A DNA stretch of 64,000 nucleotides from contig CANDVA010000014.1 of assembly GCA_947389015.1 (NCBI GenBank), forward strand, positions 1-64,000, in the 5' to 3' direction. This DNA comes from an uncultured Clostridia bacterium (GTDB taxonomy: Bacteria; Bacillota; Clostridia; Oscillospirales; Ruminococcaceae). Both the position numbers and the translations under genes were made by a program. The notes beneath the pieces were generated by a model. The model saw only the letters and a list, made by a program, of their open reading frames with translations, was not told where the DNA came from and searched no databases. Shown piece after piece: positions 1 through 64,000 of this stretch. Numbering within the stretch: position 1 is the stretch's first letter; every line of letters starts with the position of its first letter.

Positions 1-16
1 AACTTGCTAAAATTCT

Positions 17-232
17 TTGCGTAAATTGTGTCAAGTGATATTGACAAAATCAAAATCGGACGAGGCGAAGGAATTTTTACGGGAATTTCTCTCGGAAAAT
101 TCCAAACCGCAAACCGATGTAATGAACACAGCAAAAGCGCTCGGAATTGCCAAGAGAACGCTTGATAAAGCTAAAGCGGAACTCGGAATAAAATCTAGCA
201 AGGTGCAAAATCAGTGGTTCTGGAAATTGTAA
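17..232 (+). pseudogene. C-terminal remnant of a mobile-element replication/ATPase protein
   Basis: A 71-codon reading frame opens with TTG, and a stop lies in frame only three codons upstream. The end of the protein (AKALGIAKRTLDKAKAELGI followed by a W-F-W-like ending) resembles the C-terminal helix-turn-helix tail of the AAA/RepA-like proteins that precede MobV relaxases in Firmicutes mobilizable elements. No ribosome binding site fits the TTG, and a second frame runs off the left edge and stops at 22-24. I therefore read this as the tail of a longer gene, either frameshifted or truncated, rather than an independent small gene. The assignment rests on pattern memory and on the mob gene that follows. 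Confidence 0.4.
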
Positions 233-508
233 GATTGCAAGGATGTCAAGATTTTCAGAGCCTAGGAAAAACAATATTGCAGAGCAAGGTTGCATTGATT
301 TTTAGCTGCAAGGTTGTGCGGTCAAGATTGCGTTTCCCAGAGCCTAAAAAATCCAGCAATGTTGCAACGTTGAACTGATTTCGCTGCAAGCGGGGGAGTG
401 CAGAGGGGCGGTAGCCCCTTTGCCGCAAAGACTTTTGATACGAAATGAGGAACGAGTGAAGTGTCAAAAGTAACTTTGCGTTGTTACCGTCACAACGGAG
501 GTGATTTA
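233..508 (+). other. oriT-like leader of the relaxase gene
   Basis: This non-coding leader carries repeated words: CAGAGCCTA twice (near 256 and 338), GTCAAGATT twice (near 248 and 322) and GCTGCAAG twice (near 306 and 383). A GC-rich hairpin at 402-421 (AGGGGC-GGTA-GCCCCT) has no T-run behind it. MobV/Pre relaxases normally act on an oriT directly upstream of their own gene, so the position fits. The nick site was not identified, and the call is inference from placement and structure. Confidence 0.4.
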
Positions 509-1804
509 TTGAAAAAGACCATTAGCATACGCATTGGAAAAGGAAGCATTTCCCATAACAACAGGAAGTTTGTCGCGAAGAATGTTGACGAAAAACGTGT
601 TAATGACAACATAACGCTTTGCAACGTTGACCTCAAGAAAACCTATGATGAACTGTTCGGAGCGGCACTCGCGGAATACAATGCCAAGCAGAAAAGAAAA
701 GACCGCCGTATTGAGAACTACCTTGAACACATCGAAAACGGCAAGCAGGAGAAGCCGTTCTATGAGCTTATTTTTCAGATCGGCAACAAGGACGATACTC
801 CCTGCGGCTCGGAAGACGCGGCGGTGGCTGTTGATATCCTACGGGAATACTATACCGATTTTTTGGAACGAAATCCGCACATCAGAGTGTTTAACGCAGT
901 GATACATCTTGATGAAGCTACTCCGCACTTACACGTTGATTTTGTTCCGTTCGCAACAGAGCAGAGCCGAGGACTGTCTACCCGTAACTCTTTAAGCAAG
1001 GCTTTGGAACAACAGGGCTTTTCTGCAAAGACCACCCTTGAAACTCCCGCCAAGCAATGGACGGATTTCGAGAAACAACGGCTTGCCGAAGTTATGCTCA
1101 AGCGCGGAATTGAGTGGGAGCAGCTCGGAACGCATAACGAACACCTCTCCGTCCTTGACTTTAAGAAACAGGAACGTGAGAAAGAGGTTAGGCAGCTTGA
1201 CAGTGAAATCGGCAGCAAAGAACTGATACTTGAATGGCGAAAACAGGCGGTTCTTGACACCGAAGATACTCTTGATAAGCTCGGCACGGAGTTACGGGAG
1301 AAAAGTGCCGAGGTTGAACAGCTTGACAGCGCGATCTCCGAAAAGCAAAGCGCTCTCACTAAAACAGATACCGTTCTTGCCAAAAAGCAAGCTATCCTAA
1401 ACGAGAGCGCACATAAGGTGTTCAAAATTGACTATATTGACAACATCGAAACGGGTAAAACGGTTTTCGGCGGCAAGGTTACAGTGGCTCGTGATGATTA
1501 TGACAGGCTGACAAATCTTGCGAAAAAACAGATCGCTGCCGAGAGCAAAGAGGGCGAGCTTACTGCGGAGAATGCCAGTCTGAAAGAAAAGAACGCCACA
1601 CTCGCCGCCGAGAATGATAAGCTGCAAGATGAGGTGCGGTCGGCAAAGTCGCTGCGGAGTTCTCTTTCAGCCTTGCAAAAAGAGTTGGACGGTTGGAAAC
1701 AGCGATACAAAAAAATCATGGAGTTTATAGAAAGTCTGGGGCTGAAAGAAAAATTAGAGCGTTTTTTGATTCCTAAAAATATAGGTGTAAACAAGCGGCG
1801 CTAA
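509..1804 (+). CDS. MobV/Pre-family relaxase (plasmid mobilization/recombination protein)
   Basis: The protein should nick oriT and pilot single-stranded DNA during mobilization by a helper conjugation system. A frame-compatible GTG exists at 461, but TTG 509 is preferred: GGAGGTG lies at 497-503, and the product then starts KKTISIRIGKGS, as Pre/Mob proteins do. The N-terminal third carries the family's metal-binding signature HLDEATPHLH (roughly residues 130-140), followed by the basic DNA-handling region. The C-terminal half is a long, charged, coiled-coil-like segment (about residues 230-400), usual for MobV. No type IV secretion gene is visible, so transfer would need help in trans. The gene follows an oriT-like leader and marks this end of the window as mobile. 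Confidence 0.9.
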   Translation: MKKTISIRIGKGSISHNNRKFVAKNVDEKRVNDNITLCNVDLKKTYDELFGAALAEYNAKQKRKDRRIENYLEHIENGKQEKPFYELIFQIGNKDDTPCGSEDAAVAVDILREYYTDFLERNPHIRVFNAVIHLDEATPHLHVDFVPFATEQSRGLSTRNSLSKALEQQGFSAKTTLETPAKQWTDFEKQRLAEVMLKRGIEWEQLGTHNEHLSVLDFKKQEREKEVRQLDSEIGSKELILEWRKQAVLDTEDTLDKLGTELREKSAEVEQLDSAISEKQSALTKTDTVLAKKQAILNESAHKVFKIDYIDNIETGKTVFGGKVTVARDDYDRLTNLAKKQIAAESKEGELTAENASLKEKNATLAAENDKLQDEVRSAKSLRSSLSALQKELDGWKQRYKKIMEFIESLGLKEKLERFLIPKNIGVNKRR

Positions 1805-2018
1805 ATCACCACTGAAATTTTAGAAAACATTACAACCAGTGCCCGCCAATTAACATATCGTTTATGAATATCTAGGTGATATATTAAATATAATACCAAT
1901 AAAAGCTTGTCAATTTAACATTACGGATTAAGAAAAATTTTAACACGGTGTTGGTGTAACTTTATTTTGTGTGAATAGGCAAGATTTTATTGCTAGAGTA
2001 ACAGCAATAGGGGGAAAT

Positions 2019-2270
2019 ATGAAAAAAACAATATCCCAAAATATGATTGAAATTTTAACCTTAAATGGACAAAAAAGTGTGTGGTACGGCGACATAAAAG
2101 TGATAGAAGAATGCGCTAATAAATCAAATATTCAAAAAGGGCACCCTCAAAAAACCATACAGTGTGTGTTAAACGCACTTGAATATTCAAAGTATTTTGA
2201 AAAAAGTTATATTATTTCCGATCACACCGGTAAAAAAAGGAAGTATAGATGCTTTACAATTAAATCATGA
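2019..2270 (+). CDS. small unknown protein, possibly winged-helix
   Basis: An 83-residue basic protein. ATG 2019 is chosen over a GTG 48 bases upstream because AGGGGG sits just ahead of it (2009-2014). I do not recognise a family. The alternating helix/strand pattern with a central KxxIQCVLNALEYS segment and a basic C-terminal hairpin would fit a small winged-helix (HARE-HTH-like) fold, which is only an inference. It ends one base before the end of the convergent restriction gene, so the two transcripts collide. It could be an accessory or antitoxin-like gene of the element, but nothing in the sequence proves that. Confidence 0.5.
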   Translation: MKKTISQNMIEILTLNGQKSVWYGDIKVIEECANKSNIQKGHPQKTIQCVLNALEYSKYFEKSYIISDHTGKKRKYRCFTIKS

Positions 2271-2271
2271 A

Positions 2272-4254
2272 CTATTCTTGCTCAAGTTTATCGAATATTT
2301 CAATTAGTGGCTGTGCTTGCTTATTTGCTTCAATGTATTCGCTATAAGCCTTAAAGGCGTTTTGAATTAATTCCTTGTAATAAACTATCCGAGCATTCAA
2401 CGGCTTAATGATATCATCAACCATGTTTCTGTTATCCAAGCTATCATCATTATCAATCGGACGTCCCACAATAAAAAGTATTTCGAATGCAGAATTATTT
2501 CGGCTTGATTCATAAAGCACCTTTTGCAATGCACTGTGATACTTTTTAACCTGTTTAACAACTTCTTCAGTTTTAATAATTCTACCTGCACGCTTCAACT
2601 CAATTACTATATGTTTTCCCGCGCTTTGTCTATAGCCCAAGTCCAAACGCGCAGATTTTTCTTCAGGTGTTAATGAGTCAATTTCGTGCTGCAGTGCCTT
2701 TTCAACTATAGTTTCCATATATTCCGTATTCTCTACTCTCTCCCAGGAAGGGTCAAGTAGCCAAAGATGATTGAAAAGATGTTCCTGCACAACTTTCTCA
2801 AGTGCATTTGTTTCTGTAATGTTTTGAAATTTTTTTACGACCTCCATTCTTTCTTTTATGATTTGATAGTAGAGAGTAGCCTCAATCTCATCCAATCCCG
2901 TAAAAACGTCTTTAAATATCTCAAAATTTTTTGCATCAATGCTGTCAATAGCACTTAAATGCCGAGTATACTTAAATTTTTCAAACGCCAATATACTGTA
3001 TTTGAGTATTTCACGTTTTTTGTCATCGTCCGCAATAATCTGGTTTACTTTTCCAAACATCTTCCTGGCATATTGTTTATCATCCCCCTTTAAACCACAA
3101 ATCCATGTATCAATTACGGGAAGTAACTCCACGGCTTTCTGTTCGCCTGTTTTATTTCTGAGTTCGGTCCACCTTCCCTCTATATACTTTAATTGATTGT
3201 ATACAAAATCTCTTAGTGCTGTAAATCTTTCGTCATCGTGTCTGTATTCTTGACGATTACTGGTTGCCATATCATCCATATCATCATCGTCAAAAAAATC
3301 TGCATTGATCTCTCCTATTAAATATTTTGAATACAATCCGCCCTCGGAGTATTCGCCAAGAATATCTTCCTGACCAAGCTTTCCTCTGACTAAAATAATA
3401 ATTTTGTTTAAGTTGTCGTCACCTTCCTTTAAATCGCCGGACGAATTTACCGATCCAATCCACCCGGATATCCTGTAATTTTTTGCATCGCATGAGACAA
3501 TGTTATCTAGCGATTCAACATGAACAACATTATTACAATAATCAGAGTATTTCTTGCTTTCCTTACCAAAATACCAGATATAAGTCAACTTATTGAAATA
3601 GTCCCTATCTTGAATAGTAACAGTTTCACCATTTACACGGACAGTAAAGTTGAACTCATCTCCGATTATCCCAAAACGTCTGGCAACTCTTTTCTTAATA
3701 TACGTTTCTGTTAATGTTGAGGTATTCTTTTTCAAATTTTTTAGAATAATCTTTGTTCCTGTTTCTTTTAGTTCATTTTCGGTAGTATCAATTGGCTCGG
3801 GATTATATGATTTGGACATATTAGAATTATCATCCTTTATGGCAGTTTCAATTTTCTTGCTATCCATTCTAAACGCATTTATTTCGTACTCTCCACTCTT
3901 TTTTTGCTTTCTGGAGATTACATCTATCTCTTGGGCGATAGAGAACATAGAGAGCTTTCCTATTCCCTTTCTCCCCATATACCTGCGCTTATATTTAGGA
4001 GACTCTAACGATTCTTCCCTCTTTCTGTGACCTACATATAAGAATTTGTTGTTTATATCATAAATATCCATGCCGCAACCGTTATCTTCAATAATGATTT
4101 TATCCTTATCTATAGTAATATCGACTTGATTCGCATCAGCGTCCCAAGAGTTTGCAACAATTTCTGACAAAACTGCCGGAATATTACTGTATAGATTTAT
4201 TCCAAGGTGGTTAAGAACATTTAAACTTAATGACATCGTGTACTTTTCACTCAT
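2272..4254 (-). CDS. GHKL-ATPase restriction protein with C-terminal PD-(D/E)XK nuclease
   Basis: A 660-residue protein. The N-terminus is a GHKL (Hsp90/MutL/MORC-type) ATPase: N-box with E31 and N35 (EIVANSWDAD), DNGCGM at 57-62 and GRKGIGKLS at 94-102. Near the C-terminus, D538 followed by E552-L-K554 (HIVIELKRAG) has the spacing of a PD-(D/E)XK nuclease core. This architecture and the adjoining cytosine methyltransferase match the BbrUII/HgiDII-type restriction enzymes, whose known members cut GTCGAC; specificity here is not proven. The gene starts two bases after the methyltransferase stop, so modification and restriction are co-translated with modification first. It is AT-rich relative to the chromosome. 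The alternative, a MORC-like defence ATPase, is less likely given the nuclease motif. Confidence 0.8.
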   Translation of the reverse strand: MSEKYTMSLSLNVLNHLGINLYSNIPAVLSEIVANSWDADANQVDITIDKDKIIIEDNGCGMDIYDINNKFLYVGHRKREESLESPKYKRRYMGRKGIGKLSMFSIAQEIDVISRKQKKSGEYEINAFRMDSKKIETAIKDDNSNMSKSYNPEPIDTTENELKETGTKIILKNLKKNTSTLTETYIKKRVARRFGIIGDEFNFTVRVNGETVTIQDRDYFNKLTYIWYFGKESKKYSDYCNNVVHVESLDNIVSCDAKNYRISGWIGSVNSSGDLKEGDDNLNKIIILVRGKLGQEDILGEYSEGGLYSKYLIGEINADFFDDDDMDDMATSNRQEYRHDDERFTALRDFVYNQLKYIEGRWTELRNKTGEQKAVELLPVIDTWICGLKGDDKQYARKMFGKVNQIIADDDKKREILKYSILAFEKFKYTRHLSAIDSIDAKNFEIFKDVFTGLDEIEATLYYQIIKERMEVVKKFQNITETNALEKVVQEHLFNHLWLLDPSWERVENTEYMETIVEKALQHEIDSLTPEEKSARLDLGYRQSAGKHIVIELKRAGRIIKTEEVVKQVKKYHSALQKVLYESSRNNSAFEILFIVGRPIDNDDSLDNRNMVDDIIKPLNARIVYYKELIQNAFKAYSEYIEANKQAQPLIEIFDKLEQE

Positions 4255-4256
4255 GA

Positions 4257-5315
4257 TTAATTCCCTCCTAATTCTATGCCGTGTTCTAACAAATGATTAA
4301 CAATGGAAATGCCGATTATTTCTCCCAAACGTACCGGAACAGCGTTTCCAATGTGCCTAGCTATATCACTCATAACTGTCGGATGATCAGGATCAATAAA
4401 ATCATACCAATCAGGAAAAGTTTGCAGTAATGCCCCTTCCCTCAATGATAATGCCCTATCTTGTTCGGGATGCCCATATCTTCCTGTTCCATAATTATAG
4501 AACTGAGTTGTTATTGTTGGACCAATCTGTTGCCATGTCATTCTGCCATAAACGGAACTGTATGTTTGCCCGGTTTCTCGTTTGTGACATTCACACCTCA
4601 ATCTCTCCGGCCAATCTCTCCAAGTCCCTCCGGGAACAGAATGTTGAATTCTCTCCAGATTGATCTCGGATAAACCGGCTGCTCGGTGTAGTGGATCATT
4701 CGGATCTGCTTCTCCCGCTGCAATCGGCGGAAGGTCACCGATAAAATCTTCAACATGAATGTTATTTCTATCATGTGTTGGCTCAATGATATTTATATTA
4801 CCCAAAATTGAGCCGACCAGTACAAACCTTCTGCGGGTTTGCGGAATACCATAATCCGGACAATAGATAACTCTGTAATCCAAATGATATCTATTTTCAG
4901 TAAGTATTTCCAGAAATTCATCAAAAACATTCGTTTCTTGGATTTGCGGAACATTTTCCATAGAAACAATCGTTGGTTGTACTTCTTCAATTAGCCTGCC
5001 ATACTGTAAAAGCAGATTGTATTTTTCATCGTTGTGATTCCTGTCACCCAATTTAAATCGCATTTGTGAAAAAGGTTGACAAGGTGCACAGCCAACTAAA
5101 ATTCTTGTTGCATCATCGTCATATAGATCAACGATTTCCTCGCCATTTACCTCGCGAATATTTTGAAGGTGATATTCGACTTCATTGTTGTGTTCATATG
5201 TGTATTGACACGTGGGATCAATATCAAAACCCGCGATCACGTTTAAACCCGAGTTAATAAGCCCCCGAGTTAATCCTCCTATACCACAAAACAAGTCAAC
5301 AATCTGTGCTGGCAT
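4257..5315 (-). CDS. DNA (cytosine-5-)-methyltransferase, partner of the GHKL restriction protein
   Basis: A complete 352-residue m5C methyltransferase. Motif I is DLFCGIGG (7-14), motif IV is APCQPFS with catalytic C79, motif VI is ENV (120-122), motif VIII is QTRRRFVLVGS, motif IX is SLREGALLQTFP and motif X is IGNAVPV near the C-terminus. It lies directly upstream of the GHKL/PD-(D/E)XK gene with a two-base gap and 30 bases downstream of the HpaII-family endonuclease gene. By adjacency it protects the site cut by the GHKL protein. The target recognition region between motifs VIII and IX is compact, as in single-specificity enzymes. The sequence does not give the recognition site. Confidence 0.93.
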   Translation of the reverse strand: MPAQIVDLFCGIGGLTRGLINSGLNVIAGFDIDPTCQYTYEHNNEVEYHLQNIREVNGEEIVDLYDDDATRILVGCAPCQPFSQMRFKLGDRNHNDEKYNLLLQYGRLIEEVQPTIVSMENVPQIQETNVFDEFLEILTENRYHLDYRVIYCPDYGIPQTRRRFVLVGSILGNINIIEPTHDRNNIHVEDFIGDLPPIAAGEADPNDPLHRAAGLSEINLERIQHSVPGGTWRDWPERLRCECHKRETGQTYSSVYGRMTWQQIGPTITTQFYNYGTGRYGHPEQDRALSLREGALLQTFPDWYDFIDPDHPTVMSDIARHIGNAVPVRLGEIIGISIVNHLLEHGIELGGN

Positions 5316-5345
5316 TATGATACCTACTTTCTTTCAGTAAAAAAA

Positions 5346-6443
5346 TTATTTTACAAATCTTATTTGAACATTCAACTTAAGCTTTTGCCACCCGTTTTCC
5401 TCATATATTTTCCCAAAGCCGTGCTTGCTTTGGCTCGGCGTATCAAAACGGGTATTATCAAACATATAGTTCATAAAAGCATTGTGATTATAAATGTGAT
5501 AGCAGACTACATCTCCGTCATCCTTGACAATAATATATCCGCCGGTAGCTTCGTAATCTCCTGTCCAAAGTGTGTTTGGAACCATTCCCAAAGCAATGTT
5601 GGTCAGCAGATTTTTAAGCTTATGCTTAAGATATACACTGTTATCAAGCATATTAACTATTCCGCTTTTTGCAGCTATCTCGGTTAAGTCGAAAATTGTG
5701 TTCGCTTTCCCCTCGTAATACGCCTTAATCATATGGGCAAAAACTTCTGTCATTTCGGATGTTACCATTTTCAGATTAAAGTCAAAGATGTTATTGTCCG
5801 TACTGTCAAATTCAATATCCGCACCCAGCGAGTGTAAATATTCAAATTTCTGCTTAAATAATCTAAAGCTGTTGAACTTTGTAATTTCATCGGCTGAAAG
5901 CATGTGTCCTGTAATATAATAAGTAAAATTTGTAGCACCCGACGCATTAAATAACGTGGAAGGACTTCCGAGCTGTGATTTAATGCTAAACCCAAAGGTA
6001 TCATCACGTCCGGACATAATATCATGTACCATTAAATGGATATCAGCTTTATCCTGCGATTTAGCTTTTAACGACTTGCACTTAATGGATTCGGCAAAGC
6101 TCCATACTTCCGGTAATTCGAAAGAGCCATCGGAATCTTTCTTTTTACGTTTTTGATTTTCTATTTCTTGTTTCATTCCCAGAAGCAGCTTATCAGTTTG
6201 CTCAATGAAACTGCGGATTGGAATTGAACATATTACATCTCCGGTTTCGGCATTAATGACCTTAACATCAATATCACGACTGTATTCAAGTTTTGAATCC
6301 TTTTCCGAACGTAAAACCTTTAATACATCATAGTAGATTGTGGGAATTTTATTCGTGTTCGCATCTGCTGCATATAACTTCCCGTCTGCCAAAAGCTTAA
6401 AAAGTGTGTAAAGTTCGCTCCACTCACCAATGTTTCCGGTCAT
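5346..6443 (-). CDS. HpaII-family type II restriction endonuclease
   Basis: A 365-residue protein opening with GNIGEWSELYTLFKLLADGK, the hallmark N-terminus of the HpaII restriction endonuclease family. A later segment (FGFSIKSQLGSPSTLFNASG, about residues 150-170) has the acidic and lysine residues expected of the catalytic core. Known members cleave CCGG or related sites; the exact site here is not determined. Its start codon overlaps the stop of the upstream cytosine methyltransferase at 6443, the classic coupling of a modification gene with its nuclease. A C-terminal YIIVKDDGDVVCYHIYNHN block is also family-like. The length is normal and the gene appears intact. Confidence 0.88.
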   Translation of the reverse strand: MTGNIGEWSELYTLFKLLADGKLYAADANTNKIPTIYYDVLKVLRSEKDSKLEYSRDIDVKVINAETGDVICSIPIRSFIEQTDKLLLGMKQEIENQKRKKKDSDGSFELPEVWSFAESIKCKSLKAKSQDKADIHLMVHDIMSGRDDTFGFSIKSQLGSPSTLFNASGATNFTYYITGHMLSADEITKFNSFRLFKQKFEYLHSLGADIEFDSTDNNIFDFNLKMVTSEMTEVFAHMIKAYYEGKANTIFDLTEIAAKSGIVNMLDNSVYLKHKLKNLLTNIALGMVPNTLWTGDYEATGGYIIVKDDGDVVCYHIYNHNAFMNYMFDNTRFDTPSQSKHGFGKIYEENGWQKLKLNVQIRFVK

Positions 6444-7591
6444 TACTTACTCTCCTTTTCAAAATTCCGAATTGATTGATCCAATACGGACAATTGTTTC
6501 TTCATGAACTTTGCCATAACCTCCACCGCCGGTATAGTCACGGCATTTCCGAATTGCTTGTACCGAGACCCGTCCGCAAGACCTTCCGGAAAAGAAAACA
6601 AATCCTTTCCCGTTTTCTCATCAATAAACGCATAATTGATAAAGCCTTGCAGCTTTCCCCATTCACGTGGGGTCATAGCACGTATTCCTCTGTCATTAAG
6701 GGGAGTCTGCTTTGACGGAACGTTTTTTCCCGCTACGCCCTTTTTGGGGTCAATAACGAGATTTCGTTCCTTACCTGAGCCCCCAGTTGCCAAAATCGCA
6801 TTGGAAACAGGGTGCTCAATTTCGGGAAGATTAACGATCCGATACCCGAAACCGTTGCCCTTGCCCTCGTGACGAGCCTTGTGCCGTTCCAACGTTTCAA
6901 CATAACCCGAGGAAAGAAAATACTTATCATCGGCGTTCATTTCGAGCAGCTCGTTTAAATCTCTGTAGATATCAGTATCGCGCTTGGTAGGAAGTTCATG
7001 CGGAAGATCATCAACCTTATTTCCGAAATGCTTTCTGCTGAAACCCATTATGTATACTCTCGGACGGTTTTGCGGCACACCGAAATTCCGCGAGTTCCTC
7101 ACAAAGTCCTTTGCTGTGTATTCAAGTTCGCCGTTTTCTTTTTTCGTTACACCGATTACTTTATAATCAAGTTCATTTACCAGAACATTTAAAATCGTGT
7201 GAAATGTTTGTCCTTTATCGTGTGTGATCAGATTGTCTACATTCTCAAGCATAAATGCTTTCGGCTCCGTACGCTTGATTATATCGGCAATGTCAAAGAA
7301 CAGCGTTCCGCGTGTCTCGTCAAGAAAACCCTTTTTCTTTCCGGCTCTGCTGAACGCTTGGCACGGAAATCCTGCAAGGAGGACATCATACTTGGTCTTT
7401 GCAACTTTGTCCTTGAATTCACAGGTGGTAATATCGTTAGTTGGATCATCACCGTACAAGTGCTGATATGTAAGGCAAGCGTTTTTATCAATCTCGGCAG
7501 ATAAAACATTCTTGAAGCACCCTGCTAATTCGTAACCTTTGCGAATACCACCTATTCCTGCACAAAGGTCTATTGTCTTATACTTCTTCAT
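6443..7591 (-). CDS. DNA (cytosine-5-)-methyltransferase paired with the HpaII-family nuclease
   Basis: A 382-residue m5C methyltransferase. ATG 7591 is chosen: AGGAG lies eight bases upstream, and the product then begins KKYKTIDLCAGIGG, with motif I near the N-terminus. Motif IV GFPCQAFS contains catalytic C77, motif VI is ENVDNL (116-121), motif VIII is QNRPRVYIMGF, motif IX is RAMTPREWGKLQGF and motif X is QFGNAVTIPAV. An upstream in-frame ATG would add 17 poorly conserved residues. The start overlaps the last codons of the small HTH gene by 14 bases, and the stop overlaps the nuclease start. This suggests translational coupling across HTH, methyltransferase and nuclease. Confidence 0.93.
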   Translation of the reverse strand: MKKYKTIDLCAGIGGIRKGYELAGCFKNVLSAEIDKNACLTYQHLYGDDPTNDITTCEFKDKVAKTKYDVLLAGFPCQAFSRAGKKKGFLDETRGTLFFDIADIIKRTEPKAFMLENVDNLITHDKGQTFHTILNVLVNELDYKVIGVTKKENGELEYTAKDFVRNSRNFGVPQNRPRVYIMGFSRKHFGNKVDDLPHELPTKRDTDIYRDLNELLEMNADDKYFLSSGYVETLERHKARHEGKGNGFGYRIVNLPEIEHPVSNAILATGGSGKERNLVIDPKKGVAGKNVPSKQTPLNDRGIRAMTPREWGKLQGFINYAFIDEKTGKDLFSFPEGLADGSRYKQFGNAVTIPAVEVMAKFMKKQLSVLDQSIRNFEKESK

Positions 7592-7976
7592 TGCCATTTC
7601 TCCTTTGAAGCATTTCTTCAATCCGAATTTTATCATCGACATAGGTTCTCAATGCTTGAACTTCGTTCGTAGATAAATCAAACATCAATGATATGTATTT
7701 GTTTTGCCAAAACATAATTGTAGGATTAGAAAGGACAACGGGAATAAGTACACTGAACTTTTTATAAAAATTTGTTTCCTCTGCTTTTGTGCATTTTGCC
7801 TTATACACCTTGTCAACAACGCTGATTTCATGTTCTATTCTCTTAAAAACAATATTTATCAGTGCCGGAGAAACCCCTACGGCATTTGCAATTTGGGTTT
7901 TAGCGGTATATTGCCCGCCATTTACAGCGTCCAAAACCCTCTGAATGTTTTGAATTGTTGTTTCAAAAGCAGTCAT
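7578..7976 (-). CDS. small HTH protein inside the restriction-modification operon
   Basis: A 132-residue protein. An N-terminal helix-turn-helix is visible at about residues 22-45 (YTAKTQIANAVGVSPALINI), followed by a helical C-terminal region ending in a charged tail. It does not resemble the short (about 80-residue) classical C-proteins of restriction systems. It could regulate the operon or be a structural accessory factor. It begins 14 bases after the end of the split methyltransferase and overlaps the next methyltransferase start by 14 bases, so it is co-translated with that enzyme. Its function is unknown; a control role is inferred from the HTH and the position. Confidence 0.65.
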   Translation of the reverse strand: MTAFETTIQNIQRVLDAVNGGQYTAKTQIANAVGVSPALINIVFKRIEHEISVVDKVYKAKCTKAEETNFYKKFSVLIPVVLSNPTIMFWQNKYISLMFDLSTNEVQALRTYVDDKIRIEEMLQRRNGNEEV

Positions 7977-7990
7977 AATGTACTCCTAAC

Positions 7991-8926
7991 TTAAAACACA
8001 TGGGATAATCTTTCTGCTATTCGTCTTACGACGGGAACACAAACGGTATTTCCGCATTGCTTGTACGCTGCCTCAATCGGTATATCTTGAAACCTAAAAA
8101 CTGACGGAAAGCCTTGTAAAGCCAAACATTCGTAAGGTGTCAGCTTTCTTATCCCGAAATCATCTCGTATTATTGGGACTCGGTCGTGATATGTTCCCAT
8201 ATTCGCTTTCAGAGTAGGTGACAGCGTGTATTTATGAGTAGCCACTCCGCTGTCGTCAATTCTGTAAATTCCCGTTTTATCGGGAATCTTTCTATTTAAC
8301 ACATCGTAATATTTGTTGTCTGGAGGATAGTAAAAGAAATCGTCTTGTTTGACGGTACGGTTCATAATATCCTCAATTCCCACCGTTAACGAAATTTCCT
8401 CGGGAAATGTGAATTTGCTCATCATATCCAAATCCGAAAACGCAACTATAAAAGTGCGGCTGCGCTCTTGCGGAATATTTCCGTGAGTGCTCGCGTTCTG
8501 AACGCTGTACTTTATGTAATACCCTAACTCCGCAAACGTGTTGTGAATGGTCATAAATGTCTTTCCGTTATCGTGTTAAATCAAATTTTTCACATTCTCC
8601 AGTAAGATGACTTTCGGCTTCATATAATCGGCAATCCGCGCAATCTCAAAGAACAAATTGCCGCGCGGGTCTTTAAATCCACGTTGGTATCCCATAACCG
8701 AAAAGCTCTGGCACGGAAAACCGCCGAAAAGCACGTCTGTTTTCGGAATGGTTTTCTCATCAATTGATTTAATGTCGGCTTCCGCTATATAACCGGGAAG
8801 ATTATTTCGATAGGTCACACAAGCAAACCGGTCAATCTCGTTTGCCCAAATCACATCAAATCCCGCTTGCTTAAACGCAATGTCTATGCCACCTATTCCC
8901 GAGAAAAGGCTCACTGCCGAAGTCAT
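7991..8926 (-). pseudogene. vsr-linked DNA cytosine methyltransferase interrupted by an in-frame stop
   Basis: Two frames of identical phase (8576-8926 and 7991-8554) add up to one m5C methyltransferase of about 311 codons. The first part has motif I (SLFSGIGG), motif IV GGFPCQSFS with catalytic C72 and motif VI ENVKNLI. The second part has the QERSRTFIVAF motif VIII, KLTPYECLALQGFP motif IX and QCGNTVCVPVV motif X. Between them, codon 117 is TAA (8576-8578), immediately after ENVKNLI and followed by HDNGKTF, which normally continues in this family. No frameshift is involved. The enzyme is presumably dead unless the stop is suppressed or the two halves reassemble; split m5C enzymes are known but have a different breakpoint logic. 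It overlaps vsr by four bases. Confidence 0.85.
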
Positions 8927-9333
8927 CTCCGAACCGCCCTTTCAATGATGTCGGCGCACTCTTGCAAGTTTTTCTTGATGTCATTACCCCAAAAGCGAAG
9001 TACCGTCCAACCCTCTGATTCAAGCTGCGCCGTGACTTCCTTGTCACGCTCCATATTACGCTCGATTTTCGGAATCCAAAACTCCCGCCGCGACTTAAAA
9101 TCGTGCTTGCGTTCTTCCCAGTTATATCCATGCCAGAACTCGCTGTCACAGAACACGGCAACCTTTTTACCGATAAAGACTATATCGGGTTTGCCGCAAA
9201 TTCCGTTGACGTTCTTCCGATAACGCAAGCCGCGCGACCAAAGCTCCCTCATCAGCATAATCTCAATTTTCGAGCCTTTGTTCTTGACCTGCTTCATGTT
9301 GTATGTAATTTGCTCCGGGGTTCGCCTGTCCAT
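8923..9333 (-). CDS. vsr: very short patch repair endonuclease Vsr
   Basis: Vsr nicks next to T:G mismatches that arise when 5-methylcytosine deaminates, starting repair back to C:G. The protein (about 136 residues) opens with DRRTPEQITYNMKQVKNKGS and carries the family landmarks GKPDIVF (with the metal-binding Asp) and FCDSEFWHGYNW, then a WTVLRFWGND ending. ATG 9333 is preferred over GTG 9339 because of the AGGA spacing. The stop overlaps the start of the split methyltransferase (ATGA), the usual dcm-vsr arrangement. It is the promoter-proximal gene of the modification operon. With its direct partner broken, it may now serve the two intact methyltransferases. Confidence 0.93.
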   Translation of the reverse strand: MDRRTPEQITYNMKQVKNKGSKIEIMLMRELWSRGLRYRKNVNGICGKPDIVFIGKKVAVFCDSEFWHGYNWEERKHDFKSRREFWIPKIERNMERDKEVTAQLESEGWTVLRFWGNDIKKNLQECADIIERAVRR

Positions 9334-9350
9334 AAACACACGTCCTGTTC

Positions 9351-9397
9351 TGTACTCACTTTGTACTCAATGTAGCCAACTTGTAGCCACATCTCAA
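9351..9397 (-). promoter_or_regulatory. candidate promoter and phased repeat operator of the modification operon
   Basis: On the minus strand TTGAGA (9392-9397) and TACATT (9369-9374) are separated by 17 bases, placing a start site about 30 bases before vsr. Four copies of TGTAnnCA begin at 9351, 9362, 9371 and 9382 (two TGTACTCA, then two TGTAGCCA), so the repeats lie on the -10 box, spacer and start. That suits a repressor or controller protein. They could instead be recombinase binding sites, since the element end is close. Confidence 0.45.
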
Positions 9398-9461
9398 TGT
9401 TGCAATACCGCTCTCTCAACCACCTAAAAGCCACATCCAATTATTGCGACCGCTTGAAAAA

Positions 9462-9481
9462 CGGTATCAAATCGGTATCAA
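9462..9481 (+). repeat. two CGGTATCAA direct repeats, possible integrase arm-type sites
   Basis: CGGTATCAA occurs at 9462-9470 and 9473-9481, an 11-base period, about 50 bases from the putative core site at the guaA end. Short direct repeats beside the core are typical arm-type binding sites of tyrosine integrases. The integrase itself is not in the window. Confidence 0.4.
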
Positions 9482-9528
9482 TTACTGCGCCCAACTCTCG
9501 TAAATGCCCTATTCAAGCCAAATTCGAG

Positions 9529-9550
9529 GAGTGGGAATTTACTCCCACTC
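9529..9550. other. putative attachment core at the 3' end of guaA
   Basis: GAGTGGGA (9529-9536) and TCCCACTC (9543-9550) form an 8-base perfect inverted repeat around a 6-base spacer, and the right arm plus spacer contains the last codons and stop of guaA. Inverted arms around a 6-8 base spacer are the usual tyrosine-recombinase core geometry. The 3' end of guaA is a known integration hotspot. The other att copy would lie left of the window. Confidence 0.5.
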
Positions 9551-11080
9551 AATAGTAGCCGGCGGCTTGGATGTTATATCATAAACGATACGATTGATAT
9601 TCTTGACCTCGTTTACGATACGCACCGAAACCTTTTCGAGCACATCATAAGGAATACGCGAGAAGTCAGCGGTCATAAAATCGGATGTGGTTACACCGCG
9701 GAGTGCGAGTGTGTAATCATATGTCCTTCCGTCGCCCATTACGCCGACTGAGCGCATGTTGGTAAGCACCGCGAAGTATTGGTTAATAGAACGGTCAAGT
9801 CCCGCGTTTGCAATCTCCTCACGGAAAATAGCGTCCGCATCCTGCAATGTCACTACCTTTTCGGGAGTGATATCGCCGATAATACGTATAGCAAGACCCG
9901 GCCCCGGGAACGGCTGCCGCCAAACCAGCTTTTCGTCCAGTCCGAGAGTAGTGCCGAGCGCACGAACCTCGTCCTTGAACAGCAGACGCAGCGGTTCGAT
10001 TATCTCCTTGAAGTCAACATAATCGGGAAGTCCGCCGACATTGTGATGAGATTTGATTACAGCAGCATCGCCAAGTCCGGACTCGATAACATCGGGGTAG
10101 ATCGTCCCCTGAACAAGATAGTCCACCTTGCCGATCTTCTGCGCCTCTTCCTCAAATACACGGATAAATTCCTCGCCGATTATCTTGCGCTTGCGCTCGG
10201 GTTCATCAACGCCCGCGAGCTTACCTAGAAAACGATCTCCCGCGTTCACACGCACAAAATTCACTCCGCTGTCCGCAAACGCCGCCTCTACCTCATCGCC
10301 CTCGTTCTTGCGCATTAGCCCGTGATCGACAAAAATACAGGTGAGCTGACTGCCGATAGCATTAGCCAGCAGTTTGCACGCGACGGAGCTGTCCACGCCG
10401 CCCGACAACGCAAGCAGCGCCTTTCCGCCGCCTACCTTTTCACGTATCTCACGAATCGCTGTCTGCGCGTACTCCTCCATTGTCCAGTCGCCCGCGCATC
10501 CGCAGACCTTGTACAGGAAATTTCCGAGCATATCAAAGCCCTGCTCGGTGTGGTTTACCTCGGGGTGGAACTGTGTGCCGTAGAATTTCTTCTCGGGATT
10601 TTCGATAGCGCCATACGGGCATTTATCGCTGTGACAGATTGAGCGAAATCCCTCGGGCAGCGTTTCAATGTGGTCATTGTGACTCATCCATACGACCGAC
10701 TTTTCCTTTAATCCACTGAACAGCGGCGAGCTGTTATCGAACTCACAGTCCGTTCTGCCAAACTCCGCAACAGCGTTTTCGTTAGCCTCGGTAACGATAC
10801 CCCCAAGCCCCAACACAAGGAATTGCGCGCCGTAGCAAATGCCCAGAATAGGCACACTCAGCTCAAATATCTCTTTGCCCATACGCGGCGAGGTATCCAG
10901 ATATACGGAATTCGGACCGCCAGTAAAAATGATACCCTTGGGATTTCTAGCGCGTATCTCCTCGATAGGAGTTTTGTACGAGATCACCTCACAGTATATT
11001 TTGTGCTCGCGTACGCGTCTCGCGATGAGCTGATTGTACTGCCCCCCAAAGTCAATAACCAAAACCAATTCATGTGCCAT
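9539..11080 (-). CDS. guaA: GMP synthase (glutamine-hydrolysing)
   Basis: The enzyme converts XMP to GMP using ATP and glutamine. The 513-residue protein has an N-terminal class I glutaminase with the nucleophile in GICYGAQF and the HPEVNHT histidine. The ATP-pyrophosphatase domain follows, with the P-loop [10 protein letters not shown], and the dimerisation domain ends in PPATIEWE as in nearly all GuaA proteins. It is the last gene of the glmU/NAD-salvage operon, 24 bases after an acidic protein gene. Its final codons form part of the attachment-like palindrome, and integration has kept the reading frame intact. There is no room for a purine riboswitch directly upstream. Confidence 0.98.
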
Positions 11081-11104
11081 AATTTTCTTTACCTTTCTTA
11101 TGTC

Positions 11105-12685
11105 TTAAACTCTCATATCCAACATGGAAAGCGTGATCCCTGCGGAACCGAACCGCCTGAAAAAGTCGTTCAGCCGTTCCTTTGTCTCGGGAGTTTCCGC
11201 TATCCTGTCGGCATATGACAGCATCTGATACATCATAAAAAACATTGCCCGAACCCCGATATCCTCACCCGACTTGAAATATTCGTCAAAGTCGCCCGCG
11301 GCGGACTTCAGTTCCGTGATCTTCGGCATAAGCACCTTCGGCACCTTAGCCTCGTCCGCGGTTATTTCGGCGAAAGCCCTCGCGGAGCTTAACAGCTTGT
11401 CCTTAAGCTCCGTCTCGATCTGCTCCATAGACAGCCGCCCGTCCTCAATAAGCTCTCGCAGATTTCTGCTCGCTTTTATGTAGATATCTCCCCAGATCGG
11501 CTCAACAGTCAGCTTGCCGTCGTCAACATCTTCCTCGGGAGGCGCGGATATCTCGCTGATGGTTTTCAGATCCGTGTCGACATCGGGCGGCAAATCTTCC
11601 CGCTCTGTCGGCGTGTCGGTAGCGTCATCGGACTTTACGCCGTCCACACCGTTTATCTCGTTCAGCGACTCGGCAAGAAAAGACAACGTCTCCTCGCGCG
11701 ACATATTCTGTATCTGCGTTATAGCGTCGCTGTCGCTCGTGGTATCGTTATCGGACTTTGTATCCTCTGTCTCCCCCACAAGCTCCAACCACTCGGGCTT
11801 TGGCAGGGTACTATCCTCATTTCCGCGCGAGTACAGTACTATCAGCTCGGGCGTCTCCTCTTCGTCCTCGGGTTCAACAGCCGTCTCCGCGTGCTCATTA
11901 AACTCGGCGGCTTCTTCCTCAGCTGCTGTCGGTACGGTGATCACGGGGGTCTCCTCGGGAACTGCCGCTCTTTTCGCGTAAAAACTGCCGCTTAACCAGT
12001 CGATCTTTTCCTCGGGTATTCGCACGGGGTCGTAATCCTCGGGTACGGTCAAGACCTTTTCATTCGGTATTTCAACGGTAGTTTCATGAATAACAGGCTC
12101 GCCGTCCTCGGGAATAAAGTCATCCGTATCTTCTTCAATGATTTCCGCCGCCGAAGCTTCGATATCCGTTTTGATCTCGGGCTCGGGAAGCGGCGGTTTT
12201 TCGGACGGCGGAACGAACGCATCCGAATAGGGTGCCCGCTCCTCCCGCAAGGTGCTCTGCGCAAGCCGCTCGGCGATTATCTTGGCGTACTCCTCTGCCT
12301 GCGCCCTGTGCTCAAGAGCCTTTTCGCTCTCAACGGCAAGCTCCTCAATAAAGCGTTTCAACTCGGATTTATCAAGCGAATAGTCGCTGATCCTTATCTC
12401 GCTGTCGTCGCAGATTATCAAAAGCTCGTCGGCGTAAAAGTCCTCGAAGCTGCTGATGATATGAACGTCCTTTATGCTTGAAAAAGCGATCTCGCGCGGT
12501 TCACTCCTGCCAAGACACACTATCATCGCGTCCCTCTTGAACGCGATACCGCGAGTGCCGTTCCGTGCCTGCGAGGTGTCGATAAAGCACAGCACCCCGC
12601 CGCCGCGCACAAATCTGCAGTATCCCGAGGATTCATAGTTTGCACTTATTCTGAGACACTGCGCTTCGATATTATCCCGCGTCAT
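11105..12685 (-). CDS. unknown acidic protein with a PH-like N-terminus
   Basis: A 526-residue protein of no family I recognise. The first 110 residues look like a compact beta-rich (PH/GRAM-like) domain ending in an amphipathic helix. A long, low-complexity, strongly acidic stretch rich in E, D, P and T follows (about 150-400) and is probably disordered. The last 110 residues are predicted helical and may form a small C-terminal domain. There is no signal peptide or membrane segment. Its start overlaps the stop of the nicotinate phosphoribosyltransferase gene (TCAT on the plus strand), so it is translationally coupled to NAD salvage. Its link to that pathway is otherwise unsupported. Confidence 0.7.
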   Translation of the reverse strand: MTRDNIEAQCLRISANYESSGYCRFVRGGGVLCFIDTSQARNGTRGIAFKRDAMIVCLGRSEPREIAFSSIKDVHIISSFEDFYADELLIICDDSEIRISDYSLDKSELKRFIEELAVESEKALEHRAQAEEYAKIIAERLAQSTLREERAPYSDAFVPPSEKPPLPEPEIKTDIEASAAEIIEEDTDDFIPEDGEPVIHETTVEIPNEKVLTVPEDYDPVRIPEEKIDWLSGSFYAKRAAVPEETPVITVPTAAEEEAAEFNEHAETAVEPEDEEETPELIVLYSRGNEDSTLPKPEWLELVGETEDTKSDNDTTSDSDAITQIQNMSREETLSFLAESLNEINGVDGVKSDDATDTPTEREDLPPDVDTDLKTISEISAPPEEDVDDGKLTVEPIWGDIYIKASRNLRELIEDGRLSMEQIETELKDKLLSSARAFAEITADEAKVPKVLMPKITELKSAAGDFDEYFKSGEDIGVRAMFFMMYQMLSYADRIAETPETKERLNDFFRRFGSAGITLSMLDMRV

Positions 12686-14124
12686 ATATCCCCCTTGTCG
12701 GAAAGTAATTTCTGCTTAATATCCCAAAGCTTTTGAGACAGGTCTACGTAGTAGGCGTGCGGATTTTCAAAACGCAGTACCGATTCCCAGAGCGTTCCGA
12801 GCTGCTCCGCGCAGTATTCTCTGATCTCCACGATAGACGGCGACTTGTACGCACGTTTGCCGTTCAGGAACACGGGAACTTGCAGCTCCTTAGCCGTGAA
12901 GTCTGTCACGGTCTTGCGTTTCCATGTGAAGTCGGGATCGAACAGCTCCAGAGGTTTTGTCTCGTCGATCCTTTCGTCGTGAACGCATATCAGATCGGCA
13001 GCCGCCTTGCCCGTCTTGTTGTCAAATATCCTGTACAGCTTTTTGTAGTGCGGATTAGTGATCTTCACCACGTTTTCGCTTATCTTGATCTTCGGGGTTA
13101 TCACTCCGTCCTCCTCTGTCGCGCAAAGCTTGTAAACTCCGCCGAACACAGGCTCGGAGCTTGCGGTGATGAGCCGCTCGCCCACGCCGAACAAATCGAC
13201 CTTAGCACCCTGATTTATCAGATCGGTGATTATATGCTCGTCAAGCGAGTTGGACGCCACGATTTTGCAATCGGGATAACCCGCCGCGTCAAGCATTTTT
13301 CTAGCTTCTATCGACAAATACGCAATATCTCCCGAATCCAGCCGTATGCCCACCGGTCTCGCGCCGCGCGGTTTTAGAATATTGTCGAACGCCTTTATCG
13401 CGTTGGGAACGCCCGATTTAAGAACGTTGTACGTATCCACCAGCAGCACCGCGCCGTTTGGATAAACGCGGCAGTATTCCTCGAACGCCTCAAGCTCGCT
13501 GTCGAACATCTGTACCCAGCTGTGCGCCATGGTTCCCGTTGCGGGAACGCCGTATAGCTCGTCCGCGATAACGCAGGCTGTCCCCGTACAGCCGCCGATA
13601 TACGCGGCTCTCGCGCCGAGAATAGCCCCCGCCGTGCCTTGCGCTCTCCGCGAGCCGAATTCCGAGATCGCCCGCCCCTTTGCCGCGCGGACTATACGGC
13701 TCGCCTTGGTCGCGATAAGCGACTGATGATTTACTAGAAGCAGCAGCATGGTCTCTACGAGCTGCGCCTGAATTGACGGAGCGCGCACCGTAATAAGCGG
13801 CTCGTTCGGAAAAACGGGAGTGCCCTCGGGTATCGCGAATAAATCTCCCTCGAATTTAAATCCGCGCAGATATTCCAAAAACTCCTTTGAGAATATCCCC
13901 TTTGAGCGCAGAAAATCAATGTCCTCGCCCGAGAAGCGCAGATTTTCAATATACTCGATCACCTGCTCCAGACCCGCGCATATCGCGTAGCCGCCGTTAT
14001 CGGGAACGCGGCGGAAGAACAGATCGAAATAAGCCGTCCGCCCCGCGTGCTTTGTTTTGAAGTAGCCGTTGCCCATGGTGAGCTGATAAAAGTCGCATAA
14101 CATCGTGTAATTTTGTTCGTTCAT
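12682..14124 (-). CDS. pncB: nicotinate phosphoribosyltransferase
   Basis: The enzyme makes nicotinate mononucleotide from nicotinate and PRPP in the Preiss-Handler NAD salvage route. The 480-residue protein begins with the family signature MLCDFYQLTMGNGYF. It also contains SEFGSRRAQG, a phosphate-loop-like GTMAHSWVQMF and RLDSGDIAYLS, all conserved in NAPRTases of the Gram-positive type. The gene lies about 80 bases downstream of a nicotinamidase gene on the same strand, giving the two consecutive salvage steps. It overlaps the following unknown gene by four bases. Length and motifs are normal. Confidence 0.95.
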   Translation of the reverse strand: MNEQNYTMLCDFYQLTMGNGYFKTKHAGRTAYFDLFFRRVPDNGGYAICAGLEQVIEYIENLRFSGEDIDFLRSKGIFSKEFLEYLRGFKFEGDLFAIPEGTPVFPNEPLITVRAPSIQAQLVETMLLLLVNHQSLIATKASRIVRAAKGRAISEFGSRRAQGTAGAILGARAAYIGGCTGTACVIADELYGVPATGTMAHSWVQMFDSELEAFEEYCRVYPNGAVLLVDTYNVLKSGVPNAIKAFDNILKPRGARPVGIRLDSGDIAYLSIEARKMLDAAGYPDCKIVASNSLDEHIITDLINQGAKVDLFGVGERLITASSEPVFGGVYKLCATEEDGVITPKIKISENVVKITNPHYKKLYRIFDNKTGKAAADLICVHDERIDETKPLELFDPDFTWKRKTVTDFTAKELQVPVFLNGKRAYKSPSIVEIREYCAEQLGTLWESVLRFENPHAYYVDLSQKLWDIKQKLLSDKGDI

Positions 14125-14205
14125 ATATTTCCTCCATTGCGTTTGACCGCTAAAGAATTATCAGACACACCGCATCTCCCGCTTTTTATCCCCCTGAATA
14201 CCATA

Positions 14206-14724
14206 TCACACAACGTCTATCTGTACGCTCTTCATAACTTCGAGCGCCGCCTTGTGCTTTTCGTTGTCGAACGACGCACATGCTCTGCTGTCCACTATAA
14301 CGCGGCTTTCGGGGAGCGCGGCTTTCGCGATTATGGCGTTTGATACCACGCAGATATCCGTCACCAGACCGCACAGTTCCACTTCCTTAAAATTCATATT
14401 CTTCAGAAGATTAGCCAACTCCAACGAACCGAACGTTCCCTTTGTGATAAGGATATCGTCCTCCAGGATACACTCAGCGACCTTTCCGTACAGATCGTGT
14501 CCGTTCGTTCCTTCAATGCAGTGCTTGATAGGAAGCTTTCCGCCCTCGGCGGTCTGCAAATAATCCTCGCCGTGAGTATCGAACGTAAATATTATTCGCC
14601 CGCCCTTTTTCCGATATTCCTCGATCTTCCCGACGATTATCGGCTCGAGCAGCTCTGCGCCCGCAAACCCGAGCGAGCCGTTTACAAAGTCATTCTGATA
14701 ATCCACAACAACAAGAGCTTTCAT
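14206..14724 (-). CDS. pncA: nicotinamidase / isochorismatase-family cysteine hydrolase
   Basis: Deamidates nicotinamide to nicotinate, feeding the phosphoribosyltransferase encoded next. The 172-residue protein shows the catalytic triad of the family: D8 in VVVDYQNDF, K95 in ITKGTFGS and C125 in LVTDICVVSNA. Metal-binding candidates D49 and H51 (TFDTHGEDY) and H68 are in the right places. The start is ATG 14724 with an AGGTCATC-type site. It sits between glmU (19 bases upstream) and pncB on the same strand. The substrate is inferred from the neighbour, since isochorismatase-like hydrolases share this fold. Confidence 0.88.
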   Translation of the reverse strand: MKALVVVDYQNDFVNGSLGFAGAELLEPIIVGKIEEYRKKGGRIIFTFDTHGEDYLQTAEGGKLPIKHCIEGTNGHDLYGKVAECILEDDILITKGTFGSLELANLLKNMNFKEVELCGLVTDICVVSNAIIAKAALPESRVIVDSRACASFDNEKHKAALEVMKSVQIDVV

Positions 14725-14743
14725 GATGACCTCCGCAAAAATT

Positions 14744-16111
14744 TTATTTCTTTTTCCGCTTGAAATTTTTCTCCCAATTCTCGATTATTCTGGTCTGACT
14801 GCGCTCCAGCGCCAACGAATTCGGCGGTACTTCCTTGGAAATAGTCGAGCCCGCGGCGGTGGTCGCGTTCTCGCCTATCTTCACGGGCGCTATAAGATTG
14901 GTGTTGCAGCCGATAAAAGCATACGAGCCGATCTCCGTGCGGAATTTATTTACACCGTCGTAATTCGCGGTAACGCAGCCGCAGCCGAAATTAACGCCGC
15001 GTCCGACGTCGCTGTCGCCTATGTACGTAAGGTGCGCAATAGACGTATTCTCGCCGATATCGCTGTTCTTGACCTCCACAAAATCGCCGATCTTCACGCC
15101 CTTTCGGATAACCGTACCTGGACGGAGCTGCGTGAACGGGCCTATCTTCACGTTATCCTCTACCGTTGAGGAGTATGCCTGTACATTATTTAATATAACA
15201 TTATTGCCGACCGTGCAGTCCTCAATATGGGAATTTGCACCGATCTCACAGCCTTTTCCGATAACGGTCTTTCCGAGTATCATAGTATTCGGCAGCACCG
15301 TGGTATCGCAGCCTATCTTCACATCCGCGCCGATAATAACGCCGTCCGTCGAAATGAAACTTACGCCTTCATCAAGCAGCCTTTCGATAACGCGCAGCCG
15401 CGCCTTTTCGTTAAGCTCCAAAAGCCCCCGACGGGTATTCGCGCCCAGCACGATATCGGAATTTTCGCTTTTATACGCCTGTGCTCCACCTATCAATTCT
15501 ACACAGTCGGTAAGGTAAAACTCGCCCGAAGCGTTGCTGTCGGTGAGCCGCGGAAGCGCTCCCAAAAGCGCCTTGGCGTTAAACCAGTACGCGCCCGAGT
15601 TGACCTCGCATATTTTCGCCTCCTCGGGGGAACAATCCTTTTGTTCGCGGATAGCGGTGAACCTTCCGCTGCCGTCGCGGATAATTCTGCCGTAGCCCGT
15701 CGGGTCGGCTATCTCGGCGGTGATGACGGTAACGGCGGCTTTTGCGCTCTTGTGCAGTTTCAGCGACTTTTTCAGCGTCTCCTCATCGACAAACGGAGCG
15801 TCGCCGTTCAGAACGCAGATATACTCGGCAGCCTCGATAAACTCCGCTGCCTGCTTGACCGCGTCGCCCGTGCCTTTCTGTTCGGGCTGAAAATAGGTGT
15901 AGACAATGCCGCCGCGCTTGTTGACAAACTCTTCCGTGCACTCCTTTTTATACCCCGTGATGACCGCCGTCTCATCAAACCCGAACCTCTCCGCGGTATC
16001 CATCACCCAGCCGAGCATGGGCTTTTTCAACACCTCGCAAAGCACCTTGGGGCGCTCGGACTTCATACGCTTGCCCGCGCCGCCCGCCAGTATTATACAA
16101 CCTGTTGTCAT
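14744..16111 (-). CDS. glmU: bifunctional UDP-GlcNAc pyrophosphorylase / GlcN-1-P acetyltransferase
   Basis: Catalyses the last two steps of UDP-N-acetylglucosamine synthesis for peptidoglycan. The 455-residue protein has the N-terminal nucleotidyltransferase loop LAGGAGKRMKSERPKVL, the middle GDAPFVDEET segment, and a C-terminal left-handed beta-helix made of hexapeptide repeats (IGADVKIG, VIGKGCEIG, VKIGPFTQLRPG), including the GCVTANYDG acetyl-CoA site. GAGAGGT precedes ATG 16111. It is the first gene of the minus-strand operon running to guaA and is divergent from the PH-domain membrane protein with only 30 bases between start codons, so the two promoters must overlap or lie inside the genes. 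Confidence 0.97.
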   Translation of the reverse strand: MTTGCIILAGGAGKRMKSERPKVLCEVLKKPMLGWVMDTAERFGFDETAVITGYKKECTEEFVNKRGGIVYTYFQPEQKGTGDAVKQAAEFIEAAEYICVLNGDAPFVDEETLKKSLKLHKSAKAAVTVITAEIADPTGYGRIIRDGSGRFTAIREQKDCSPEEAKICEVNSGAYWFNAKALLGALPRLTDSNASGEFYLTDCVELIGGAQAYKSENSDIVLGANTRRGLLELNEKARLRVIERLLDEGVSFISTDGVIIGADVKIGCDTTVLPNTMILGKTVIGKGCEIGANSHIEDCTVGNNVILNNVQAYSSTVEDNVKIGPFTQLRPGTVIRKGVKIGDFVEVKNSDIGENTSIAHLTYIGDSDVGRGVNFGCGCVTANYDGVNKFRTEIGSYAFIGCNTNLIAPVKIGENATTAAGSTISKEVPPNSLALERSQTRIIENWEKNFKRKKK

Positions 16112-16141
16112 TGAAATTACCTCTCATTCCAAAGGATAGTT

Positions 16142-17350
16142 ATGAATTTGCTGTTATATTTTTTCCTCCGAAAAATTTTTGTAAAGCTCGATTTTACGGA
16201 GAAATACATTTATCTGAGAAAAGGCGTCATTCTGTGCCGTTTCGGCTTAATACCGCTGAGCAATATTGTCCGCGTAACCGTTGAGCGTTCGCTCATTATG
16301 AGGATATTCGACGCAAAAAAGATCACCGTTTTCACCGTCCGCGGCAAGATAACGTTTTATCTGCGCAAAAGCGAACCGCTGCCGTTTTTGCCCGAAATAC
16401 GCTCCGTTTCGTTAAAGCCGCGCTTTTCCGAGCTGCTTTTCGGCGCGTTCGCCGACACCCGCGCGCTTGGCGGTATCGCCCTGCTTGCGGCATTTTTACG
16501 CAGACTGAGCAAGCTCTTCGGCGGCGAGTACTTCGACGGGGTGATCTCCGCGATATCCGACACCGCCGAAACGCTGACCAACGCGCTATCGGTGCTGCAT
16601 ATCGCCGTCCCGAAGATAGCCGCCGTACTCGCGGTGTTCGTATTGACCGCGTGGTCGCTTGCGTTCGCGAGAAAACTCCTGCGGCTCGCCAACCTGCGCG
16701 CCGCGCGTCACGGGAACCTGCTGCGCGTACAAAGCGGCGTAATAACATTATATGAGCACACGCTCGTCCTGAATTCCGCAGCCGCGGTAATGATAAGCCC
16801 GCTCTCCGCAGTGCTCGCAAAACGAGCCCCGATATATCTTCGCGGCGTGATGGTCTTTCCGTTCGCGCCCGTCAAGACCGCCCCGAAAATTATCCAAACG
16901 CTCTGCGGTATTCCCCTTGAAAACACGCCTCGGATAAAGCCGCCGCGCTCGTCATTTTTCGGATTTTGCGCCGCGCCGTTCTGGTGGTCGGTCGGATTAT
17001 CGGCGGCGCTGGTGTTTGTCTACCTCTCGGATAGCTTGCGTTCGGCAATGCTGCTGAAAACGGCTTTGTACTGCGCCCTGATCATCAGCCTGTACGCTGT
17101 TCTTGTCTGCTTTGTTTATATGAGACATTCGGGAATATCGGCGGGAAAGTGCTCGGTAAGCGTTTCCCAGCGCCGCTCTTTAAGAATATTCACAAATATA
17201 GTCCCACGCGGGACAATAACTGAGAAAACCCTCTCACAAAGCGTTTTCCAAATGCACGACGATCTCTGCAACTGCAAGCTCGCCCTCGCGGAGCGAACTC
17301 GCCTTAAAGCCCGTCTGCTCCCGAGAAGCGAAGTCGAGAGCCGTCTATAA
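16142..17350 (+). CDS. membrane protein with bacterial PH (bPH2) domains
   Basis: A 402-residue membrane protein related to the YdbT/bPH2 (DUF304) group. An N-terminal PH-like block (FTEKYIYLRKGVILCRFGLI, about residues 18-80) is followed by hydrophobic segments near 100-120 and 150-170. A second PH-like half (RVQSGVITLYEHTLVL, about 195-260) follows, then further membrane segments near 285-330. Such proteins are thought to act in envelope maintenance; the precise role is unknown. AAAGGATAG precedes ATG 16142. The 3' end overlaps the convergent small gene at 17345-17350. Confidence 0.75.
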   Translation: MNLLLYFFLRKIFVKLDFTEKYIYLRKGVILCRFGLIPLSNIVRVTVERSLIMRIFDAKKITVFTVRGKITFYLRKSEPLPFLPEIRSVSLKPRFSELLFGAFADTRALGGIALLAAFLRRLSKLFGGEYFDGVISAISDTAETLTNALSVLHIAVPKIAAVLAVFVLTAWSLAFARKLLRLANLRAARHGNLLRVQSGVITLYEHTLVLNSAAAVMISPLSAVLAKRAPIYLRGVMVFPFAPVKTAPKIIQTLCGIPLENTPRIKPPRSSFFGFCAAPFWWSVGLSAALVFVYLSDSLRSAMLLKTALYCALIISLYAVLVCFVYMRHSGISAGKCSVSVSQRRSLRIFTNIVPRGTITEKTLSQSVFQMHDDLCNCKLALAERTRLKARLLPRSEVESRL

Positions 17351-17716
17351 CGGAAAGCCCTCATCGCCGTATTTCAGCGTACCGATATTATTCCCGTAAT
17401 TCGCCCACTCGATCACTTCCGCGACAAACCGCGGGGTAACGCTCTTAGGCAGTCCGAACGGAAGAAGATAACGCTCCCAACATCCGCTTGCGGGCTTGCC
17501 TTGAAATTCGCGCCCTTTGCTTACGGCATACGGCTTCGGAGCGTTGAGCGGCAGAGTAAGTATAAGCCGCTTGTCCTCGGATATTATATGCAGAAGCGGT
17601 GTTGCCCGATCATTGCTCTCAACTCGGTGCCAATAGTCGTAGTCGCCCGCGAGAACATACCAGACGTAGCGCCTGCCTTGAACGACGATCTTTCTGCGTC
17701 CTTTTGTTTTAACCAT
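17345..17716 (-). CDS. small unknown protein
   Basis: A 123-residue, basic, soluble protein with many aromatic residues (YVWYVLAGDYDYWHRV and CWERYLLPFGLP). I do not recognise a family. ATG 17716 overlaps the stop of the decarboxylase gene by one base (TAATG), a strong sign of coupled translation. The last codons overlap the convergent PH-domain gene. It may be a beta-rich domain similar to small DUF proteins of Clostridia, but no function can be given. Confidence 0.65.
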   Translation of the reverse strand: MVKTKGRRKIVVQGRRYVWYVLAGDYDYWHRVESNDRATPLLHIISEDKRLILTLPLNAPKPYAVSKGREFQGKPASGCWERYLLPFGLPKSVTPRFVAEVIEWANYGNNIGTLKYGDEGFPL

Positions 17717-19008
17717 TATACACCCGATTTCGTCAGCACGGAAACCGTTTTCACGCCGTGCATTTTCAGCGCCTCAACAACGTTGTGGTCGATTATTTCA
17801 CCGGGGAATATAAGCGGCACCCCGGGAGGACACGGCGCTTTAAGCGCTCCGCACACCTCGCCGCTTGCGCGCTCGACGGGAACTATCCTCTGCGGCTTGA
17901 ACATGGCTTCCCACATCGGCATATCTGCCGCGGGTTGTATCGCGGGGAACCTCACGAGCGGCTGCGGCGCGCCCATAGGCACGAACATTACCGCCATTTC
18001 CGCGCGCTCGACGTCCTCGATAGACGTAATCGAAGAGAACATCAGTACGACATAATTCTCGTCCGCCATTTCGCATTCCACGCCGTTCGCACGAAGTCCG
18101 CGGGCGAATTCAAAGCCGCTCATTCCGCACTCCCGCGCATTTATGGTAATGCGAAGCGGATCGCTTTTCCGCATAGGTATCCCCGAGCTTTCAAGCTTTT
18201 CCTTGAGCAGCGCGACAGCCTCGCAGGCGTTGTTGACCATCTGAACGTTTTCCGCTATCATTGAGTTGAAGCGGTCAAGGCTCTCCAGTATCAGATACGA
18301 CGGGCTCGACGAGCCGAACATCGCCATCATTTCCTTTGCGCGTGACGCGTCGACACCGTCCGAAAAATGCAGATAAGCGCCGCCCGTTATAACGGGGAGC
18401 GTTTTATGGGCCGATTCCGCGCATATAAGCGGAAATCCAAGTTCCATAGGGTGAAGATATTCCGTGCCGAATATGTTCTTGTCCACAAACTTTAAGTACG
18501 CGCCGTGGGCGTTGTCGATAAGTACAGGCATCTTCGGGTTGACGAACTTCCACGAGCCACCGTAATAGTCGATATTCGTGATGAACAGCGCGTCCGCGCC
18601 GCTCACCGACTCGGCATTGTAGGGCACATCCGCGGTCATATATTCTCTCGGATACAGCCACTTTACATTCATTTTCAGCAGAGCTGCCGCCGAAGCCAAC
18701 GCCCTGTGCGAATAACGCGACGCTGCGACAGTATTGCAGCCCTGCGCTTTCAGCATCGCAAGCCCCGTTTGTATCGCCAGAGTACTTCCTCCGCAGGAAT
18801 AGCAGGTTTTTTTCGCGCCGAAAACGCTCGCAGCAAGAGCCTCGCTCGTCCCGATTATGCCTCCCGAGAGATCTGACCGATAAAGGCTGTCCGCGCCGAA
18901 CACCTCTGTAATGTCGTGCGGGAACTCGCCCTTATGTCCCGGCATATGTAGCCTTAGCCTGTTTTCTCCGGTATATCGTTCCAAAAAGTTGCAAATCGGT
19001 GTATTCAT
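17716..19008 (-). CDS. Orn/Lys/Arg-type PLP-dependent decarboxylase
   Basis: A 430-residue fold-type I PLP enzyme of the short Gram-positive Orn/Lys/Arg decarboxylase group. It has RLHMPGHKGEFP near the N-terminus, the PLP-phosphate segment YSCGGSTLAIQTG, LIDNAHGAYLKF with the cofactor Asp and ESAHKTLPVITGG with the Schiff-base Lys. The C-terminal domain is shorter than in E. coli SpeC-type enzymes, as is usual for this group. The likely product is a diamine (cadaverine, putrescine or agmatine); the substrate cannot be assigned. It lies 42 bases downstream of the PrsA-like gene and is coupled to the small gene after it. Confidence 0.9.
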   Translation of the reverse strand: MNTPICNFLERYTGENRLRLHMPGHKGEFPHDITEVFGADSLYRSDLSGGIIGTSEALAASVFGAKKTCYSCGGSTLAIQTGLAMLKAQGCNTVAASRYSHRALASAAALLKMNVKWLYPREYMTADVPYNAESVSGADALFITNIDYYGGSWKFVNPKMPVLIDNAHGAYLKFVDKNIFGTEYLHPMELGFPLICAESAHKTLPVITGGAYLHFSDGVDASRAKEMMAMFGSSSPSYLILESLDRFNSMIAENVQMVNNACEAVALLKEKLESSGIPMRKSDPLRITINARECGMSGFEFARGLRANGVECEMADENYVVLMFSSITSIEDVERAEMAVMFVPMGAPQPLVRFPAIQPAADMPMWEAMFKPQRIVPVERASGEVCGALKAPCPPGVPLIFPGEIIDHNVVEALKMHGVKTVSVLTKSGV

Positions 19009-19050
19009 ATGATCTCCGTTCCCATAAGATTATCCGTTATTCCGCAAATT

Positions 19051-20310
19051 TCAATTGTCCGAGCTGCCAGTGCTGCTCTCGGGATCATCAAGTCTTAACG
19101 CTTTATAATCTATTTTGTAAGCGTATTCGTCGTTCCATTCTTTCATTTTCTTGTCGAATTCGGTACTTTTAAGCTGCTCGTACAGGTAATCGGTAAACGA
19201 TTTTTGCTGCTCGTCGCTCACCTTTGCGTCGTCGGCGTATATCATAATATGTACGCCGTAATCGGTAACGCAGACCGTCCTGTCGCCGATCTTCTCGGGG
19301 ACGAACGCAGCCTCCTGAAATTCTTTCATATAGGAGGTACCGTTGGGGATTACCACATATCCGTCGGGGTACATGGACGAGCTTGCCGAATCGCTTGAGT
19401 ATTCCAGCATGATCGTCTGAAAATCCCCGCCGTCGTCAAGCTTTTTCTGTACCTCATCGACTTCGTTCTGAAGCTCCTCAGCTTTTTCTTTGCGAAGCTT
19501 ATCCGCGGCATCGTCGTCGCCCTTCTGACGGTTTGCGGTGATCTCGTCCTGCGTATCCTCGTCGAAGCCGAGCAGAATATGCTTTATCATACGCGCACCC
19601 TCGGGTACCCACACAGCGGTAAAACCGCCCTGCTCGTATTGCGAAATATCATCGTTATAGAGCTGCTTTATCTTCTCCTCATACCCGAGAAATGCTTCCT
19701 CAGCCTTAGAGTAGCCCACGCTTTTTCCGATCTCTTCCCTGAGCTTTTGTGTTATCGCCGAGCTTACCTGCCAGGTGAGCAGGTCGTCTCTTGTCATATC
19801 GCAGCTCTTAAGGAACTCATCAAGCCTTTGACTTCCGAGCTCGTGCTTTTCCTCGTCGGACAATTCGGAAGTCGCTCCGCTCTGCGCGGTATCGGAGACG
19901 GCTTCTTTGGCGAACTCCTCTATCTGCTCCTCCAATTCGCTGTTGAAGCTTTCCTCTACGGCGTTCATTTCCTCGTCGGTAAGCGTGAAAACACCCATTT
20001 CAGCCGCCTTTTTATGAATAATACGTTCATTTATAAGGTATGTGATGATCGTATTTCTCTCTGTCTTACAGCGTTCGGCGAGGCTTTCCTCCGTATCGTC
20101 CTCGATGCCCGCGCCGTTGAGCGCGTAAACATACTCCTTTTTAAAGTCGGCATAGGTGATCTTCATACTGTCGTCGCCGCCGTTCGTCGGCTCGGCGACC
20201 ACTGCGTCGGGCTTTGGCTCCGACTTTGTGCCGAATTTCATTGAACAGCCGCCAAGCGCACCTGCCAGAATGACAGCGGTACCCGCGCACAATATTTTGT
20301 TTAATTTCAT
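19051..20310 (-). CDS. PrsA-like lipoprotein foldase (peptidyl-prolyl isomerase)
   Basis: An exported lipoprotein with a signal peptide and lipobox LGGC (Cys near residue 22). A SurA/trigger-factor-like helical N-domain (about 50-220) contains long acidic helices. A parvulin-like domain follows (about 235-380, with MIKHILLGFD and DYGVHIMIY), corresponding to the PpiC fold. The order matches extracytoplasmic folding factors of Bacillota. AAAGGAAAT precedes ATG 20310. It heads the minus-strand run of three genes to 17345. An extended -10 (TGTTATAAT, plus-strand 20423-20431) lies upstream. Confidence 0.85.
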   Translation of the reverse strand: MKLNKILCAGTAVILAGALGGCSMKFGTKSEPKPDAVVAEPTNGGDDSMKITYADFKKEYVYALNGAGIEDDTEESLAERCKTERNTIITYLINERIIHKKAAEMGVFTLTDEEMNAVEESFNSELEEQIEEFAKEAVSDTAQSGATSELSDEEKHELGSQRLDEFLKSCDMTRDDLLTWQVSSAITQKLREEIGKSVGYSKAEEAFLGYEEKIKQLYNDDISQYEQGGFTAVWVPEGARMIKHILLGFDEDTQDEITANRQKGDDDAADKLRKEKAEELQNEVDEVQKKLDDGGDFQTIMLEYSSDSASSSMYPDGYVVIPNGTSYMKEFQEAAFVPEKIGDRTVCVTDYGVHIMIYADDAKVSDEQQKSFTDYLYEQLKSTEFDKKMKEWNDEYAYKIDYKALRLDDPESSTGSSDN

Positions 20311-20600
20311 TTTTATTTCCTTTCACTTTGTTCTCAACCGCATTTTCAATACTTTTCGACAAATTAAATAATGATATAACAAAATGCAATATATTTTTGC
20401 CAAGAAAAGTACTACTCTTTTCATTATAACACAAATCCAAAAAAAAATAAAGATAAAGTATGAAATATTTCAAAAAAGTAATGTTTTTTTTTTTGAAATA
20501 TGTTATAATGTAGGAGACGTAATTCTTAGGAGGTATAATTCCTCATTTTTCAATACTTTTTGTAGAATTATGCAGAAATTCAACGGGAGGTTATTTTAAT
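20311..20600. promoter_or_regulatory. divergent control region between prsA-like and BMP genes
   Basis: A 290-base AT-rich divergent region. For the plus gene there is an extended -10 TGTTATAAT (TATAAT 20504-20509), and for the minus gene the same TGTTATAAT (TATAAT at 20423-20428 on the minus strand). Neither has a strong -35. The motif CATTTTCAATACTTTT and a near-identical copy occur at about 20341 and 20541. A run of eleven T lies at 20484-20494. Confidence 0.55.
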
Positions 20601-21782
20601 ATGACTTCAAAATGGTTAAAGCGGGCTGCGGTATTGTTGGCTCTGTGTATGACGATAGGGCTTGCGGGCTGTAACAGAGAGACCGAGGACAGCTCGTCCG
20701 AGTCGTCGGATACAACCTCGGAGGTCGAGGTAACGCCGCACAAGGTCGGATATATTTTCCACGACAGCGCGGACAAAAACGGCTTTTCCGGGCAGATGAG
20801 CATGCAGCGCTTCAAAGCCTCAAACCGCAGCAATATGGAGACCTGCTATATAGATAACGTCAGCATTACCGACTTTGAGAAGGCGGTAAAGGCGCTCGTC
20901 TCCGACGGCGGCTGCACCGAGATCGTCTCGGGAAGCGCGATCTTCGCGAATATGCTGGATTCGGTATCTAACAAATATATGAACATCAATTTTATTAACT
21001 TCGGATCGACGAGCAGCCCCGCAAATGTTAGCTCTTATACCGAGGCGCCGTATCAGGGTGCTTTTGTAGCGGGCATGGTGGCGGCATTTAACTCCGACGC
21101 GCAGAAGATCGGCATAGTTGCCGATACAGATATGTTGTGCCCGACCGCGGTGATCAACGCTTCGGCACGCGGAATGCAGCTTGTGTTCAGCGACGCGACT
21201 CTTTATTCGGCGACCGCAACGCACGATAAGGAGATCGAGAACGCTATTGATGAGCTGATAAAAAAAGGCAGCGACGTTATAATCTGCTACACCGAGTCTC
21301 CTCACTCCGTTGAATACTGTGAACAAAAGGGGATCAAGTATATAGGCAGCCTCGATTACAAGGGCGAGGAGGACAAGTATCCGAATATGCTGATGTACTT
21401 CTGCAGCCGCCGGGACAGCTATTTCTTGGCGCAGTTCAAGCAGATGCAGCTTGACACATGGATGCCCGACGGTTATATGGGAACTATGAGCAACGGTATC
21501 ATAACGGTTTCCGAGGCTCTGCCCGCTGTCGATCCAAAAACACAGCAGGAATCTCAGAAGCTTATAGATACTCTCGTTCCGAAGCTCGTAAGCGGCGACG
21601 CGCTCGTGTTCGACGGCGAGATCAAGGATACCGCGGGTAACATTAAATATATGCAGGCGGAGACCATGTCCGACGCGCAGATAATGACAATGGACTGGTA
21701 TGTTCTGGGCGTAGAGCATCTCGGAAGCTTCCGCGAGGTTCAAACCGAGCTTCCTCCCAATAATTTTGAGATCAAAAGCTGA
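20601..21782 (+). CDS. BMP-family substrate-binding lipoprotein
   Basis: A 393-residue lipoprotein: signal peptide ending in IGLAGC (Cys about 25), an S/E/T-rich linker, then a BMP/PnrA/Med-type periplasmic-binding fold. Telltale segments are VGYIFHDSADKNGFS, INFGSTSS, YQGAFVAGMVAAF and KIGIVADTD. Relatives bind purine nucleosides or act as simple surface sensors. No permease or ATPase is adjacent, so transport is unproven. GGGAGGTT precedes ATG 20601. The gene is monocistronic, closed by a perfect terminator at 21800-21836. Confidence 0.87.
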   Translation: MTSKWLKRAAVLLALCMTIGLAGCNRETEDSSSESSDTTSEVEVTPHKVGYIFHDSADKNGFSGQMSMQRFKASNRSNMETCYIDNVSITDFEKAVKALVSDGGCTEIVSGSAIFANMLDSVSNKYMNINFINFGSTSSPANVSSYTEAPYQGAFVAGMVAAFNSDAQKIGIVADTDMLCPTAVINASARGMQLVFSDATLYSATATHDKEIENAIDELIKKGSDVIICYTESPHSVEYCEQKGIKYIGSLDYKGEEDKYPNMLMYFCSRRDSYFLAQFKQMQLDTWMPDGYMGTMSNGIITVSEALPAVDPKTQQESQKLIDTLVPKLVSGDALVFDGEIKDTAGNIKYMQAETMSDAQIMTMDWYVLGVEHLGSFREVQTELPPNNFEIKS

Positions 21783-21799
21783 TATACATTATAATATGA

Positions 21800-21836
21800 T
21801 TTCGTGCCGTATGACAACACGGCACGAAAATTTTTT
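21800..21836 (+). terminator. intrinsic terminator after the BMP lipoprotein gene
   Basis: TTTCGTGCCGT (21800-21810) pairs perfectly with ACGGCACGAAA (21819-21829) around an 8-base loop, followed by ATTTTTTG. Confidence 0.9.
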
Positions 21837-21898
21837 GAAAAAAGCTGTAATTTTTTTGCAAAAACCGTGTCTTTATAAGTGAACGGGAGGTGAGCGCC

Positions 21899-22513
21899 TT
21901 GAATGAGAAATATATTGATCCGACGTCGGAATTTGAGGACGCGCCGAGCTTTTCGGAGCATCGGACGGACAGCGAGATTATCGCGCTGTTCTTTGAACGC
22001 AGCGAGACCGCGTTATCGGCAGTGAACTCAAAGTATGGAAGGTACATATCGGCTGTCGCGATGAACGTTCTCGGAAATTTTCAGGACGCGGAAGAATGTG
22101 TGAATGACGCGCTGCTTCAGGTATGGAACAATATACCTCCCGCGTCACCCGACAATCTGGTGGGATATCTCGCGAAGATAGTCAAAAACATATCGCTTAA
22201 CCGATACAGGCAGGCGCACGCCGAAAAACGCGGCGGCGAGCTCGCGAGTATCTATTCGGAGCTTGACGAGACAATATCGGGCAGCGATAACGTGGAACGC
22301 AGCTACGAAAACAAGGAACTGCTCAGCGCGGTGAATGCGTTCCTCGGAAAGCTCCCGATCAACAAGCGCGACATCTTTGTGCTGCGGTACTGGTACTGTA
22401 TGAACCTGTCCGACCTCGCCGCGCGCGTCGGAATGACCGAGAACCGCCTTGCCGTGGAGCTGTTCAGAACAAGACAGAAGCTGGTCAAATATTTGCAGAA
22501 AAGAGGCTTTTAA
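21899..22513 (+). CDS. sigma-70 family (ECF-type) RNA polymerase sigma factor
   Basis: A protein of about 204 residues. Region 2 runs from about 25 to 95 (DAEECVNDALLQVWNNIP, then LAKIVKNISLNRYR). Region 4 runs from about 140 to 200 (LPINKRDIFVLRYWYCMNLSDLAARVGMTENRLAVELFRTRQKL). TTG 21899 is preferred because GGGAGG (21885-21890) lies eight bases before it; the GTG at 21890 overlaps that site. Its stop abuts the ATG of the membrane protein downstream, a typical sigma/anti-sigma pairing. The acidic N-terminal 20 residues are poorly conserved. The target promoters are unknown. Confidence 0.9.
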   Translation: MNEKYIDPTSEFEDAPSFSEHRTDSEIIALFFERSETALSAVNSKYGRYISAVAMNVLGNFQDAEECVNDALLQVWNNIPPASPDNLVGYLAKIVKNISLNRYRQAHAEKRGGELASIYSELDETISGSDNVERSYENKELLSAVNAFLGKLPINKRDIFVLRYWYCMNLSDLAARVGMTENRLAVELFRTRQKLVKYLQKRGF

Positions 22514-24340
22514 ATGAAAACGGACGATCTGTTCAACGCTATAAACGACATTGATACAAAATACGTGACCGACGCATGGAACAACACCGAACCCGAAGCC
22601 GAAACAATGGTCATTTACGAAAGCGCGTCAAAAACGTCAAAGGCTAAGATATTCGGCGTAATTGCCGCTTTCGCGGCGCTGCTCTCGGCGGCTTGCCTCG
22701 CGGTGTATATCCGCGTGAACCAACTGCCGAACAATAATATCACCCCGCCCGACAGCTCGGTCGTTTCAGCGGGAGTGTCGGGAACATCAAGCACGGGGAG
22801 CGGCCATCCCTCCGCGGACAGTGATATGCCGATAAAGCTGTACGGTCCCGATCTTGTGCAGATAAAGTACGGCGACGTAACGGGCGTTACACTGCCCGAC
22901 GGCAAGGCAGTCGCGGCGGAAAATTTCGATCCCGACAACTGGAAAAGTATTCTCTGCGACGGATTTACCTATCTTGCTCCGTCGAACGGAAGAAACTACA
23001 CAAACATACGGTTTTCCGATAATCTCACATATGATGTCACCACCCTTAACGGGTACAACTACAAGCGGTTCAACGTCGGCGACAAATACGGCGATCTTAC
23101 CGTAAAATCGGCAATTACGATATTTCATAAAAACTCCGAGGCTGAGGGAAAACTCTGGGAATGCATAGTCGAGTTTGAGGGCGAAACGACGATCGACGCC
23201 TATATCGTCCGCGACCGCAACGCGAGCTACCGGAATAACGCGTGGCTGTGCGTTCCTATGTGTGACGACCGCACTCTTCCCGTAATGTCGCCGATCGGGG
23301 ACGGAGAAGGTTATGCGAGCAAGTTTTATACCGTCGAATTTCTTTCGGGAGGATTCAAGTATAACGGCGAGTACCCGAGATTTTACCTTGAAAACAATAA
23401 TAACATATGGCTTGCAAACGTTGTCGGCGACAAGGATTACGCGGCGGTAACGATGAAGATATCCGATGTTCGTATGGATTGCCTTACCTACTCCACCCAA
23501 AACAACGACTATATCATCGCGAATATCGAGGAGATAAGGGATTATTCGGGAGAACGCCCCGAGGGCTCGCTGCCGTTTGATCTGATCGGGCTTGACGGAG
23601 AGCAGATACTTTTCGACGACGTTGACGATATAGTGGACGACTATATGAACAATATCCATATCGACAACCTTACCGCCGACAACTGGTATCAGATCTGGTG
23701 CGAGGGAATGTGCTATCTCGGCGATCCGTCGGGCGAAAACTACAACAGCATTGACAATCCGTACGGCTTTGATGATGATACGGGTGCGTTTGCCGATTGT
23801 GGCGTCGGTATGCACAGATATCACCGTTACAACGTCGGGGAGAGCTTTGGAAGTCTCGTCGTAAGCTCTGCTATGACAGTATTCTCCCGTACCGGGGAGC
23901 ACGCCCCCGGGTATGGCGAATACGAGGAGCTGCCGATGGCGCAGAAGTTACAAATGAGCTATGTCACTTTTGACGGTCAGGTCAGGCTCCAGGCTTATCT
24001 TACGCGGAATAAGAACGGTGAGCTTTCGTGTATCCCGCTGAACGGAACAAAATCGCTGCCGGTATTGTTCCCGGGAGACGACGGCTATTCGGCGCGTGAA
24101 CTTGACGGCTGCTTTGAATCCGCGGACGGCACCAAGCTTTACTACCATACCGAGCTGCCGCAGTTACGGCTCAATAACCCCGACGAGCTTGACCTGTCGA
24201 AGTATTTCGGAGATAAGGACTATGTAAAGGTCAAGCTTACGCTTGATAATATCGCTTTGATGTATTCCCGACCCGTCGGACAGAACTGCGGCTTTGTCGC
24301 TGATATCGAGGGTATATCGGAGTATATATCCGCGGATTAA
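22514..24340 (+). CDS. membrane protein with duplicated ectodomain, probable anti-sigma partner
   Basis: A 608-residue single-pass protein. It has a short cytoplasmic N-terminus of about 50 residues (possible sigma-binding segment), one membrane helix near 54-74 (IFGVIAAFAALLSAACLAVY), and an S/G/P linker. Two related extracellular halves follow: the first near 110-340 and the second near 355-605. They share NW-D/Q-gfxYL-ps-G-NY, YK/HR-FNVG, FG-L-VxSA-TVF and a GDKDY-V-T/L-I/L pattern. The gene starts immediately after the sigma factor stop. The role as regulator of that sigma factor is inferred from position and topology; the ectodomain matches no family I know. Confidence 0.8.
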   Translation: MKTDDLFNAINDIDTKYVTDAWNNTEPEAETMVIYESASKTSKAKIFGVIAAFAALLSAACLAVYIRVNQLPNNNITPPDSSVVSAGVSGTSSTGSGHPSADSDMPIKLYGPDLVQIKYGDVTGVTLPDGKAVAAENFDPDNWKSILCDGFTYLAPSNGRNYTNIRFSDNLTYDVTTLNGYNYKRFNVGDKYGDLTVKSAITIFHKNSEAEGKLWECIVEFEGETTIDAYIVRDRNASYRNNAWLCVPMCDDRTLPVMSPIGDGEGYASKFYTVEFLSGGFKYNGEYPRFYLENNNNIWLANVVGDKDYAAVTMKISDVRMDCLTYSTQNNDYIIANIEEIRDYSGERPEGSLPFDLIGLDGEQILFDDVDDIVDDYMNNIHIDNLTADNWYQIWCEGMCYLGDPSGENYNSIDNPYGFDDDTGAFADCGVGMHRYHRYNVGESFGSLVVSSAMTVFSRTGEHAPGYGEYEELPMAQKLQMSYVTFDGQVRLQAYLTRNKNGELSCIPLNGTKSLPVLFPGDDGYSARELDGCFESADGTKLYYHTELPQLRLNNPDELDLSKYFGDKDYVKVKLTLDNIALMYSRPVGQNCGFVADIEGISEYISAD

Positions 24341-24348
24341 AATCACAG

Positions 24349-24375
24349 ACGCGGCAGCGCAATGAACTGCCGCGT
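24349..24375 (+). terminator. hairpin after the anti-sigma-like gene
   Basis: ACGCGGCAG (24349-24357) pairs with CTGCCGCGT (24367-24375). There is no clear T-run, so this is a weak terminator or processing stem placed before the strong bidirectional one at 24402-24452. Confidence 0.5.
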
Positions 24376-24401
24376 TCATATAAACAGTCTTTACCAAATG
24401 A

Positions 24402-24452
24402 CATAAAACCGACCTCGAAAATGCGTTACAGCATACCGAGGTCGGTTTTATG
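24402..24452. terminator. bidirectional terminator between convergent operons
   Basis: CATAAAACCGACCTCG (24402-24417) and CGAGGTCGGTTTTATG (24437-24452) form a perfect 16-base stem with a 19-base loop. A/T-rich ends on both sides serve the plus-strand sigma operon and the minus-strand ispF operon. Confidence 0.85.
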
Positions 24453-24459
24453 TTCAGCG

Positions 24460-24933
24460 TTATTTTTCAATTTCTTCCAGCAAAACCACCGCGTTAGCGC
24501 CTATCCCCGCACCGCCAAGTCCGAGGCCTTCCTCGGTGGTAGCCTTGACGGATATCCGCCCGATATCGCATCCGAAAGCGCCCGCGAGATTTCCGCGCAT
24601 TTTTTCGATATACGGCGCGAGCTTCGGCTTTTCGGCGATCATCGTGATGTCCGCGTTGCCGAGAGCATATCCTTTTCCGCGCATTATCCCGATGATCTCG
24701 CCGAGGAGCTTCATACTGTCCGCGCCCTTGTATTTCGGATCGTTGTCGGGAAACAAATGACCGATATCGCCGAGCGCCAGCGCTCCCAGAACCGCGTCCA
24801 TAAGTGCGTGGACGGAGACGTCCGCGTCGGAATGTCCGAGCAGCCCAAGCTCGTATGGGATAACCTCGCCGCACAGCACAAGCCGCCTCTCGGGAACCAG
24901 CCTGTGAACGTCGTAACCGTGACCTATTCTCAT
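24460..24933 (-). CDS. ispF: 2-C-methyl-D-erythritol 2,4-cyclodiphosphate synthase
   Basis: Fifth enzyme of the MEP isoprenoid pathway. The 157-residue protein starts RIGHGYDVHRL, with the zinc ligands Asp and His, continues with LLGHSDADVSVHALMDAVLGA, and ends with the GEEGLGL-type KATTEEGLGLGGAG signature. The start overlaps the ispD stop by four bases (ATGA), so the two enzymes are coupled. Length is standard. Confidence 0.97.
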   Translation of the reverse strand: MRIGHGYDVHRLVPERRLVLCGEVIPYELGLLGHSDADVSVHALMDAVLGALALGDIGHLFPDNDPKYKGADSMKLLGEIIGIMRGKGYALGNADITMIAEKPKLAPYIEKMRGNLAGAFGCDIGRISVKATTEEGLGLGGAGIGANAVVLLEEIEK

Positions 24934-25640
24934 ATCATCTTCACCGTTTTCCTGTTGCTGTAAATCGCCTCCGCCGCGGCAAGATCGTCGGGGCGTGTTA
25001 TCTTTATGTTGCAGCAGTTTATCTCCGTTATTTTAACATATTCTCCGCAAAGCTCGAGTATGCTGCTGTCGTCAGTGACAGTGTCCGCGCGAGCGCCGAG
25101 CTTTTCAAGACAGGACATATACAGCGACCGCTTGAAAACCTGCGGCGTCTGCGCATAATAAAGCTTTCCGCGCTGCGGAGTTTTCTCAACAAATCCGTTG
25201 CCCGCGGCGATCTTTACTGTATCGGTCGCGGGGACGGCGGCTATCGCGGCATTGTACTTCTCCGCATCCGCGAAAACGCGCTCTATTTCTCCCGTTTCGA
25301 TAAGCGGACGCGCGCCGTCGTGAATGGCTATGTAATCGGCTTCCGGAGAGACTCTTTCAAGCGCGTTCCTAACGGACATCGCGCGCGTTTCTCCGCCCGC
25401 GGTCACCGCCGAGAGCTTTGTAATTCCGAAATTCCGAGCCAGCTTTTCAAACCGCGGAATCTCGTCCGCGGGCGCGGCGATTATGATCTCATCGACCTTT
25501 CCCGAGCGCTCGAATTTCAGCGCGCTCATAACGAAAACGGGCGTGTCGCCGATCTTCTCCAGCTGCTTGTTTACGCCGTTCATTCTCGTTGAGCCGCCTG
25601 CCGCCACTATAATAACCGATAACGTAATAAAGACCTCCAA
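24930..25640 (-). CDS. ispD: 2-C-methyl-D-erythritol 4-phosphate cytidylyltransferase
   Basis: Third enzyme of the MEP pathway. The 236-residue frame has the nucleotidyltransferase loop VIIVAAGGSTRM, the HDGARPLI metal-site segment and TQTPQVFK. The start is uncertain: the frame opens with TTG 25640, one base after the pheA stop, but GGAGG lies inside codons 1-3 of that reading. A start about eight bases further on would fall on ATT or ACG codons, which are rare initiators. Overlap with ispF is four bases. The order pheA-ispD-ispF on one strand suggests a single transcript. Confidence 0.95.
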   Translation of the reverse strand: MEVFITLSVIIVAAGGSTRMNGVNKQLEKIGDTPVFVMSALKFERSGKVDEIIIAAPADEIPRFEKLARNFGITKLSAVTAGGETRAMSVRNALERVSPEADYIAIHDGARPLIETGEIERVFADAEKYNAAIAAVPATDTVKIAAGNGFVEKTPQRGKLYYAQTPQVFKRSLYMSCLEKLGARADTVTDDSSILELCGEYVKITEINCCNIKITRPDDLAAAEAIYSNRKTVKMI

Positions 25641-25641
25641 A

Positions 25642-26766
25642 TCAACGCCTGAAGTTGCCGTGGAACTTGAAATAATTCAGCTCGTCCTCCAGATTTCTAA
25701 GCAGCTTGCGAACCTTTGTATCGCCTATGCTTCCCGTAAACTCTATGTAAAACATATAGTCCTCGGGAAAATTCTTCCGCACGTCGAGCGGCAGAGGCTT
25801 AGACTGGATTTTCGTCATTGAGAACCCGTTTACCGCAAATTTCGTCAACAATCTGTATAATGCACCGGAAATATTCGGAATCGACAACGATACCGCAACG
25901 GTATCCGCGCCGTCATACACCTCGACGTTCCTTGCAATGCAGATAAAGCGCGTGCAGTTGTCGGGGTCCGACGCGATCTGCTTTCTTATTATATTCAGCC
26001 CGTGCATTTCCGCGCACTCCTCCGAGCATATGCAGCCCAGCTCCGCGCTCGGATTTTCGGCAACCATTTTCGCGGCGGCGGCGTTATTATGATACGGAAT
26101 TACCGTAAGCCACGGGTGTGCTTCGATATAGCTCTCACACTGCCGTATTGCCTGCTCGTGACCGAAAAGTATCTTTATATCCTCCTCGGCAACGCCCCTG
26201 CGCGCAGCAAGAACATGAGCGCACTCCACCGTCGTCGTGCGGCAGATATACACCCTGTGCCGTTCCAGCAGCTCCATATTTACCGTGACCTCGCCTGCTG
26301 TGCTGTTCTCAACGGGGATTATCCCATAGTCCACGTCGCCGTTTTCGACCGCCTCGTACACCTCGTGAAACGCCGCGTAAAAGCTTATGCTGCCGCTGCC
26401 GAAAAGCTGCTTGGCGGCAGTGTGACCGTAAGCGCCCTCAATGCCCTGCACCGCGACAGACGGACGCTCCTTCGCTATCGGCGTGTACGGTATCTCGGCG
26501 TCGGGCGTTATCGCGTTTATCTGCGACACCTTGGAAATATCCATGATGTTCATAAAAAGAAACGCCGCGCTTTTTCTCAGCTCCTCGGGAGAATTCTCCT
26601 TTACATTGTCGATTATGAACTTCTCCCGATCGCTTTGAAATACGACCATATTGTTAGCCGCCTTGTATTTCGCGACATCCGTAGCGAGACTCATACGCTC
26701 CAGAAACAGATCGAGCATTTTGTCGTCGATCTTATCTATTTTTTTCCTGATTTCACCTAAATCCAT
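25642..26766 (-). CDS. pheA: bifunctional chorismate mutase / prephenate dehydratase
   Basis: Makes phenylpyruvate from chorismate for phenylalanine synthesis. The 374-residue protein has an AroQ-type chorismate mutase (1-90: IRKKIDKIDDKMLDLFLERM), a prephenate dehydratase domain (about 105-285: VQGIEGAYGHTAAKQLF, GIIPVENSTAGEV, ITxx-like NCTRFICIAR) and an ACT regulatory domain (about 295-374: SIPNISGALYRLLTKFAVNG), which normally binds Phe for feedback. GAGAGGGT precedes ATG 26766. It is followed by ispD on the same strand after one base. Confidence 0.96.
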   Translation of the reverse strand: MDLGEIRKKIDKIDDKMLDLFLERMSLATDVAKYKAANNMVVFQSDREKFIIDNVKENSPEELRKSAAFLFMNIMDISKVSQINAITPDAEIPYTPIAKERPSVAVQGIEGAYGHTAAKQLFGSGSISFYAAFHEVYEAVENGDVDYGIIPVENSTAGEVTVNMELLERHRVYICRTTTVECAHVLAARRGVAEEDIKILFGHEQAIRQCESYIEAHPWLTVIPYHNNAAAAKMVAENPSAELGCICSEECAEMHGLNIIRKQIASDPDNCTRFICIARNVEVYDGADTVAVSLSIPNISGALYRLLTKFAVNGFSMTKIQSKPLPLDVRKNFPEDYMFYIEFTGSIGDTKVRKLLRNLEDELNYFKFHGNFRR

Positions 26767-26846
26767 TTTACCCTCTCTTTAAAAGCAAGCTCCGCAGCCC
26801 GTCATAGCGATGTAATTTAAAATCTTACACAGCCGTAAAAACCGGC

Positions 26847-28565
26847 TTACTGCGGCTGCTGAACGTTTGAGGAGCCGCTGTCGGAGCTTGCGCCGGCGCT
26901 CTCGGCAACATATACCGTTACCGTTTCGCCCTCGCTGACCCTTATAAGATCGTTGACAGCTTTGCTGCACCGCACCACATAGCCTGCGGGAACAGCGTTC
27001 GTCTTTTCCGTAAAGACCTCGTATTTGACGTTCAGACTTGTAAGCGTAGCGATATAGTCGGCCTGAGATTTGCCGCTGTAATCGGGAAGCGGAACCACGC
27101 TCCTGCCCTTGCTTACCTTTACCTCGATCTGAGTACCCTGAGCAACCATCGTCCCCCCCTCGATCGACTGATCGAACATAAAGCCCGACGGATACTCATC
27201 GGAGTACTCATATTTGGGCACAAATGTGAACATACCCTCATACCGCGCGGCGGTGTCCTCATATCTGCGGTTTGTGAAATCGGGCAGTGCAATATTTGCC
27301 TCGTCGGACGTGCTCGGCGTTTCGGTACTTTCCGCAGTGCTGCTCACAACGCTCTCCGAGCTTTCGGGAATACTGCTCTCAACATACGAGCTTTTCTCCG
27401 AACTTTCGGGCAGGCTGCTTTCGCCGCCAAAGCGGCACGTTCCCGACAGCGTAAGCGCAAACACTGCGGCAAACGTTATCAGCACCAATCCCACGGTGAT
27501 TATCACTGCAAGAAACTTTGCGCGCTCCTTTTTCTGCTTTTTGAGACGCTTCTGTTCGCTTTTCGTAAGCGGTCTGTCATTGTCTCTGCGCATTCCGCCC
27601 GACGGAGCGTATCCCGGCGGCGCGAACAGCTTATCCACGAACTCGGTGATAGAGCGTATACGCGCCTCTGTCGGGAGCTTCATTCCGTGCATGATGACCT
27701 TGGAGACATTAGGCGGCACGTTCCTGTTGACAAGCATGGGTTCGAGCATACTGCTGCCCGTTCTCGCGATAGCCTCTATCGGAGCGGTGCCCGTAAGCAC
27801 CTTATACAGCACCGCCGATATTCCGTATACGTCCGTCCATGTACCGTTTATCTCGTTGGAGTACTGCTCGGGCGCGGCATATCCGCTGAATATTTCGCAC
27901 GCTATCTCGGTGTTGGCGGTACGCGCCGCGGTAATGCAGAATCCGGCGAGCTTCAGCTCCATTTTATCGGTAACGAAAATGGTCTGCGGGGAGATCCCGC
28001 GGTGGATTATCCCCGCCGAATGTACCAGACTGAGCGTCGTGAGGATAGGCGGAAACAGTTCCTTGACCTGCTCCCACGCAAGCCCTCCAGACGAGTTGGC
28101 AAGATATGTCTTGAGCGATATGCCGTTAATGAACTCGAAAACGACGTAGCAGGTGTTGTTCTCGGAGAAAACGTCCAGCACCGCCTGTATGTGTGCCATG
28201 CCGCGCAGCTTCATAAGCGAACGGTTAAGATCCTCGAATTCCGAGAGATATGTCTTGTACAACGCGCTGTTATTGGCGTTCACGACGATATGCGTCTCGC
28301 CCTTTTTGCGCGTGCACAGCGTATCGGGCATAAATTCCTTGATCGTGACCTTAGCGCCTGCGGCGGTATCGTAGCCGATGTATATCGCACCCTCGCCGTT
28401 GTACGAAAGCAGTCTGCCGACGATGTACCTGTCGTTCAGGTATGTTTTGGGAGCGAGGTACGTCGGTATGCACGGGTCAAGATCGCTGTACCCGCAGAGC
28501 TTGCACGGACCATCGTATATCTTGTCGTTCATGCAGCCCATGCATAATGATGTATCCTTAAGCAT
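26847..28565 (-). CDS. degenerate PASTA-type serine/threonine kinase with zinc ribbon
   Basis: A 572-residue membrane protein. ATG 28565 is chosen for its AAAGGTGA site; a longer frame upstream lacks one. The order is a zinc ribbon (C8-x2-C11 and C21-x2-C24), a kinase-like domain (about 40-300), a membrane helix near 355-375, an S/E-rich linker and two PASTA repeats (about 435-560). The kinase has the beta-3 lysine (VTIKEFMP), but the HRD loop reads HRGISPQTIF, so the catalytic Asp and the usual Asn are missing. The DFG position reads AGFC. It is probably a pseudokinase sensor of muropeptide or beta-lactam-like ligands rather than an active kinase. Confidence 0.85.
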   Translation of the reverse strand: MLKDTSLCMGCMNDKIYDGPCKLCGYSDLDPCIPTYLAPKTYLNDRYIVGRLLSYNGEGAIYIGYDTAAGAKVTIKEFMPDTLCTRKKGETHIVVNANNSALYKTYLSEFEDLNRSLMKLRGMAHIQAVLDVFSENNTCYVVFEFINGISLKTYLANSSGGLAWEQVKELFPPILTTLSLVHSAGIIHRGISPQTIFVTDKMELKLAGFCITAARTANTEIACEIFSGYAAPEQYSNEINGTWTDVYGISAVLYKVLTGTAPIEAIARTGSSMLEPMLVNRNVPPNVSKVIMHGMKLPTEARIRSITEFVDKLFAPPGYAPSGGMRRDNDRPLTKSEQKRLKKQKKERAKFLAVIITVGLVLITFAAVFALTLSGTCRFGGESSLPESSEKSSYVESSIPESSESVVSSTAESTETPSTSDEANIALPDFTNRRYEDTAARYEGMFTFVPKYEYSDEYPSGFMFDQSIEGGTMVAQGTQIEVKVSKGRSVVPLPDYSGKSQADYIATLTSLNVKYEVFTEKTNAVPAGYVVRCSKAVNDLIRVSEGETVTVYVAESAGASSDSGSSNVQQPQ

Positions 28566-28961
28566 CTTATTAACTTCACCTTTCTGCTTGTTCATAAAGA
28601 AAGTAAAAACCAAAGCACAATTTATATACCTTAATACTATACACCAAATTTCCGAAAAAGTCAAGAATTATGACAACATTGTAATCTTTTTCTTCCAAAT
28701 TGCAACCGTTTTGTAACCTTTTTCTCTTCTTTTAACAATTACCGTCGTTTTTTCAGCACTATGCTTTGGTTATTTTGACAATGGCGTTTTTGTGATAATT
28801 TTTTGACGTTTACAAAAAATCGACAAAATTCACTTGCAAAATTGTGAATTATGTGATATAATATAATCAACGTAAGTTCTCGGAAAAGGGAACTGTTGTG
28901 GCAGCGTTATCAAAAGGGAGTTTTCCCGTTAATTCTTTGACCGTTGAAAGGAGTTTTCAAG
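28566..28961. promoter_or_regulatory. divergent promoter region between pseudokinase and zinc-ribbon genes
   Basis: Minus strand: TTGACT (28659-28664) and TATAGT (28636-28641) with a 17-base spacer serve the pseudokinase. Plus strand: TTGCAA (28834-28839) and TATAAT (28857-28862) with 17 bases and an extended TGA serve the zinc-ribbon gene. The rest is AT-rich, and I see no other gene. Confidence 0.75.
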
Positions 28962-29378
28962 ATGAGTTTTCTGGACGATGTAATCAGCACAGGCAAGAAT
29001 GTGGTATCCGCCGCGGGTAAAAAGACGGACGAGGCAGTACGTTTTTCCAAGCTGAAGATAAAGGAATCGCAGCTTAACGGCGATATCAAGAGCAAGTTTG
29101 AGAAGCTGGGCGCGCTGATCTATCAGATGGCGAAGTCGGGCGAAAAGGATAACGAGCAGTTCGACGCGTACATTGCCGAGATCGACGGCTGCTATGACGA
29201 GCTTGCGGATATCGAGAAGCAGTTTGACGAGCTGCGCAACGAGGTGACCTGCCCCGGCTGCGGAGCAAAGTGCAAGGACGAAAACAGTTATTGCCCCAAG
29301 TGCGGCGCGAAGCTTCCCGAAAAGCCCGTTCACGAGGCGACCGAGGATAAGGTCGACGAGACTAAAGGCGATGAGTAA
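28962..29378 (+). CDS. small zinc-ribbon coiled-coil protein
   Basis: A protein of about 138 residues. ATG 28962 follows AAAGGAG. The first 90 residues are a helical, amphipathic coiled-coil-like segment (KKTDEAVRFSKLKIKESQLN and so on). The C-terminus holds a zinc ribbon with CPGCGAKC and CPKCGAK. Such short proteins are common in Clostridia, with no defined role. It shares a promoter region with the pseudokinase, which carries a similar ribbon. It is followed by a strong terminator, so it is expressed alone. Confidence 0.85.
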   Translation: MSFLDDVISTGKNVVSAAGKKTDEAVRFSKLKIKESQLNGDIKSKFEKLGALIYQMAKSGEKDNEQFDAYIAEIDGCYDELADIEKQFDELRNEVTCPGCGAKCKDENSYCPKCGAKLPEKPVHEATEDKVDETKGDE

Positions 29379-29391
29379 AACCATATCTGAT

Positions 29392-29422
29392 AACGGGAGC
29401 GTTTCGGCGCTCCCGTTTTTTT
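29392..29422 (+). terminator. intrinsic terminator after the zinc-ribbon gene
   Basis: AACGGGAGCG (29392-29401) pairs with CGCTCCCGTT (29408-29417) around TTTCGG, then a T-run. Confidence 0.95.
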
Positions 29423-29566
29423 ATCGTTTAGTAAATGTTAAACCAAATCATGATTTATTTGACGCGGCTTTTTATAAAAATGCAATCTTTCCACAGGATT
29501 TTCAAATAAAAATACAGCATTTTTCACAAAAATATTCAAAAATCCCCTAATTGTCAAAAAATAAAG

Positions 29567-29595
29567 TTGTCTTTTTCGAGTAAATATGCTATAAT
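29567..29595 (+). promoter_or_regulatory. sigma-A promoter of the ABC importer operon
   Basis: TTGTCT (29567-29572), 17 bases, TATAAT (29590-29595). The leader contains a modest hairpin (about 29606-29632). I see no T-box or riboswitch, which would have told us the substrate. Confidence 0.8.
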
Positions 29596-29675
29596 GATTT
29601 GTACGGTTTGACGCTTTTGCGCGTTAAACCCACAAATAAAACGGACAAAAGACAGATTTTCACAAGGAGAAAAAT

Positions 29676-30641
29676 ATGAAGTTGAGAAAAATTTTAGCTG
29701 CGGCTGCCGCTGCGGCAATGCTTTGCGGTCTTACCGCGTGCAATACCAATAACGATCCCGGCGCTGCCAATGGCGACAAGAAGTACAAGGTGGGTATCTG
29801 CCAGCTCGTACAGCACGCCGCTCTCGACGCCGCGACCAAGGGTTTCCAGGATGTACTCAAGGAAAAGCTCGGCGACAATGTTGAGTTCGATTACCAGAAC
29901 GCCAACAACGATAACGCTACCTGTGCTACTATCGTCAACAACTTCGTTTCCGCAAACGTTGACCTTATCATGGCGAACGCAACTCCCGCTCTCGCGGCTG
30001 CGGTTTCCGGCACCGCTACTATTCCGGTCGTTGGCACGTCTATCACCTCTTATGAGGTCGCTCTCGGCGACGACTGGAAGGGCAAGAACATCACGGGCGC
30101 GTCCGACCTTGCTCCTATCGATCAGCAGGAGGATATGATCGTCGAGATATTCCCCGACGCAAAGAAGGTGGGCATTCTGTACTGCTCCTCCGAGGGCAAC
30201 TCCAAGTATCAGGCGGAGCTTATGGAAAAGGCTTTGCAGGAGGACGGCATTGAGTACAAGGAATACACCGTTGCTGATTCCAACGAGATACAGGCTCAGA
30301 CACAGGCTGCTGTCGACGACAAGTGCGACGTTATCTATATCCCGACCGACAACACTTTCGCAAACGCTGCGGAGACCGTTAAGAATATAGTAGTTCCCGC
30401 AAAGGTTCCCGTTGTAGCGGGCGAGGAGGGCATATGCAAGGGCTGCGGCACCGTTACGCTTTCCATTTCCTACGAGAGCATGGGACGTGCCGCGGGCGAG
30501 ATGGCTTACGAGATCCTTGTAAACGGCAAGAACCCCGGCGAAATGGAGGTCGGCTTCTCCGAAACCACCAAGAAGTACAACGCGGAGATCTGCACCGGAT
30601 TGGGAATTACTGTACCCGACGGCTACACCGCTATCGAATAA
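29676..30641 (+). CDS. ABC transporter substrate-binding lipoprotein (TrpX/ABC_sub_bind type)
   Basis: A 321-residue lipoprotein with lipobox CGLTAC. It belongs to the ABC_sub_bind family: YKVGICQLVQHAALDAATKG near the start, VDLIMANATPALAAA, IPVVGTSITSYEVA and YIPTDNTFANAAETV. Relatives bind tryptophan, tyrosine or other small amphipathic ligands. GAAGGAGAAAA-like spacing gives ATG 29676. It is followed by the permease and ATPase genes, completing an importer. The ligand cannot be named from sequence. Confidence 0.92.
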   Translation: MKLRKILAAAAAAAMLCGLTACNTNNDPGAANGDKKYKVGICQLVQHAALDAATKGFQDVLKEKLGDNVEFDYQNANNDNATCATIVNNFVSANVDLIMANATPALAAAVSGTATIPVVGTSITSYEVALGDDWKGKNITGASDLAPIDQQEDMIVEIFPDAKKVGILYCSSEGNSKYQAELMEKALQEDGIEYKEYTVADSNEIQAQTQAAVDDKCDVIYIPTDNTFANAAETVKNIVVPAKVPVVAGEEGICKGCGTVTLSISYESMGRAAGEMAYEILVNGKNPGEMEVGFSETTKKYNAEICTGLGITVPDGYTAIE

Positions 30642-30731
30642 CTGTCCGGCATAAGCGCAAACGGCGGGGAACGGAGTACTGTTCCCCGTTGATTTAAAAA
30701 AGCATTTTATTTTGCGATAGGAGAAAACAAG

Positions 30732-31733
30732 ATGAATCTGCTTGCAATTTTGCAGAGCGAATTGACGCAATTCGGAAACGCGCTCCCTGGGGTCATTTCT
30801 CAGGGACTTATCTGGGGAATAATGGCGATTGGCGTGTATATCACCTACAAAATACTCGATTTTCCCGACCTTACGGTTGACGGCTCTATCGGAACGGGCG
30901 GCGCGGTCGCTCTTATGCTTATCCTGAACGGCGTTCCCGTGTGGATAGCGCTTATCGCGGCGTTCGCGGCGGGCTGCCTCGCGGGGTTGGTGACCGGACT
31001 GCTGAACACTTTGCTCGGCATACCCGGGATACTCGCGGGGATACTTACCCAGATAGCGCTCTACTCCGTCAACCTCGCCATACTCGGCAGCGCGAACAAG
31101 TCCATAAGCGTGGATAAATTCCCGCTGCTGCTTTCCTCGCGCAGAGTCGCGGTGAGCGGCGGATTCGCGGTGTTCGGTTGGGAGGTCGGAAAGTGTGTGT
31201 TGATTGTCGCGGTACTTACCGCGGTTCTGTACTGGTTCTTCGGCACGGAATACGGCTTCACTATACGCGCGACGGGCTGCAACTCCAATATGGCGAGAGC
31301 GCAGGGCATCAACACTAAGAAGTCGACCGTTATCGCGCTGGTGCTTTCCAACGGTCTGGTGGGGCTTTCGGGCGGATTGCTCGCGCAGTATCAGGGCTTC
31401 GCCGACGTAAATATGGGCAGAGGCGCTATCGTTATCGGACTTGCCGCGGTCATCATCGGCGAGGTGCTCGGATCGGCGATAATGGGCAAGCGCTTCAACT
31501 TTGTCGCAAGGCTTGCCTTTACCGCGACCGGCGGCATCATCTATTACCTCGTATTGCAGATCGTAATGCAGATCGGTCTTGATTCCACCTACAACAAGCT
31601 GTTTTCGGCGATAGTGGTCGTGATCTTCCTTGCCGTGCCGTATATCAGGAACGCCGCAAAGACATCCTACGGCAGGGCGGCAAAAAATGCCGCGTCGCGA
31701 GCAATAGGGAAAGGAGATTCCGAAGATGCTTGA
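30732..31733 (+). CDS. ABC transporter permease (BPD_transp_2/TrpY-like)
   Basis: A 333-residue integral membrane permease with about eight hydrophobic segments. Conserved features include DFPDLTVDGSIGTGGA near the N-terminus and GFADVNMGRGAIVIGLAAVI in the latter half, typical of the RbsC/LivH-like TrpY group. AGGAGAAAA precedes ATG 30732. It overlaps the ATPase gene by eight bases. Confidence 0.93.
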   Translation: MNLLAILQSELTQFGNALPGVISQGLIWGIMAIGVYITYKILDFPDLTVDGSIGTGGAVALMLILNGVPVWIALIAAFAAGCLAGLVTGLLNTLLGIPGILAGILTQIALYSVNLAILGSANKSISVDKFPLLLSSRRVAVSGGFAVFGWEVGKCVLIVAVLTAVLYWFFGTEYGFTIRATGCNSNMARAQGINTKKSTVIALVLSNGLVGLSGGLLAQYQGFADVNMGRGAIVIGLAAVIIGEVLGSAIMGKRFNFVARLAFTATGGIIYYLVLQIVMQIGLDSTYNKLFSAIVVVIFLAVPYIRNAAKTSYGRAAKNAASRAIGKGDSEDA

Positions 31734-32535
31734 GCTTATTGATGTAAAAAAGACCTTTAACGCGGGAACGATCAACGAGAAAAAAGCACTCAACGGAGTT
31801 TCAATAAAGCTCGACGAGGGTGACTTCGTGACGATAATCGGCGGCAACGGCGCGGGCAAATCCACCACGCTGAACGCTGTTGCGGGCGTGTGGCCGATCG
31901 ACAGCGGCGCGATAATCATCAACGGCAAGAATGTCGCGGGACTTCCCGAGCACAAGCGCGCGGCGTTTATCGGACGCGTATTTCAAGACCCTATGACGGG
32001 TACGGCGGCGACTATGGAAATTCAGGAGAACCTCGCTCTTGCGAAGCGCAGAGGCAACCCGCGCGGGCTGAGCTGGGGCATAAAGCGCGCCGAGCGCGAG
32101 GAATATCATGAGCTGCTGAAAATGCTCGACCTTGGTCTCGAGGACAGAATGACCTCCAAGGTCGGACTGCTTTCGGGAGGTCAGCGACAGGCGCTCACGC
32201 TGCTTATGGCGACGCTGAAAAAGCCCGATATCCTGCTGCTCGACGAGCACACCGCGGCTCTCGATCCGAAAACCGCCGCAAAGGTATTGGAGCTTTCCGA
32301 TAAGATCATTGAGGAAAATCACCTCACCGCCATGATGGTAACTCACAATATGAGCGCCGCTATCAAGCACGGAAACCGCCTTATAATGATGAACGGAGGA
32401 CATATCATTTACGACGTTAAGGGCGAGGAAAAGAAAAACCTCACCGTCGATATGCTGCTCGAGAAATTCGAGGAAGCAAGCGGCATGGCGCTCAGCAACG
32501 ACCGTATGCTGCTGTCGAAGCACAATGATATGTAA
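31726..32535 (+). CDS. ABC transporter ATP-binding protein (TrpZ-like)
   Basis: A 269-residue ABC ATPase: Walker A GGNGAGKST (about 42-50), Q-loop RVFQDPMTGTAATM, signature LLSGGQRQALTL, Walker B DILLLDEHTAALDPKT and H-switch VTHN. The FQDPMxGTA text is characteristic of the ATPase paired with TrpX/Y-type systems. It is the last gene of the operon and is closed by a terminator at 32554. Confidence 0.95.
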   Translation: MLELIDVKKTFNAGTINEKKALNGVSIKLDEGDFVTIIGGNGAGKSTTLNAVAGVWPIDSGAIIINGKNVAGLPEHKRAAFIGRVFQDPMTGTAATMEIQENLALAKRRGNPRGLSWGIKRAEREEYHELLKMLDLGLEDRMTSKVGLLSGGQRQALTLLMATLKKPDILLLDEHTAALDPKTAAKVLELSDKIIEENHLTAMMVTHNMSAAIKHGNRLIMMNGGHIIYDVKGEEKKNLTVDMLLEKFEEASGMALSNDRMLLSKHNDM

Positions 32536-32553
32536 CCACGTTACGGAAAAATA

Positions 32554-32586
32554 AAACCGCGTTCGCATCGTGAACGCGGTTTTTGT
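32554..32586 (+). terminator. intrinsic terminator of the ABC importer operon
   Basis: AAACCGCGTTC pairs with GAACGCGGTTT around a short loop, then TTTG. Confidence 0.93.
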
Positions 32587-32673
32587 TTAACATAATGACT
32601 CTGATTGTTGCAAATAGTTATGCCATTTAACAATATTGTAAATACAAAAAACGCGCATTATCTTCAATAAGCA

Positions 32674-32702
32674 TTGCCAAATCGCGAAAAATGTAGTATA
32701 AT
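32674..32702 (+). promoter_or_regulatory. sigma-A promoter of the DUF3737/sbcDC operon
   Basis: TTGCCA (32674-32679), 17 bases, TATAAT (32697-32702), about 70 bases before the first start codon. Confidence 0.8.
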
Positions 32703-32774
32703 GTAATCGTGGTATGTACCAAAACAGGAAATACAGCTCCTATGCTTCGATTGAAAACGGAAAGGAGATTCAAT

Positions 32775-33626
32775 ATGAGAACAGTAATTAAACAAAGCTT
32801 TGACGAGGAAAGAGCGCTGTACGGAGAGCGGGATATTATTGCGCGCGGCTGCAAATTCGACGGTCCCGCGGACGGCGAGAGCGCGTTCAAGGAGTGCGCA
32901 AACGTTACGGCAGAGGACTGCTTTTTCAATCTGCGCTACCCGTTCTGGCATAATAATAAGCTGAAGATTTTCGGCTCGGAAATGACAGAGCTTTGCAGGG
33001 CGGCGATTTGGTATTCGAATGATATCGAGATCTGCGATACCAAGCTGCACGGTATCAAGGCGCTCCGCGAGTGCTCAAATGTTGTAATGCGCGGCTGCGA
33101 TATTATTTCACCCGAATTCGGCTGGTCGGTGAGCGGGCTTGAAATGACCGACTGCACCGCCGAGAGCGAATATTTTTTGATGCGCTCGTCCGATTTGCGG
33201 TTTAATAATGTAAAGTTCACGGGGAAATATTCGTTTCAGTATATCGAAAATTCCGCGTTTGAGAACTGCGTTTTCGATACCAAGGATGCGTTCTGGCACG
33301 CAAAAAACGTTACAGTGAAAAACAGCGTCATCAAAGGGGAATATCTCGCGTGGTACTGCGGGAACGTCACCTTTGAAAATTGCAGGATCGTCGGTACACA
33401 GCCGCTCTGCTACTGCAAGGGCTTGAAGCTTGTCAACTGCGAGATGATAGGTACCGATCTCAGCTTTGAAAAGTCCGAGGTAGAGGCTTGTGTTACAACA
33501 CCGATATTAAGCGTGAAAAATCCGCTTTCGGGACATATCTGCGCGCCGAGCGTGGGAGAGATTATCCGCGACGATAAAAATTCGCGCGGCGAGGTAATTA
33601 TCTGCGGCAAGGGCTGCTGCGCGTAA
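32775..33626 (+). CDS. DUF3737 right-handed beta-helix protein
   Basis: A 283-residue protein. ATG 32775 is set by AAAGGAG ten bases upstream. The body is a chain of short repeats (CKF, CFF, CKL, CDI, CTA, VKF, CVF, VIK, CRI, CEM) that fit a pentapeptide/right-handed beta-helix fold. FWHNNKLKIFGSEMTELCRA and WYCGNVTFENC are DUF3737 features. The function is unknown; it may be carbohydrate-related because of the fold. It precedes sbcD by 19 bases and probably shares its transcript, an unusual partner for DNA repair genes. Confidence 0.87.
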   Translation: MRTVIKQSFDEERALYGERDIIARGCKFDGPADGESAFKECANVTAEDCFFNLRYPFWHNNKLKIFGSEMTELCRAAIWYSNDIEICDTKLHGIKALRECSNVVMRGCDIISPEFGWSVSGLEMTDCTAESEYFLMRSSDLRFNNVKFTGKYSFQYIENSAFENCVFDTKDAFWHAKNVTVKNSVIKGEYLAWYCGNVTFENCRIVGTQPLCYCKGLKLVNCEMIGTDLSFEKSEVEACVTTPILSVKNPLSGHICAPSVGEIIRDDKNSRGEVIICGKGCCA

Positions 33627-33645
33627 CAGACGGAGGAGGACTTTT

Positions 33646-34785
33646 ATGAAGCTGTTTCATTTATCCGATCTTCACCTGGGAAAGCGCATGCACGAGCGCT
33701 CGCTTATCGAGGATCAACGGGATATCCTGAACCGCATAGTCGGACTGGTAAGCGCCGAAAAGCCGGACGCGGTGATGATCGCGGGCGACGTATACGACCG
33801 CTCCGTACCGTCGGAGGAGGCGGTCACGCTGTTTGACGATTTCCTGTTTCGATTATCGGAGCTTGGAGTATCTATACTGGTCATAAGCGGCAATCACGAT
33901 TCCGCTGAGAGGCTCGGGTTTGGAGGCAGAATAATGGAACGCAGCGGGATATACATTTCCCCCGAATTCAATCCGACGAATTACGAACGTATTTTGCGTC
34001 CCGTTGTGCTTAACGACGAGCACGGCGAGGTGAATTTCTATATGCTGCCGTACATAACTCCCGCCGCTGTCCGCGCGGCTCGGGGAGAAAGCGGGATATC
34101 GGGGTGGAACGAAATGGCGGAAAGCGTGTTCTCCGATATGGACATAGACGCTTCGAAGCGAAATATCCTTATAGCTCATCAGTTTGTGACGGGCGCGTTC
34201 ACCTGCGACTCTGAAAGAGTTTTCGTTGGCGGCACGGACAACATTGACGCTTATGTGTTCGAGCCGTTTGATTATGTGGCGCTCGGTCATCTTCACGGAA
34301 AGCAGAGTGTCGGAAGGGAGACCGTAAGATACTGCGGCACTCCGCTGAAATATTCCTTTTCCGAGGTCTATCACCGCAAAAGCGTTACCGTTGTGAACGC
34401 GGGTGAAAAGGGAGATATTCGGATATCGGAAATACCGTTGGACACGCCGCTGCACGACTGGCGTGAGATAAGAGGAAGCTTCGCCGATATCGCCGCAGGT
34501 CAAGGCTCGGAGGATTTCATAAGGGTGATTTTGACCGACGAGGATGAGATATATAACGCAATAAGCAAGCTGCGCGAGTATTTCCCGAATATCATGAGCC
34601 TGGAGTACGATAATTCACATACCCGCGCCGCGAAAGAATTTGTACCGACAGCGCATTTGGACAAATTATCGCCCGTTGATATGTTTGCGGAATTTTATAA
34701 GCAGCAGCGCGGCAGCGAGCTGAGCGGGGAGCAGCTGAAAATCGTGAACGATATATTTACCGAGATCGGGGAGGAGACAAAATGA
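33646..34785 (+). CDS. sbcD: exonuclease SbcD (Mre11-type nuclease subunit)
   Basis: A 379-residue calcineurin-like phosphoesterase. The metal ligands are in LSDLHLGKRMHERSLIEDQ, AGDVYDRSVPSEEA, GNHDSAERLGFG and LGHLHGKQSV. With SbcC it cuts DNA hairpins and protein-blocked ends. GGAGGAGG precedes ATG 33646. The stop overlaps the sbcC start by four bases (ATGA). The C-terminal capping region is present and of normal length. Confidence 0.96.
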   Translation: MKLFHLSDLHLGKRMHERSLIEDQRDILNRIVGLVSAEKPDAVMIAGDVYDRSVPSEEAVTLFDDFLFRLSELGVSILVISGNHDSAERLGFGGRIMERSGIYISPEFNPTNYERILRPVVLNDEHGEVNFYMLPYITPAAVRAARGESGISGWNEMAESVFSDMDIDASKRNILIAHQFVTGAFTCDSERVFVGGTDNIDAYVFEPFDYVALGHLHGKQSVGRETVRYCGTPLKYSFSEVYHRKSVTVVNAGEKGDIRISEIPLDTPLHDWREIRGSFADIAAGQGSEDFIRVILTDEDEIYNAISKLREYFPNIMSLEYDNSHTRAAKEFVPTAHLDKLSPVDMFAEFYKQQRGSELSGEQLKIVNDIFTEIGEETK

Positions 34786-37577
34786 GACCGCTTAAGCTGA
34801 CAATGACGGCGTTCGGTTCGTATGTACAAAGGACGGAGCTTGACTTTACAAGGCTCGGTACGGATGGGCTGTATCTGATAACGGGGGACACTGGCGCGGG
34901 AAAGACCACGATATTCGACGCGATCACATTCGCGCTGTACGGGGCTCCCTCGGGCGAATTCCGCAGGAACGAGATGATGCGCTCGCGCAATGCGGCGGAG
35001 GACGAGCCTACCGAGGTAGAGCTTGTTTTTGAGTGTATGGGAAAGCGGTACGCCGTTATGCGCTCGCTTGCGTTCCAAAGGGATAAGAAACGCGGAACGG
35101 GCACGACGTACGAGCCCGCGAGAAGCCTTTTAACGTTCCCCGACAATCGAAAGCCGCTTGAAAGAGACGGAGAGGTCACGGCAAAGGTCACCGAGATACT
35201 CGGCATAAACGAGAGTCAGTTCAAGCAGATAATAATGCTGGCACAGGGCGATTTCCGCAAAATGCTGTTCGCGAAGTCAACGGAAAGGCAGGAGATATTC
35301 CGCAAGCTGCTCAATACCGAGATATATAAGCAGTTTCAGCTGAAAATCAAGGAAAAAGCCGATAATTCGGTTAAAGAGCTTGAAAACGCCAAAGCCGATA
35401 TTATTCGTGTTATTGAGCTGTCCGACTGCGGTGAAAGCTCACAGCTTATCGAAGCAAAGGAAAGCATCGTCGGCGGCTCATTGCCCGATCTGTCAGCACC
35501 GCGCGCGTTCTCGGAGCTGCTGCGGTCGATGATCGTATCCGATGAAGCACAGAAGAAAAAGCTGAGCGAAGAGCTTGAAAAGGTCAAAAAAGCCATTGAG
35601 GATATCGTCGGAGACATCACCGCCGCACAGGACAGAAACGGACGGTTTGAAGAGATCGGAAAACTGAAGGCGGATATTCCCGAGACCGAAAACAGAACCA
35701 AGGCTCTGAAGCGCGTATCCGAGAGCATTCATAATGAAAACGACCCGAAAATAGCGGCGCTTGAAAAAGATATTACGATCATAGGCGAAAGTTTGGGCGA
35801 GTATGAAAAACTTGAAGACCTTCTCGCGGAATTGAAAAAATCCAATGATATCGCCGTGAACGGAAGCAGGGAGTTAAAGGCTTTAAAAGAGCGCTGCGAA
35901 AACGCGGAGCGGGAGCTTGAGGAGATGAGGGCGGAGCTGAATTTACTCGGCAGCGCGGGAGAGAATGCCGCCGCGCTTAAAGCCGATATGGATCGGCGCG
36001 ATCACGAGAAAGCCGATATCCAAGCGCTGCTGCGGGATATCGGCGCGTATGACGATATCCGCGAAAAATTATCCGCGGAACAGGAAAAATACCGCAGCGC
36101 CGACGATAACGCGACACAGCTCGAAAACCAAGCCAAGTCTCTCCGAGACCGTTACAACAACGAACGCGCGGGCTTATACGCCGATATCGCGAGCACGCTC
36201 TCGGAGGGCGAGCCGTGCCCCGTATGCGGTTCGATACACCACCCAAACAAGGCGGTAAAGTCCGAAAATTCCCCCGATAAAACCGATGTCGAGAAAGCCG
36301 AGAAAAACGCCGTATTCGCACGCAAGCGCGCGGAGGAGCTCTGCAATTCCTGCGAAAAGCTCAAGGGAGGGCTTGAAAGCAGCCAATCTTCCGTTAAGCA
36401 AAGGCTTACCGCGCTGAACTTCAAGTGCGAATTAGATGACGCCTCCTCCGAAGCGGAAAAGCGGCTGGATCACATAAATGCCGAGATCGCGAATATCTCC
36501 GAAAGGAGAGCGGAGGAAGCGTCGAAAATCGAGCGCCGCAGAAATCTGGAAAAGTTGGTCCCCGATAAGGAGAATGAAGTCAAGGTATTTAAGGAAGAAT
36601 ACGACGCGCTCAGCAGTGAAACGGATAAGGCAGGCGTCCGCGCCGAGGAACTGAAAAAGCGGTCGGACGCTCTGAAAAGCAAGCTCGGCTTTGCGGGAAA
36701 ACTGGAGGCGGAGGCGGAGATAAAGTCGCTCAAAACACAGTCCGCTAAGCTGAGCGAAGCGGTGCAAAGGGCTGAAAGCGCGGCGGAGAACGCCGAGAGA
36801 ATGCTTGCCGATATGCGTACACGAATAAGCGCTATTTCCGATCAGCTCCCCAAGGATTATGCGCCCGTTGACATTGACGAGCTGAATGTCAGACAGGCGC
36901 AGCTTAGGGGACGTGAGAAAGAGCTCTCTGAAAGCTTTAACGCAATAAAGCTTCGGCTGAAAATTAACGCCGGCGTATTGAAAAATATGACCGAAATAAT
37001 ACCGTCGCTAAACGAGCTTGAGAAACGCGCCGCTCTGCTGAACGGTCTTTCCGACGTTTCCAACGGAAAGGGGAAAGATCAAAGCAGAACGACGCTGGAA
37101 TCCTTTGTGCAGGTAGAGTTTTTCAAGGATATTTTAAGGCGCGCCAACATACAGTTTGACCGGATGACGGACAAGCGTTTCAAGTTGGTCTACAAGGAGA
37201 CGCCCACCGACAACCGCAGTGACCACACTCTCGACATAAACGTTTATGACTGTTACAGCGGCAAAGAGAGCGACGTGCGTTCGCTTTCGGGCGGCGAGTC
37301 GTTTTTGGCGTCACTGTCGCTGGCGCTCGGACTTTCCGAAACGGTTCGGCAAAGTGCGGGGGGGATCGAGCTCGAAACCATGTTTGTGGACGAGGGCTTC
37401 GGCTCGCTCGACGACGAGACCTTACAGCAGGCTATGACCGCGCTCAACGGACTTACCGAATCGGGTATTCTTATCGGGATAATCTCACATGTCAACGAGC
37501 TCAAGCGCAGTATCACAAAGCAGATAATCGTCGGAAAAGACGGTAATAACGTGAGCCGCGCCGAGATCAGGGTGTGA
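34782..37577 (+). CDS. sbcC: exonuclease SbcC (Rad50-type ATPase subunit)
   Basis: A 931-residue SMC-like ATPase. Walker A is GDTGAGKTT (about 34-42), a coiled coil runs from about 170 to 780 with the zinc hook GEPCPVCGSIHHP near 475, and the C-terminal signature LSGGESFLASLSLALGLS precedes Walker B TMFVDEGFGSLDDE. It ends with a typical GIISHVNELKRSI. It pairs with SbcD, to which it is translationally coupled. Confidence 0.96.
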   Translation: MRPLKLTMTAFGSYVQRTELDFTRLGTDGLYLITGDTGAGKTTIFDAITFALYGAPSGEFRRNEMMRSRNAAEDEPTEVELVFECMGKRYAVMRSLAFQRDKKRGTGTTYEPARSLLTFPDNRKPLERDGEVTAKVTEILGINESQFKQIIMLAQGDFRKMLFAKSTERQEIFRKLLNTEIYKQFQLKIKEKADNSVKELENAKADIIRVIELSDCGESSQLIEAKESIVGGSLPDLSAPRAFSELLRSMIVSDEAQKKKLSEELEKVKKAIEDIVGDITAAQDRNGRFEEIGKLKADIPETENRTKALKRVSESIHNENDPKIAALEKDITIIGESLGEYEKLEDLLAELKKSNDIAVNGSRELKALKERCENAERELEEMRAELNLLGSAGENAAALKADMDRRDHEKADIQALLRDIGAYDDIREKLSAEQEKYRSADDNATQLENQAKSLRDRYNNERAGLYADIASTLSEGEPCPVCGSIHHPNKAVKSENSPDKTDVEKAEKNAVFARKRAEELCNSCEKLKGGLESSQSSVKQRLTALNFKCELDDASSEAEKRLDHINAEIANISERRAEEASKIERRRNLEKLVPDKENEVKVFKEEYDALSSETDKAGVRAEELKKRSDALKSKLGFAGKLEAEAEIKSLKTQSAKLSEAVQRAESAAENAERMLADMRTRISAISDQLPKDYAPVDIDELNVRQAQLRGREKELSESFNAIKLRLKINAGVLKNMTEIIPSLNELEKRAALLNGLSDVSNGKGKDQSRTTLESFVQVEFFKDILRRANIQFDRMTDKRFKLVYKETPTDNRSDHTLDINVYDCYSGKESDVRSLSGGESFLASLSLALGLSETVRQSAGGIELETMFVDEGFGSLDDETLQQAMTALNGLTESGILIGIISHVNELKRSITKQIIVGKDGNNVSRAEIRV

Positions 37578-37626
37578 TATTTCCGCGGATGCACACGTAT
37601 GACGATGTGAACACGTTTTGGCGCAA

Positions 37627-37655
37627 TTGACACGCTCTGCGATTCATGATATAAT
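37627..37655 (+). promoter_or_regulatory. consensus sigma-A promoter of the 118-residue unknown gene
   Basis: TTGACA (37627-37632), 17 bases, TATAAT (37650-37655). This gives a leader of about 85 bases that contains the long hairpin described next. Confidence 0.85.
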
Positions 37656-37681
37656 AGAATTACCAAATATGGAAGTGTTAT

Positions 37682-37716
37682 CAAGCTTTGCTGCGGGTAC
37701 ACCGCAGCAAAGCTTG
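37682..37716 (+). promoter_or_regulatory. 15-bp perfect hairpin in the leader
   Basis: CAAGCTTTGCTGCGG (37682-37696) and CCGCAGCAAAGCTTG (37702-37716) pair perfectly around GTACA. No T-run follows, so it is not a simple terminator. A short frame starting ATG 37669 reads through it (19 codons, stop 37726). Confidence 0.6.
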
Positions 37717-37747
37717 AAGGGAACGTAATTGTGAAAGCGAGGGAGAA

Positions 37748-38104
37748 ATGACATTATTCGAGGAGTGTCTGGCGGCACTCGGCAGCTACAAAATAGCGAA
37801 GATATACGAGGCAAAAATGGCGCTGGCTAATTTAAGGCTGACGGATTACGGGCGGTTGGATTTTCGGCGATATAAATGCCCACGTGAAATATCGCTTTCG
37901 GAGCTTGACAGGTTGGGTGATTTCCCCTGTTACATTATATATAATGACGCAGAGCTGCCTGTAATAAAATGCCGCTTTAAGCAGGTGTTAGAATGTCTTG
38001 ACGATGTCCTTGCGCCCGCATTCGATACGTGGGTGTTGGACGAGGGATTTTCGAGAATTATTGAGTTTTATCACGATGGCGAAATCACGATAGCGGAGGT
38101 TTAG
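37748..38104 (+). CDS. small unknown protein, immunity-like composition
   Basis: A 118-residue acidic protein. GAGGGAG precedes ATG 37748. No family is recognised. The mixed alpha/beta pattern ending in DTWVLDEGFSRIIEFYHDG-type text is reminiscent of small immunity/SUKH-like proteins of Firmicutes, but this is only a resemblance. It has its own consensus promoter and an elaborate leader hairpin. A SAM methyltransferase gene follows 76 bases downstream. Confidence 0.65.
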   Translation: MTLFEECLAALGSYKIAKIYEAKMALANLRLTDYGRLDFRRYKCPREISLSELDRLGDFPCYIIYNDAELPVIKCRFKQVLECLDDVLAPAFDTWVLDEGFSRIIEFYHDGEITIAEV

Positions 38105-38180
38105 GGAAAATTATGGGTCTGAATTAGGCGAGGAACAAGATGGAATTGCTTTTGCTATATTTGGAAAGGAGTGGTTGAAA

Positions 38181-38960
38181 ATGGCTGACTGGAACAGCGA
38201 ACAGTATCTGAAATTCAAGGCGCAGCGCACTCAGCCCGCGATAGACCTTGCAGCGCGGCTGAGCGGAAAACCGCAAAATCGTGATATGGAGGTGATCGAC
38301 CTCGGCTGCGGTCCCGGTAATTCTACGCGCGTTTTGAAAAATCATTTCCCGAACGCGTTCGTTATCGGCGCGGATAACAGCGCAAATATGATCGATAAGG
38401 CTCGCGGAGACAATCCCGATCTGGACTTTATTATTTTGGATATTTCGGGCGATCTGTCGGAGATGCACGGGAAGTTCGACGTGGTGTTCTCCAACGCCTG
38501 TCTGCAATGGCTGCCAAATCACGCGGAGCTTCTGCCGAGACTATTCAAGCTGTTGAGAAAGGGCGGAACGCTCGCGGTACAGATACCGATGAACTATGAC
38601 GAGCCTATACACCAAATAATCGGACGTGTCTCGGAGAGCGAAAAGTGGAACGCTTATTTCCCCGAAAAGCGAATATTCGGCACGCTTACGCAGTCGGAAT
38701 ATTTCGATATTATCAGCGGAATGACGGACGATTTCGAGATGTGGCAGACGACCTACTGTCACCGTATGCCGAGTATCGAAAGCATTATCGAATGGTACCG
38801 CTCGACGGGACTGCGCACTTATCTGGCGGCTTTGTCCGAGGAGAAGGGCGCGGAATTTATTGCGGATATCTCGTCGGAGCTTGTCAAGGAATATCCGAAA
38901 CAGAAAAACGGCGAGATAATTTTCAGATTTCCGCGGTTTTTCTTTATAGCCGAAAGATAA
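38181..38960 (+). CDS. SAM-dependent methyltransferase (trans-aconitate methyltransferase-like)
   Basis: A 259-residue class I methyltransferase. ATG 38181 is preferred over TTG 38175 because AAAGGAG (38165-38171) is better spaced. Motif I is VIDLGCGPGNSTRVL (about 37-50), with the acidic residue in GADNSANM, and NACLQWLPNH is characteristic of the trans-aconitate methyltransferase group. The substrate is not certain, since this subgroup is diverse. Purine nucleoside phosphorylase follows 21 bases downstream. Confidence 0.87.
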   Translation: MADWNSEQYLKFKAQRTQPAIDLAARLSGKPQNRDMEVIDLGCGPGNSTRVLKNHFPNAFVIGADNSANMIDKARGDNPDLDFIILDISGDLSEMHGKFDVVFSNACLQWLPNHAELLPRLFKLLRKGGTLAVQIPMNYDEPIHQIIGRVSESEKWNAYFPEKRIFGTLTQSEYFDIISGMTDDFEMWQTTYCHRMPSIESIIEWYRSTGLRTYLAALSEEKGAEFIADISSELVKEYPKQKNGEIIFRFPRFFFIAER

Positions 38961-38981
38961 TTTTACGGAGGTTTTAGAACT

Positions 38982-39815
38982 ATGAACGAAGTATATGAAA
39001 AGTTGAAAAAATGTCACGAGATCGTGGCAAAGAAGATCACATTCAAGCCCGAGCTGGCACTGATCTTAGGCAGCGGGCTGGGAGATTTCTGCGACACCAT
39101 GGACGTTAAGGAAACTCTGCCGTACAGCGAGATCGAGGGCTTTCCGAAAAGCACCGTGGCGGGGCATAAGGGACAATTCGTGTTCGGGTACTCGGACGGC
39201 GTGCCTATCGTCGCCATGCAGGGACGAGTTCATTATTACGAGGGATATCCCGTGCAGGACGTTGTGCTGCCCACAAGGTTGATGCGCCTTATGGGCGCGA
39301 AAACGCTGTTTCTTACGAACGCGGCGGGAGGCATAAATCCCGCGTTCCATGCGGGGGATTTTATGCTGATAACCGACCATATATGCTCGCTCGTTCCCTC
39401 TCCACTTATCGGCGCGAATATTGACGAGCTGGGCACGCGTTTCCCCGATATGAGCGAGGTATACAGCCGCCGTCTGCGCACAATAATAGAAAACTCCGCC
39501 GCCGCAGAGGGTGTACCGTTACAGCGCGGCGTGTATATCCAGACTACGGGTCCGAATTACGAGACCCCCGCGGAGATACGCGCTTACGGACGGCTCGGTG
39601 CCGACGCCGTGGGTATGTCCACCGCTATTGAGGCTATGGCAGCTCGTCACTGCGGAATGGAGGTGTGCGGTATCTCCTGTATTTCCAATCTCGCCGCGGG
39701 AATTTCCGCAAATCCCCTCTCGCACAAGGAGGTACAGGAGACCGCAGACCGTGTCGCGCCGCTGTTCAGAAAGCTTGTGGCAAGGGCGATATCGGATATA
39801 TGCGCGGGAAAATAA
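38982..39815 (+). CDS. purine-nucleoside phosphorylase
   Basis: Phosphorolysis of (deoxy)guanosine and inosine. The 277-residue trimeric-type PNP has LILGSGLGDF (phosphate site), VAGHKGQFVFG, VAMQGRVHYYEGY, LTNAAGGINPAFHAGDFMLITDHI and MSTAIEAMAARHCGMEV. GGAGG precedes ATG 38982. It is followed by a lipoprotein gene 26 bases downstream, probably on the same transcript. Confidence 0.96.
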   Translation: MNEVYEKLKKCHEIVAKKITFKPELALILGSGLGDFCDTMDVKETLPYSEIEGFPKSTVAGHKGQFVFGYSDGVPIVAMQGRVHYYEGYPVQDVVLPTRLMRLMGAKTLFLTNAAGGINPAFHAGDFMLITDHICSLVPSPLIGANIDELGTRFPDMSEVYSRRLRTIIENSAAAEGVPLQRGVYIQTTGPNYETPAEIRAYGRLGADAVGMSTAIEAMAARHCGMEVCGISCISNLAAGISANPLSHKEVQETADRVAPLFRKLVARAISDICAGK

Positions 39816-39841
39816 CTCACGACAAACGGAAGGAACGCCAT

Positions 39842-41125
39842 ATGAAAAAGCTGTTCGCGCTGCTCACCGTAGTATTATGCATACTGTTTTCGGGCTGCGA
39901 CGAGGAAACAGAGTTTGAGCTTACCGTAACGGATATAACAGCAAATCACAGCTACCGATACGTCTACGCCGAGGACTGCGGAGGCGGCTGTCTGTACAAA
40001 AGCAGCGGCGCTCTGTGGTACTATGACTACGCCCACCGTATGAAAACGTCGCTTTGCACAAAGCCGTTATGCAGGCATGAAAAGGAGCCCTGTTTCGCTT
40101 ACCGCACGGAGCGCGTTTACGGTTACAAGGACAAATTCCTCGCTGTGTGGAACGATTTCAGCAAGGATGCCGAAGAACTGGTTTTCGAGCTTGCGGACAT
40201 ACCCTCGCAGACCATCGGCGAAGTGCTGCGGCTGGAAAACCGCTGTTGGTGCGATACGCTGGCATACGGTGACAAGCTGTTCATTGGCATTAAAGAGGGG
40301 TATTACGTCGACGGCGAAGATACGAACTCAAATCCCGATCACTGCCGCGTTTACCTCATGGTCGTGTCTCTCGAGACCGCGGAGATGGAAATGCTGTCCG
40401 ACTGTCTTGCGGACGGGCGCGGCGCCGACCTTATACCGGTCGGCATAGAAAACGGAAAATTCATTTTCTGTACGCGTTATTATGAAGAAAGCGAAAACGG
40501 CAGTATTTCCGATACGCCTGTCCAAAAGTATATGACCTGCGATATCGAGACTAAGGAGATCGCCGAGTTTACGGGACGGCTTGCCGATATTTATCTTGAC
40601 GGCTGTGCGGTCTACCATGACGGAGATACCGTTGCCTTTGACCGTGAAGGGCGGATATCGCGTCTCGATATGGGCTTTGAATTCAGGAATATTCCGTTTG
40701 ACGTCTTTTTTTATAACGACGGAAAGGCATATTTCAGAATAGTCGGAAAGTATTTCCGAACAGCTGGAAAGGACGACATGATATACAAATTCGATACGGA
40801 CACCGAAAAAATGTATATCGCTTCGTTCCCCGACATTTCCGATATGCGGTTCATCACCGAAAAGGAAAAAGAATTTATCCTTGTGTCCGAATATGACGAC
40901 AGCAAGATCGTTACATTATCCAAGGACAGTCAGCTTGTATTTACGGAACTTGACGGCGAGCGCAAAACCGCGCTGTTTGAAGAGCTTTTTAAGAACGAGA
41001 AAACTCCCGAGGAAATAGAGGAGGAAAACAAAAAGGCGGAAGAGGATTTTCAAAAGTACATTGACAGCTTGTTGGAAAATACCTCGCGCAGTTATATGAC
41101 GCCCATTACGCCGCCTCTTTATTAA
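39842..41125 (+). CDS. unknown lipoprotein
   Basis: A 427-residue lipoprotein: signal peptide with lipobox LFSGC (Cys about 19), then a large extracellular domain. The middle shows repeated DG-K and YxF/YKFDTDT patterns with alternating hydrophobics, compatible with a beta-propeller-like fold such as DUF5050 proteins, which I cannot confirm. A lysine/glutamate-rich helix ends the protein. AAGGAA precedes ATG 39842. The terminator at 41131 ends the run. Confidence 0.75.
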   Translation: MKKLFALLTVVLCILFSGCDEETEFELTVTDITANHSYRYVYAEDCGGGCLYKSSGALWYYDYAHRMKTSLCTKPLCRHEKEPCFAYRTERVYGYKDKFLAVWNDFSKDAEELVFELADIPSQTIGEVLRLENRCWCDTLAYGDKLFIGIKEGYYVDGEDTNSNPDHCRVYLMVVSLETAEMEMLSDCLADGRGADLIPVGIENGKFIFCTRYYEESENGSISDTPVQKYMTCDIETKEIAEFTGRLADIYLDGCAVYHDGDTVAFDREGRISRLDMGFEFRNIPFDVFFYNDGKAYFRIVGKYFRTAGKDDMIYKFDTDTEKMYIASFPDISDMRFITEKEKEFILVSEYDDSKIVTLSKDSQLVFTELDGERKTALFEELFKNEKTPEEIEEENKKAEEDFQKYIDSLLENTSRSYMTPITPPLY

Positions 41126-41130
41126 AAATC

Positions 41131-41166
41131 ACCCCCGCAGAGCAAATGCTCCGCGGGGATATTTTT
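41131..41166 (+). terminator. intrinsic terminator after the lipoprotein gene
   Basis: CCCCGCAGAGCA pairs with TGCTCCGCGGGG (one mismatch), followed by ATATTTTTT. Confidence 0.9.
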
Positions 41167-41181
41167 TGCCCTTTACCCGAC

Positions 41182-41247
41182 ATTTTGAAAAATATTTTTG
41201 AAATTTTGTAAAATATACTTGACATTTTGTAAAAGATATGTTATAAT
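41182..41247 (+). promoter_or_regulatory. consensus promoter with three 21-base-phased operator-like repeats
   Basis: TTGACA (41219-41224) and TATAAT (41242-41247) have a 17-base spacer. ATTTTGAAAA/ATTTTGTAAAA starts at 41182, 41203 and 41224, exactly 21 bases apart. The last copy lies within the spacer, the others upstream. This suits cooperative binding of the XRE regulator encoded just downstream. Confidence 0.7.
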
Positions 41248-41266
41248 CCTATTAAGAGGTGAGGAT

Positions 41267-41482
41267 ATGGCTAAAAACTTACGAATGAAAGCCGCCCGCG
41301 CCGCCCTCGATCTTTCGCAGGACGAACTCGCGAAAAAGGTCAAGGTGACGCGGCAGACGATAAGCGCCGTGGAAAACGGCGATTACAATCCGACGATAAA
41401 TCTGTGCATAGACATATGCATAGCGCTCGGCAAGACGCTTGATGAACTATTCTGGAACGACGGGGGAGGTAACAAGAAATGA
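41267..41482 (+). CDS. XRE-family transcriptional regulator
   Basis: A 71-residue single-domain helix-turn-helix protein: MKAARAALDLSQDELAKKVK, then VTRQTISAVENGDYNPTI, then the short LGKTLDELFW ending of the YozG-like group. ATG 41267 follows AAGAGGTGAGG. Its stop overlaps the start of the first membrane protein by four bases. It probably represses its own operon through the repeats upstream. Confidence 0.93.
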   Translation: MAKNLRMKAARAALDLSQDELAKKVKVTRQTISAVENGDYNPTINLCIDICIALGKTLDELFWNDGGGNKK

Positions 41483-41991
41483 GCTTGAAATCATTTGATA
41501 AATTCTGCGAGAGACTGATACTCGCGGAGCAGGGCAGTGAAAAGGAGATATTCGACGAGCGGCAGAACGTTATACGCTCGCGGCTGGCGATAGAGGCGCT
41601 GTTAGTTTACGTTGGACTGACCATTGTAAACAGTATGGTAACGGAGCTGTTCTATCAATGGGCGGAGAGCCTGATGACGGTAACGCTGCTGTTCGCGGTG
41701 ATATGTCTGCTGTGGTGGGAGATACGGTGCGCGTTCAAGGGGTGTATGCTGGCGGTAAGCGGCAGATACGCGCAAAAAATTTCCGCGATAATGGCGATCT
41801 TTATTGGTGCGCTGAACGGGCTTCGTTATGTGTTCGATATCGGCGAGGAGGATTATTTCGTGACGGACGGAAAGCTCTCGGGAGATTTTGTGTTCGCGCT
41901 GTGCTTTCTGCTGATGATAGGCTGCGGGATTTTTATGCTATGCGTTATGCGGCATGAGGAAAAAAGAAACGAAAGCGAGGGAGAAAAATGA
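41479..41991 (+). CDS. tandem membrane protein A (paralog 1 of 3)
   Basis: A 170-residue protein with four hydrophobic segments (about 38-58, 65-85, 100-118 and 135-160). It starts SLKSFDKFCERLILAEQ and contains the shared (I/M)FDERQxxxRSR motif around residues 24-34. The start overlaps the XRE stop and the end overlaps paralog 2, both by four bases. Regulators paired with small membrane proteins of this type often respond to envelope stress or control bacteriocin immunity; no role is proven. Confidence 0.85.
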   Translation: MSLKSFDKFCERLILAEQGSEKEIFDERQNVIRSRLAIEALLVYVGLTIVNSMVTELFYQWAESLMTVTLLFAVICLLWWEIRCAFKGCMLAVSGRYAQKISAIMAIFIGALNGLRYVFDIGEEDYFVTDGKLSGDFVFALCFLLMIGCGIFMLCVMRHEEKRNESEGEK

Positions 41992-42491
41992 GCTTAAAAT
42001 CATTTGACAAGTTCCTGGAGAATTATATACTCGGGCAGCCGAACAACAAAAAGGAGATCATGGACGAGCGGCAAAAGATCGCGCGAACCCATATATTGGT
42101 CGAGACGCTGATAATATTTTCCGGCTTGTCGTTTATCAGTAACTTTGTAATGGATCTCTGGTACAGATGGGCGGAGAGCTATGCATCGCCTATGCTGATA
42201 TTCTTTATGCTTTGCATGATCTATTTCAATATCCGCTGCTTTGCAAAGGGCTGTCTTATCGGGATAAACGGCGGGAAAGCCATAACATTCACGGCTGCCT
42301 ACGCGATATTTATGGGCGTGATGATGGGCGCGAAATATTTGATCGGAAACGAGGAATACAGCAGTCTTTTTGCCGATGGCAAACTGACGGATGACTTCTG
42401 CTTTATTGCGGCATGGATACTGTTTGTTGTATACGGCGTGCTCACGATAATTCTTGCAAAAGCCGATAAAAAGAGGAAAGGAGACGAATAA
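41988..42491 (+). CDS. tandem membrane protein B (paralog 2 of 3)
   Basis: A 167-residue, four-segment membrane protein, clearly related to its neighbours: SLKSFDKFLENYILGQP, then MDERQKIARTH, W(Y)RWAES in the first loop and CFAKGC before segment three. It has four-base overlaps with paralog 1. It diverges from paralog 1 mostly in the loops. Function unknown. Confidence 0.85.
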   Translation: MSLKSFDKFLENYILGQPNNKKEIMDERQKIARTHILVETLIIFSGLSFISNFVMDLWYRWAESYASPMLIFFMLCMIYFNIRCFAKGCLIGINGGKAITFTAAYAIFMGVMMGAKYLIGNEEYSSLFADGKLTDDFCFIAAWILFVVYGVLTIILAKADKKRKGDE

Positions 42492-42492
42492 T

Positions 42493-43029
42493 ATGAGCTT
42501 AAAATCGTTCGACGATTTCTGCGCGAAGATAGTCAACAACGACCCCACCATTCCGCAGAAGGACATTTTCGACGAGCGGCAGATGGTCGTGCGCTCGCAG
42601 ATCACGACAAGGGCGCTGTGGGCGTTCGTGATAATGTCGGGGATAAATCTGCTTATTATGGAGTGCGGACCGCAATGGTGCGATAGCTGGGTGCTGTCGA
42701 CGGCGATGTTCGGCGCGATAGCGTATCTGTATTGGGTCTGCGCGAACGCACGGCGCGGCTCGCTGTTCGGCGTAAACGGCACAGCGACTTTGGCGTCGCA
42801 GGTAGGATTTCTTTTCGGAGACGCCGTTTTCATTCCGATCGTGATACTTTCGGACAAAGAGCCCGACGAGCTCTTTGAGAACTTCTTTATCAGAAACGGC
42901 ATGGTGTCGGAATACTTTATGATAGCGCTTGACGGAGCGATATTGCTCACGGCGGGTATAGTTATGGCGGTCTGCATCGGCAATCACAGAAAAAAGGAAA
43001 AGGCGGAAAAAGAAAATGACGATAAGTGA
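42493..43029 (+). CDS. tandem membrane protein C (paralog 3 of 3)
   Basis: A 178-residue protein of the same family. ATG 42493 is chosen because GAAAGGAG lies 11 bases upstream. It has SLKSFDDFCAKIV, the IFDERQMVVRSQ motif, PQWCDSW in the loop and a charged C-terminus. It is the most divergent of the three copies (the CxKGC element reads ARRGS). No terminator follows clearly. Confidence 0.85.
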   Translation: MSLKSFDDFCAKIVNNDPTIPQKDIFDERQMVVRSQITTRALWAFVIMSGINLLIMECGPQWCDSWVLSTAMFGAIAYLYWVCANARRGSLFGVNGTATLASQVGFLFGDAVFIPIVILSDKEPDELFENFFIRNGMVSEYFMIALDGAILLTAGIVMAVCIGNHRKKEKAEKENDDK

Positions 43030-43224
43030 TATCTGGGATTTGCTCTGTGTGCTCATGAATATCAGGCTTGGCATAATTTGGGCGTGGGAAATGTGCTTGC
43101 ACAGGTCGATCTGATGTTGTATAATAAAACTTGACACCATTTTCATAAAGAAGTAAAAAGGAAAGAAAAGGACGGTATCAAGATGAGACAAACAAGAAGT
43201 TAAGACAAGGAGGAATTGTTTTAT

Positions 43225-43347
43225 TTGCGAGGTAGCAAATCGGAAAATTACGTTATAGACGAGCTCAAACCCCTCATTTGGCATTACTTTATGAGCTATT
43301 GTAGCAACAGGCGAATATGCACGGCGATTGGCGGTGAAACGGCGTAA
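43225..43347 (+). CDS. possible 40-residue small protein
   Basis: TTG 43225 lies about ten bases after AAGGAGGA (43207-43214) and opens a 40-codon frame containing NYVIDELKPLIWHYFMSY. The ribosome site is strong, but coding evidence is otherwise absent. It could be a leftover of a degraded gene or a leader peptide for the hairpins that follow. Confidence 0.3.
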   Translation: MRGSKSENYVIDELKPLIWHYFMSYCSNRRICTAIGGETA

Positions 43348-44067
43348 CTATCGCGCAGCGCTAAGCGCGGTCGCATGACCGTTCCGGTCATGCAGCCGGA
43401 TCAATGGTAATATTCGCTTCGTTCCGTGAATATTACCATTGATCCAAAAAAAATTCGTATTTTTTGTGAAAATTCTGTAAAGTAATATTGACAAAATCAA
43501 ATGCCTCTTATAGGCGCTTGTGCAAACCACGTGTTTCACGCGTTGTTATGATTATCAATTTTTTGTATCTAACGTGGCAGACAACATCTGTTGAACATTT
43601 TTCACGGTACATATGGATAATCGAGTATAAGACATCACAAAAAGCCTCGTCGAAATTGGTCGACGAGGCTTTCAATGCCATATTATGTTACCCTTTTACT
43701 GTTATACAATCGAATGCCCTTTACTGTGCGACGCGAATGTCGCACAGTAAAGGGCAACGTTTAGTTGATTATGTGGAAAATATTTTTGCCAAAATCGTGC
43801 CACATCGACATCTATTACAAGTTAGTTGGAATGATTGATTAAATGAGTACTGTGAAGTTTGGTCTACATCCGTAGGAATGGGCTTTTTATATTTTATTGT
43901 ATAAATATGATATTTTTTTGTGAAAAGTCTGTGTACTTCAACCGATATTTTCGATAGATATATAAAACAGCCTAACAAAACAAAAATCGGTTTACAAATA
44001 TATTGTCAGAAATATACAAATTACACGAATGCAATTTATACATTGCTACAAAAAAAAAAAAAAATGA
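43348..44067. repeat. gene-poor stretch with several long perfect inverted repeats
   Basis: I see no credible gene. Structures are: GCATGACCG / CGGTCATGC (43373-43381/43385-43393); an 18-base perfect repeat GGATCAATGGTAATATTC (43398-43415) with its complement at 43428-43445; AAAGCCTCGTCG / CGACGAGGCTTT (43641-43652/43661-43672), which reads as a terminator on the minus strand; and an 18-base repeat TGCCCTTTACTGTGCGAC (43715-43732) with its complement at 43739-43756. A run of A lies near 44050-44064. Confidence 0.6.
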
Positions 44068-44096
44068 TTGACAAAGGTAAAGCCATATTATATAAT
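44068..44096 (+). promoter_or_regulatory. consensus promoter of the carbohydrate uptake operon
   Basis: TTGACA (44068-44073), 17 bases, TATAAT (44091-44096). The untranslated leader is about 115 bases. Confidence 0.88.
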
Positions 44097-44215
44097 ATAG
44101 ATACAAGCAAGACGAAGCTCACTTCCATGGCGGGCTGCGGTGGAATAGATCCGCTGTTGAGGCGAACTTCATGCATTTCGAGGAAATCTGAACTCTTTAT
44201 GAAAGGGATGATGTA

Positions 44216-45676
44216 ATGACAGCGACCCAAACCGTAAAGCAGGCAAAAAAGCCGATTGATTTTATCGGATACTTCCTCCGCATAATGATCATTATAACAT
44301 TGGTCTGCCTGTTTGTTCCCGCTCTCAATCCAACACACATGAGTGAGCTAATGAATGACAGCGATTCGTTCTTCACCTCGGGCATCTCCTATGGTGGTAT
44401 CGCGGACGCCTTTAAGCGCGCGGTAACCAAAGGATATATCGAACAGGGCGTTCTGGTGCGCACCTACGTCGGCGCATTGACGTCGCTTATCGGTATGGCT
44501 GCCATGCTTGTGGGCTGCGCTATGACAATCGGAGAGATCAAGTTCAAGCGTCTTGGAGCGAAGCTCTCTCTCATCGGCAGTGCTGTAAGCGTTGCGGGGC
44601 TTATCTTCGTAAAGCTCCAGCAGTCGGGTTTTACAAACGCGGCAAATCCCGAGAGAATAAAGCCTCTTGAGCCTGTGGGCGCGATAATATTTATCGTTCT
44701 TGCGGGAATCTGCTTCCTGCTCAGCCTTTTGTACCTTTTAAAGCTCCCGAAGGCGGCAAAAGAGGCTCAGTGGGTGATGGAGGGCCAATACAGGCTTTTC
44801 CTGATGATGGCACCGTTTATCGTTTTGGTGTTCTTGTTCTCGTATCTGCCGCTTTGGGGCTGGCGCTATGCATTCTTCGACTACAAGCCCGGGCAGGCGC
44901 TCACTCCTGACAACTTCGTCGGCTTTAAATGGTTTACATATCTGTTTCAGAACGCGGCGACCCGCGCGGATATCGGACGTGTTATGATCAATACTTTGGC
45001 AATGAGCGGTATCGGTCTTGCGATGTCGTGGCTGCCGTTGGCGTTCGCGATATTCCTTACGGAGATCAAGTGCGGTCCGGTAAGAAGAGCCGTTCAGACA
45101 ATAACGACTATCCCGAACTTCATTAGCTGGGTATTAGTTTATACAGTCGCGTTCGCGTTGTTCTCGTCGGACGGCTTCGTTAATCAGTTCCTATTGAGCA
45201 CGGGGCTTGCAAGCGAAAGCACCGATTTTCTGATAGGAAACGACGGTATCTGGCTCAAAATGTACCTTTGGGGTACGTGGAAAGGTCTCGGCTGGGGTGC
45301 TATCATCTACATAGCGGGTATCTCGGGTATCGATCAGGCGCTGTATGAGGCGGCGACTATCGACGGCGCGGGACGTTTCCAGAAGATATGGCACATCACG
45401 ATCCCGGGACTTATGCCCACGTTCTTTGTACAGTTTGTTCTTTCAATTTCAAATATACTCTCCAACGGTATGGATCAATACCTCGTATTCAGAAACGCGA
45501 CAAACACCTCGAGTATTCAGGTGCTGGATCTGTATGTGTATATGCTCGGTCTTGGCAAGAGCAACCAGATACCGCTGTCGACCGTTGTCGGCATGGCGAA
45601 ATCTATCATAAGCGTTATACTGCTGTTCAGCGCGAATAAGGCTTCCAAGGCTATCCGCGGTTCGGGAATTGTCTAA
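44216..45676 (+). CDS. sugar ABC transporter permease, LplB type, with N-terminal membrane extension
   Basis: A 486-residue permease, far longer than the usual 300-320. Residues 1-190 form an added block with about four membrane helices (for example FIGYFLRIMIIITLVCLFVPAL and LIGMAAMLVGCAMTIG). From about 195 the normal LplB/YteP permease begins (RLFLMMAPFIVLVFLFSYLP). The EAA-like loop is EAATIDGAGRFQKIWHITIPG. GAAAGGGATG precedes ATG 44216. It forms the importer with the next permease and the binding protein; the ATPase is absent, as usual for MsmK-sharing systems. Confidence 0.92.
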   Translation: MTATQTVKQAKKPIDFIGYFLRIMIIITLVCLFVPALNPTHMSELMNDSDSFFTSGISYGGIADAFKRAVTKGYIEQGVLVRTYVGALTSLIGMAAMLVGCAMTIGEIKFKRLGAKLSLIGSAVSVAGLIFVKLQQSGFTNAANPERIKPLEPVGAIIFIVLAGICFLLSLLYLLKLPKAAKEAQWVMEGQYRLFLMMAPFIVLVFLFSYLPLWGWRYAFFDYKPGQALTPDNFVGFKWFTYLFQNAATRADIGRVMINTLAMSGIGLAMSWLPLAFAIFLTEIKCGPVRRAVQTITTIPNFISWVLVYTVAFALFSSDGFVNQFLLSTGLASESTDFLIGNDGIWLKMYLWGTWKGLGWGAIIYIAGISGIDQALYEAATIDGAGRFQKIWHITIPGLMPTFFVQFVLSISNILSNGMDQYLVFRNATNTSSIQVLDLYVYMLGLGKSNQIPLSTVVGMAKSIISVILLFSANKASKAIRGSGIV

Positions 45677-45688
45677 GGAGGGGATCAT

Positions 45689-46612
45689 ATGGCAAAAAGC
45701 AAAGTAAAGCACGGTTTTCGCCTTACTGCGGAAGATGTCGTGTTCAACATCATAAATTACACCATATTTATCCTTTTCGCGTTGATATGTCTTTTTCCGT
45801 TTTATTACCTGTTTATCAACACAATAAGCGATAACGCGCTTGTCGGCGCGGGACGTATCCAGCTCCTTCCCAAGGGCATACACTTTAACAATTATATCGG
45901 ACTTACAAGAATAAACGGCTTGGGAACGTCGTTTATCGTATCCGTGGCGAGAACGGTCATCGGCACTGTGCTGATGGTAGGCGCTTCGGCACTGGTCGGC
46001 TATCTTGTCACCAAGCAGGAGATGTGGGGCAGAAAGTTCTGGTACAGATTTCTTGTTATCACGATGTATTTTAACGCGGGTCTCGTTCCGTGGTATATGA
46101 ATATGTCGATGCTGGGTCTCACGAACAACTTCTTGGCGTACATAATCCCCGGTATCATTTCGCCGTACAATATCATTCTCGTCAAGACCTATATCGAGTC
46201 CATTCCCGCGGAGCTCGAGGAGAGCGCGTCCATTGACGGCGCGGGATATTTCAGGATATTCAGATGCATAATCTTCCCGCTTTGCAAGCCTATTCTGGCG
46301 ACGATCGCGATATTCGGCGCGGTGGGTCACTGGAACTCTTTCACCGACTCGCTTATCCTGATGTCGGGAAAGCCCGAGTTATTCACACTTCAGCACCGTC
46401 TGTACACCTACATGAACGAGGCGACGAACCTTGCGGCTATGATACAGCAGGGCGGAAGCGATATCGGAAATCTCGCTACGCAGGCTTCCATGAATATGCG
46501 CCCTATTAAGTTCACAGTCGCTATGGCTACGGTAATCCCCATTCTACTCGTTTATCCGTTTATGTCGAAATACTTTGAAAAAGGTATCATGCTTGGCGCG
46601 GTAAAGGGCTAA
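45689..46612 (+). CDS. carbohydrate ABC transporter permease, LplC/YtcP type
   Basis: A 307-residue permease with six hydrophobic segments. Typical text includes FPFYYLFINTISDNAL, then FNAGLVPWYMNMSMLGL, the EAA loop ELEESASIDGAGYFRIFRCIIFP and an ending YFEKGIMLGAVKG, which is almost invariant in the LplC group. AAGGAGGGG precedes ATG 45689, 12 bases after the previous stop. Confidence 0.95.
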   Translation: MAKSKVKHGFRLTAEDVVFNIINYTIFILFALICLFPFYYLFINTISDNALVGAGRIQLLPKGIHFNNYIGLTRINGLGTSFIVSVARTVIGTVLMVGASALVGYLVTKQEMWGRKFWYRFLVITMYFNAGLVPWYMNMSMLGLTNNFLAYIIPGIISPYNIILVKTYIESIPAELEESASIDGAGYFRIFRCIIFPLCKPILATIAIFGAVGHWNSFTDSLILMSGKPELFTLQHRLYTYMNEATNLAAMIQQGGSDIGNLATQASMNMRPIKFTVAMATVIPILLVYPFMSKYFEKGIMLGAVKG

Positions 46613-46625
46613 GTTCGCTATTCTT

Positions 46626-46641
46626 GCGGGAAACCGCAATA
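46626..46641 (+). other. GAAA-tetraloop hairpin between permease and binding-protein genes
   Basis: TTGCGG-GAAA-CCGCAA. With no T-run it is more likely an RNA stabiliser that raises expression of the binding protein than a terminator. Confidence 0.5.
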
Positions 46642-46704
46642 ATATATCGTTTGCTTCATTCTGAGGCAGACCTGACACCATTTTAACGTAAAAGGAGAAT
46701 TAAC

Positions 46705-48534
46705 ATGGCAAAAAGCAGCAAGAGAATTGCGGCGGGCGCTCTCGCGTTTATGACAGCGCTGTCGCTTACGGCATGTAACACGGACAACAACAGTTCCAGT
46801 GGAGCTAACAATTCAAACGACAACTCCAGCTCAACTTCGTCCAACTCCTCGGACAACAGTTCGACGTCCTCTTCGGGCGGCGATACCTCCGAGCCATCCA
46901 ATCCCTCGGGTACTCAGTCCGAGTGGGAAGCGGATTACAGCGAGTTTATCCCCAAGGAGACGGTAACGCTTGAAGTTTACTCTCAGCTTTCCAACTATTC
47001 GGGCAAGCAGCTCGGTTGGTTCGCGGATATCATGAAGGAAAAGTTCAACGTAGAGCTTAATATCATTAACAACCCCGACGGTACGTTTGCGACAAGAATG
47101 GAATCGGGCAACCTCGGCGATATAGTTGTATTCGGAGCGCTCGATCAGTTTGCGCAGGCTGCTACAGCGGGTCTGCTTCTTGATTGGGAGGATGAGGATA
47201 TCCTTGCCGATTTCGGTCCGTACATCAACGAGAACTTCCAGCCCGCTCTTGAAAAGGTAAAGAACATGGAGGGCAGCGACGGTAAGGTTCACGGCTACGG
47301 TCACGACGTTGCTTCCGACCCCAACAAGACGAAGATGAACGACTACTGGCCTTCGCTTCGTTACGATCTGTACGAGCAGATCGGCAAGCCCGAGATCAAG
47401 ACGCTTGACGACTATATCACCGTATTCGAGAAGATGAAGGAGATCTGTCCGACATCCGACAGCGGCAAGGAAACGTATGCCGTTTCCCTGTTCAGCGATT
47501 GGGATGGCGATATGGTAATGTTCGTCAAGACTATCGGCGCGCTTTACGGATATGACGAGTTCGGTCTCGGTTTGTATGACTGCGCTACCAACACCTATCA
47601 GGACGTTCTCCAGGATGGCGGTTGGTACCTTAAGGCTTTGAAGTGGTACAATACCCTGTATCAGAAGGGTCTGCTCAACCCCAACTCCATGACCCAGAAA
47701 TACGATGACGTTGCTTCCCAGATGGTTGACGGCGCAACATTCTTCAACCAGTTCAAGTGGATGGGCGCCGATCTGTACAACACTCCCGAGCACGTTGCGG
47801 ACGGCAAGGCTATGTACTGCGTACCGCCCGCAGATTCCAAGAACCTTGTTGAAGGTCTGAACATTTACGGCGGCGAGCGTATCTGGACTATTGGTTCGAA
47901 GACACAGTATCCCGAGCTTTGCATGGCAATTATCAACTGGCTCTCCACTCCCGATGGCACTATGACCATCAAGTACGGTCCTCAGGGCAAAACATGGGAT
48001 TACAACGCTGACGGCAAGGCATACCTTACCGAAGACGGACTCCGCGCCATGACCGATAAGAAGAGCCTTGAAATAAACGGTGCTACTTTCGAGGACGGCG
48101 AGTTTAAGATTAACAACACCACGATGTCTCTCGACGACGTCAACCCGAAGACGGGCGAGACCTACAACTGGGAGAACTGGTCTACCACTTCCAAGGAATA
48201 CACCGATATTCAGAAGCAGTGGCAGGCATGGGCAGGAACCAACACCGCCGACGAATTCCTTGCGGGCAGACAGGTAGTAAACGTTAAGTCTACTTACACG
48301 GGCACTCCCAAGGATCAGGATCTTCAGGCTAAGTGGGATCAGGTAAAACAGTGCGTAAAGGACGGCTCTTGGAATGCTATCTACGCCAAGGACGACGCTG
48401 AGTTTGATTCGATCGTTTCTAAGATGGTCAGTGACGCAAAGGCATACGGCTATGACGAGTGCGTTGCGTTCCAGACCAACGAAGCTAATCTCAGAAAGGC
48501 AGCCGTTGAGGAAGCTCTCAAGGCGGCTCAGTAA
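46705..48534 (+). CDS. carbohydrate ABC transporter substrate-binding lipoprotein (LplA type)
   Basis: A 609-residue lipoprotein with lipobox ALSLTAC, then a Ser/Asn/Asp-rich linker (about 25-75). The large extracellular solute-binding domain follows (EKFNVELNIINNPDG, NEYWPSLRYDLYEQIG-like text and GGERIWTIGSKTQYPELCMAIINW). Its size fits the LplA group, which binds oligosaccharides. AAAGGAG precedes ATG 46705. The ligand is unknown. Confidence 0.94.
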   Translation: MAKSSKRIAAGALAFMTALSLTACNTDNNSSSGANNSNDNSSSTSSNSSDNSSTSSSGGDTSEPSNPSGTQSEWEADYSEFIPKETVTLEVYSQLSNYSGKQLGWFADIMKEKFNVELNIINNPDGTFATRMESGNLGDIVVFGALDQFAQAATAGLLLDWEDEDILADFGPYINENFQPALEKVKNMEGSDGKVHGYGHDVASDPNKTKMNDYWPSLRYDLYEQIGKPEIKTLDDYITVFEKMKEICPTSDSGKETYAVSLFSDWDGDMVMFVKTIGALYGYDEFGLGLYDCATNTYQDVLQDGGWYLKALKWYNTLYQKGLLNPNSMTQKYDDVASQMVDGATFFNQFKWMGADLYNTPEHVADGKAMYCVPPADSKNLVEGLNIYGGERIWTIGSKTQYPELCMAIINWLSTPDGTMTIKYGPQGKTWDYNADGKAYLTEDGLRAMTDKKSLEINGATFEDGEFKINNTTMSLDDVNPKTGETYNWENWSTTSKEYTDIQKQWQAWAGTNTADEFLAGRQVVNVKSTYTGTPKDQDLQAKWDQVKQCVKDGSWNAIYAKDDAEFDSIVSKMVSDAKAYGYDECVAFQTNEANLRKAAVEEALKAAQ

Positions 48535-48578
48535 TAAGTCAAGTTAACCGATCACCTCAAAAAATGGTGTAAAAAACG

Positions 48579-48609
48579 AATAGGAGAGCTGTAAAACCGC
48601 TCTCCTATT
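48579..48609 (+). terminator. attenuating hairpin after the binding-protein gene
   Basis: AATAGGAGAGC pairs with GCTCTCCTATT around a nine-base loop. The T-tract is weak (TTTGTGTATTT), so partial read-through into the DUF624 gene is likely. Confidence 0.65.
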
Positions 48610-48638
48610 TGTGTATTTAATGAAAGAAGGAAAAGATC

Positions 48639-49337
48639 ATGCGCTTTTTCCGAGCGGACGGACCGGTCTACGAATTCATTTCCAAGTTTACCGATATGGT
48701 TTTGCTGTCGCTGTGCTGGCTGGTGTGCAGTATACCGATAGCGACTGTCGGCGCGTCTACGGCGGCGTTGTATGCGGTATGCTTCAAGATGCTGAGGAAC
48801 GAGGAGGGGCACGTTTGCAGACAGTTCTTTTCCTACTTCAAAAGCAATTTCAAGCAGGCGACCTTAGCGTGGTTGATACTTCTGCCGATAGGTATTATCA
48901 TTTCGTATATGATCTACCTGTACTACTTCGGTATGTCGGTAATGAACGGCGCGGCGGACGTTTTCGCGATACTGGTGCTTGTAGCGGCGGCGCTCTACAT
49001 CATCACGCTGACTTATGTGTTCGCATGCGCGGCGCGTTACGAGAACACGCCCGTACAGACCGTCAAGAACGGCATTTTTATCGGCTTGCGTTTCCTCGGA
49101 AGAACGGTCATTCTTCTCGCGATAACGGTTGCGATAATGTTTGTCGCCATGTGGAATTTGACTACTATGTTCGTCGCGGTGCTGCTGGTTCCCGCTTGTC
49201 TTACCTACGTACACGGCTCGTTTATTATCAAGATATTTGAAAAGCTCGAGGAAGAACGAGCCGAGCGAGTGTGCCGTGAGGAGACCGAACGGCACAAGGC
49301 GCTGACAGAGGCGGAAAAATCGGATAAAAAAGAGTGA
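48639..49337 (+). CDS. DUF624 (YesL-type) membrane protein
   Basis: A 232-residue membrane protein with five hydrophobic segments: FRADGPVYEFISKFTDMVLLSLCWLVCSIPI-type start (quoted in part), PAxT-like IATVGASTAALY, then LAWLILLPIGIII. DUF624 proteins accompany LplA/B/C sugar importers in Bacillota, exactly as here. AAGGAAAA precedes ATG 48639. A highly charged C-terminal tail of about 35 residues ends the protein. Confidence 0.92.
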   Translation: MRFFRADGPVYEFISKFTDMVLLSLCWLVCSIPIATVGASTAALYAVCFKMLRNEEGHVCRQFFSYFKSNFKQATLAWLILLPIGIIISYMIYLYYFGMSVMNGAADVFAILVLVAAALYIITLTYVFACAARYENTPVQTVKNGIFIGLRFLGRTVILLAITVAIMFVAMWNLTTMFVAVLLVPACLTYVHGSFIIKIFEKLEEERAERVCREETERHKALTEAEKSDKKE

Positions 49338-49359
49338 TCAGCATATAGAAAAAAAGATC

Positions 49360-49400
49360 GTCCCGATTTGTGCTTTTGCATATATCGGGACAATTTTTTT
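49360..49400. terminator. bidirectional terminator between DUF624 and ppk
   Basis: GTCCCGAT (49360-49367) pairs with ATCGGGAC (49384-49391). A T-run follows on the plus strand, and an A-run precedes it, so it also works for the minus-strand ppk transcript. Confidence 0.85.
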
Positions 49401-49403
49401 ATA

Positions 49404-51542
49404 TCAGCGAATCCTTCTGATCTTGACCTTAATGGGCTTATCCTGTGGTTTTTCGGCTTGCTTTGGAGTATCGGCGCGCCCGATTACCCCCGCAGACGCC
49501 GCGGCTGCCTTATATGCCTCGTCGTAGAAGTGGATCTGCGAATTCAGCGGGAGCTTTCCCGCGGAGGGAACATGCGTATACTTGCCATCCGAGCCCAGCT
49601 CACGAGCTTTTACATTATCCGCGAGCATGGTCGAGAAGATATCGCAGACCCTGTTCGCAAGCGATGTATCAAGTATCGGAGCGGCGACCTCAACTCGGCG
49701 CTCGGTATTTCGCGTCATAAAGTCCGCGCTGGAAATGTACACGCGGCGGCGTTCCCCTCTGCCAAAAATATAAATTCGGGAATGTTCAAGAAAACGCCCG
49801 ACTATCGAAATAACGCGGATATTCTCCGTTTCGCCCTCAACTCCCGGGATAAGGCAGCAGATACCTCGCACGATAAGCTCTACGGTAACTCCCGCGCGGC
49901 TTGCCTCGGCGAGCTTTTCGATGAGATCGCGGTCGGTCAGCGAGTTTATCTTTATACCGATATATCCGTCGCGCCCATAGGTTATTTCGTTGTCGATAAA
50001 CGAGACGATACGGCTCTTTAAGCCTTTGGGCGCAACAAGCAGCCGATTCGTGCTTTCAACGGTGCTTCCCACTACCAACGCGTTGAATACCACCGACGCG
50101 TCCGCGCCGAGATCCTCGTCGGAGGTCATCAGCGTGAGGTCGGTGTACAGCTTGGAGGTACGCTCGTTATAATTGCCCGTGCCGACCTGCGTGATGTAAC
50201 GCACGTCGTTGCCGTCGCGCAGAGTTATCAAGAGCAGCTTGGAGTGTACTTTAAGCTCTTCGAGTCCGTAAATTACGTTAACTCCCGCTTCCTCAAGCTG
50301 CTTTGACCAGCCGATATTATTCTCCTCGTCAAAGCGTGCGCGAAGCTCTACAAGCGCCAGAACGTCCTTTCCGTTCTCGGCTGCCTTGTTAAGCGCGTTT
50401 ATGATCTTGCTGTCGCGGGCTACGCGGTAAAGCGTGATCTTGATCGAGGAAACGTTCGGATTTACCGCTGCCTCCTCAAGCAGATTTATAAAATGATTTA
50501 TATTCTCATAAGGATAATTCAGCAGAATATCGTGCTGCTTTATCTGTTCTATCAGCGGAACGTCGGGGAGTATTTCAGCCGACTTCTGCGGTGTGAGCGG
50601 GTTGAAGAACAGCTCCGCCTGCTTTTCGAGGCGCTTTTCCAGTACCGAGATAAAGCCCATGGACAACGGCGCGGTCTGTTTGAAAACGTAGTTATCCGAT
50701 ATGTCGAGCATCTTGGTTATTACCGATACGATCTCGTTGTCGGGAGAGCCTTGGAACTCAACACGCACCGGCTGGAGCTTTTTGCGCTTTTTGACGAGCT
50801 TGCTCATTACGTCGCGGAAATCCACGTCGTGATCGAACAGCCCCTCGTCGATCTCGATATCGGCGTTGCGCGTTACTCTGAAAATGCAGCGGGAGATGAT
50901 GTCAAAGTTATTGAAGACCTGCTTTGAGTAGCGGCGTATCAGTTCTTCGATAAGTATAAACTTACCCGTCCCGGGAAGGAACACCACTCTCGGCAGATTT
51001 TCCGACGCGGGAAGTATGCCGTACGTCGCTTTTCCCGACGCGTCCGTTTTTTTCCGTATCTTGCAGCCGATGTATATCTCGCCGCTTTTCAGAAACGGAA
51101 TGGGGTGTTTTTTGTCAACTACGCCCGCAAACAGCAGCGGACGTATCTCGCGCATGAAATACGCTTTCAGGAACGCATCCTCCTCGGGCGTGAGCGCGTC
51201 TTCGTTGATGTGCTCCACTCCGTAAGCGGACAGACCCTGCATTATCTCGGAATATGCCTCGTCCTTTATCGGCAGCAGAGCCTTAACGCGCTTTGCGATC
51301 GCCGAGAGCTGCTCCTTGGCGTTCATATTAGTTTTGTTTTCGCGGTCCTTTGGCTCGTACAGCAGCTTGTCGTGCAGACTGCCGACGCGTATCATAAAGA
51401 ACTCGTCGAGATTTGAGCAAAATATCTGTACAAATCGTAAGCGCTCAAAAAGCGGAGTGGTCTCGTCGCGGGCTTCCTCAAGAACGCGCGCGTTGAATTT
51501 CAGCCACGAAAGCTCGCGGTTATCGTAAAATCCTGTGCCCAT
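49404..51542 (-). CDS. ppk: polyphosphate kinase 1
   Basis: Makes long-chain polyphosphate from ATP reversibly. The 712-residue protein starts YDNRELSWLKFNARVLEEA (N domain). It contains KITLYRVARDSKII, the HSKLLLITLRDG and HSRIYIFGRG segments with the conserved histidines (autophosphorylation and support) and FSTMLADNVKARELGSDG near the C-terminus. An added Lys/Pro-rich tail follows residue 680. It lies 47 bases downstream of pyrG on the same strand and probably shares its promoter. Confidence 0.97.
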   Translation of the reverse strand: MGTGFYDNRELSWLKFNARVLEEARDETTPLFERLRFVQIFCSNLDEFFMIRVGSLHDKLLYEPKDRENKTNMNAKEQLSAIAKRVKALLPIKDEAYSEIMQGLSAYGVEHINEDALTPEEDAFLKAYFMREIRPLLFAGVVDKKHPIPFLKSGEIYIGCKIRKKTDASGKATYGILPASENLPRVVFLPGTGKFILIEELIRRYSKQVFNNFDIISRCIFRVTRNADIEIDEGLFDHDVDFRDVMSKLVKKRKKLQPVRVEFQGSPDNEIVSVITKMLDISDNYVFKQTAPLSMGFISVLEKRLEKQAELFFNPLTPQKSAEILPDVPLIEQIKQHDILLNYPYENINHFINLLEEAAVNPNVSSIKITLYRVARDSKIINALNKAAENGKDVLALVELRARFDEENNIGWSKQLEEAGVNVIYGLEELKVHSKLLLITLRDGNDVRYITQVGTGNYNERTSKLYTDLTLMTSDEDLGADASVVFNALVVGSTVESTNRLLVAPKGLKSRIVSFIDNEITYGRDGYIGIKINSLTDRDLIEKLAEASRAGVTVELIVRGICCLIPGVEGETENIRVISIVGRFLEHSRIYIFGRGERRRVYISSADFMTRNTERRVEVAAPILDTSLANRVCDIFSTMLADNVKARELGSDGKYTHVPSAGKLPLNSQIHFYDEAYKAAAASAGVIGRADTPKQAEKPQDKPIKVKIRRIR

Positions 51543-51589
51543 TTATATCAAACCTTTCGTGATATTCAGAAAACCTTTGATTTACAATA

Positions 51590-53227
<1,638 letters not shown>

Positions 53228-53245
53228 CTAAAAACACTTAAAATT

Positions 53246-53274
53246 ATTATAACACTTTCCGACGTTTTTTGCAA
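53246..53274 (-). promoter_or_regulatory. sigma-A promoter of pyrG-ppk
   Basis: On the minus strand TTGCAA (53269-53274), 17 bases, TATAAT (53246-53251), about 35 bases before the pyrG start. No pyrimidine attenuator is visible in the short leader. Confidence 0.8.
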
Positions 53275-53424
53275 TAGCTTTTTAAAATATATCTTTACAC
53301 AATGATCACAACTGCGTGTTATACCCTTTCAGTGCTAAGACAGTGAATTGTAGTTAATGCATAGAGCAAGTGTGTGTTTTTAAATGAGTTATGTGTATTT
53401 TCAACAAATTAAAAGTATATCCGA

Positions 53425-53453
53425 TTGACATATAGACTGAACTATGGTATAAT
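53425..53453 (+). promoter_or_regulatory. consensus promoter of tRNA-Leu
   Basis: TTGACA (53425-53430), 17 bases, TATAAT (53448-53453), about 65 bases before the mature tRNA. The remaining part of the 53207-53523 interval shows nothing else. Confidence 0.85.
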
Positions 53454-53523
53454 AATTTTAAAAGTAATTTATTATGAGATAATGTCGCTGACTCATTGAT
53501 AAACTTATAATAACAAATTCTAT

Positions 53524-53610
53524 GCTGCTGTGGCGAAATCGGCAGACGCAAGGGACTTAAAATCCCTCGGTAGCGATACCGTACCGGTTCAAGTCCGGTC
53601 AGCAGCACCA
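53524..53610 (+). tRNA. tRNA-Leu(UAA)
   Basis: Acceptor GCTGCTG pairs with CAGCAGC, followed by an encoded ACCA end. The anticodon arm AGGGA-CTTAAAA-TCCCT gives anticodon TAA, there is a long class II variable arm, and the T-loop is GGTTCAAGTCC. All stems are intact. It borders the phage/IS debris and could have been its attachment site. Confidence 0.96.
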
Positions 53611-53695
53611 AACGGCGCAAACTTGAACCACCCGATGCGGCTGTATTTCTTCAAAAAAGCAGTTGCCGTGGTGTTCAGATTTGCGAAAACAAGGT

Positions 53696-53743
53696 AACAC
53701 AAAAAGCCCGCCTCGGCAGAACCAAGGTGGGCTTTTTGTGTTA
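53696..53743. terminator. long bidirectional terminator
   Basis: AACACAAAAAGCCCGCCT pairs with AGGTGGGCTTTTTGTGTT (near-perfect, with an internal mismatch or bulge). It ends the tRNA transcript and the minus-strand lysis remnant. Confidence 0.85.
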
Positions 53744-53745
53744 TA

Positions 53746-54089
53746 TTACTTTTGTGCGTCGCTGATATATGCGGAAAGTTTCGGGTTCTTTTCCCACCGT
53801 TCCTTTGCGTCGGAAAGGACGCGCTCGATCAGCTTTTCAAGCTGTGCCACCGAAATAAACAGCCGGATCACCGCCGGGATTTTCGGGTACAGTTGCTCAA
53901 TGACCGCCGCCAGTTTCGCTGCGCCCGTGCCGCCGCCGTATTTCTTCTCGGCTCTGGTGACAAGTGAAAAAACGATCTTGTCAGGATGGCGTACTGCTTT
54001 TTTGCTATCAGTACAATAAGCACCGCCGCGAACAGCAGGACAACGAGAACGCTGTCCCAGTTTGCAGGTAAAGAGCTTATAACATCCAT
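53746..54089 (-). pseudogene. frameshifted phage holin (LLH-like)
   Basis: The first part (MDVISSLPANWDSVLVVLLF, one membrane helix) and the second part (KKYGGGTGAAKLAAVIEQLY ... AYISDAQK) are in different frames. They join if one A is restored in the A6 run (T6 at 53998-54003 on the plus strand), giving a continuous holin of about 115 residues of the LL-H/phage_holin_6 group. It follows the endolysin remnant by 10 bases, the usual lysis cassette. Loss of one base in a homopolymer could also be a sequencing error. Confidence 0.75.
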
Positions 54090-54099
54090 TGTGTGCCTC

Positions 54100-54893
54100 C
54101 TATACCTGTGTTAAATCGCTTGTTTTTACGGCGGCGACAATTACCCCTCCAAACGTGATGACCGCACGGTCGCCCTTGAGTTCGCTTACGATATGCGGGC
54201 GGGTATACACGAACAAGGCGAGGCTGCCGCCGTTGTAGTCCTTTGAGCCTTTGCGGAGCATTACCGTACTGCCTGCCTTGATATTACCGCCCGACGCGGC
54301 AACGTCCGAGGCATTGACCCATCCGTACACGGTCGAGCCGCTGCCATCATTTATCAGGTGGTACGGGTGCGCCGTGCCCGCCGCGATGATCGTTACTTTC
54401 GCCCTGCCGGGCTTCGCTGCTGTTCCGCGCGTCCCGGTGCTTGAGGCGTAATGTGTGCTGCCCGTAAAGTCAACGACATCGCCGACCTTGAACGCCATGG
54501 ACGCGGCGGGCTTGCTTGTCGTTGCGGGTGCGGTTTCCTTGATCTGAACGGGCGACAAAATAAAGCCCTGAAACTTAACGCGCCAAAGCTGCAACCCGCG
54601 CTTTTCTTATAAGTCTTCGTGTAAAAGCGTGTGCCGCCGTATACGCTGTTTGGGGTCACGATGTCGCCGTTCGCTTCGATACGTTCCACGATAGCGACGT
54701 GTCCTGCGCTGTCCGCACCGTTGCCGACCTCGCCCTTGCTCCAACAGGCGACCGCGCCGAGGGTGGGCGTGTTTGACCGCTTGTAACCGTCCGCGGTATT
54801 CCCGTACCACATTTCGGCGTTATACTTGCTTAATGCAGGCTTTTCGCCTATGATTTCATAGAACCGCCCCCACGCATACCCCACACAGTTTGG
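54100..54893 (-). pseudogene. CHAP-domain endolysin with SH3-like repeats, frameshifted and 5'-truncated
   Basis: The upstream frame has the CHAP nucleophile text PNCVGYAWGRFYEI and AGHVAIVERI. A second frame carries KxGDVVDFTGSTHYAS and GWVNASDVA, typical SH3-like wall-binding repeats. Restoring one A at the T4/A4 run (54602-54605) joins them. The N-terminus is missing: the frame runs directly into IS3 transposase sequence at about 54891-54903. With the holin it is a decayed phage lysis module. Confidence 0.78.
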
Positions 54894-55343
54894 CAGTCAA
54901 GAAGCCACTTTTCATTTGTCTTATCCGCGTAAAATTTCCTGTTCAAAATGTTTTCGGCAGTAACCTCGGGCGTAGTTCTTATATATTTTCTGTGTTTACG
55001 GCGGCAAACAGATTTCAGCCCAAGCAGCCTCATAAGACGATATATCCTCTTGGGATTAAAGCTTGTCCTATGCTTTCTGTTGACCGTTATGGCCATCTGG
55101 CGGTAGCCTAAAATTCCATTCTGTTCTTCGTATAATTCTTTTATCCACTCAACTACCTGTTCGTTTACTGACCGGGAGCGTTGTATCCTTTAGTCCATCT
55201 TTTCCAAGCGACTCATATTTCGATACTATTTCCTGCAGCGACGACAGCTTTATCCCGTATTCTTTTGCTATCCGCTCATATGTTCCTTCTCCGTTCTTGT
55301 ACTTTAATGCCGCTTCCAATCGCTGCATATATGTTAATTTCAT
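54894..55343 (-). mobile_element. IS3-family remnant (orfA fragment and orfB fragment)
   Basis: 55149-55343 encodes a 64-residue orfA N-terminus (HTH: RLEAALKYKNGEGTYERIAK, YGIKLSSLQEIVSKY). A second frame from about 55165 down reads WIKELYEEQNGILGYRQM, then RIYRLMRLLGLKSVCRRK and ENILNRKFYADKTNEKWL, the HTH_21 and start of the rve domain of orfB. The orfA C-terminus, the orfB N-terminus and the DDE core are missing, so this is a doubly deleted element fused to the endolysin. Confidence 0.82.
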
Positions 55344-55808
55344 AAAAACACCCTCATAGTTCAGTCTTTTGTTTTTTAAACTGTCTGTTATATGGGGATT
55401 ATATCAAAAAACTGCGCTCCTTGATGATCGGACATCAGGGAGCGCAGAATTTTTTAAGAGGGTATAGAATTACAGAGAAATTCAAGAGCGGCGAGTTAGT
55501 TTAGCATAACCTGTTTGCTCAAGATTTTACTTTGATAAAAAATTCGGGGGTCAGCACTTCCGAACAAAAACCCGAAGCGACAGTTAGTCAAAGGTAATGC
55601 ATTTTGAAGAAAAAGGCTAAAAATACGGAGCACGTATTCCAATGTTTAGAGTAGGGTTAGCAAGCATAGAAAGTCCCGTATTCTTTGGGACTTTCTGACA
55701 ATTCGAGCGCAGACCCCTCGAATTTTGTTTTAGGGAACCCAGACCCCAAAACAAATACTTATAATTTAATAGGCTTAAAAAATTTTTTACAAAGGGTCTT
55801 CTCGAAAA
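55344..55808. other. gene-free stretch with hairpins upstream of the TetR/ABC operon
   Basis: A strong hairpin CTGCGCTCC..GATG / CATC..GGAGCGCAG (55412-55447) is followed by AATTTTTT and works as a plus-strand terminator. AGAAAGTCCC / GGGACTTTCT (55668-55677/55687-55696) and a T/A-rich stem around 55720-55755 (TTTGTTTT / AAAACAAA) follow. No gene is recognised. Confidence 0.5.
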
Positions 55809-55838
55809 CGGTCAACGGGGTTATAATATAATTGACCG
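55809..55838 (+). promoter_or_regulatory. promoter and inverted-repeat operator of the TetR/ABC operon
   Basis: CGGTCAA (55809-55815) and TTGACCG (55832-55838) are inverted half-sites flanking TATAAT (55822-55827). Repression by the TetR protein encoded 32 bases downstream is the simplest reading. The -35 is weak. Confidence 0.65.
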
Positions 55839-55869
55839 ATAAGTACAACATTGAAAATAGGTGAAAAAA

Positions 55870-56493
55870 ATGAACGAAAAATTCTACTCGCTGCCCAAAG
55901 AAAAGCAGCAAAAAATAATTAATGCGGGGTTTCGAGTGTTCTCGCAGAACTCCTACAAGAAAAGCCCGATGAACGAAATCGCCGATCGCGCGGGAATAAG
56001 CAAGTCGCTGCTGTTTCACTACTTTCAAAACAAGCGTGAGCTGTATCTCTTTCTGTGGGATAAGGCGTGTAAAATAACAATGGAGTACCTTACAGAATAC
56101 GGCTGTTACGAGCCGACCGACCTCTTCGAGATGATGGAGCGCGGAATGAGGGCGAAGCTCCACATGATGAAGAAATACCGCAGTATGACCGCGTTTGTGG
56201 TCAAGGCATTCTACGAGAAAGACCCCAAGGTCAATTCGGCGATACATGACAGCTATCAGAAGTATTTTGATATAAAAGCGCAGGATGCGCTGACGCGCGT
56301 CGATTCAAATGACTTCGTTGAGGGTTTCGATCTTAAGATGATGTACCGTGAAATGTATCTTGCTTCGGAGGGTTATCTGTGGGAGATAACGCAGTGGGAC
56401 GGCGAACTCGATGTTCCCAAGCTGGAAAAGGATTTCGAGGATATGCTGAAATTCTGGAAGAAAATTTATTTGAAAAAGGGGGAGCGAAAATGA
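55870..56493 (+). CDS. TetR/AcrR-family regulator
   Basis: A 207-residue protein. ATG 55870 follows AGGTGA; an upstream GTG at 55861 overlaps that site. The N-terminal HTH is KQQKIINAGFRVFSQNSYKK, then MNEIADRAGISKSLLFHYFQ, then NKRELYLFL. The C-terminal ligand domain is not assignable. Its stop overlaps the ATPase start (ATGA), so it is coupled to the transporter it presumably controls. Confidence 0.93.
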   Translation: MNEKFYSLPKEKQQKIINAGFRVFSQNSYKKSPMNEIADRAGISKSLLFHYFQNKRELYLFLWDKACKITMEYLTEYGCYEPTDLFEMMERGMRAKLHMMKKYRSMTAFVVKAFYEKDPKVNSAIHDSYQKYFDIKAQDALTRVDSNDFVEGFDLKMMYREMYLASEGYLWEITQWDGELDVPKLEKDFEDMLKFWKKIYLKKGERK

Positions 56494-57368
56494 ACGCAGT
56501 TGAAACCGTTTCTCTGACAAAATTCTACGGAAAAGCAAGGGGCGTTTCCGATGTTAATTTAACAGTCGCCGAGGGTGATTTATTCGGATTTATCGGTCCG
56601 AACGGCGCGGGAAAAAGCACCACTATCCGCATACTCACGGGGCTGATTTCCCAAACGAGCGGAACGGCGAAGATTTTCGGCAAGGACGCGGGAAAACCCG
56701 ACACTCTCGCCGATATAGGTTATATGCCATCTGAGACAAATTTTTATCACGGAATGAAAGTGCGCGAGGTAATAAAATACTCCGCCAAGCTCCGAAAATT
56801 GGATTGTACGAAAGAATCCACGCGGCTCTGCGAAAGGCTGGAACTTGACGTAAACAAAAAAATATCCGAGCTTTCGCTCGGAAACCGCAAAAAGGTATCG
56901 ATAGTCTGCGCCTTGCAGCATAAGCCGCGGCTGTGTATACTTGACGAGCCGACAAGCGGTCTTGACCCGCTTATGCAGCGCGAATTTTACGTGATCTTAG
57001 AGGAACGCAACGCGGAGGGCACGACGATTTTTTTGTCATCGCATATACTCTCCGAGATACAGAAGTACTGCAAACGCGCCGCCGTTATCCGCGAGGGGCG
57101 GCTGTTGGTTTGCGATAAAGTGGATAATCTCGTACATACCAACGCGAAAAAGGTCACGCTGTCGGGGATTTCCGAGCCGCCGAAAATCGACGGGATAGGC
57201 AATGTTGAAATTGACGGAGATACGGTTAAATTCCTGTACGGCGGCGAGCCGCGCACGCTGCTGAACACTCTCGGTAATCTGCCGATAACCGATATAAACA
57301 TTACCGAGCCTGACCTTGAGGAAATATTTATGCACTATTATAAGGAGGATAACTGTGACAATTCTTAA
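56490..57368 (+). CDS. ABC-2 type transporter ATP-binding protein
   Basis: A 292-residue ABC ATPase. ATG 56490 has GGGGGAG upstream. Walker A is GPNGAGKST (about 38-46), signature LSLGNRKKVSIVCAL, Walker B LCILDEPTSGLDPL and the H-loop SSHILSEI. The short C-terminal DUF4162-like tail is normal for drug/antibiotic exporters. The gene overlaps the permease by 14 bases. Confidence 0.95.
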   Translation: MNAVETVSLTKFYGKARGVSDVNLTVAEGDLFGFIGPNGAGKSTTIRILTGLISQTSGTAKIFGKDAGKPDTLADIGYMPSETNFYHGMKVREVIKYSAKLRKLDCTKESTRLCERLELDVNKKISELSLGNRKKVSIVCALQHKPRLCILDEPTSGLDPLMQREFYVILEERNAEGTTIFLSSHILSEIQKYCKRAAVIREGRLLVCDKVDNLVHTNAKKVTLSGISEPPKIDGIGNVEIDGDTVKFLYGGEPRTLLNTLGNLPITDINITEPDLEEIFMHYYKEDNCDNS

Positions 57369-58140
57369 ACACGAAATTCGTCAAGGGAGAAATTCGCTCA
57401 TAATCTGGACAGCGGTGATTGCGTTTATGCTGGGCGTTTGTATTCTTATTTATCCCGAAATGTCCAAGCAAATGGACGGCATAAGCGAAGCGTTCGCAAA
57501 TATGGGCGGATTTTCGGCAGCGTTCGGAATGGACAAAATAAACTTCGGAGAGTTTATCGGTTTTTTCGGCGTGGAGTGCGGTAACGTTCTGGGACTTGGC
57601 GGCGCGTTTTACGCAGCATTGACGGGAATTTCCGCGCTCTCCAAGGAGGAGCGCGAGCACACCGCCGAGTTTCTGCTCACCCACCCCATAAGCAGACAGA
57701 ATGTTGTTGCGCAAAAGCTCGTTTCCGTAATCTTACAAATTATTATTTTAAACGCGGCGGCTGTCGGCATTACCTCTTTATCGTCACTGATTATCGGCGA
57801 AACTCCCGATATAAAGCCGATTATGCTGATGTTCGCGGCATATCTCATAATGCAAATTGAAACGGCCGCTATATGCTTCGGAATATCCGCGTTTATTGGC
57901 AGGGGCGGACTTGGCTTGGGGTTAGGACTGGCGGCGGCGTTCTATTTTATGAATATCGTCGCGAACCTCACCGAGAGCTCGGCATTTCTGAAATACATAA
58001 CTCCGTTTGGCTACACCGACAGCGCGGATATTATCGCGGACGGGCACATTGAATTTAAGTATCTGGTGGTAGGCTTGGTTATTACCGTTATCGGGATATG
58101 CGCGGCGTTTTGGAAATATCAAAGGAAAGATATTTCATAG
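57355..58140 (+). CDS. ABC-2 type transporter permease
   Basis: A 261-residue membrane protein. GTG 57355 is selected by AAGGAGG (57342-57348). It starts TILKHEIRQGRNSLIIW and has six hydrophobic segments and a cytoplasmic LTHPISRQNVVAQKLV loop typical of ABC2_membrane_2/5-type permeases. It is the last gene of the TetR operon and converges on the second exporter with one base between stops. Confidence 0.9.
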   Translation: MTILKHEIRQGRNSLIIWTAVIAFMLGVCILIYPEMSKQMDGISEAFANMGGFSAAFGMDKINFGEFIGFFGVECGNVLGLGGAFYAALTGISALSKEEREHTAEFLLTHPISRQNVVAQKLVSVILQIIILNAAAVGITSLSSLIIGETPDIKPIMLMFAAYLIMQIETAAICFGISAFIGRGGLGLGLGLAAAFYFMNIVANLTESSAFLKYITPFGYTDSADIIADGHIEFKYLVVGLVITVIGICAAFWKYQRKDIS

Positions 58141-58141
58141 C

Positions 58142-59782
58142 TTATTGCGCTGCTATTTTCCCATTTTCCAGCGTATAAATTTTATCGCATATTTCAACGG
58201 TCGATTTGTCATGTGTCACGATAATACAAATATTATTTTCGGCAAGTTTTTTAACGGTAGATTGAAACAGCTTTATCGTTTCCTGATCGAGATTAGCTGT
58301 CGGCTCGTCGAAAATAAAAACGCCATTTTTGTATATAGCTCTGGCAATCGCGATACGCTGTGCCTGACCGCTCGACACGGTATTTCCGCCCTCTCCGAGA
58401 ACGGTATCAAAACCGTTATCCAAAGTTTGAATATAATCAAAAATATTTGCGCCGACAGCAGCTGCCTTTAATTTTTCAATGTCGGAATTATTTGATATTG
58501 CGATGTTTTCGGCGATAGTTCCCGAAAACAAATAATCCTCGGGAGGGACGTATGCGACATGCGAAATTATATCCTTTCCCGAAAACGTTTCCGCACCGCA
58601 TTGCAAAGCAACACTGCCGTTCGTAGGCGAATACAAGCCCATCAGCAATTTAAGCAGCGTACTCTTTCCGCTGCCGCTTTTGCCTACTATTCCCGTAACC
58701 TCTCCCTTTCGGAATGATAGATCGACCTCGTTCAAAATACTATCTCCGGGAGTATATGCAAAGCTGAGAGCTTCCGCAACAAGCATATCTGCGGCTGATG
58801 AAAAGGACGCGCCGACGCGTTCCTCAGACAGCTCATAAACGCCGCCTATTCTTTTTGCTGACGCGAGCGCTTGACCTGTCAATGCTACAGCCGAAGGAAA
58901 TTTCGTGATCGGTATTATGATATAATTAAGCAGTTGGACTATCATAATAAGACTGCCGACCGTAGTTTCTCCGGACAGCACAAAAAACGAACCCAAACCA
59001 AGCGCCACCAGCGACACAATATTTCCCGAAAGCGTTCCGACAAAGACCGCCAAGCCTTCCCAAACGCCTAAACGAATGCCGCTTTTCAGCTTATCTTTAT
59101 AAGTTTTTTCTACTTTCTCAACGGTTTTGGACTGCATTGAATACGCTTTGATAAGTATTATTTTATTCAAATTCTCCTGCATTACGCTGCGGTTCAGTTC
59201 GTCGTTTGCTTTATCGGCGGCGCTTAATTTCTGCAGCCGAGGAGTGAGCGCTCCCGTTAAAAGCATTGTCAGCGGCGTGAGCACAATAAGTATCAGCGCT
59301 ATCTTCCAATTAAGAAAAAATAACGCCACAGCAGCAAGCAGCGCGGAAACCGTACCGCCCACAATATTCTCCGCCACCGCGGTAAAACAGGAGCTTACCG
59401 CCTGAACGTCCGCCGTAAGTATCGTCGTCAGCTTGCCGCTGTGTTGCTTTGAGATCTCCGCAAGCTTTCGCGTGACGATAACTCCCATAAGTTCCTTTCG
59501 CAATTCTCTTTCGGTCACGCCGTATATGTATTTTGCCAGAACGGAATTTGCCATAACGGCGACGCCGTCCAGAATTATCGCCGCGGCGCAGTATAAAGCG
59601 ACCGTAAGCAAAGAATTCTCCGTATTTCCGACCGCGATATCAATAAACATCTTCATAAAGTACGCGAAGCACAACTGAATTATGGGAATACAAATTGCAA
59701 AAAAGATATACGCCACGGTTTGCGGACGGCATTTTTTGGTTCTTGCCATTATCCATTTAAAGCCGTATTCGTCTTTTTTCAT
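58142..59782 (-). CDS. ABC exporter (fused permease/ATPase, MdlB-like)
   Basis: A protein of about 546 residues: an N-terminal six-helix exporter domain (about 20-300), then an ATPase domain with Walker A GKSGSGKST, Q-loop VAYVPPEDYLFS, signature VSSGQAQRIAIARA and Walker B VFIFDEPTANLDQE. ATG 59782 is favoured by GGGAGG seven bases upstream; another ATG two codons earlier lies too close. It starts just after the TetR stop (59785). A homodimeric lipid, peptide or drug exporter is likely. Confidence 0.93.
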   Translation of the reverse strand: MKKDEYGFKWIMARTKKCRPQTVAYIFFAICIPIIQLCFAYFMKMFIDIAVGNTENSLLTVALYCAAAIILDGVAVMANSVLAKYIYGVTERELRKELMGVIVTRKLAEISKQHSGKLTTILTADVQAVSSCFTAVAENIVGGTVSALLAAVALFFLNWKIALILIVLTPLTMLLTGALTPRLQKLSAADKANDELNRSVMQENLNKIILIKAYSMQSKTVEKVEKTYKDKLKSGIRLGVWEGLAVFVGTLSGNIVSLVALGLGSFFVLSGETTVGSLIMIVQLLNYIIIPITKFPSAVALTGQALASAKRIGGVYELSEERVGASFSSAADMLVAEALSFAYTPGDSILNEVDLSFRKGEVTGIVGKSGSGKSTLLKLLMGLYSPTNGSVALQCGAETFSGKDIISHVAYVPPEDYLFSGTIAENIAISNNSDIEKLKAAAVGANIFDYIQTLDNGFDTVLGEGGNTVSSGQAQRIAIARAIYKNGVFIFDEPTANLDQETIKLFQSTVKKLAENNICIIVTHDKSTVEICDKIYTLENGKIAAQ

Positions 59783-59784
59783 GA

Positions 59785-60435
59785 TCATTCCTCCCGATTT
59801 GGCAATATGCTGCCGAGAAAATCCTCGGCTGATTTTCTGTCGCTGTTATCCTCAAACAGATCCAATCCCATTTTCGACAGCGTCTCGATGATAAAATCGA
59901 ACTTGTGCTTTGTTTCCTCGACAGTTGCGGGAAAGAGCGACGGTATAAACCAGAAATCAATAAGCGGCAACAGCTCCGCGATCTCCTTCGCGTATTCGGT
60001 CTTTATTGAACCGTCGCGCTTGCCCTCTTCCAGCAGCTTCAGCCACAACGGAGTAAGGTGCTTTAGGTTTGACTCGATAGCCGCCATTAAAATATGAGGG
60101 TCCTTCAGAATAGGCACGGCTTGAGCGTTGAGAGTGTTTCGCTCGGTATCCGCGCGGTTTATTCTTAACAGCTCGCGTATTTTTTGTAGTCCGTTCAGAT
60201 CGGAGCGGTTCTCGACTGCGCTGAACGGATTGTTATCCAAAAACAATTGTTCGCCCAACGCCAGCATTATTTCCTCTTTCGACTTATAATGATGATAAAT
60301 AGCGCCCTTGGATAGCCCGCACTTTTCGGTGATATCCTGCATAGTAGCCGCGTCGTAGCCCTTTTGCGCAAACACCTCGCCCGCTGCCGCGAGAATTTTC
60401 CTTTTGGATAACAGCGTTTTTTCTTCTTGTTTCAT
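59785..60435 (-). CDS. TetR/AcrR-family regulator of the MdlB-like exporter
   Basis: A protein of about 216 residues. ATG 60435 follows GAAAGGAC; the longer frame lacks a site. HTH: KRKILAAAGEVFAQKGYDAA, then MQDITEKCGLSKGAIYHHYK. The C-terminal domain is divergent. It is encoded two bases upstream of the exporter gene and is preceded by a perfect palindrome, so autoregulation of both genes is expected. Confidence 0.93.
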   Translation of the reverse strand: MKQEEKTLLSKRKILAAAGEVFAQKGYDAATMQDITEKCGLSKGAIYHHYKSKEEIMLALGEQLFLDNNPFSAVENRSDLNGLQKIRELLRINRADTERNTLNAQAVPILKDPHILMAAIESNLKHLTPLWLKLLEEGKRDGSIKTEYAKEIAELLPLIDFWFIPSLFPATVEETKHKFDFIIETLSKMGLDLFEDNSDRKSAEDFLGSILPNREE

Positions 60436-60451
60436 ACTTCTGTCCTTTCTA

Positions 60452-60508
60452 TAAAACAAACCGACTAAAGGTTTGTTTTATTATAACATTTTATTTTAGA
60501 ATTGTCAA
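60452..60508 (-). promoter_or_regulatory. consensus promoter and 11-base palindromic operator of the second TetR operon
   Basis: Minus strand TTGACA (60503-60508), 17 bases, TATAAT (60480-60485). TAAAACAAACC (60452-60462) and GGTTTGTTTTA (60470-60480) form a perfect palindrome touching the -10 and the start site, the usual place for TetR-type repression. Confidence 0.75.
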
Positions 60509-60581
60509 TAGGGGTTTTAAAAAAACATTATTTTTGCAAAAAACGCTACAAAATGAAGAAAATCGCAAACAAAAGGTGAAT

Positions 60582-60645
60582 TCTCACAATATTCACTGAA
60601 AATTCACTATTTTCACTTGACAAAACCGAATTTTCGGTATATAAT
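60582..60645 (+). promoter_or_regulatory. consensus promoter with repeats for the AlbA_2 gene
   Basis: TTGACA (60617-60622), 17 bases, TATAAT (60640-60645). The spacer contains ACCGAA-TT-TTCGGT (60625-60638), a perfect inverted repeat. Upstream, TTCAC recurs at 60592, 60603 and 60612. Confidence 0.7.
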
Positions 60646-60672
60646 ACAATAAAATACTTGTGAGGTGGAAAT

Positions 60673-61965
60673 ATGAAATTTGAAAATGAAAACACGGAAT
60701 ACAAAAGTGTTGCCGCGGACGGTATTTACAAAAGCGTTATTGCGTTCGCCAATACGAACGGCGGCATTATATATGTCGGTTACGATGATGACGGAAACGC
60801 TGCCGGGGTCGACGATGTGGATAACGTATACACGCAAATCACCAATACTGTACGTGACAGTATTTCGCCCGATATTACTATGTTTACAAAATATACATTG
60901 CAGGATAATAACACTATTTTGATCGAGGTGTCGGAGGGAACGGCAAAACCGTATTACATCAAGTCCAAAGGAATAAAGCCGTCGGGAGTTTATGTGCGGC
61001 AGGGAGCGTCCTCCGTGCAGGCTTCTCAAGAGCAAATACGAATGATGATAAAGTTGTCCTACGGAGATGTTTTTGAATCATCTCGTTCACTTAATCAGGA
61101 GCTTACTTTTGAACAGACTCGCGCGATGTTCACTCGTCAAAATGTAGATTTCTCGGCTGAAAAATTCCCCGCTTTGGGAATACAAAATATTTCCGATAAA
61201 ATGTATACAAATCTGGCGCTGGTTGTTTCCGATCAATGCGAACATACGATAAAGATCGCTGTTTTTGCGGACGCATCAAACACGGTTTTTAAGGCGCACA
61301 AGGAATTTGGCGGGTCAATTCTTAAACAAGTTGACGAAGCGTATGAATATCTTGTGTTGTGCAATCAGAACCGCTCTGTATTCGCGAGAATTACTCGCCT
61401 CGATCACTGGGATTATCCGCCTGAAGCTATTCGCGAAGCGCTGCTGAACGCCGTTGTACACAGAGAATACGCCCTCAGCGGAAGCATCATTATAAACATC
61501 AATGATGCTTTTATGGAGTTCGTTTCATTGGGCGGGCTTGTCCCAGGGCTGTCTTCCGACGATATAAAAAGCGGAATATCTCAGCCGCGTAACCGTAACA
61601 TGGCGGAAATATTTCATCGTCTTAATTATATCGAATCTTACGGAACCGGCATACGAAGAATTTACGCGCTATATGAAAACTGCTCCGAAAAGCCTCAAAT
61701 TGAGATCACATCGGGTACGTTCAGGATAATCCTCCCCAACATGAACCAAGAAGGAAATAATATAAACTCCGCTCCCGCCATAAAAAAACAATGGCAAATC
61801 GTTATTGACTATTTGACCCAACATGGGGAGGTAACGGATGCCGAGTTGCGAGAACTATTGGCGGTAAAAAAGACAAGAGCATATACGCTTGCAAAGGAAA
61901 TGGAGGCTGCGGGCTTAATCTTTGTGTCGGGACGCGGTGAAAATAAGAAATACCAACTTAAATAA
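60673..61965 (+). CDS. AlbA_2 (Schlafen-like) domain protein with GHKL-type fold and winged helix
   Basis: A 430-residue protein. The AlbA_2 domain (about 1-125) shows TEYKS and IAFANTNGGIIYVGYDDDG. The middle (about 240-360) carries REALLNAVVHREY and a SYGTGIRRIY text of the HATPase_c_4 type, and the C-terminus (about 370-430) is a winged helix (VTDAELRELLAVKKTRAYTL). Such proteins are DNA-binding regulators common beside mobile elements. GTGAGGTGG precedes ATG 60673. It sits immediately upstream of the truncated tRNA. Confidence 0.88.
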   Translation: MKFENENTEYKSVAADGIYKSVIAFANTNGGIIYVGYDDDGNAAGVDDVDNVYTQITNTVRDSISPDITMFTKYTLQDNNTILIEVSEGTAKPYYIKSKGIKPSGVYVRQGASSVQASQEQIRMMIKLSYGDVFESSRSLNQELTFEQTRAMFTRQNVDFSAEKFPALGIQNISDKMYTNLALVVSDQCEHTIKIAVFADASNTVFKAHKEFGGSILKQVDEAYEYLVLCNQNRSVFARITRLDHWDYPPEAIREALLNAVVHREYALSGSIIININDAFMEFVSLGGLVPGLSSDDIKSGISQPRNRNMAEIFHRLNYIESYGTGIRRIYALYENCSEKPQIEITSGTFRIILPNMNQEGNNINSAPAIKKQWQIVIDYLTQHGEVTDAELRELLAVKKTRAYTLAKEMEAAGLIFVSGRGENKKYQLK

Positions 61966-61984
61966 ATTCCCTATCGTGACATTG

Positions 61985-62041
61985 CCCTCAGGTGCCAGTG
62001 TCCGCAAGGACGTGTGGGTTCAATTCCCACCACCCGCACCA
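61985..62041 (+). pseudogene. truncated tRNA-Leu (3' half only)
   Basis: The sequence from CCCTCAGGTGCC through a class II variable arm (GTCCGCAAGGAC), the T-arm GTGGGTTCAATTCCCAC and an acceptor end CCCGCACCA (62033-62041) is the 3' part of a leucine tRNA. The 5' acceptor, D-arm and anticodon are missing. Such a duplicate 3' end is the classic scar of an element that used a tRNA-Leu gene as attachment site. Confidence 0.8.
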
Positions 62042-62143
62042 ATGGGGTTGCCGATAAATGGCTTAGCTAAACCGTTTGTCCGCTATTCGGGCAAAACAAA
62101 AGATAGAAAACAGCTTTGTAAAGCCATTTTTCGCCCTTGGGTG

Positions 62144-62230
62144 TGGTGCCGGTGGTGGGACTTGAACCCACACGATGTTGCCATCAACGGATTTTGAGTC
62201 CGTCTCGTCTGCCAATTCCAACACACCGGC
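62144..62230 (-). tRNA. tRNA-Leu(CAA)
   Basis: On the minus strand the acceptor GCCGGTG pairs with CACCGGC and CCA is encoded. The anticodon arm ACGGA-CTCAAAA-TCCGT gives anticodon CAA. A long variable arm and a GGTTCAAGTCC T-loop are present. Intact. Confidence 0.96.
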
Positions 62231-62245
62231 TTATATCACCTAGAT

Positions 62246-62274
62246 ATTATACCACACTTCCACGTTTTTGTCAA
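62246..62274 (-). promoter_or_regulatory. consensus promoter of tRNA-Leu(CAA)
   Basis: Minus strand TTGACA (62269-62274), 17 bases, TATAAT (62246-62251); the tRNA starts 15 bases after the -10 box. Confidence 0.88.
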
Positions 62275-62308
62275 GGGGATAATATCAATTTTTCCAAATA
62301 AAAACAGT

Positions 62309-62337
62309 CTGCCAAGTGAACACGTTCTACTTGGCAG
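62309..62337 (-). terminator. terminator after the broken REC/TPR/DUF6273 gene
   Basis: CTGCCAAGT (62309-62317) pairs with ACTTGGCAG (62329-62337). On the minus strand it is followed by ACTGTTTTTA. Confidence 0.75.
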
Positions 62338-62345
62338 ATCGTATT

Positions 62346-63827
62346 TTAATCTCCGATATATATCCACATCGTGATCATAACGCAATTTTCGGTGGATGTG
62401 TCGATGTTCGACGGTAGTTCGTTTCCGCGCTCGTCGTAAAAATTAGTCAGCGGACGATCGCGCCCCAGCAGAACAATGTTACGTAATCCTTGGGGAGCTT
62501 TCCCTGCGCGTATATCGAAAGATTATTTTATCAAGATCGCCATATAAATACGTATTTTTCGTCTCGTCGGTGTTGAGAAGAAATACTTTGTCGGATATGC
62601 CGCTGCCTGACGTGCTGACATAGTTATAATCTCCCGAGACCGTTTCAAAGATAGACGCGCATATCTGCGCCTTTTTATTGTCGTTGAACACGTAGTCGTA
62701 GAAGTCGCCGTTGAGCCATTTGCGCAGGGAACTGTTCTCCTACAAGAAATTGGGATCGTTGTCGTCAAACGGTTGATAGTCTATTATGGATGTCCGCACA
62801 AGAGCCATATCATCTTGGATATCCATAACTTTCCAACAGAGAGATGTCTTATATCTGATGTCATAATTATAATATCTGCCGAACTCAAACTCAAATGGCT
62901 TTGTGTGGATATACTTATTGCGGACGCGCGTCATCTAATATGTCCCGTCTCATAATTTTTTGCGGTTCTCAGAACAAGATATGATTTTTTTAGATTGCCC
63001 TCTTCCTCCAACTGAAGTCCGTAATAATAACGCGCGCGGCGGTATTGGTCTTCGCTGTCCTCGTAGCCGATCAGCTCGTAAAATTCCGATGAAGCGGTGT
63101 AATAGTAGCCGTTTTCCATTAGCTCGACGGCGTATTTGTAGCGCGATTCGTAAAAGCGCTGCAGGCTGTCGGAATACTGCCAGATAGCCTCGAACGCGTC
63201 ACGCACCTCCTTGTATTTTCCCGCGTCGATATAATCTATACGATTGAGGAATTCCTCGCACTCCCACCTGCCATCCAGCTCCTCGAAGATAGGTTTTGCG
63301 GCGGCGGTGTCGCCATTTTCCAACAACTGCTGTGCCTTTTGATAACGGCACTGAAGTATCATTCCGTGCGAATCCGAATAGTCTCCCAGACGTTCAAAAG
63401 CGCGTTCCGCGATATCGTACTCACCGTTCTCCAGCATAGCCGCGGCGGAACGGTATTTGCACTTGTTTACAATTTCCGCGGAATTTTTGTAGTCTCCGAG
63501 CGAGGTGAAGATAAGCTAGGGCTCGCTGTATTCGCCGTTTTTAAGGAAATAGTCGGCTTTGGCGTATTTTTCGTCTTTTTCCTGTGATAAGGTATCCGTC
63601 GAGCTTACCAAGGAGACGTGCCCGCGTATTGACTTGCAAAGCTCCAGCCCGTTCATAACGGGCATATTGATATCGAGCAGAATAAGATCGGGAGCCTTTT
63701 CCGGCAGAGAAACGGCGTCCTCCGCGCTGTTCGCCGCGAATGTGATATACCCGTTGTCGCCGAGGTGATCGCACAAAAGCGCAGTCAGCATAGGCTCGTC
63801 GTCAACTATCAGAATTTTGTAAGACAT
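62346..63827 (-). pseudogene. broken gene: receiver domain - TPR-like repeats - DUF6273-like domain
   Basis: ATG 63827 (GGAGG site) starts a response-regulator receiver domain (KILIVDDEPMLTALLCDHLG, LILLDINMPVMNGLEL) cut off after about 70 residues. It is fused to short TPR-like repeats (LENGEYDIAERAFERLGDYS and relatives) and then to a DUF6273-like domain (SLCWKVMDIQDDMALV, SLRKWLNGDFYDY). Lesions are an in-frame TAG at 63516-63518, a frame change near 62931, an in-frame TAG at 62740-62742 where a Trp codon is expected, and a frame change near 62510. After the last, the original phase resumes and ends at 62346 with MWIYIGD. All pieces share one strand and order, so this is one decayed gene. 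Confidence 0.8.
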
Positions 63828-63942
63828 AATCTACCTCCGGATAAATATGCTTATAACCATTATATAACAAAATAGTCAAAAAAGCGTCAATTTTTTGAAA
63901 ATTAGAATTTAGCGCCGCGGGCATAAATTCTAATTTCTCCTA

Positions 63943-63971
63943 TTGACAATCGATACCAAATATGCTATAAT
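63943..63971 (+). promoter_or_regulatory. consensus promoter at the right edge
   Basis: TTGACA (63943-63948), 17 bases, TATAAT (63966-63971). It is followed by AAGGTGAT and two TGATATCA palindromes (63979-63986 and 63991-63998). The upstream inverted repeat ATTAGAATTT / AAATTCTAAT (63901-63910/63925-63934) flanks it. Confidence 0.8.
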
Positions 63972-63989
63972 CAAGGTGATGATATCAAA

Positions 63990-64000
63990 ATGATATCACG
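63990..64000 (+). CDS. first codons of a gene running off the window
   Basis: ATG 63990 with AAGGTGAT about eight bases upstream and a consensus promoter. Only Met-Ile-Ser is visible, so the product cannot be named. Its start lies between or within the twin TGATATCA palindromes, which suggests an autoregulated gene. Confidence 0.5.

Follow-up and report, generated by a model that had tools for sequence, protein, structure and literature searches.

Gene content at a guaA insertion site

How many defense systems are encoded in a compact row of seven genes beside guaA in an uncultured Ruminococcaceae bacterium, and which of these genes belong together? The window (the whole stretch analyzed here, 64,000 nucleotides of contig CANDVA010000014.1) carries on its minus strand, from 9333 to 2272, vsr, the m5C methyltransferase gene M1, a small HTH-like ORF, M2, R.HpaII, M3, and R3. 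This gene set, its single orientation, its overlaps, and its intergenic gaps of ≤30 bases had been listed in a preliminary description, and all were recovered from profile matches and ORF coordinates. vsr overlaps M1 by 4 bases, and the HTH-like ORF, 14 bases behind M1, overlaps M2 by 20 bases (17 with a start chosen 3 bases later); M2 overlaps R.HpaII by 1 base, and gaps of 30 and 2 bases separate R.HpaII from M3 and M3 from R3. No terminator-like site was found between genes on the minus strand (the single minus-strand match lies within vsr), and counts of promoter-like (26 vs 22.8 in shuffles, sd 5.4) and terminator-like matches (4 vs 5.1) were inside the shuffle range. A single transcript for the whole row is plausible from its sequence.

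We read the row as one HpaII-type system and one M3–R3 system, two systems rather than three, because in relatives vsr and M1 are again found alongside M2 and R.HpaII, once together with the HTH-like ORF; the earlier view of M1, HTH, and vsr as additional systems is thus not retained. We assign a probability of about 0.8 to a guaA-inserted MobV-type element bearing a two-system restriction–modification (R-M) stack, in which an HpaII-type system and a separately moving M3–R3 cassette act by the mechanism proposed below. Across the row, dN/dS between the window and its closest relative, L004 (genome G063), was 0.04–0.24 for every gene tested.

The mobilizable element and its cargo

guaA ends at 9539 and adjoins the vsr end of the row. 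The element also encodes a MobV-type relaxase (461..1804, plus strand; PF01076 59.6 bits, above cut-off; NF041497 45.6 bits, under its cut-off of 100), with a 74% identical copy in L004. Base 1 of the window is also the first base of its contig, which cuts off the far end of the element; the window itself shows the relaxase and the guaA end, and integrase relatives in its own genome are distant (23–29% identity). In L004, which is of the same genus, occupies the same guaA site, and lacks the HTH-like ORF alone, 12 bp of the guaA 3′ end are repeated exactly at a distance of 13.7 kb, past integrase and regulator genes, and integrase, primase-like, and MobV genes lie between the 12-bp repeats. 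From its gene content, this looks like an ordinary small guaA/MobV mobilizable element of a gut bacterium, and the earlier view that it carries a Vsr gene alongside two restriction systems was borne out.

The full set at guaA (HTH apart) was found in two genomes of the genus, the window's and G063. vsr occurs in 4 of 30 guaA neighborhoods read up to 1.5 kb, 6 of the 30 ending too near guaA to show it, and in two of the four (G007 and G001) other genes follow. The gene order is conserved in a second species of the genus (L004/G063), except for the HTH-like ORF. Megablast of the element against plasmids and phages gave no match.

In the available part of PMC5704250, integrative mobilizable elements at guaA such as ATE-1 have the guaA 3′ end, a tyrosine recombinase, and a MobV relaxase in common with this one (its integrase as seen in L004); ATE-1 is listed there with a toxin–antitoxin cargo, whereas the window element carries two R-M systems. 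The same part of that source proposes type II R-M as a possible addiction function on such elements, and it is possible, if on balance doubtful, that the stack chiefly serves addiction, retaining the element, rather than phage defense. Its position on a mobilizable element agrees with that proposal, as does the fact that a cell losing the element must outlive two systems. However, no observation here separates addiction from defense, and parts of the system can be lost: at guaA, G007 (L003) keeps vsr together with an R.HpaII that is short at its N terminus, and the 14 kb read there gave no methyltransferase match.

An HpaII-type system with Vsr

M2 (6443..7597, minus strand; PF00145 238.9 bits) encodes an m5C methyltransferase and is paired with an R.HpaII-family type II restriction endonuclease (5346..6443, minus strand; PF09561 336.5 bits, cut-off 25; PADLOC REase_II 269 bits). 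The M2 ORF opens at 7642 (7642–6443), and AAAGGAG precedes the likely start at 7597. M2 adjoins R.HpaII in L004, L084, and L090, one ORF lies between them in L244/L248, and natural M2::R.HpaII fusions occur in L086 and L004.

The vsr gene (8923..9339, minus strand, with a candidate GTG start at 9339 or ATG start at 9333) encodes a very-short-patch-type mismatch endonuclease by profile (TIGR00632 140.7 bits, cut-off 97.85; PF03852 80.7 bits). The product can be aligned to 1cw0, a Vsr structure (E 7e-13); it retains the PD aspartate and FWH but lacks the His/Cys residues that flank FWH in 1cw0, a point against our preferred explanation. Two restriction systems plus a repair gene in a single transcript had been considered unusual; order-wide, vsr adjoins the HpaII-type system in seven of nine genomes carrying the HpaII family, a contig end cutting the neighborhood in one of the other two and no vsr lying in the available 1 kb of the second. 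By gene neighborhood, Vsr next to an HpaII-type system is the norm in the host's order, and natural vsr::M2 fusions occur in L083 and L087.

The HTH-like ORF (7578..7976, minus strand, 132 aa) is a possible regulator, labeled from reading the sequence; it has no family match in Pfam, NCBIfam, or PADLOC. A 67% identical relative lies between M1 and M2 in L243/G644, and none was found in L244.

Two other genera preserve nearly this arrangement: G644 has vsr–M1–HTH–M2, one extra ORF, and then R.HpaII, and G646 has vsr–M1–M2, one extra ORF, and then R.HpaII. No M3–R3 match lay behind R.HpaII in the 2.1 kb (G644, to the contig end) and 3.0 kb (G646) read. M2 alone is probably sufficient, since the near relative L084 (G399) has just vsr–M2–R without M1, and G399 is missing from the M1 matches. 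We also considered whether the HpaII module was inherited vertically together with guaA. Its dS resembles that of guaA (near saturation), but the identities of vsr and M2 to G644, in another genus (86% and 88%), match those to the same-genus relative (85% and 89%), which makes exchange between lineages the likelier explanation.

With HpaII-family R-M (PF09561) the locus thus shares a nuclease above the family cut-off and an adjacent m5C methyltransferase; the window adds vsr, M1 (broken here), and the HTH-like ORF, and in L004 M2 and R are fused.

An interrupted, probably accessory methyltransferase

M1 (7991..8926, minus strand) is present as two pieces, 8926–8576 and 8554–7991, each matching PF00145. 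The break is one in-frame TAA, with no further stop and no frameshift. In L004, L243, and L244 the frame is uninterrupted and Tyr stands at the stop position, so the split is private to the window assembly; the stop codon may be an assembly error. The "split methyltransferase" of the preliminary description is therefore not a conserved two-subunit enzyme, since every relative read has it as a single frame.

Seven M1-type genes group in one clade (the L091 ORF is shorter when called from its first start codon), and M1 appears to serve the HpaII-type system as an accessory m5C methyltransferase. That it is instead an independent orphan with a role of its own, such as protection against competing systems, with vsr serving M1, seems unlikely: the 4-base vsr/M1 overlap and the low dN/dS of its two pieces vs L004 (0.05 and 0.10) would fit, but R.HpaII is adjacent in all seven rows of the clade, and vsr goes with M2 even when M1 is located elsewhere (L083 and L087, as a fusion) or is unmatched (L084 and L096). 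Split m5C enzymes exist, e.g. M.AquI, yet a working two-subunit M1, in which translation stops at TAA and resumes at an ATG 21 bases downstream to give two halves that assemble, is more improbable still, since relatives in the clade are single stop-free frames with Tyr replacing the stop in L004, L243, and L244, even though both pieces retain recognized m5C motifs with neither a second stop nor a frameshift, GGAAAG lies upstream of the second ATG, and the window shows no excess of unique amino-acid changes (13, vs 15 in L004, 11 in L243, and 23 in L244, over 308 sites).

Candidate recognition sites

As judged from its family, M2 probably acts at CCGG. An initial four-genome contrast in CCGG avoidance (367–400 kb per genome; 0.20 and 0.27 in carriers vs 0.37 and 0.39 in non-carriers), considered as proof of the HpaII site, vanished with more genomes. 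Observed/expected ratios were 0.205 and 0.271 in HpaII-family carriers and 0.205–0.386 in six same-genus genomes without the family, including 0.205–0.248 in G001, G002, G005, and G010; the ratio was 0.204 in G007, which has the short R.HpaII only (80 kb each for these last five). CCGG composition thus lends the site no support, because depletion is common to carriers and non-carriers. BsaWI-like genes adjoin the HpaII module in L084 and L247 (PF18643 19.1 and 24.9 bits, both under the 26.2 cut-off); since BsaWI cuts WCCGGW, these neighbors fit a CCGG-containing site.

For the second system, the BbrUII/HgiDII precedent site is GTCGAC. It shows little avoidance in the genome of the window (o/e 0.82) and has a ratio of 0.47 in G063.

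M3–R3, a probable separately moving cassette

M3 (4257..5315, minus strand; PF00145 195.5 bits) is an m5C methyltransferase gene paired with R3 (2272..4254, minus strand), which encodes a BbrUII/HgiDII-family protein, a GHKL ATPase with a PD-(D/E)XK-like nuclease at its C terminus (paraMORC3 type; NF050001 767.6 bits vs a curated cut-off of 550). Residues E31/N35/D38, D57/G59/G61, G94/K100, and D538/E552/K554 of R3 are invariant in the window, L004, and L005, and we read them as intact GHKL and ExK nuclease motifs. A small convergent ORF behind R3, s99 (1971..2270, plus strand; putative), accompanies the pair in L004 (82% identity) and L005 (56%). M3–R3 also occurs as a two-gene pair in plasmid records L135 and L136; a search of viral contigs with R3 and with the GHKL–TIR protein described below returned no relative.

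Sliding identity to L004 reaches 91–98% over 2700..4900 (edges approximate), from mid-M3 to late R3, and is mostly 70–87% in the flanks. dS against L004 is 0.44 for M3 and 0.24 for R3, vs 1.3–1.9 for vsr, M2, R.HpaII, and guaA. We interpret the block as recent common ancestry with L004 and, given also that M3–R3 was not found behind R.HpaII in the two other genera, the cassette as a separate add-on.

Like BbrUII/HgiDII and paraMORC3 (PMC2292703), the pair sets an m5C methyltransferase beside a GHKL ATPase with a C-terminal ExK nuclease; compared with the paraMORC3 of Iyer et al. 2008, it sits behind an HpaII-type system and has the convergent s99. R3 also has the GHKL ATPase and PD-(D/E)xK nuclease of VcSduA, a GHKL-type Shedu whose like were previously annotated as paraMORC3 (PMC12137116, available part). 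In that part VcSduA is a stand-alone defense system, with no methyltransferase named, and is assigned DUF4263, whereas R3 lies 2 bases behind a methyltransferase and has no such Pfam match.

Possible exchange of the M3 partner

Close relatives of M3 in L083, L085, L098, and L249 are partnered not by GHKL nucleases but by GHKL–TIR (SpbK-like) proteins. These relatives are 73–80% identical to M3 overall and 76–80% in the specificity region; more distant ones are followed by a GmrSD_N protein (tree of 12 rows, with methyltransferase rows outside the M3 clade left out). The TIR domain has no Pfam or NCBIfam match, and its assignment is based on PADLOC spbK, matched by the C-terminal domains of L083 and L085 alone (E 4e-16 and 7e-16), and on a profile match to the SpbK structure 9phb (E 1e-8). 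A nucleotide search of E. coli genomes with GHKL–TIR gave no match. SpbK itself is not known to have a GHKL domain or a methyltransferase partner.

GHKL nucleases (paraMORC3) and GHKL–TIR proteins (paraMORC4) have already been described in R-M loci (Iyer et al. 2008; PMC2292703). The partners of M3 relatives resemble paraMORC4 and SpbK (PMC12847820), as far as the available parts of these sources go, and the window has no such protein. Of 394 genomes of the order, 4 (G000, G150, G399, and G167) have an NF050001 match with E at or below 1e-59, all four with M3-clade neighbors. R.HpaII is also present in three of these four (0.09 expected) and in two of three without the window, which are small numbers; in G399 the two matches lie on different contigs.

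The component parts are of known kinds, and we regard an M3 lineage with either a DNA-cutting or a predicted cell-suicide partner as the least ordinary feature suggested by these comparisons. M3 may be a fixed self-marking half whose effector half is freely exchanged, either a GHKL nuclease that would cut unmarked DNA, as in the window, or a GHKL–TIR protein that, on sensing DNA without the mark, would kill the cell through NAD loss; the window would then hold one state of a restriction/abortive-infection switch using the same methyl mark. We put this forward tentatively, at a little short of even odds.

Proposed mechanism and significance

In the mechanism that we propose, M2 would mark its site, probably CCGG, with m5C, and R.HpaII would cut unmarked invading DNA, while Vsr would nick T:G mismatches arising from deamination of the m5C marks. 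M1 would be an accessory methyltransferase of this system, recently lost in the window strain by a nonsense codon. M3 would mark its own site and the ATP-dependent GHKL nuclease R3 would cut unmarked DNA, with s99 perhaps part of the cassette. As a side effect, the element may be stabilized as cells losing it are killed.

The locus links HpaII-type systems with Vsr and a further methyltransferase, also through natural Vsr–methyltransferase and methyltransferase–nuclease fusions, and illustrates how separately moving cassettes build up R-M stacks on small mobile elements. M3 and its relatives offer a natural set for asking whether DNA cutting and TIR-driven suicide can both rely on one methylation mark as their self signal as the GHKL partner is exchanged.

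Gene row and element at guaA

Behind guaA, on the minus strand (9333–2272), lie in order vsr, the m5C methyltransferase gene M1, an HTH-like ORF, a second m5C methyltransferase gene (M2), an HpaII-family nuclease gene (R.HpaII), a third m5C methyltransferase gene (M3), and R3, encoding a GHKL nuclease of the BbrUII/HgiDII (paraMORC3) kind. A small convergent ORF, s99 (1971–2270, plus strand), and a MobV-type relaxase gene (461–1804, plus strand) follow. The stretch from vsr through R3 holds eight reading frames, taking M1 as two; seven of them strongly matched curated profiles, and the HTH-like ORF had no match in these searches. The preliminary description had read this row correctly, and it represents a two-system restriction-modification stack of known parts. 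GC content was 0.40 at 461–9339, below the 0.51 of 400 kb sampled from the window's genome. The s99 ORF is kept behind R3 in three loci, and its PADLOC matches to Cas2-type proteins were weak (E 0.008 and 0.0003).

The contig starts with the first base of the window, so the far end of the element is unseen. A search for the same order in other guaA-inserted elements, as had been proposed, recovered the whole row except the HTH gene in L004 (G063:C15), a 57,611-base contig from a rabbit metagenome that belongs to the same genus and is the closest relative. There, the row is followed by MobV, a primase-like gene, a small gene, and a tyrosine integrase gene, and then by a small ORF, read here as an excisionase gene, and a Cro-type regulator. 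L004 has another exact copy of the 12-base guaA 3′ end 13.7 kb further on (4087 and 17832), and a second integrase gene follows the distal repeat. Such a layout is that of an integrative mobilizable element inserted at guaA, which is an ordinary kind of mobilizable element; PMC5704250 lists one at guaA that has MobV and a tyrosine recombinase, ATE-1. The L004 integrase has only distant relatives in the window's genome (23–29% identical), so either the assembly lacks that half of the element or the half differs.

Of 43 genomes of the genus, 38 gave a match to the guaA end. Among 30 guaA neighbourhoods fetched from these, window included, vsr was present in four (window, G063, G007, and G001) and an integrase-like match in nine others, with six of the 30 ending too near guaA to reveal vsr. 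guaA is a busy insertion site in this genus. The G007 locus (L003, 2022–5187) carries vsr, an HNH endonuclease gene, and an R.HpaII gene whose match begins at residue 16; the 14 kb read gave no methyltransferase match, and the locus is perhaps a decayed relative of the window's stack.

The row up to R.HpaII is one system

R.HpaII was found in nine of 394 genomes of the order, many of the relatives' genomes being fragmented. In seven of the nine, vsr accompanies M2-type and R.HpaII genes (split over two contig ends in G195); in G258 a contig end truncates the row, and the 1 kb available from G328 shows no vsr. An M1-type gene is in the row of six. The M1 genes of the window, L004, L083, L086, L087, L088, and L091 group as a single clade of the methyltransferase tree (100/99), and R.HpaII adjoins all seven. 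Searching 396 genomes of the family with M1 as query gave five matches at E 1e-70 or better, two of them new. The order is vsr-M1-HTH-M2, one extra ORF, and R.HpaII in G644, and vsr-M1-M2, one extra ORF, and R.HpaII in G646, with no M3 or R3 match in the 2.1 kb and 3.0 kb, respectively, read behind R.HpaII. The M2 genes split into two types, and that of the window also occurs as vsr-M2-R without M1 (L084) and as vsr-M2 (L096). The row up to R.HpaII is one HpaII-type system, not several, with CCGG, as the family name suggests, its probable site. The three m5C methyltransferases and two restriction systems counted earlier stand, with vsr, M1, and HTH reassigned to the HpaII-type system.

Neighbour genes are also fused in one frame: vsr with M2 in L083 (4801–6228, 475 aa) and L087 (4738–6162, 474 aa), and M2 with R.HpaII in L004 (5658–7910, 750 aa) and L086 (6102–8189, 695 aa). 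No fusion of Vsr with an m5C methyltransferase was found in the accessible portions of the open-access literature searched. An Mrr-type restriction endonuclease gene (PF04471; L083, 3857–4735) lies upstream of the L083 fusion. A BsaWI-like nuclease gene (PF18643, below cut-off) adjoins the HpaII module in L247 (3195–3839) and L084 (5486–6103), and may encode an additional nuclease with an overlapping site.

M1 had been described as split, and the break is there as a single in-frame TAA, but M1 is uninterrupted in L004, L243, and L244, where the stop position is Tyr. Private amino-acid changes in M1 show no excess in the window (13 vs 15, 11, and 23 in L004, L243, and L244, over 308 sites). Accordingly, the break either arose recently or is an assembly error, or both halves still function. 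M2 alone probably protects against this type of R.HpaII, since the L084 row has no M1 and its genome, G399, was not among the M1 matches in the 396 family genomes, though it is present in an equally sized family sample.

M3-R3 as a separate cassette

Between the window and L004, measured in 300-base windows (one window of 37 aligned bases, in HTH, left out), identity is 67–87% through guaA, vsr, M1, M2, R.HpaII, and the start of M3, rises to 91–98% from about 4900 to 2530, and is 88–89% to about 2080. It is 63–72% between about 2080 and 1180, and 76–83% over most of the remaining MobV. Synonymous divergence (dS) was 0.44 for M3, 0.24 for R3, and 0.64 for s99, vs near-saturation values of 1.3–1.9 for vsr, M2, R.HpaII, and guaA, 1.5 and 3.0 for the M1 pieces, and 1.6 for MobV. 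The high identity and low dS from mid-M3 through R3 therefore mark a segment recently shared or replaced, which includes the M3 specificity region and most of R3. M3-R3-s99 is present in L005 with no vsr or R.HpaII match in its 20 kb, M3-R3-like pairs occur on plasmid records, and a phage record holds a convergent pair annotated as Dcm and ParaMORC3. M3-R3 is a separate cassette, and the stack is of mosaic origin.

By the family name, the M3-R3 site may be GTCGAC. Composition tests for CCGG and GTCGAC sites in the genomes were negative or without information. GGCC was depleted in all nine genomes sampled (L137–L236; observed/expected 0.03–0.12), GATC and CATG strongly in G016 and more weakly in G018, and CATG and CGCG in G001. 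GTCGAC was nearly absent from the G016 sample (L101, L197–L216; 2 vs 48 expected), a genome in which a methyltransferase gene is followed by a distant GHKL-partner gene.

Partner exchange around M3

GHKL ATPases with an SpbK-like TIR domain occupy the place of the GHKL nuclease directly behind M3-type methyltransferases in L083 (9376–11283), L085 (5688–7604), and L098 (5751–7640). In the single-contig genome G150 (L083), vsr::M2-R.HpaII-M1 is followed by an M3 73% identical to the window's, and then by a gene whose GHKL part shares 27% identity with that of R3 and whose C-terminal part, at 14%, is not recognisably similar to R3. In G399, M3 is 80% identical, and its partner 29% and 13%, respectively. 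The M3 specificity region is 76–80% identical between the window and these two TIR-type loci. The C-terminal domains of both partners match SpbK, a TIR NADase, and a conserved glutamate aligns with the SpbK motif. SpbK was mutated at E192 in PMC12847820; we infer that the aligned glutamate is this residue, assuming an offset of 24 in chain numbering.

Further afield, the M3 of L098 is 54% identical, and its TIR-kind partner shares 82% identity with the L085 partner; in a Listeria record, an M3 of 50% identity is paired with a TIR-kind partner 50% identical over 98%. Behind the M3 relatives in G744 and G705 (53% and 50%) stands a GmrSD_N gene. In an M3 tree of 12 rows, several of whose deeper forks are weak, the well-supported branches require at least three gains or losses each for the nuclease and the TIR label, and partner labels are no more clustered than in shuffles (five changes vs a shuffled mean of 5.3).

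The GHKL-nuclease (paraMORC3) and GHKL-TIR (paraMORC4) families were named, and linked to R-M genes and Vsr, by Iyer et al. 2008 (PMC2292703); partner exchange on one methyltransferase lineage was not found in the parts of that paper, or of the other open-access paraMORC literature, that were searched. What this stack adds to its known parts is the reassignment of vsr, M1, and HTH, its mosaic origin, and the exchange of partners around M3.
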